Part shown: positions 1 through 20,394 of the stretch, in pieces
Numbering within the stretch: the stretch's first letter is position 1
How the letters are laid out: every line of letters begins with the position of its first letter
DNA from: a virus
DNA length: 20,394 nt
Reading direction: 5' to 3' (one strand)
Virus record (IMG/VR): IMGVR_UViG_3300045005_000055
Coordinates: 1 to 20,394 of that record
The notes under the pieces: model-generated
Databases searched by the model: none
What the model was told of the DNA's origin: nothing
Seen by the model: the letters and a program-made list of their open reading frames with translations, nothing else
Position numbers and translations under genes: made by a program

Positions 1-1
1 T

Positions 2-343
2 TATGAGCCGCGTCAAATGATTGGAGCAAGCGTTACTGCCGCCAGCGTAATCAATCTTACGGCGGTAGACATCACCGCCACCGTAAACGTGCTAGACGGT
101 TTTATTGCAAGCAGTGTTCTTAGTGATGTTAAAAAGTCTCTTGATAATTTGTTTGAGTTTGACAACGTGTTTTTTAATCAAACGTTGTCTAAGGGAACTA
201 TTTACAGAACAATAATGGATGTTGCGGGAGTTGACTATGCCACATTGTCCTTGCCCAGCAGCGAAACGGTTTCGTCTGGTCAATATGGGTTGTTAAAAAA
301 GGGAACTTTTACAATCACCACCGTAGGCGGAGTTACTGGATAA
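2..343 (+). CDS. Baseplate J-like (gp6-type wedge) protein, C-terminal fragment
   Basis: The frame is open from the left edge (codons TAT GAG CCG CGT CAA precede the first ATG at 17), so this is the 3' end of a longer gene whose start is outside the window. About 113 residues are visible. They read as an EPRQMIGASV stretch, a beta strand-rich segment, a helix around KKSLDNLFEF, then the pattern IYRTIMDVAGVDYATLSL and a closing GLLKKGTFTITTVGG. This order (conserved strand, helix, 'I..V.GV..v.l', closing strand) is what I know of the C-terminal part of baseplate J/gp6-type wedge proteins of contractile tails. The stop abuts the ATG of the tail protein I-like gene, the gene order J-I of P2-type phages, which supports the call. 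It would form part of the baseplate wedge ring. The family call rests on a short fragment plus context. Confidence 0.7.
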   Translation, partial: YEPRQMIGASVTAASVINLTAVDITATVNVLDGFIASSVLSDVKKSLDNLFEFDNVFFNQTLSKGTIYRTIMDVAGVDYATLSLPSSETVSSGQYGLLKKGTFTITTVGGVTG

Positions 344-2284
344 ATGGCTTTAACTTCGTTTAAACTTCGCAAAACCGACGACGATGGTTCGCATGTACGA
401 AAAGAAGACAGTCTTGATTCTTCTCTTCGTAGCGACGATGTTATTGAATTTAGTGGTGGAGCGGGCTTAGTTTCTTTTGAGACCGCTCCATTTAAACTAG
501 AACAACTTGTTGTAGATGGTTTGTTAAAACACGAAAGTACGGTGCGAATTAATTGGACTATTGAACGCGGTTTGGAAACAAACCCAGAAGACACCGCCCC
601 CGTAGAATTACACATAACCGTTAATCAATACGGAGAGCCACTTACCGTTGAAAACGGTACAACACTAGTTGTATACACAGAAGACACATATGTTGAGGTC
701 TATGACCATATAAGTATATTGTATAAACCAGGAACATGGTTGTACTACGGTTTGTTTTTAAAGTATTCTGACGGGGCAAACGAGTGGTTTGAACGCATTG
801 CGTTATCAACAATTCAAATACCAAAATATTATGAATCGTTAGAAAACCTTTGGAATAAAATTCCTGAGTACTACCGCGCCCTTGACTACCAGGTGGGCGG
901 CTCTCTCCGTTCTTTTTTGTCGTTGTTTGGATGGGAATTGGACCGAATTCGCTCTCTCATTGACAGCCTTTCGGTAATAAATGACCCGCTTCGTACGCCG
1001 ACACCAGCATTGGACGCCGTTGCGAAACAACTTGGAGTTCCAACGTCAAGTGTTGAAGTTGGAACCTCACGGTTAAGAAGTGTACTAAATAATATTTTTA
1101 ACCTTCGCCAACAAAAAGGAACGTTTTTGGGAACCGCTTCATTTATTTCGGCATTGACTGGTTGTAACGTTTCTTATGACCCCGACACAATCACTTTTAA
1201 AGTAAACACACAACGTGTTAATTTGGTTTCTGACCCCAAATTCCGACAACAGGATTTAAACTTTTTTACAGGAACTCCGTCTGATGTAAATCGCACTCCG
1301 TTCACACTGCGAAAAACAGACGGAGGTTCAGCGTTGCGTGACACGTCTCGCAACGATGACGCTATACGAAATTACAACGCAAACCCTACTGCTGCCAGCG
1401 CACTAGCGGAGTATACAACAAACGTGTTTGTTGATTCGGCAGCGTCGGTTGGTTGGGGCGTTTACACATACGGGGCGGCTTTCAATGCCGCTTCCGCTAT
1501 TCCCATTATTGAAGCAGTGAACTATGCGGGTCAGGCAATTTCAGCGAATTCTGTTGAGGTCGTCAATTCGGGCGGCACTGGTATTAAAATAACAATTCCT
1601 TCAAACGCCACAGGTTCTCAAACCGTGGTTGTTTACGGAAGAAAACCGTTTTATTATCGTAATGACGTTACTTATTATACTTCTTTTGATTGTAACTTGT
1701 CAGGTGCTTATTTTATTAATTACCGATTAATTGATAATGATTTCGTGTCTGCGTATCTTGAAACAAATCCTCCTGATTCGCTTGGGGAAGACTTGTATTA
1801 CGATACTTGGAACACAGAATACGCCGCAAATCAAAACATATTTATGTACGTTGCTGATTCTTTTTACAATGCGAGCGCTCCTGGTTTGGCAACTGCTGGG
1901 CGGTTTGCACTTGAACAACCTAAAGGCATTAATTACGTAGAGTTTGAAAAAGCCGTAGTTCCAGCGTTGGTGTTTTTGGCTGAGCCTGGAGAAACCATTG
2001 TGGTTTCACGCTGGTTAGTGGAACCAAATTTTGTTGGTCGGTACTTTGATGGAGATGACGTTTACGGTGGTTTTGTAAAGCAAGCAAACCAAGTTAATGC
2101 TGTTGGTGTTTACGATTATCGTTGGGGGACTGACGGTGGCAACAACAATCAAGACTTTTCTTATTACACTCTTGACTATGACCGTATCGTTACCGCCACA
2201 GAAAGAATTGTGGAAGAGCACTTGATGCCTGTTAACATGATTGGTCAATACACCATTGAATGGAACACGATACCAGGAGAATGA
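344..2284 (+). CDS. Tail protein I-like (P2 gpI) baseplate protein with long beta-rich C-terminal extension
   Basis: The 646-residue product starts at the ATG directly following the stop of the J-like gene. Residues about 163-285 look like the P2 gpI tail-protein domain: 'LWNKIPEYYRALD', a hydrophobic helix with FGWELDRIRSLID, then LDAVAKQLGV, 'RLRSVLNNIFNLRQQKGT' and TASFISALTG. P2 gpI itself is short (under 200 residues), so this protein has a large N-terminal region (1-160, beta-rich) and a C-terminal region (330-646) of alternating polar and hydrophobic strands with many Tyr, Asn and Thr. The latter suggests a carbohydrate-binding or receptor-binding module fused to the baseplate protein, which is an inference. 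Residues 4-35 and 318-348 are related to each other (FxLRKTD..GS..R...DD.I), an internal duplication. It probably acts at the baseplate, joining the wedge to the fibre or to the host surface. Confidence 0.72.
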   Translation: MALTSFKLRKTDDDGSHVRKEDSLDSSLRSDDVIEFSGGAGLVSFETAPFKLEQLVVDGLLKHESTVRINWTIERGLETNPEDTAPVELHITVNQYGEPLTVENGTTLVVYTEDTYVEVYDHISILYKPGTWLYYGLFLKYSDGANEWFERIALSTIQIPKYYESLENLWNKIPEYYRALDYQVGGSLRSFLSLFGWELDRIRSLIDSLSVINDPLRTPTPALDAVAKQLGVPTSSVEVGTSRLRSVLNNIFNLRQQKGTFLGTASFISALTGCNVSYDPDTITFKVNTQRVNLVSDPKFRQQDLNFFTGTPSDVNRTPFTLRKTDGGSALRDTSRNDDAIRNYNANPTAASALAEYTTNVFVDSAASVGWGVYTYGAAFNAASAIPIIEAVNYAGQAISANSVEVVNSGGTGIKITIPSNATGSQTVVVYGRKPFYYRNDVTYYTSFDCNLSGAYFINYRLIDNDFVSAYLETNPPDSLGEDLYYDTWNTEYAANQNIFMYVADSFYNASAPGLATAGRFALEQPKGINYVEFEKAVVPALVFLAEPGETIVVSRWLVEPNFVGRYFDGDDVYGGFVKQANQVNAVGVYDYRWGTDGGNNNQDFSYYTLDYDRIVTATERIVEEHLMPVNMIGQYTIEWNTIPGE

Positions 2285-2538
2285 TGGAACTTTTGTTTGC
2301 CGCACTTGCCGTTTACAAACTTGTACAAATCGTTGACATGTTTTTGCCAAAAGAGCCAATGCCGTGGGTAAAAGTCGTTGCCACGCTCATCATTTCATAC
2401 GCACTTGTTGCGGTGTTGTGGACTGAAAAAATATGGATGGACGGTCTTGTTGTTGCCGCACTTGCTGGTATCATTCACAGCGTCGTTCGCATGGTTACAT
2501 TTATGGGAGACATGGCTAGAGCACGTTCACTTAAATAG
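2281..2538 (+). CDS. Small membrane protein, possible holin
   Basis: The 85-residue product overlaps the stop of the tail gene by ATGA. The tandem ATGs at 2281 and 2284 lie just after AGGAGA at 2275-2280, so the exact start is uncertain; an upstream in-frame ATG at 2260 has no Shine-Dalgarno site. Hydrophobic stretches lie at about residues 2-20, 30-48 (VKVVATLIISYALVAVLW) and 55-73, and the C-terminus is basic (MARARSLK). Two or three membrane segments, small size, a basic tail and position after the tail genes fit a holin. I see no endolysin in the window, so the lysis role is only a guess. It is safer called a membrane protein of unknown function. Confidence 0.6.
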   Translation: MMELLFAALAVYKLVQIVDMFLPKEPMPWVKVVATLIISYALVAVLWTEKIWMDGLVVAALAGIIHSVVRMVTFMGDMARARSLK

Positions 2539-2547
2539 GAGCACAAC

Positions 2548-3231
2548 ATGAATCAATACGTCATTGTCGGCGCGGGTAATTCTTCATTGTCAGTTATTGA
2601 AGACAGTTTGTCCGACCTACCAACGCCAAGAACATTTCACGTCTTGGCGAGGAAAACAAAGGACACTGGTGTTTGCCGTGTATATGATTGGCTTCTTGAC
2701 AACAAAGAAAGATATCTGGCATACCACGACGGTAATGCTCCTGCCATTTTGTGCAAAAATGCTGTGAGTACGATTTGCGATAGCAACGCAGGTCTTGCGA
2801 TGATGAACGCTGCAAAATTGGAAAAGATGACCGTTCTTTATCTGTGGGACGAAAACAACGGCGACAACTCAACTGCGGAGGTGACGTCGTTGATTGACGG
2901 TGGTTTCACCGTCATTGATTTAACACAGGGACTCACTCCGTTTCGTTTAGTTGACACGGTTGAAAACAACACCGTGGATTCTCTTTCTCCTGTGACTCGC
3001 AAAGAGTACGAAGAGATGTCCGATACAGAACTGCGTCAGCAGGCAAAAGCGCAGGGGGCAACCGACAAAGATTTTGCGTCAAAGGAAACCATTATTGATT
3101 TCCTTACCGAGTCGTCAAAAGAAAAAAAGGTTTCTGAAGACGATGCTGTAGTGGTGGTTGTCGTGTTCAAAGACCAAACGACAAAGACGTTCAAAAGCAC
3201 AGTTCACGACATCAACTCTTTCTTCAACTAA
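2548..3231 (+). CDS. Protein of unknown function with glycine-rich N-terminus and SAP/HeH-like segment
   Basis: The 227-residue product has a clear ribosome binding site (AGGAGC, 5 bases before the ATG). The N-terminus YVIVGAGNSSLSVIEDSL has a strand, glycine-rich turn and helix that resemble the start of a Rossmann-like nucleotide-binding fold, and further strands follow (TFHVLAR, TVLYLWDEN, FTVIDLT). Residues about 154-187 (EEMSDTELRQQAKAQG..., ASKETIIDFL) match the pattern of SAP/HeH-type helix-extension-helix motifs, which often bind nucleic acid. Residues 200-227 form a strand (a run of valines) and end in NSFFN. I do not recognise a family. It is the last gene before the non-coding gap and the last of the late group. 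A ligand-binding or nucleic-acid-binding role is inference only. Confidence 0.75.
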   Translation: MNQYVIVGAGNSSLSVIEDSLSDLPTPRTFHVLARKTKDTGVCRVYDWLLDNKERYLAYHDGNAPAILCKNAVSTICDSNAGLAMMNAAKLEKMTVLYLWDENNGDNSTAEVTSLIDGGFTVIDLTQGLTPFRLVDTVENNTVDSLSPVTRKEYEEMSDTELRQQAKAQGATDKDFASKETIIDFLTESSKEKKVSEDDAVVVVVVFKDQTTKTFKSTVHDINSFFN

Positions 3232-3234
3232 AAA

Positions 3235-3290
3235 CACGGGGGGGCTGAAAGCAGAAAGGAGGTAGAAAGGCCTCCAGCCCGCACCCCGTG
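3235..3290 (+). promoter_or_regulatory. Tiered hairpin enclosing an orphan Shine-Dalgarno sequence
   Basis: Three nested perfect stems can be read: CACGGGG (3235-3241) pairs with CCCCGTG (3284-3290), GGGCT (3242-3246) with AGCCC (3276-3280), and GGAGG (3258-3262) with CCTCC (3271-3275). An internal loop of 11 bases on one side and an 8-base apical loop complete it. The inner stem contains AAAGGAGGT (from 3256), a full match to an anti-Shine-Dalgarno tail, but no start codon lies at a usable distance after it. No T-run follows on the + strand, so it is not a standard intrinsic terminator in that direction. It sits between the late genes and the replication genes. Confidence 0.55.
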
Positions 3291-3293
3291 CGG
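3279..3293 (+). promoter_or_regulatory. Alternative hairpin competing with the tiered hairpin
   Basis: CCGCAC (3279-3284), loop CCC, GTGCGG (3288-3293): a perfect 6-bp GC-rich stem. It uses the bases that close the larger structure, so the two cannot form together. CGTTTGG follows, with only three Ts. This is the layout of an attenuator or a switch, though the short loop and weak T-run leave it unproven. Confidence 0.35.
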
Positions 3294-3296
3294 CGT

Positions 3297-3324
3297 TTGG
3301 ACACTACGCCACTATCAGTATAGC
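3297..3324 (+). promoter_or_regulatory. Candidate early promoter
   Basis: TTGGAC at 3297-3302 and TATAGC at 3319-3324 are separated by 16 bases. The -10-like box matches TATAAT at four of six bases; the -35-like box is weak. The position in the only sizeable gap, directly ahead of the replication genes, supports it. The predicted start near 3331 would leave a leader of about 40 bases before the TTG start at 3372. Confidence 0.35.
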
Positions 3325-3331
3325 AAAATGT

Positions 3332-3346
3332 TTGCATATCATGCAA
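3332..3346. promoter_or_regulatory. Palindromic operator candidate
   Basis: TTGCAT-ATC-ATGCAA is a perfect 6-bp inverted repeat with a 3-bp centre. It lies just after the candidate -10 box at 3319-3324, where a bound dimeric repressor would block initiation. I did not notice a second copy elsewhere in the window. The binding protein is unknown; the initiator (autoregulation) or a repressor encoded outside the window are options. Confidence 0.35.
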
Positions 3347-3371
3347 CGACATTAGATACAAAGGACCAACA

Positions 3372-3881
3372 TTGACAAAGAACAAGTTTTCAGGACCATT
3401 CCTACCGTTTCCACGATGGGTTCTTAAGTATTTAGGTAATGATTCAGTTGGCAAAGTGGTATTATTAACCATATTGTTATACATGGATTCTGACACGCAA
3501 GAGGTCACGACTTCGTACGGTCACGTGGCAAAACTGACTGGATATTCCCGACGAACGGTAATTAGAGCGGTCAATCGCCTTGTTTCGTCCAATGTGTTAA
3601 TACGTAAAGTTCGCGTAGGCGCTAAAGGGCAGTTAAGCAATTTGTACGTAGTGAACTTTAACAACCCATCTACCCTAGTGTCACGGGTGACACTACCCAG
3701 TGTCACGGGTGACACCCCTAGGAGTGTCACCACAGACACTACCCCCAGTGTCACGGGTGACACCCAATCAAGAATAACTATAAACAAGAATAACCATAAC
3801 AAGAATCTTCTTTACAAGAGGGGAGAAACAATGAACGATGTAACAAGCGGTTATGAAATTGATGGTGAGTTGCTCAAATGA
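3372..3881 (+). CDS. Replication initiator with winged-helix domain; carries the origin iterons
   Basis: The 169-residue product has a TTG start chosen because AAAGGA lies 7 bases upstream and no ATG or GTG in this frame precedes it after the gap. Residues about 20-96 form a winged-helix domain: VGKVVLLTILLYMDS, VAKLTGYSRRTVIRAVNRLV with the recognition helix near 58-72, then a wing KVRVGAKGQLSNLYVV. This is the type seen at the N-terminus of phage replisome organisers and DnaD/RepA-like initiators. Residues 103-131 are a low-complexity linker (SVTGDT repeats) produced by DNA iterons in the gene, and the tail is Asn/Lys-rich and short. No C-terminal loader-binding domain is present; the next gene may supply it. 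By analogy with lambda O, the product would bind the iterons and recruit the DnaC-like loader and helicase. The family is assigned by pattern, not by a search. Confidence 0.75.
   Translation: MTKNKFSGPFLPFPRWVLKYLGNDSVGKVVLLTILLYMDSDTQEVTTSYGHVAKLTGYSRRTVIRAVNRLVSSNVLIRKVRVGAKGQLSNLYVVNFNNPSTLVSRVTLPSVTGDTPRSVTTDTTPSVTGDTQSRITINKNNHNKNLLYKRGETMNDVTSGYEIDGELLK
3676..3763. repeat. Four palindromic origin iterons
   Basis: GTGTCACGGGTGACAC occurs exactly at 3678-3693, 3700-3715 and 3748-3763. A degenerate copy, GTGTCACCACAGACAC, lies at 3724-3739. Each perfect copy is an inverted repeat of 7-bp arms around GG; the first extends to 9-bp arms (3676-3695). Start-to-start distances are 22, 24 and 24 bp, roughly two helical turns. 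The spacers are C-rich (TACCCA, CCCTAGGA, TACCCCCA). Copy 1 is read as VSRVT and copies 2 and 4 as SVTGDT, so the DNA is conserved in two reading frames. This points to protein-binding sites rather than a peptide repeat. Confidence 0.85.
3764..3820. other. AT-rich region with direct repeats, candidate DNA unwinding element
   Basis: Immediately after the last iteron the sequence becomes A/T-rich, with CAAGAATAAC at 3769-3778 and 3785-3794 and CAAGAATCTT at 3800-3809, spaced 16 and 15 bases. In origins of the lambda type the iterons are followed by an AT-rich segment that melts when the initiator binds. This segment also encodes the Asn/Lys-rich tail of the initiator, so coding constraint does not exclude the origin role. 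Confidence 0.6.
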
Positions 3882-4240
3882 CCGATGATTGGGGCAAGCC
3901 GCTAGGTGCCGACGAAGCCAAAACCATGACAGCAAACATGACAACACAAACAAAGAACACAATCATGGCCCTTGTGTACCATTTTAACAAATCAATTGAC
4001 TATTCAATGAACAGAGAAATAAATGCGTTGGCGCTGTCAAAAACGTTCAAAACGCTCCGCGATAGCGGCACGTCGTACAATGAACTACATTCTATGATTG
4101 ACAGGTTTTTTTACGAAATAAAAAGAAAACCACTACCGCACGACGTTTTGTTGTGGACGGCGTTTATCAAAAGAAAAGACGAATTGCTTACATGGGTTAC
4201 AAAGAATTCTATCAACGGCGACGTGTCGGAGTGGAAATGA
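3878..4240 (+). CDS. Helical protein, probable partner of the initiator
   Basis: The 120-residue product overlaps the initiator stop by ATGA (3878-3881), indicating translational coupling. It is mainly helical after a polar N-terminus: TIMALVYHFNKSIDY, INALALSKTFKTLRDSG, YNELHSMIDRFFYEI, PHDVLLWTAFIKRKDELLTWV. This helix pattern resembles the C-terminal helical region that follows the winged helix in phage replisome organisers. The initiator may therefore be split over two genes, with this part contacting the loader or helicase. That is an inference; I do not recognise a named family. Confidence 0.6.
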   Translation: MTDDWGKPLGADEAKTMTANMTTQTKNTIMALVYHFNKSIDYSMNREINALALSKTFKTLRDSGTSYNELHSMIDRFFYEIKRKPLPHDVLLWTAFIKRKDELLTWVTKNSINGDVSEWK

Positions 4241-4473
4241 GTGCTTGGTGGTTTTTTGTTGAAAAACTCCAGAGGTTTTTTCTTGGTTCAATAGTTGACA
4301 ATGAACCGTTAAAGGAAACAGAAGAAACTGTTGAACTGTATCAATGTATGATGTGCGAAACATTGTTTACCGACAAAGAATCATACCTGATGCATTTTAG
4401 AATGGACACCTGTAACGTCAATCAAGAAGTTCTTCCCAACGACAAATTGGAGATTAGGACAGGATATGACTGA
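4237..4473 (+). CDS. Small C2HC zinc-finger protein
   Basis: The 78-residue product starts at the ATG overlapping the previous stop (ATGA, 4237-4240); an upstream in-frame ATG at 4153 would lie deep in the previous gene. The N-terminus is aromatic (AWWFFVEKLQRFF). Residues 36-59 hold C37-x2-C40-x12-H53-x5-C59 with a hydrophobic pattern (CETLFTDKESYLMHF) like a C2H2-type finger whose last ligand is Cys. This suggests zinc-dependent nucleic-acid or protein binding. It lies between the helical partner and the loader, so a part in replication is likely, but its job is unknown. Confidence 0.65.
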   Translation: MSAWWFFVEKLQRFFLGSIVDNEPLKETEETVELYQCMMCETLFTDKESYLMHFRMDTCNVNQEVLPNDKLEIRTGYD

Positions 4474-5098
4474 GTGGAAAGGAGCACGATACTGGAAGAA
4501 CCGCCCAGTGGAAGAACGTTTGAAAAATGCACGAATACCAAAAAGATTTGAAGCGATGACAATGGAAAACTACGACAAATCTGTTGGCGACCAAGACGTT
4601 CACTACGCCATTATGACGTGGTTAAAACACGCCGACGAAAACCTGTCCAACGGCACAGGTTTGTATTTATTTGGAGGAACTGGAGTAGGAAAAACTCATC
4701 TTTCAATTGGTTTATTAAAACAAGCAGTTGTCTCAAAATCAATCAGCGGATATTTCATCCCCGCTACGACATATATTGAGATGATGTACGATGAGTTGAA
4801 CAATGACGGTTCTCTTCCCGAAGAGTATGCGAGTCCTTATCTTTCAAAGTACATAAGGTCCGTGTATGATTTGGTCGTGCTAGACGGACTGGGTGACGAA
4901 AACGAAACAGAGTTTACCACTCGTTCTATATCCAATCTTTTGTACCAACGAATTAACTCAAATCTTGCCACGGTAATTACCAGTTTGTACAACCCTAAAA
5001 AATTGGGCATTCGTTACGGAGACAGGTTTGTATCCATCATAAGTTCGGCATGCCGACTTGTACCAGTATCGGGGACAGACCAACGCAATGCAAGGTAA
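4466..5098 (+). CDS. DnaC-like helicase loader (AAA+ ATPase)
   Basis: The 210-residue product overlaps the previous gene by 8 bases. The Walker A motif is GGTGVGKT (residues 70-77) and the Walker B motif LVVLDGLGDE (136-145). A sensor-I-like TSLYN lies at 172-176, and SACRLVPVSGTDQR at 194-207 corresponds to the Arg-bearing 'SRL...G.D.R' end of DnaC/DnaI/IstB-type ATPases. The length fits the DnaC family (about 200-250). The N-terminal 60 residues would hold the helicase-binding region. Role: deliver the DnaB-like hexamer encoded at 5519 to DNA opened at the origin. The order initiator, loader, helicase supports it. Confidence 0.88.
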   Translation: MTEWKGARYWKNRPVEERLKNARIPKRFEAMTMENYDKSVGDQDVHYAIMTWLKHADENLSNGTGLYLFGGTGVGKTHLSIGLLKQAVVSKSISGYFIPATTYIEMMYDELNNDGSLPEEYASPYLSKYIRSVYDLVVLDGLGDENETEFTTRSISNLLYQRINSNLATVITSLYNPKKLGIRYGDRFVSIISSACRLVPVSGTDQRNAR

Positions 5099-5519
5099 CG
5101 ACATTGCTGAGTATTCTGTAAAAGGACAGGGTGTCATTTTTGAAGGAGTATTGGCAACGATTCCCGACAAACTTACTTCAAAGTTTTACAAACAACGAAA
5201 CAATTGGGAAAAATATATACAATTGTCTGTACCTCACGAACTTCCGTTGAAGGCAATGATTGATTCGTGCGTTCGTCTTGGCATTTCAACCGACGTTTAC
5301 ACCTTCATTGATGTAGGAGCCACGGACCCGATAGAACGATGGCTGTCAAAAAAAGGAATATCAGTAGCGGTTCACTATTACGAAAACGTTGAGGAATTGG
5401 CATACGATTTAAAATTTCAACGTTCGTTAAAAACCATATACGTTGAAAACCAACAACAGTCAAGTATCATTGGACTTCGTTCTCACGTAGTGGACAAAAA
5501 GAAAGCGTGGATTGCGTAG
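5088..5519 (+). CDS. Unknown protein between loader and helicase
   Basis: The 143-residue product starts at the ATG at 5088, overlapping the loader stop by 11 bases; an earlier in-frame ATG at 5058 would deepen the overlap. The fold looks mixed alpha/beta with alternating strands: GVIFEGVLAT, YIQLSVPH, VYTFIDVGATD, ISVAVHYYEN, LKTIYVENQQQSSIIGL and SHVVDKKKAWI. The rhythm suggests a Rossmann- or HAD-like alpha/beta domain with a conserved-looking 'VHYYENVEELAYDL' and 'YVENQ..S.IIG'. I do not recognise a family or a catalytic motif. Its placement in the replication operon suggests a replisome or nucleotide-related role, which is only context. Confidence 0.65.
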   Translation: MQGNDIAEYSVKGQGVIFEGVLATIPDKLTSKFYKQRNNWEKYIQLSVPHELPLKAMIDSCVRLGISTDVYTFIDVGATDPIERWLSKKGISVAVHYYENVEELAYDLKFQRSLKTIYVENQQQSSIIGLRSHVVDKKKAWIA

Positions 5520-6775
5520 TGGCCAGCACGGAACACTTGATAATCAGCAAAGTCATTAAAGAAAACGAAATCATCCCAGTCATAGAAGCGGGATTGAAAC
5601 CACATCATTTTGCAGCACAGTGGTCGGACATATGGCAGTGGGTCATCACGTATTGGCGTGACCACAGCGCCGTTCCGTCAGAACGGGCGTTCTGTCAGGA
5701 ATACGGAAACGTATCACTACTAGACACATCTCGTGAACAGTTTTCAAACCTCATTGAAGAGTTGATATGTGCATACCGCCATCATAAAATTGTGGAAACT
5801 CTCGCCTCAGCCGTCCCGCTGCTTAATGAAAACGAGACGCAACAAGCAATCAACGTGCTTGCACAAGGCCTGCAAACCGCGTCCGCAGACACATCAAGAT
5901 TGAGAGACATCAACCTCATTGAAACGTGGGAACAGCGCATTGCACGCTATTTGTTGATGAAAGACACCCCCAACGCAATTCGCGGAATGCCCACTGGTTT
6001 TTTAGGACTGGACAGGATTACGTCGGGTTTGCGTCCTCAACAATTGATTACGTTGGTTGGCGAAGCGAAAAAAGGAAAGTCTCTCATTACACTCATAATT
6101 TCTAATGCCGTGCACAATCACGGCAAGGTTCCCCTCTACATCTCTTTTGAGATGAGTGCAGAGGAACAATCGGCGCGGTACGACGCAATAGTTTCCAAAA
6201 TCTCACACACCAAATTGATGCGCGGCGACCTCACTAATTTAGAAATTGAAAAAATACGAAAATCAACTTTTTTACGCAAAAACATGCACCCGTTCATTAT
6301 CTCTGAAGACATATCGTCACTCACAACAGTGAGCGCAATCGCAGGGAAACTACAGCAGCACAAACCAGACCTGCTCGTGGTTGACGGAGTTTATCTCATG
6401 GACGACGAACATGGCGAACCAAAGGGTTCCCCGCAAGCGTTGACCAACATAACACGTTCATTGAAAAGATTGGCTCAACGCTACGACATTCCAATTGTCG
6501 GTACTACGCAGGTGCTTAGTTGGAAATTGGGCAACCGCAAGAGCAGGCAAATCACCGCCGATGCGATTGGTTATACGTCGTCGTTTGCACAAGACTCCGA
6601 TTTGGTCATCGGCGTAGAGTCAGACCCCGACATAGACGACCAGGCAATTTTGCGCGTCGTACTTGCCCGAACAGCGCCAAAGGGAGAAATCAGGATTAAA
6701 TGGGACTGGAACAACATGGATTTTTCAGAGATAGAGGAAGTTCACAACGATGAAAATGATAACTGGTACTACTAA
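5519..6775 (+). CDS. DnaB-like replicative DNA helicase
   Basis: The 418-residue product starts at the GTG of TAGTG, overlapping the previous stop by one base; a GTG at 5507 (four more residues) is the alternative. It has the RecA-fold core of DnaB helicases: Walker A GEAKKGKS at 181-188, a helicase Glu in YISFEMS (E211), Walker B LLVVDG at 285-290 and the motif GTTQVL at 328-333. The N-terminal 120 residues match the small helical DnaB N domain in size and pattern (EHLIISKVI..., IWQWVITYW). It would unwind the fork 5' to 3' as a hexamer, with the loader (4466) and primase (6750) as partners. The length is close to a typical DnaB (about 450). Confidence 0.92.
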   Translation: MASTEHLIISKVIKENEIIPVIEAGLKPHHFAAQWSDIWQWVITYWRDHSAVPSERAFCQEYGNVSLLDTSREQFSNLIEELICAYRHHKIVETLASAVPLLNENETQQAINVLAQGLQTASADTSRLRDINLIETWEQRIARYLLMKDTPNAIRGMPTGFLGLDRITSGLRPQQLITLVGEAKKGKSLITLIISNAVHNHGKVPLYISFEMSAEEQSARYDAIVSKISHTKLMRGDLTNLEIEKIRKSTFLRKNMHPFIISEDISSLTTVSAIAGKLQQHKPDLLVVDGVYLMDDEHGEPKGSPQALTNITRSLKRLAQRYDIPIVGTTQVLSWKLGNRKSRQITADAIGYTSSFAQDSDLVIGVESDPDIDDQAILRVVLARTAPKGEIRIKWDWNNMDFSEIEEVHNDENDNWYY

Positions 6776-7673
6776 CATCCGCGATGTTCTCGCGGCACTA
6801 GACGTTGAAGTCAAAAGGGAATCAAACAATGAAATAACTGGTTGTTGCCCTGTACACGAAAAAAGAATTGGCAAACCAGACCGTTCTCCCTCATGGTCAA
6901 TAAACTCTAACACTGGTTTATGGATGTGCCACTCGTGCGGGGCACGGGGAAACTTGCCGCAACTGATTGCCGAAATAACAGGAAGTTACGAATCAGTATC
7001 AAGCGTTTACAGTCTGATGATTAATAGTGGGATTAAAAAACTCACAGAACAATCACAAACGGTTGGGGACAAAACCGCAGCAAATTGGAAATTGTATATG
7101 TCTTTTGACAAACCACCACAAGAAGAATTGGAAAAGCGCAGATTAAAGGCATCGGTTGCCGACAAGTACGGTATCCGATGGAGCACGTCAAGCAGCGCGT
7201 GGATTATCCCAATAGTTTCACGCAACGGAATTTTGATGGGATGGCAAGAGAAACACAAAAACAAAGTTATCAACCAACCACGTGGAGTACACAAATCAGA
7301 AACATTGTTTGGCATTGACAGATTTTCTTCACGTGTTGCCGTTTTGGTAGAGTCGCCCCTGGATGTTGTAAGGTTTTCTTCGTCATTTAACGGGATACAA
7401 TGCCTCGCTAGTTATGGAGTTGGCATCAGTAAAACACAGTTACGATTGTTGGAAGAGTCTTGTGACGCATTGATTGTGGCATACGACAATGACGCGGCTG
7501 GTGAGGCGGGTGGTACAGTACTAATGCGGCATCTTCCGTCGTTCAGACATGGGGTGAAATGGTTGAAGTACTCTCACACAAAAGCCAAAGACATTGGAGA
7601 AATGGACGATTCGGAATTGGCAATTGCGGTAAAACAAGCAACGGCACTACCATGGTGGATTGATGGCGTTTAA
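6750..7673 (+). CDS. DnaG-like primase (zinc-binding plus Toprim)
   Basis: The 307-residue product overlaps the helicase end. The N-terminal zinc domain shows C32/C33-x-H36 (CCPVH) and C60-x2-C63 (CHSCGARGNL), the layout of CHC2-type primase zinc fingers. The Toprim core has LVESPLD with E201 and D205, and AYDNDAAGE with D246 and D248. It is about half the length of E. coli DnaG and lacks a separate helicase-binding C-terminal domain, as is common in phages. It would make RNA primers for the family A polymerase. GAGGAAG about 10 bases upstream can serve as ribosome binding site. Confidence 0.88.
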   Translation: MKMITGTTNIRDVLAALDVEVKRESNNEITGCCPVHEKRIGKPDRSPSWSINSNTGLWMCHSCGARGNLPQLIAEITGSYESVSSVYSLMINSGIKKLTEQSQTVGDKTAANWKLYMSFDKPPQEELEKRRLKASVADKYGIRWSTSSSAWIIPIVSRNGILMGWQEKHKNKVINQPRGVHKSETLFGIDRFSSRVAVLVESPLDVVRFSSSFNGIQCLASYGVGISKTQLRLLEESCDALIVAYDNDAAGEAGGTVLMRHLPSFRHGVKWLKYSHTKAKDIGEMDDSELAIAVKQATALPWWIDGV

Positions 7674-9210
7674 AGGAAAGTTGTATCCGTTTCAAGAAGA
7701 AGCGCGAGAAAAAATGACCGACCGAGGTCGTATGCTACTCGCGGTGGTGATGGGCGGCGGAAAAACGGTTATTACTTTGAACACGTTGGAACACTTGATT
7801 GACATTGGCGAAATATCGCGGGCCGCCATTGTCGTTCCAGCAGCACTCAAATACCAGTGGTTGCGCGAAATAAGCAAGTTTACCAATTCAAAAGCAGTGG
7901 TGATTGACGGTAACTCAAAAACAAGGGAAACTTTGTGGAGGTCGGCCCTTCGCGCCAAATACGTTGTTGTAAATCCTGAGACCCTCATTAACGACGTTCA
8001 TTTGTTCAATTCGTTAAGATTTGAAGCCATGGTGATTGACGAAGCAACGATGATTAAATCACCAAGAGCCAAGCGTTCGCGGTTGCTAAAAAAACTAGGT
8101 AAAAAATGCCAATACCGTTTTGCTCTTACTGGACAACCCATTGAAAACAAACCAGAAGAATTGTTTTCCATTATGGAATTTGTGGATGCAAACGTGCTGG
8201 GAAAGTTTGACATGTTTGACAAGACCTTCATAGTCCGCGACAAGTTTGGTAGACCGCTGCGGTATCGCAATTTAAACCTGTTGAACAAATCAATGGAAAA
8301 AGCAATGGTTCGCAAAAACCGAAAAGACATTGAAGACCAACTTCCTAAAATAGTATCAACCGTTGTTCCCGTTCAGTTTGACGATAAAAACGTTCAAGCA
8401 TATAGAAACATTTCAAATGATTTGTTGTTGCAAATACAAAAAGCCGTAAACATTCACGGCAAAAGTTTTGATTTGTGGACGCACTATCACGGAAACGCCG
8501 CCGCCCACGAAGCACAAGGGCAAATAATGGCACGCCTTACAATATTGCGAATGCTGTGCGGCAACCCAATGCTTGTGGAGTTGTCGGCAACACAATACGC
8601 CAATAACAACGGGGACGCAGGAAGCAGGTACGCCAAAGAAGTGATGGATATGCAATGGTTGACTAAACCATTCAACACGCCTAAAATGGATGTTGTTATT
8701 GAGTATATTACGGACATTTTAAACGAAGACCCCAACAACAAAATAGTGTTATTTTCGTTCTTTAAAAACAATCTTAAACTCCTCGCAGAGCGCATTAAAC
8801 AGCAAACATCGTGCGTATTGTTTACAGGAGACATGAACGCATCAGAAAAAGACGTGGCAAAACAAATGTTTACCACCGACCCCAATACCCGTTTGTTTTT
8901 ATCCTCTGATGCTGGCGGCTACGGCGTTGACTTACCACAAGCCAACTACCTAATATCGTATGATTTACCGTGGAGTGCAGGAAAATTGGACCAGCGAGAA
9001 GCGAGAATTATTCGCCTATCCTCACAACACCCCCATGTTACGATAACATCATTCGTTATGAAAGGAAGTGTTGAAGAACGCCAGTACGAAATGCTTCAAC
9101 AAAAAAGAGGAATCAACGAAGCATTCATTGACAAAGGCTACGATACACAAGGTAGATTTGAACTAACACTGAGTTCATTGACAGATTTTTTACAACATTC
9201 GGAGGTATGA
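7663..9210 (+). CDS. SNF2-type superfamily 2 helicase/ATPase
   Basis: The 515-residue product starts at the ATG at 7663, overlapping the primase stop (the in-frame TTG at 7660 is less likely). N-terminal RecA domain: motif Ia region YPFQEEA, Walker A MGGGKT (30-35), DEAT (126-129) and LTGQPIENKPEEL (155-167), the last typical of SNF2 proteins. C-terminal domain: VLFSFFKNN, LFTGDMN, motif V SSDAGGYGVDL (414-424) and motif VI QREARIIRL (444-452). The size fits minimal phage SNF2 ATPases (about 450-550). Such enzymes translocate on dsDNA and are used in recombination or fork remodelling. Here it sits between the primase and the SSB and polymerase genes. Confidence 0.88.
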   Translation: MAFKGKLYPFQEEAREKMTDRGRMLLAVVMGGGKTVITLNTLEHLIDIGEISRAAIVVPAALKYQWLREISKFTNSKAVVIDGNSKTRETLWRSALRAKYVVVNPETLINDVHLFNSLRFEAMVIDEATMIKSPRAKRSRLLKKLGKKCQYRFALTGQPIENKPEELFSIMEFVDANVLGKFDMFDKTFIVRDKFGRPLRYRNLNLLNKSMEKAMVRKNRKDIEDQLPKIVSTVVPVQFDDKNVQAYRNISNDLLLQIQKAVNIHGKSFDLWTHYHGNAAAHEAQGQIMARLTILRMLCGNPMLVELSATQYANNNGDAGSRYAKEVMDMQWLTKPFNTPKMDVVIEYITDILNEDPNNKIVLFSFFKNNLKLLAERIKQQTSCVLFTGDMNASEKDVAKQMFTTDPNTRLFLSSDAGGYGVDLPQANYLISYDLPWSAGKLDQREARIIRLSSQHPHVTITSFVMKGSVEERQYEMLQQKRGINEAFIDKGYDTQGRFELTLSSLTDFLQHSEV

Positions 9211-9211
9211 A

Positions 9212-9607
9212 ATGTCAGAACAGTTTGACGAGGCTTACTACACAAAAATAGTTGAGGAGTTTGTTTCTCAGAAAAAACTGCTCAGTCAGTTGGAAACACG
9301 AGTAGAAAAAATGAAAAAAGAATTGAGCACCGTAGTTGAACAGCACGGAATTGCCGACGACAGCGGGCACATTTGGCTCAATGTAGGCGGTCACGAATTG
9401 AAACGAGAGCGCCGAGTAAGCAAAACGTTCAACGTCAGCATGGCTGAACAGTGGTCAAAAGAAAATGGGTTGTGGGACGACGTTAAAGAAGTTATTGAAC
9501 GCCTTAGTGAGGACAAATTGCTTGCTGCGGCATGGAACGACAAGTCGTTGCTCCCCGCCGTTCAGAGTTTTTATGTAGAAAAAGAAACGTGGGCGTTCAA
9601 GGCGTGA
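9212..9607 (+). CDS. Unknown protein with N-terminal coiled coil
   Basis: The 131-residue product has a very strong ribosome binding site (GGAGGT at 9201-9206, 5 bases before the ATG). Residues about 10-45 form a heptad-like coiled coil (EEFVSQKKLLSQLETRVEKMKKEL broken only by chance). A small alpha/beta part follows: HIWLNVGGHELKRERRVS, a helix AEQWSKENGLW, DVKEVIERLSEDKLLAAAW, and an aromatic end. The layout (coiled coil, then a basic strand pair, then acidic helices) recalls short phage proteins found near helicase and nuclease genes, but I cannot name the family. The strong ribosome binding site suggests high expression. Confidence 0.65.
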   Translation: MSEQFDEAYYTKIVEEFVSQKKLLSQLETRVEKMKKELSTVVEQHGIADDSGHIWLNVGGHELKRERRVSKTFNVSMAEQWSKENGLWDDVKEVIERLSEDKLLAAAWNDKSLLPAVQSFYVEKETWAFKA

Positions 9608-10032
9608 AAGACCCATTGGAATTGTTTAAAAACATCCCTGATTTCCCTGGCAAGAGAACCCCAAAAAACAGGCAAAAAAGAAACACAGCAATTGCAGAAG
9701 ACCGTTTTAACGGTGCAAAATCCAAAAAATACATCATTAACGGGCAAGAAGTACACATGTTTACAATTGGACAATTGGCGGTTGCATTGCAAAAAAGCCC
9801 CTCAACATTGAGGGTGTGGGAATTTCGTGGTTGGCTTCCAAAGGCCAAGTACCGCACCCCAAAACCCGTCAAACAACAACTTCCAGAAAAACCCTCAAAA
9901 GGTAGGAGGCTTTACAGCATGGAGCAGGTAGAGTTCCTTGTAGAAGCAATAGACCGTTTCAAAATACACGACATTCACAATGCAGATTGGAACGGTTTCA
10001 GAAAACACATTAAAGAGCAATGGCCACAGTAA
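9604..10032 (+). CDS. MerR-like helix-turn-helix protein
   Basis: The 142-residue product starts at the GTG overlapping the previous stop (GTGA, 9604-9607). Residues 53-80 hold a MerR-type helix-turn-helix (FTIGQLAVALQKSPSTLRVW, then EFRGWLPK), and residues 101-112 read RRLYSMEQVEFL, the typical second-helix motif of MerR and excisionase-type DNA-binding domains. Between them is a Lys/Pro-rich insert (85-99) that lengthens the usual wing. The N-terminus is basic and probably flexible. There is no visible effector-binding domain. It could regulate phage transcription or act as an architectural DNA-binding factor in replication. Confidence 0.7.
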   Translation: MKDPLELFKNIPDFPGKRTPKNRQKRNTAIAEDRFNGAKSKKYIINGQEVHMFTIGQLAVALQKSPSTLRVWEFRGWLPKAKYRTPKPVKQQLPEKPSKGRRLYSMEQVEFLVEAIDRFKIHDIHNADWNGFRKHIKEQWPQ

Positions 10033-10049
10033 ACACAAAGGAAAAAAAC

Positions 10050-10712
10050 ATGCCCAGAAACTATGACACAGACGAGATGACACCCAACACCGAACAGGAC
10101 AGTCCCGCCGCACCGACCAACGAGCGCAAACTCCTTCGCGGAGGATGGCAGCAGGTTGACGCATTGAAAAGCCTTGACTCCAACTACGCACAGCGTCTCA
10201 AGGTTGGTGAGGACGTTCAAATCATAAAATTCATTGATGACGAACCGTACGCGGCTTGGCACCAACACTGGATTGAGCGCGACGGACATAAATCGTTTGT
10301 CTGCATCCGTGAGTTGGAAGAACGCGGTTGCCCGATTTGCGAACTTGGAAACCGCCCCTCCCAGCGCGTTGCGTTCAACGTCGCACTGCTTTCCACTGGT
10401 TCAACGCCGACGCTGCGTTCACTGGAAATCGGACCTCGCGTCGTAGACCAACTCCGCAACCTTAACAAGGCTCCGCAAACTGGACCCCTTACCAAGCATT
10501 ATTGGGCTATCAGCCGCACTGGTAAGGGAGCAACAACGTCCTACAACCTGCAAGTCATTCGTGAGCGTGACATTGCCGAAGAATGGAAGATTGAACCCAT
10601 TTCTGAGACGGTTTTTTCAAAAATCAAGGAAGAGAAATATGATTCGTCAATCATCAAAGTTCCTACGTACTCAGAACTTTTGGCGATTGCATCTGAAGAC
10701 CTTGGTAACTAA
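10050..10712 (+). CDS. gp32-like single-stranded DNA-binding protein with zinc site
   Basis: The 220-residue product starts at the ATG at 10050 because AAAGGA lies 7 bases upstream; the in-frame ATG at 10020 lies inside the previous gene without such a site. Residues 71-97 hold H71/H73, C85 and C94-x2-C97 (CPICELG), close in spacing to the zinc site known for T4 gp32 (H-x12-C-x9-C-x2-C), followed by RVAFNVALL, a strand typical of the gp32-like OB fold. The N-terminus is polar and the C-terminus is mildly acidic (LLAIASEDLGN). Position directly before the DNA polymerase supports the role: coating ssDNA at forks and in recombination. Confidence 0.75.
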   Translation: MPRNYDTDEMTPNTEQDSPAAPTNERKLLRGGWQQVDALKSLDSNYAQRLKVGEDVQIIKFIDDEPYAAWHQHWIERDGHKSFVCIRELEERGCPICELGNRPSQRVAFNVALLSTGSTPTLRSLEIGPRVVDQLRNLNKAPQTGPLTKHYWAISRTGKGATTSYNLQVIRERDIAEEWKIEPISETVFSKIKEEKYDSSIIKVPTYSELLAIASEDLGN

Positions 10713-10715
10713 TAA

Positions 10716-12776
10716 ATGGGGAGTTTAGTTCCTCCTGTTGTTACAACGTTTGAACAACTTGACGAACTCATTGAGATAGTTCGCAGGGTGGGGGCGTTTG
10801 TTTTTGACGTGGAAACCCAAGCCACGCTAGAACACCACCCCGACCTCATAGAACACTTTGAAAAGGATTTTAAAGAACACGTAAGCGGATTAAAGAACAA
10901 GAGTCCCGACATTGTTCAACGCGCACACGACAATTTGACGGATAAATACCTGAAGAATATTGTTGTCAATCCTCTTCGCAACGAAGTTTTTTGGATAGGT
11001 ATAGCAACCAGCGGCAGGTCGTGGGCAATACCAATGGGACACCGTGTTGGAATATTGGTGGAAAAAGAGGAGATTGGAGACGGGAGCACCGTACCACCAG
11101 CAGGTTTTCGCAAGGTTTTAAAAAACGGGCAAGAGTCAATGGCAAAGGCACGGTATGTAAAGCCCGCCGTGTACAAAGACCCGCCTAAACAACTTTCTCG
11201 CAGTGATGTTTTTGAACGTCTGCGTCCGTTGTTTTTTAGCGACATTATCAAAATAGGGCACAATGTTAAATTTGATGCAAGGTCAATAGCAAAGTATTAC
11301 GGAGAAGTGCCGCCTGGTCCGTATGTGGATACGATGATTACACAACACGTGGTAAATGAGAATTTGATTAACTATTCGTTAGAAACATTGATTGAAACAA
11401 ATTACGGTGGGCACAAAGCCTACGAAAACGGCGGAAAATTAGGGAACCTGGTTTCCACTTCTCCATTTGATTCAACAGCGTTGTATGTACACCGTGATGC
11501 ACGATGGACTTGGTTGTTGTACAAAAAGTTAATTCAAAAAGTTGTCGCCCATAAGGACCTAATCAGGGCAATGGAATTGGACAACCGTGTATTGGAAGTG
11601 TTGATGCATGTGGAGAACGAGGGCATTCCCGTTGACTCCAGTAATTTGGTTGCTTTGGGCGTTGAACTAGACAAAGAACTGCAAGATGTTCTTAACTCAC
11701 TCCTGCACTACGCCCCTTTTGGCTTTAATCCAGACTCTAATAAACATAAGCAGGATTTTTTGTTTTCTAAAAAAACAAACGGTGGGTTGGGTTTAAAGCC
11801 CTACAAAACCACAGGTAAAGGGGCACCGTCAGTAGACGAAGAATCATTAAAAAGTTTGAAACACAAGCACCCAGTAGTCCCCATGTTATTGACGTGGGCA
11901 GAGTTGAAAAAATTAAAAAGTACATACGTAGACGGATTGCTGCCAAAACTTTATAAAAACAGGCTTCACCCGTCATTCCACCTGCACCGCACCGCCACTG
12001 GACGACTGTCGTCATCAGACCCTAACCTCCAAAACATCCCCAGAACATCCAACATTCGTAAATTGTTCGTGGCAAATAAAGACAACGTGCTGCTGGTTGC
12101 CGACTACGACCAAATTGAACTTCGTATCATGGCAATGTTTAGCCAAGACAAAAGGTTGTTGCACACGTTTGCAAACGAAGAGGACATCCACACGGCCACC
12201 GCATCGGCAGTGTTTAAAAAGAAACCAGGAGAAATAACCGCAGAAGAACGACAAATAGGAAAGGGAGTAAATTTCCTAACTGCCTACGGCGGCGGCTCTG
12301 TAAAACTATCTCGCGTAACGGGAATCTCTGAAAGAGACGCGCAAGAAATACTAAATAACTACTACAGAACGTTTTCTGAACTTACAAGTTGGAAACGTGT
12401 TTTGGTAGAGAAAGCAAAAAAAGACGGGTTTGTCAGTACTTTGTACGGTAGACGAAGACGTCTTCCTGACCTATTGTCAAAGGACAAAGAACTGCGTGCA
12501 CGTGCCGAACGACAAGCAGTTAACGCCATAGTTCAAGGAACTGCGGCAGACCTGTGTAAACAAGCAATGGTTGACGTGTACAGCGCAATGAAGAATACGA
12601 GTGTAAAATTAGTAGTGCAGGTTCACGACGAGTTAGTGGCTACGGTAGATGAACACGAATCGGCACAAATAATTACTCCGTTCCTAGAGGCAATGGGAGA
12701 CGGTAAAATAATAGATAAGGTTCCAATTAAAGTTTCGTACCAGTTTGCAAAGAGTTGGGCGGAAGCAAAGGAATGA
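10716..12776 (+). CDS. Family A DNA polymerase with 3'-5' exonuclease
   Basis: The 686-residue product follows tandem TAA stops. Exonuclease motifs: Exo I FVFDVET (D31, E33), Exo II IGHNVKFDA (D187) and Exo III YVHRDARW (Y257, D261). Polymerase motifs: A VADYDQIELR (D463), B R512, K516, N519, F520 and Y524 in QIGKGVNFLTAYGG, and C QVHDEL (H637, D638, E639). Phe at 520 is the E. coli Pol I-type residue at the nucleotide-selection site. No 5'-3' nuclease domain is present, as in many phage enzymes. Exo I and Exo II are about 155 residues apart, far more than in E. coli Pol I, so the exonuclease domain carries an insertion (roughly residues 40-150). It is the replicative polymerase. Confidence 0.95.
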   Translation: MGSLVPPVVTTFEQLDELIEIVRRVGAFVFDVETQATLEHHPDLIEHFEKDFKEHVSGLKNKSPDIVQRAHDNLTDKYLKNIVVNPLRNEVFWIGIATSGRSWAIPMGHRVGILVEKEEIGDGSTVPPAGFRKVLKNGQESMAKARYVKPAVYKDPPKQLSRSDVFERLRPLFFSDIIKIGHNVKFDARSIAKYYGEVPPGPYVDTMITQHVVNENLINYSLETLIETNYGGHKAYENGGKLGNLVSTSPFDSTALYVHRDARWTWLLYKKLIQKVVAHKDLIRAMELDNRVLEVLMHVENEGIPVDSSNLVALGVELDKELQDVLNSLLHYAPFGFNPDSNKHKQDFLFSKKTNGGLGLKPYKTTGKGAPSVDEESLKSLKHKHPVVPMLLTWAELKKLKSTYVDGLLPKLYKNRLHPSFHLHRTATGRLSSSDPNLQNIPRTSNIRKLFVANKDNVLLVADYDQIELRIMAMFSQDKRLLHTFANEEDIHTATASAVFKKKPGEITAEERQIGKGVNFLTAYGGGSVKLSRVTGISERDAQEILNNYYRTFSELTSWKRVLVEKAKKDGFVSTLYGRRRRLPDLLSKDKELRARAERQAVNAIVQGTAADLCKQAMVDVYSAMKNTSVKLVVQVHDELVATVDEHESAQIITPFLEAMGDGKIIDKVPIKVSYQFAKSWAEAKE

Positions 12777-12778
12777 TT

Positions 12779-13156
12779 ATGGAAAATAAAGTTGCCGATA
12801 AACGGTTATTTTTTCTGATGTTGTCTATTGCACAAGGTCAATCTTTTGCCAATTTCATGGGGTTTGCAGTGCCTTCAAAAGACGTTGCCGAGGCCGAAAC
12901 ATTTGACATAGCAAGCCGTTGGGCACTGTTTGTTAGTCAAGGGCTTGCTGAAAGCGTGGAAGAAACAGCATCGTGGATGATTGATTTGTTGCAAAAAAGC
13001 GATAAACTAGGTACTCCACAAGAAGAAGTGCTTCCATTGTTTGCATCATACGGAATGGCTTTATTAAACAGACTATTAGAAAACGGAAATATTTCCATTG
13101 TTATTAACGAAGAAACGTTAGAAGATTGGATGAAGGAAAAACCAAACGATGACTGA
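12779..13156 (+). CDS. Helical protein of unknown function
   Basis: The 125-residue product starts at the ATG at 12779, which has AAAGGA 6 bases upstream; an ATG overlapping the polymerase stop at 12773 is in the same frame and possible. The sequence is mainly helical and mildly acidic (RLFFLMLSIAQGQSFANFMGF, ASRWALFVSQGLAESVEETASWMIDLL, LPLFASYGMALLNRLLENG), with an acidic end. I see no motifs. It lies between the polymerase and a zinc-ribbon protein, and is translationally coupled to both. Confidence 0.65.
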   Translation: MENKVADKRLFFLMLSIAQGQSFANFMGFAVPSKDVAEAETFDIASRWALFVSQGLAESVEETASWMIDLLQKSDKLGTPQEEVLPLFASYGMALLNRLLENGNISIVINEETLEDWMKEKPNDD

Positions 13157-13517
13157 TTGGTGGTCTAAAAAATTGAAGGGAGAAAAACCGTCTCCTCAAT
13201 TAACATACCCAAACCCAGCGGCGTACAGCAATAGACCTGTTACTACACAACAATCATCGCCGCAAGCACCAGTTCAGGACGTTTCCCCTAATTCTCAAAT
13301 TAACGTAGGAACCGCCATAAGACTTTGGAAAGGCGGCGAAGCAATGAAACGCGACGGACACCTCGTCTGTCCTAGTTGCGGAAGTCGCAATGTTTTTAGC
13401 CGAACTGGTAAAGGAGCCAACAGCATGATACACGGAGCCGCACCAGCCCCTCATTGTTATGAATGTGGTTGGAATGGTATGTATGAGCAAGCATCGCAGG
13501 TAAACTGGGTTGCCTAG
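13149..13517 (+). CDS. Zinc-ribbon protein with disordered N-terminal half
   Basis: The 122-residue product overlaps the previous stop by 8 bases. Residues 12-55 are Pro/Gln/Ser-rich and probably disordered. Residues 74-106 hold CPSCG (C74, C77) and CYECGW (C103, C106), a four-cysteine zinc ribbon with a 25-residue loop and the basic stretch SRTGKGAN. Ribbons of this kind bind nucleic acid or proteins. It directly precedes the RecA-like gene, so a role in recombination or transcription is possible but not shown. Confidence 0.68.
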   Translation: MTDWWSKKLKGEKPSPQLTYPNPAAYSNRPVTTQQSSPQAPVQDVSPNSQINVGTAIRLWKGGEAMKRDGHLVCPSCGSRNVFSRTGKGANSMIHGAAPAPHCYECGWNGMYEQASQVNWVA

Positions 13518-13526
13518 GAGAACAAC

Positions 13527-14552
13527 ATGAAAAATTATGAATCGTTGGAATCAATTGTTGCTGCTATTTCCAAAAAATACGGAGAGAACGTCCTTATACG
13601 AGGGTCTGACATTAAAGAAAACGTTCCACGAATAACAACAGGCATCCTTGCTTTTGATTTGATGTTGGGTGGCGGTTGGCCCATCAACCAATGGTCAGAA
13701 ATTGTTGGAGAAGAATCATCTGGTAAAACCGCAGTGGCTTACAAGACCATTGCCGCTAATCAAGCATTGAATCCCAATTTTACGACACTGTGGATTGCAG
13801 CAGAAACGTATGTCCCCCAGTATGCACGAGCAATTGGCGTTGACACCGACAGGTTGTGGGTAGTTGAAACCAACGTAATGGAACAGGTGTACGATTTGAT
13901 TATCAAGGCGTTGGACAACCGAGCAGTTGACATGATTGTTATTGACTCGCTGCCCTCGCTGGTTCCTGACGACGAAGCCGAAAAAATGATGGAGGAGTTT
14001 ACGGTTGGATTGGGGGCACGATTGACTGGAAAGTTCTTTCGCAAATCATCAAAAGCCCAACGCCGCTCTTTGATTAGTGAGGACAGAGCCTGCACAGGGT
14101 TGATAATCAACCAATGGCGTGAAAAAATTGGCGTTATATGGGGCGACAACCGCACCACACCTGGTGGGAAAGCAAAGAATTTTTACTATTTCAGCCGTGT
14201 TGAAGTAAAACGAGACGAGTGGATTAAAGAAAAAGACGAAGCAATTGGACAAACTATCAAGGCTCGCACCATTAAAAACAAAACCTACAGACCCCAACAA
14301 ACGGCGGTTGTTGATTTTTACTTCACCAGCGCAGGAGGTTTTCGTTTAGGAGAGTTTGACACCGTTAAAGATGTGGTGAATATTGGCATTGCCGTAAACA
14401 TCATTACCCGTGCTGGCCCTTACTATTCTTTTGGCGAACAGAAATGGCAAGGAAAAGACGCATTGGTTGCTGCCGTCCGAGAAGACGTGGGACTACAACA
14501 AGAGTTGAGACACCTAGCATTTGATTACTTTGATATGGCAGTATCTATCTGA
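13527..14552 (+). CDS. RecA-like recombinase
   Basis: The 341-residue product has a good ribosome binding site (AGGAGA). Walker A is GEESSGKT (61-68). The Glu of AAETYVP (E93) corresponds to the catalytic Glu of RecA (its DAEHALDP motif). Walker B is DMIVIDSLPSL with D140. Residues 209-229 (RTTPGGKAKNFYYFSRVEVK) match the RecA L2 and following strand pattern. The length agrees with RecA (about 350). It would form filaments on ssDNA and drive strand exchange, probably with the gp32-like SSB, the SNF2 helicase and the nucleases downstream. Confidence 0.9.
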   Translation: MKNYESLESIVAAISKKYGENVLIRGSDIKENVPRITTGILAFDLMLGGGWPINQWSEIVGEESSGKTAVAYKTIAANQALNPNFTTLWIAAETYVPQYARAIGVDTDRLWVVETNVMEQVYDLIIKALDNRAVDMIVIDSLPSLVPDDEAEKMMEEFTVGLGARLTGKFFRKSSKAQRRSLISEDRACTGLIINQWREKIGVIWGDNRTTPGGKAKNFYYFSRVEVKRDEWIKEKDEAIGQTIKARTIKNKTYRPQQTAVVDFYFTSAGGFRLGEFDTVKDVVNIGIAVNIITRAGPYYSFGEQKWQGKDALVAAVREDVGLQQELRHLAFDYFDMAVSI

Positions 14553-14881
14553 TGTTGTTTGGGAGCGACAAAGAACAAAAACGTAGACTTAAAAAATCAC
14601 GCAAACAAGAAAAACGAACCGCTGACCGCTATAAAGGCAGCAGAAACGCAGGCTCTGGTGCGGGATGGATGAGAAAAAACGACGTCAGAACCGACAAATT
14701 GTTGATTGAAAACAAGTTTACTGACAATGTTAAAGGATATTCTGTCAAAGTAAAAGACATGAACGAATTACGCAAACAAGCGTTGATGGAAGATAGAATA
14801 CCCGTGTTGCAGATTGAAATAGGCGGGGTACGTTTTATTACAATGTACGAAGACGACTTTATGGAGTATTTCAATGGCTGA
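14552..14881 (+). CDS. Hjc-like PD-(D/E)XK Holliday junction resolvase
   Basis: The 109-residue product overlaps the RecA-like stop by one base. After a strongly basic N-terminus, residues 18-55 carry the resolvase signature: KQEKRTADRY with E20, NAGSGAGWMRKNDVRTD with D44/D48, then LLIENKFT with E53-x-K55. Later strands PVLQIEIGGVRFITM complete a small nuclease fold. The length is close to archaeal Hjc-type enzymes (about 120). It would cut four-way or branched DNA made by the recombinase just upstream. A more general structure-specific endonuclease is the alternative. Confidence 0.75.
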   Translation: MLFGSDKEQKRRLKKSRKQEKRTADRYKGSRNAGSGAGWMRKNDVRTDKLLIENKFTDNVKGYSVKVKDMNELRKQALMEDRIPVLQIEIGGVRFITMYEDDFMEYFNG

Positions 14882-15731
14882 GTTAAGCAAAGCCGACCTT
14901 GACAGCATCAAAACTGGTTTAAGGGTCAAAGGACGTCTTATCCCAATCGTATCAGCACAGGCAGCGGTAGAAAACAATCAACACACAAAAAAACGGGACA
15001 CAAAATACCTGCACCCCAGTGAAATATGCAAACGTGATTGGTGTCCACGCTCATCAATGTATAAAATACTTGGAGAAGTAGAAACAAAAGAAAAGCAACA
15101 CGGTTTCACCACCCTAAACATCTTTGCCACAGGGCACCTCATTCACAACAAATGGCAAGGATGGCTTGAACGTTCAGGGTTAGTAAAACAATCTGAACTG
15201 CCAATATTTAACGAAGAATATCACATCATGGGAACCGCTGATGGTTTAATTGAAGATGCAAACGGTCAAGCCATTCTTGAAATAAAAAGCGTTGGAACAG
15301 GGACAGTACGGTATGAAAACATGGATTTATACAAACAGTACGAATCAAAAGAAATCACAGATTCGGAATTGTTTAAACGAATTCGTCAACCGTTTATTAC
15401 GCATTTACGACAATTGAACATTTACATGCACGTGACTGGTATTCATCATGGCATTATACTGTACGAATGGAAAGCAACACAAGAATGTAAAGAGTTTGAG
15501 GTTAGGTACCAACCCGCCCTCATTCAACACATTCTTGCGGCGGCATCACTAGTCAAACAACATTTACAAAATGGAACGCTGATTGACAGGCCCGAATGGG
15601 CTGAAAAAAACCACAAAACATGTAAACAATGTCCGTACAAAGACATATGCTGGAGTGATGATGTTTACCAACACGACACAACAAACGAACCAAGCAATGC
15701 AGAATTTTCTGGAAAAGTTCAACCTTCCTGA
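14874..15731 (+). CDS. Cas4/RecB-like PD-(D/E)XK nuclease with Fe-S cysteines
   Basis: The 285-residue product overlaps the resolvase by 8 bases. Motifs in order: C52/C57 (CKRDWCPRS), a His motif GHLIHNKW (H91), GTADGLI with D123, ILEIKSV with E136 and K138, QLNIYMH with Q180 and Y184, and C250-x2-C253-x5-C259. One or two N-terminal Cys plus three C-terminal Cys around a RecB-type core is the arrangement of the Fe-S-stapled nucleases Cas4 and AddB. No other cas gene or CRISPR array is here, so I read it as a phage recombination exonuclease that resects DNA ends for the RecA-like protein. The C-terminal 25 residues overlap the next gene. Confidence 0.85.
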   Translation: MAELSKADLDSIKTGLRVKGRLIPIVSAQAAVENNQHTKKRDTKYLHPSEICKRDWCPRSSMYKILGEVETKEKQHGFTTLNIFATGHLIHNKWQGWLERSGLVKQSELPIFNEEYHIMGTADGLIEDANGQAILEIKSVGTGTVRYENMDLYKQYESKEITDSELFKRIRQPFITHLRQLNIYMHVTGIHHGIILYEWKATQECKEFEVRYQPALIQHILAAASLVKQHLQNGTLIDRPEWAEKNHKTCKQCPYKDICWSDDVYQHDTTNEPSNAEFSGKVQPS

Positions 15732-16152
15732 CAAGCCGTGCGGGGCCGTGCCAGACATACCAAAAAACCTTGATGAGTTGTCGGACTCAGATTTGATGAA
15801 CACGTATTCTGAATTCATGTCGTGGTTGTCGTATGCAAAAACAGAACTTGTCATAGCCGAAATTGACGAAGAGCGCTGTGCAAACAATCTTCGTTTGATG
15901 GAGGCACAAACACTAATTGGGCAGTGGAGCGGTGAAAAAGGAGACACAGTGACTTTGGCAAAGGCCCGCCGAGACACCGACCCAAAGGTTTTGGAAACAC
16001 AGGACAAATATTTGGGAGCAAGGGCATACCGAAAACTGGTAGAATCTGTATTTGAACGATGTGAACGCAGCACTCAAATATTGTCAAGAGAGTTAAGTCG
16101 CCGCATCAGCACCGCCCCGCAAGACCGACGGTTGCACAAGTATCAACCGTGA
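15661..16152 (+). CDS. Helical, coiled-coil protein of unknown function
   Basis: The frame is open further upstream, but the tandem ATGs at 15658 and 15661 follow GGAG closely and are the best starts; the gene overlaps the nuclease end by about 70 bases. The 163-residue product is mostly helical: LDELSDSDLMNTYSEFMSWL, KTELVIAEIDEERCANNLRL, KYLGARAYRKLVESVFERCE, STQILSRELSRRI, with a basic C-terminus. The central part (82-110) contains a conserved-looking GEKGDTVTLAKA and a basic stretch. The pattern of long amphipathic helices suggests a coiled-coil or helical-bundle accessory protein of the recombination cluster. The family is not recognised. Confidence 0.62.
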   Translation: MFTNTTQQTNQAMQNFLEKFNLPDKPCGAVPDIPKNLDELSDSDLMNTYSEFMSWLSYAKTELVIAEIDEERCANNLRLMEAQTLIGQWSGEKGDTVTLAKARRDTDPKVLETQDKYLGARAYRKLVESVFERCERSTQILSRELSRRISTAPQDRRLHKYQP

Positions 16153-16325
16153 TTAAAGTAATATGTGTGAAATGCAAGACAATGGTGGAGCATAATCCGC
16201 GACAAATCATGGGTTGTGGGTGCGACCCAGATTCCCCTACGTGGGTGTACATTGAACTAAATGGTAATATTAAAGGTTTTAGCCAAGCCAAATGGGAAGT
16301 ACCAGACAATGAGCAACAAACATAA
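16149..16325 (+). CDS. Small four-cysteine (zinc-binding) protein
   Basis: The 58-residue product starts at the GTG overlapping the previous stop (GTGA, 16149-16152) and ends at TAA 16323-16325, overlapping the next start. Residues 6-25 hold C6-x2-C9 and C23-x-C25 (CVKC, CGC), a likely zinc site. The rest is a strand pair (TWVYIEL, NIKGFSQAKW). Fully coupled overlaps on both sides argue that it is a real gene despite its size. Function unknown. Confidence 0.6.
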   Translation: MIKVICVKCKTMVEHNPRQIMGCGCDPDSPTWVYIELNGNIKGFSQAKWEVPDNEQQT

Positions 16326-16674
16326 AGCCAAAGGCACGGCATTTGAAACGCTGATAAAGGACTACCTTGTTGCTAAAGGCTTCCCAGACGCACGGAGAGC
16401 CGTTCTCGCAGGAGAAAACGACACGGGTGATATCCACGGTATACAACAGCGTATAACGCTTCGTAATGCTTGTTTACAATGTAAGAACCAAAAGAAATGG
16501 GATTTAAGTGGCTGGCTCAACGCCACTATTGAACAAGCCAAACGCCTTAAAAACGCTTTACCAGTGTTAATTGTAAAACGAGCAGGTAACGGTGCAAAGA
16601 CGGTGGGAGAATCGTACGTCGTGATGAGGTTAGATGATTTTGTAGAACTGTTGCAAGACGCACAATACCAGTAA
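16309..16674 (+). CDS. Second PD-(D/E)XK, Holliday junction resolvase-like nuclease
   Basis: The 121-residue product starts at the ATG at 16309, with GGGAAG upstream; an in-frame ATG at 16261 falls inside the small Cys protein. Motifs: AKGTAFETLIKDYL with E13, AGENDTGDIHGI with D38/D41, CLQCKNQKKW with Q57-x-K59, then a helix (WLNATIEQAKRLKNALPV) and LIVKRAG with VVMRLDD. This is the Hjc/RecB-like small nuclease pattern with Gln in place of the usual Glu. It differs clearly from the resolvase at 14552, so the phage has two small nucleases of this class. Branch-specific cutting is likely; the exact substrate is unknown. Confidence 0.7.
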   Translation: MSNKHKAKGTAFETLIKDYLVAKGFPDARRAVLAGENDTGDIHGIQQRITLRNACLQCKNQKKWDLSGWLNATIEQAKRLKNALPVLIVKRAGNGAKTVGESYVVMRLDDFVELLQDAQYQ

Positions 16675-16710
16675 TCTGAATAGGTCACAACTTGACTTAT
16701 TAGGAGCATT

Positions 16711-17001
16711 ATGTCTCAAGAACTAAACGCAACCGTAGATGAGTTTCTTAAAGTGTCGGGCAGCAGCAATCCGCAAGCGGTGGGTTCCATTTTAGCCCGC
16801 TCTGTTGTTGCAGGACACTATCCAAAAGTGCGAGCCATTGGCGCAAGCGCCGTGAACCAAGCAGTAAAAGCATGCGCTATTGCACGTGGTTTTGTTGCTC
16901 CAAGAGGAATTGATTTGACATACATAATTGGTTTTGATGATATTATTGGAGATAATGGAGAAAGCATTTCGGCAATCTCAATAAAACCAGTAGTTAGGTA
17001 A
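16711..17001 (+). CDS. SpoVS/Alba-like protein
   Basis: The 96-residue product has a good ribosome binding site (TAGGAGC). From residue 11 it matches what I know of SpoVS: LKVSGSSNPQAVGSILARS, then IGASAVNQAVKACAIARGFV, APRGIDLTYIIGFDDI and SISAISIKPVVR. The core 'AIGA.AVNQAVKA.AIARG.VAP.GIDL' is diagnostic. SpoVS is about 86 residues with an Alba-like fold, proposed to bind nucleic acid; bacterial copies affect sporulation and cell-cycle timing. The phage copy has a 10-residue N-terminal extension and loses some central residues. It sits just after the recombination genes. Host takeover, chromatin-like coating of phage DNA and RNA binding are all open. Confidence 0.88.
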   Translation: MSQELNATVDEFLKVSGSSNPQAVGSILARSVVAGHYPKVRAIGASAVNQAVKACAIARGFVAPRGIDLTYIIGFDDIIGDNGESISAISIKPVVR

Positions 17002-17003
17002 CC

Positions 17004-17408
17004 ATGGCAACGCACGACAGAGCAGGCAACGCATACGGTTCTCCCGCTAGGGCAAAGACCAATGCAGAACGTGAAACGCATGGAGAAGAAGGTTTGATAA
17101 GAACCCAATTACACCCAATGATGGGTAAGGGTACAAGAAATATGGTAGGTCGTTATAAAGGTTCGGCTGGAGGGCAACACTTCTTCAGTGCTGAAGGAAC
17201 TGAGGGAGGCTCAACTGATTCTCATGTTATTGTAGATACTGCTGACTTTAAATGGCATGGCGAAAAAGGCGAACGCTATGCATACAACACTGAACTTGGA
17301 CACAGCGGAACCATTACTCCTTACTCAAAAGCCCATTATGGTCTTCCAGGTGCTCCTATGAGTGATACCCCTGCCAAGTACCACGATAGGAACTACAGGA
17401 ATAAGTAG
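17004..17408 (+). CDS. Unknown polar protein
   Basis: The 134-residue product starts 2 bases after the SpoVS-like stop. It is polar and glycine-rich with many charged and aromatic residues (YGSPARAKTNAERETHGEEG, GKGTRNMVGRYKGSAGG, HSGTITPYSKAHYG), a strand HVIVDTADFKWHG, and a His/Asn/Tyr-rich end. I see no membrane segment, signal or catalytic motif. It could be largely disordered, or a small structural or accessory protein. Its family is not recognised. Confidence 0.6.
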   Translation: MATHDRAGNAYGSPARAKTNAERETHGEEGLIRTQLHPMMGKGTRNMVGRYKGSAGGQHFFSAEGTEGGSTDSHVIVDTADFKWHGEKGERYAYNTELGHSGTITPYSKAHYGLPGAPMSDTPAKYHDRNYRNK

Positions 17409-17557
17409 TGTCCTCACTGTCTCAAGGTCGCCGCAAACCGTCATCTCGTAATAACTCTCGCTACTACAGGAAGAAAGGTCAAGTTCGTCCAATATCTCCG
17501 TTTGGCGGTGGTATGGGCGGAATCATGATGAGTCAAGGACTGACGCAAGGACGTTGA
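17408..17557 (+). CDS. Small basic, glycine-rich protein
   Basis: The 49-residue product starts at a GTG overlapping the previous stop by one base (TAGTG) and ends 1 base before the next GTG. The first half is Arg/Lys/Ser-rich (GRRKPSSRNNSRYYRKKGQ), the second Gly/Met-rich (PFGGGMGGIMMSQGLTQGR). It fills the gap between two genes exactly, which supports it. It may bind nucleic acid; no family recognised. Confidence 0.5.
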   Translation: MSSLSQGRRKPSSRNNSRYYRKKGQVRPISPFGGGMGGIMMSQGLTQGR

Positions 17558-17558
17558 C

Positions 17559-18047
17559 GTGGCACAGCAATCGTTTACGTCGTGGAACAGCCCGTCCGAG
17601 CCTCCTGGCGTAGGAACTGCGGTAACGTTCGGACCAGCCCCAGTTTTTCGCAACGCAAAAGACCAGGCCTTGTCTGGTTACCGAGCAAGCCCCGACGCAC
17701 AATATCCAGACGGTTATCTGGGCACAATGTCGTCCAACCGACGACAGGACAAAGTTCTTGGAACATTGAGTCGTATGAACGCACGACAATATTCGCGTGG
17801 CGTTCACAAAGGAGAACGCATAAATCCTGGTGACTACCTATGGCCTGACGAATTCAACAAGTGGACCGCTTTAAACCTCCAAGCCCAGGGAATTAAATAC
17901 GCCCCTCCTGGAGCGGAACCAGTTAGATTGATGCGCGACGGTAACTACGTTCCGCGTGGTTTGCCGCGAAACAATGAAAATCAACAACAAGAAGTCAACC
18001 CAGAACGCCGAGCACGCATGAAAGTGCTTGCTCCTTCATGGAGATAA
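17559..18047 (+). CDS. Unknown protein, possible structural or accessory
   Basis: The 162-residue product starts with GTG 1 base after the previous stop. It is Pro/Gly/Asn-rich with few long helices (FTSWNSPSEPPGVGTAVTFG, ASPDAQYPDGYLGTM, INPGDYLWPDEFNKWTALNL) and a basic C-terminus (ERRARMKVLAPSWR). There is no signal peptide or membrane segment. The composition resembles small phage structural or scaffold-associated proteins, but I have no motif to prove this. Confidence 0.6.
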   Translation: MAQQSFTSWNSPSEPPGVGTAVTFGPAPVFRNAKDQALSGYRASPDAQYPDGYLGTMSSNRRQDKVLGTLSRMNARQYSRGVHKGERINPGDYLWPDEFNKWTALNLQAQGIKYAPPGAEPVRLMRDGNYVPRGLPRNNENQQQEVNPERRARMKVLAPSWR

Positions 18048-18064
18048 AAGTAGTACAATAAAGT

Positions 18065-18319
18065 ATGCCCAAAGAAACCCACCGACCCAGTAATTTTGTT
18101 ACCAACTACCTGCAAAGCCTCTTGGACGCTGAAAGTAATAATCAACCAATCAACTATATGGAAAACATCATGGCTCTTGAAGAGGGCAGGGTGACCGAAG
18201 AAAACGTACACGACATAGCAAGAACAATTATTGAGACTGGATTGCATCGCAGCGCTGGTCGTTATGGTCGTTTTCTAGATTGGTACTACAACACATACAA
18301 GAACGATTCCGATGCCTAA
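18065..18319 (+). CDS. Small helical protein of unknown function
   Basis: The 84-residue product follows a 17-base gap with no clear Shine-Dalgarno site; a -10-like TACAAT lies at 18054-18059. The sequence is helical and acidic in the middle (FVTNYLQSLLDAESNNQ, YMENIMALEEGRVTEENVHDIARTIIETGL) with an aromatic end (YGRFLDWYYNTY). I recognise no family. It is coupled to the next gene by an 8-base overlap. Confidence 0.58.
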   Translation: MPKETHRPSNFVTNYLQSLLDAESNNQPINYMENIMALEEGRVTEENVHDIARTIIETGLHRSAGRYGRFLDWYYNTYKNDSDA

Positions 18320-18731
18320 AGGCCGTGATTCAAAAAACGACCCGCGACGCCGCCCAAAGATAATTGATTTGGACCATTTCCGACAAACAAAAGAAATCAA
18401 AGACGTCGCAGAAGTAAACGAAATGCGAAAAAAGGAAAACCTTGACCGTAAAAACGCAGTAGAACGCCACCCCTCAGATACCTCAAGACCCGTGTACGAC
18501 CACGTGGAAGAAGAGAAAAAAGCGGCTGAATTAGAAAGCAAAGTTTCGGAAGACACGGACCCGACTCCGTATCAAGGAATTCCTCGCCCCAAGGAAGCCG
18601 CAGAATATCCAGAGGAAGCAGACTTCATTGACCGCAACCCCGCCAACAAAACGATGATTGAAAAAATGTACGAAAAGTTTGAGAAGTCTTATGATGATTG
18701 GAAAAATAAAAAAAAGAAAGAAGACGAGTGA
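18312..18731 (+). CDS. Highly charged, probably disordered protein
   Basis: The 139-residue product overlaps the previous stop by 8 bases. It is dominated by Lys, Arg, Asp and Glu. The basic start (MPKGRDSKNDPRRRPK), an alternating-charge helix (EEEKKAAELESKVSEDTD), a Pro-containing linker and a charged C-terminal helix (MIEKMYEKFEKSYDDWKNKK) suggest a disordered or coiled-coil protein. A scaffold-like or assembly-related role is conceivable; nothing in the sequence proves it. Confidence 0.6.
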   Translation: MPKGRDSKNDPRRRPKIIDLDHFRQTKEIKDVAEVNEMRKKENLDRKNAVERHPSDTSRPVYDHVEEEKKAAELESKVSEDTDPTPYQGIPRPKEAAEYPEEADFIDRNPANKTMIEKMYEKFEKSYDDWKNKKKKEDE

Positions 18732-18737
18732 TAACGA

Positions 18738-20394
18738 ATGACCGAGCAACCTCCTCGTGAAACGCCCGCCCAACGAAGGCGACGTTTGCTTGCCGACGCT
18801 CGTCGCCTAAACAGAGACATTGACGCAACACTGTCTGAGTACGGGGACACGACTCAGGAAGAAAACCGCCGACGCATAAACGAAGCGCTTGAAAGGCAGT
18901 TTCCAGGCGTTACCGAAGACGAGCAAAACCCCACGGGCATGTACATGCCAGACCCTCGTAATTATCAACCTAATTATGATATGTTTGCCGCAAACAATTA
19001 TTATGAGACTCACCAGCCAATGCGACGACGTTTGTGGGCTGAACCCACGCGGACCACAGAAGGAACAAGCGACGAAATCCTTGACGGTGATATTACCCGA
19101 TGGTCAGAAGAAGAAGAGGATTCCTATAGGGCTGCCGTGGAGCGCTCAGAAAATGTTGAAATTATAGGAACTGGTGAATGGGCGCACTCACTGGACCAAG
19201 ACCAAATTGAAGAGTTTTCTGGGTATCCTCTTGATGATTACAGTGGAACAGGATGGACGTTAGAAGAAGTTGAAAACGCCAGTGACCGAGGTCTTACAGT
19301 TCCGCTAAGTAGACAAGAAGCATGGTTAAGTGGAGAAATCGGTCCAAGCGCAAGTGCGGAAACGTATGTAGTTCGCAATACGGCTGCAGGACGTATCTTT
19401 GAAGATTCCAGGATTGACTTATTTGACCACGGTCACATACCAAGACGTGATAGAAGTCAAGAGGCTCCTTACCAAGCAGATATACGAAATGTTAAAGAAT
19501 GGGCAAAAAGACATCGTGAAGAGGTTGACACAACGAAAAATGAAGACACTCAGTGGAAAGAACGTTTTAATAAACTAAAAGACGATGTTGCAAACACCAC
19601 AGTTCCTCTGCTCACACACGGCCCCCCTGATACGCAAACTATTCGAGCGCAGTTGGAACGTACTCAAATGCACTTGGAAAAATTACAAGCAATTTGGGAT
19701 GACAGACCCGTTACTCCTCGTACTAATACAAACAATGCCGCAATCGCAACGTCTTTTGCACGACAATATCGTAGTTTAAATGAAGTTGTTAATCGCAGCG
19801 GCAACATGAGACACGTAGCAGGAACTAACGCTGCTGCGCGAGCGTATGATAGGAACACTCAATGGAATCTTTTAGACACCGATGCGTTGGATGCGGAAAA
19901 TCGTCCACGTGTTGGCGATACGGACACCGTGTATTCCTATGATACCCCAATTGCGTGGAGACAACATTCTTCAAGTTCTCCCTGGCAAAACCACTTGCAA
20001 AACTATGGAGATGACCGTGTTATTGTTCCTTATGGATATGACCGTGTTGTTGTTCCTGCCCAAAGACACAGCAATATAACAATCAGACATCAAAGAGAAG
20101 TTAGATATGCCCTTGATAGGGAAGGGTATTATTCTCCTCAAACAATGGCAGATGAGACGTTGCACGCCTTATACATGCAAGACCGTTACAAACAAACCGC
20201 TGGACAACCCGTTGGGTATGAGCATTACTTTCCAAAATATGATGCTTACGTGTATGTTGACGACCTAGACGCCGCCCGTAACGAAGCCAAAGACATAGTT
20301 AAAAAGCAAAGCGCCATCGTTGCTCAAAAGCAGTTAAATAATGCTAAAATCGCAAATCGTCGCCGCCCACGAAACTTTCTCAAACCGTATACAC
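18738..20394 (+). CDS. Large polar protein, 3' end beyond the window
   Basis: The frame begins at the ATG at 18738 just after an in-frame TAA (18732-18734) and stays open to the right edge, giving at least 552 residues. It is charged, with many Asn, Asp, Arg, Tyr and Glu, and no membrane segment. The N-terminus has a basic helix (AQRRRRLLADARRLNRD). Around residues 398-407 is VYSYDTPIAW, followed by a tandem strand repeat (RVIVPYGYDRVVVP) and HSNITIRHQREVRYAL. This 'SYxTPIA ... S.T..H' layout resembles a short domain I have seen in several phage proteins and cannot name. The last part is basic (NRRRPRNFLKP). It might be a structural protein, but this is unproven. Confidence 0.7.
   Translation, partial: MTEQPPRETPAQRRRRLLADARRLNRDIDATLSEYGDTTQEENRRRINEALERQFPGVTEDEQNPTGMYMPDPRNYQPNYDMFAANNYYETHQPMRRRLWAEPTRTTEGTSDEILDGDITRWSEEEEDSYRAAVERSENVEIIGTGEWAHSLDQDQIEEFSGYPLDDYSGTGWTLEEVENASDRGLTVPLSRQEAWLSGEIGPSASAETYVVRNTAAGRIFEDSRIDLFDHGHIPRRDRSQEAPYQADIRNVKEWAKRHREEVDTTKNEDTQWKERFNKLKDDVANTTVPLLTHGPPDTQTIRAQLERTQMHLEKLQAIWDDRPVTPRTNTNNAAIATSFARQYRSLNEVVNRSGNMRHVAGTNAAARAYDRNTQWNLLDTDALDAENRPRVGDTDTVYSYDTPIAWRQHSSSSPWQNHLQNYGDDRVIVPYGYDRVVVPAQRHSNITIRHQREVRYALDREGYYSPQTMADETLHALYMQDRYKQTAGQPVGYEHYFPKYDAYVYVDDLDAARNEAKDIVKKQSAIVAQKQLNNAKIANRRRPRNFLKPYT

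Follow-up and report, generated by a model that had tools for sequence, protein, structure and literature searches.

In phage lambda, four iterons, which are inverted repeats that bind dimers of the O protein, adjoin a 40-bp A+T-rich region (PMC5043065, PMC7466680). Origin oriL of Bacillus phage SPP1 lies in gene 38 and contains direct repeats and an AT-rich unwinding element, gp39 being the loader and gp40 the helicase (PMC6316719). ORF20 of phage 80alpha is thought to carry the phage origin likewise. In plasmid pSK41 (RepA_N), four Rep boxes are located centrally in the rep gene, where they encode a dispensable linker that follows the winged-helix domain (PMC5703833), and the Rep protein of pPR9 has an N-terminal domain of family HTH_36 (pfam13730) that resembles a phage replication protein (PMC5703833).

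For uncultivated phages the replication origin is seldom known. We studied an IMG/VR record of a freshwater phage, the whole of which (20,394 bp) is referred to here as the window, and by comparison alone placed its candidate origin to a region of ∼150 bp inside the gene of a putative initiator. The features of this gene are as follows.

3372-3881, plus strand: initiator gene, 169 aa, TTG start; HTH_36 winged helix, predicted disordered linker and short C-terminal tail
3549-3587, plus strand: predicted recognition-helix codons, residues 60-72, RRTVIRAVNRLVS; from the secondary structure of the model and the helix/half-site table
3678-3693: iteron 1, GTGTC-ACGGGT-GACAC, codon frame A
3700-3715: iteron 2, GTGTC-ACGGGT-GACAC, codon frame B
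3724-3739: iteron 3, GTGTC-ACCACA-GACAC (GTGTCACCACAGACAC), codon frame B; both arms intact
3748-3763: iteron 4, GTGTC-ACGGGT-GACAC, codon frame B
3759-3776, plus strand: box GACACCCAATCAAGAATA, which joins iteron 4 to the AT-rich stretch and has a GACACCCAA core
3764 to about 3818: AT-rich stretch, candidate unwinding element; A-rich coding strand, 16-bp repeats at 3766 and 3782

The product of gene 3372-3881 matches Pfam HTH_36 (E 6e-8) and PHROGs 270, 428, 678 and 391 ('replication initiation / O-like'; E 2e-12 to 2e-8). Its AlphaFold model is confident for approximately residues 11-100, which form the winged helix, and has a pLDDT below 50 at residues 102-165, so that the linker encoded by the iterons is predicted to be disordered. 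Among solved structures searched by sequence no initiator was found, only weak matches of the MarR/SlyA/CodY type, and the matches of a Foldseek search, all at E 0.001 or above, were to generic winged helices, TubR and Rep proteins. In GTDB genomes, homologues were limited to two fragments (10 and 19 residues matched), which provide neither a host assignment nor a sign of prophages of this lineage.

The palindrome GTGTCACGGGTGACAC is present in three exact copies (at 3678, 3700 and 3748) and one changed copy (at 3724), all of them within ORF 3372-3881 and downstream of the winged-helix codons, with start-to-start spacings of 22, 24 and 24 bp. When up to three mismatches were allowed and both strands were counted, 7 matches were observed, versus a mean of 0.12 (largest 1) in 100 shuffles, and no further such palindromic site was found elsewhere in the 20,394-bp record. 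An earlier reading of this DNA, made from the sequence only, had described three exact copies and one changed copy in the initiator gene, and with ∼0.1 matches expected by chance this description is borne out. It had also placed copy 1 in another codon frame than copies 2 to 4, and indeed iteron 1 is read as GTG TCA CGG GTG ACA C (frame A) and iterons 2 to 4 as AGT GTC ACG GGT GAC ACC (frame B; letters of the exact copies).

In 21 IMG/VR relatives of the initiator gene the arms GTGTC and GACAC are kept, with free variation of the six intervening bases; for instance, GTGTC-TGTGGA-GACAC and GTGTC-TGCACA-GACAC are found at one place. A wider search with the HTH domain alone gave 80 loci and 52 distinct relatives with an intact array region. 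The 211 units of these 52 distinct arrays follow the rule GTGWC-N6-GWCAC; each array has at least four units (five in 3/52), almost always 22-25 bp apart. Relatives with the same peptide and without the repeats were looked for among the 52, as had been proposed as a check, and none was found. As the unit definition used for these arm statistics tolerates at most one arm mismatch, the information content of the arms is partly circular, a flaw from which a de novo search and the synonymous-codon analysis described below are free. The de novo search made no assumption about the half-site beyond a length of five bases and a 6-bp centre; in nearly all complete loci its result was GTGTC or GTGAC, and in lineage L161 it was GTATC, normally in four copies. 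Thus, the array noted earlier stands, and the 16-bp unit as then drawn needs a small correction: only its outer arms are conserved across the 52 arrays. It follows that the copy at 3724, which had been called degenerate, is intact, both its arms being perfect, and that the 2-bp GG centre is no rule, since the centre and the inner AC/GT vary among relatives.

The rule derived from these arrays, that is GTGWC-N6-GWCAC in about four copies 22-25 bp apart, in the codons after an HTH_36 domain and followed by an A-rich stretch, picks out initiator genes in a blind search of a large viral collection. When IMG/VR was scanned for pairs of spaced GTGTC-N6-GACAC units, at least 119 stretches were obtained, and none with a letter-permuted control; many of these stretches are near-duplicates, yet very divergent initiators are included. 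Among the matches listed, 117 have a spanning ORF, of which 85 match HTH_36 and 83 match the O-like phrog_678. Relatives of 43-98 kb have mostly four or five GTGWC-N6-GWCAC sites at the initiator and zero to three elsewhere; the contig of L161 (which is also that of L019) has none because its arms have changed. In another relative, L162, a single iteron is present (3296-3460), consistent with deletion of the 70 bp between iterons 1 and 4. This puts the C-terminus out of frame; the deletion may have arisen through the repeats or be an artefact of assembly, and in the former case it would be a natural test of the required number of iterons. We found no description of the GTGWC-N6-GWCAC motif in the open-licence literature, and blastn of the origin DNA against cultured phages gave no match.

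Several lines of evidence bear on whether the DNA or the peptide is conserved. The frames of successive copies in the 52 arrays follow the patterns ABBB (21), BBAB (18), AABB (6), ABBA (4), AAABB (2) and BBBAB (1), so that one and the same DNA unit is translated as VSxxT or VTxDT, at places that differ between clades. Among 14 close relatives, mean synonymous-codon identity is 0.54 for the HTH part (0.55 and 0.52 in its two parts) and 0.55 in the next gene, versus 0.82 in the iteron codons and 0.93 in codons 132-149 (Mann-Whitney p 7e-12). These last codons, which are those of the AT-rich stretch, are the most constrained DNA of the initiator gene. Aspartate codons are GAC rather than GAT in a ratio of 171:6 in the linker, versus 168:163 elsewhere. 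Finally, nearly every clade retains the GACACCCAA core of the box linking iteron 4 with the AT-rich stretch, including clades that read this core in another frame, and an AAGA-type word mostly follows it. Together these comparisons argue that selection acts on the DNA of the iterons and of their AT-rich neighbour, a conclusion that we consider well supported and that agrees with what had been proposed from the single sequence. The frame changes between clades constitute a clean natural demonstration that a DNA function overrides the linker peptide.

The AT-rich stretch with its 16-bp repeat had escaped the sequence-only reading. Positions 3764-3823 are 68% A+T, compared with a window mean of 56%, and in the relatives the 60 bp after iteron 4 have a mean of 65.5% A+T, versus 53.5% upstream in the gene. 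The coding strand of the stretch has 49% A and 17% T. The enrichment is moderate: ∼5% of 60-bp windows are equally rich, and a few relatives are hardly richer here than in the rest of the gene. By its position and kind the stretch is a candidate for the unwinding element that would be expected there, as in lambda (PMC5043065).

One lineage provides a hint of how the half-sites may be read. In L161 the left arms are GTATC in 4/4 units and the right arms GATAC in 3/4. In frame B this change replaces Val by Ile on one side and is a silent change of GAC to GAT on the other, a pattern that a symmetric DNA site would explain and a peptide would not. Residue 61, early in the predicted recognition helix (60-72), is Ile in the L161 protein. 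In L219, with Thr61, the arms are a mix of G and A. G is retained in all 50 arrays that have Arg or Ser61, bar one extra flanking unit in L183. Residue 61 of the initiator covaries with half-site position 3 in this helix/half-site table, and related cultured phages with RRSV helices have GTGCA or GTGAA half-sites. Two lineages are a small number, but the pattern is the one to be expected if the initiator read the half-site directly, and it yields a concrete prediction of how origins change specificity. We tentatively extend it, at somewhat less than even chances, to an origin code shared by divergent phage HTH_36 initiators, in which a GTG-led half-site would have its bases set by a few recognition-helix residues. 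An equally tentative form of the code would be that Arg or Ser61 specifies GTGWC and Ile61 specifies GTATC, and that Thr61 tolerates both. If such a code were true, the origin and the origin-specificity group of uncultivated phages would be predictable from sequence alone, and a swap of helix residues would swap the choice of origin.

The genes that follow the initiator are listed below.

3878-4240, plus strand: conserved 120-aa gene, family not assigned, between initiator and loader
4466-5098, plus strand: DnaC-like helicase loader (phrog_50, E 2e-32)
5507-6775, plus strand: DnaB-like replicative helicase (Pfam DnaB_C, E 3e-29; phrog_19, E 3e-61)
6750-7673, plus strand: DNA primase (phrog_47, E 3e-34; Zn_ribbon_DnaG and Toprim)
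7660-9210: putative helicase, named from its sequence
10020-10712: SSB-like protein
10716-12776: family A DNA polymerase

The gene order from initiator to helicase recurs in all nine relatives examined (9/9). In agreement with the earlier annotation, the winged-helix gene thus has loader and helicase genes downstream, as judged by the HTH_36, phrog_50 and DnaB_C/phrog_19 matches. The loader gene had been said to follow directly; however, the conserved gene 3878-4240 intervenes. Its product has no Pfam match, and only weak matches to PHROGs of unknown function. Genes of this type encode ∼120-130 aa with an N-terminal DDWG-type motif, and an equivalent ORF follows the initiator in the nine relatives; the product may be a primosome adaptor. 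A search for sigma-70-like promoters around the initiator gene gave nothing convincing. Between the upstream gene and the replication operon, at 3235-3311, are strong GC-rich hairpins with no T tract on the plus strand (RNA fold of 3228-3371, z-score -3.7), which are perhaps a processing site or a boundary element. The closest cultured helicases are those of Streptomyces phages GiJojo and BRock (∼33% identity), in which loader, helicase, primase and helicase genes have the same order. No O-like gene or palindromic array was found near their loader gene (L249, L250, L251, L252), and the initiation step may have been exchanged in these phages.

The best reading of these data is that the locus is very probably a theta origin of the lambda O type, embedded in the gene of its own initiator. 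This kind of origin had already been proposed, and the iterons, the O-like PHROG matches, the AT-rich neighbour and the replication gene order all support it. From these features we infer how initiation would proceed. The winged-helix N-terminal domain would bind as a dimer to each GTGWC-N6-GWCAC palindrome, with one recognition helix per half-site; the two-fold symmetry of the sites agrees with the earlier suggestion of a dimer per iteron. Four dimers would then draw the DNA together into an O-some-like complex, and the resulting strain would open the A-rich stretch beside the iterons. The tail of the initiator, possibly with the small protein encoded by 3878-4240, would deliver the phage DnaC-like loader with the DnaB-like helicase, after which the phage primase and polymerase would act. 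As the peptide encoded by the origin would be only a disordered linker, its DNA would be free to be optimised in any frame. GC skew was considered as independent evidence for the origin and was uninformative: no switch is seen at the site in any of four relatives 87-98 kb long.

Three other explanations were weighed against an in-gene origin. The repeats might have arisen only because a repetitive linker peptide (SVTGDT) was selected, and three of the four copies here do encode a similar SVT-x-DT peptide. Against this, every relative has one to three copies in frame A, which reads VSxxT, and there are several frame patterns; synonymous sites hardly vary and codon usage is biased; the linker is predicted to be disordered; and a kept peptide with recoded DNA was seen in 0/52 relatives. 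We therefore give this explanation next to no chance. The palindromes might instead be operators, through which the initiator would autoregulate the operon or block transcription as a roadblock, with the origin located elsewhere. Repression is indeed the most frequent role of winged-helix proteins that bind palindromes, MarR-type regulators are among the best Foldseek neighbours, beside TubR and Rep proteins, and binding alone cannot separate an operator from an origin. The sites, however, are located ∼300 bp inside the gene, away from the position of a promoter, and a search of the window, the region upstream of the gene included, showed no second set of sites. Moreover, the AT-rich neighbour is more constrained than the sites themselves, for which an operator has no need, and both the replication gene context and the O-like families favour an origin. 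The operator explanation is consequently unlikely.

The remaining alternative accepts an origin and assigns it, as the sequence-only reading had suggested on account of the palindromic GG-centred unit, to a class distinct from lambda O. In its favour, the half-site and 6-bp centre found here (GTGWC-N6-GWCAC) are unlike the TCCCT-N7-AGGGA of lambda, whose half-site is TCCCT and whose centre is 7 bp. In addition, the initiator lacks the large C-terminal domain of lambda O and would serve a phage DnaC-like loader and a phage DnaB, whereas lambda P uses the host DnaB. But each lambda iteron is an inverted repeat, too, to which a dimer binds, and our measurements of the lambda array gave two-fold symmetry, spacings of 20, 24 and 23 bp (22, 24 and 24 bp in our locus) and mixed codon frames. 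Both origins are situated in the initiator gene after the N-terminal DNA-binding domain, with four inverted-repeat iterons, an A-rich stretch downstream for unwinding (a candidate in the present case) and the loader gene in the same operon. Thus spacing, number, in-gene position, mixed frames and AT-rich neighbour all match lambda. Furthermore, a half-site almost identical to ours, with N5 as the centre, occurs in two cultured lambdoid phages, mEp044 and mEp554. A distinct class is accordingly highly improbable, and a lambda-O-type origin remains our reading. Its kind is already known; new here are its breadth across dozens of uncultivated phages, the arm/centre rule and the testable link between helix and half-site.

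With respect to the protein, no match to the C-terminal domain of lambda O, which binds P, was found in the initiator, which stops after a short tail of ∼38 residues; this makes it lambda-O-like and not an O orthologue across its whole length. PHROGs 678, 391 and 345 are common to the initiator and lambda O. A direct hhalign of the initiator family against the single lambda O sequence was negative, and the kinship rests on these shared families and on mEp044. By its shared PHROG families the initiator belongs to the O-like group, and it would work in the manner of lambda O. The O genes of Escherichia phages mEp044 and mEp554 are matched by tblastn (E 4e-6 and 7e-5), and the mEp044 O protein also by hhalign (97%, E 1e-11). 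Like the present locus, these genes contain four GTGWC palindromes at 22-23 bp in mixed frames; unlike it, the palindromes have a 5-bp centre (GTGWC-N5-GWCAC), the O protein is longer and the phages are lambdoid with a cI repressor gene. Units of the GTGCA or GTGAA type are found at the same place in Pseudomonas phage PseuP_222 and a Vibrio phage. In initiator genes of cultured phages (L145, L254, L255, L256), GTG-led palindromes with a 5-bp centre were observed (GTGTC, GTGAC, GTGCA, GTGAA), which suggests that a half-site vocabulary is shared between these initiators and the family with the 6-bp centre.

The comparison extends to less closely related systems. SPP1 resembles the present locus, by its arrangement, in having repeats and an AT-rich element inside the gene of the origin-binding protein (gp38), together with a loader and a helicase, and differs from it by a second origin, oriR. 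No close sequence match to plasmids was found. The N-terminal domain of RepA_N proteins (PF06970) is not present in the initiator, which has HTH_36 instead. pSK41 and pPR9 are staphylococcal plasmids, and the Rep protein of pSK41 has a C-terminal primase-binding domain. Nevertheless, the N-terminal domain of pPR9 Rep belongs to the same Pfam family as that of the initiator, and the predicted disorder of the iteron-encoded linker fits pSK41 Rep, whose origin-encoded segment can be deleted (PMC5703833).
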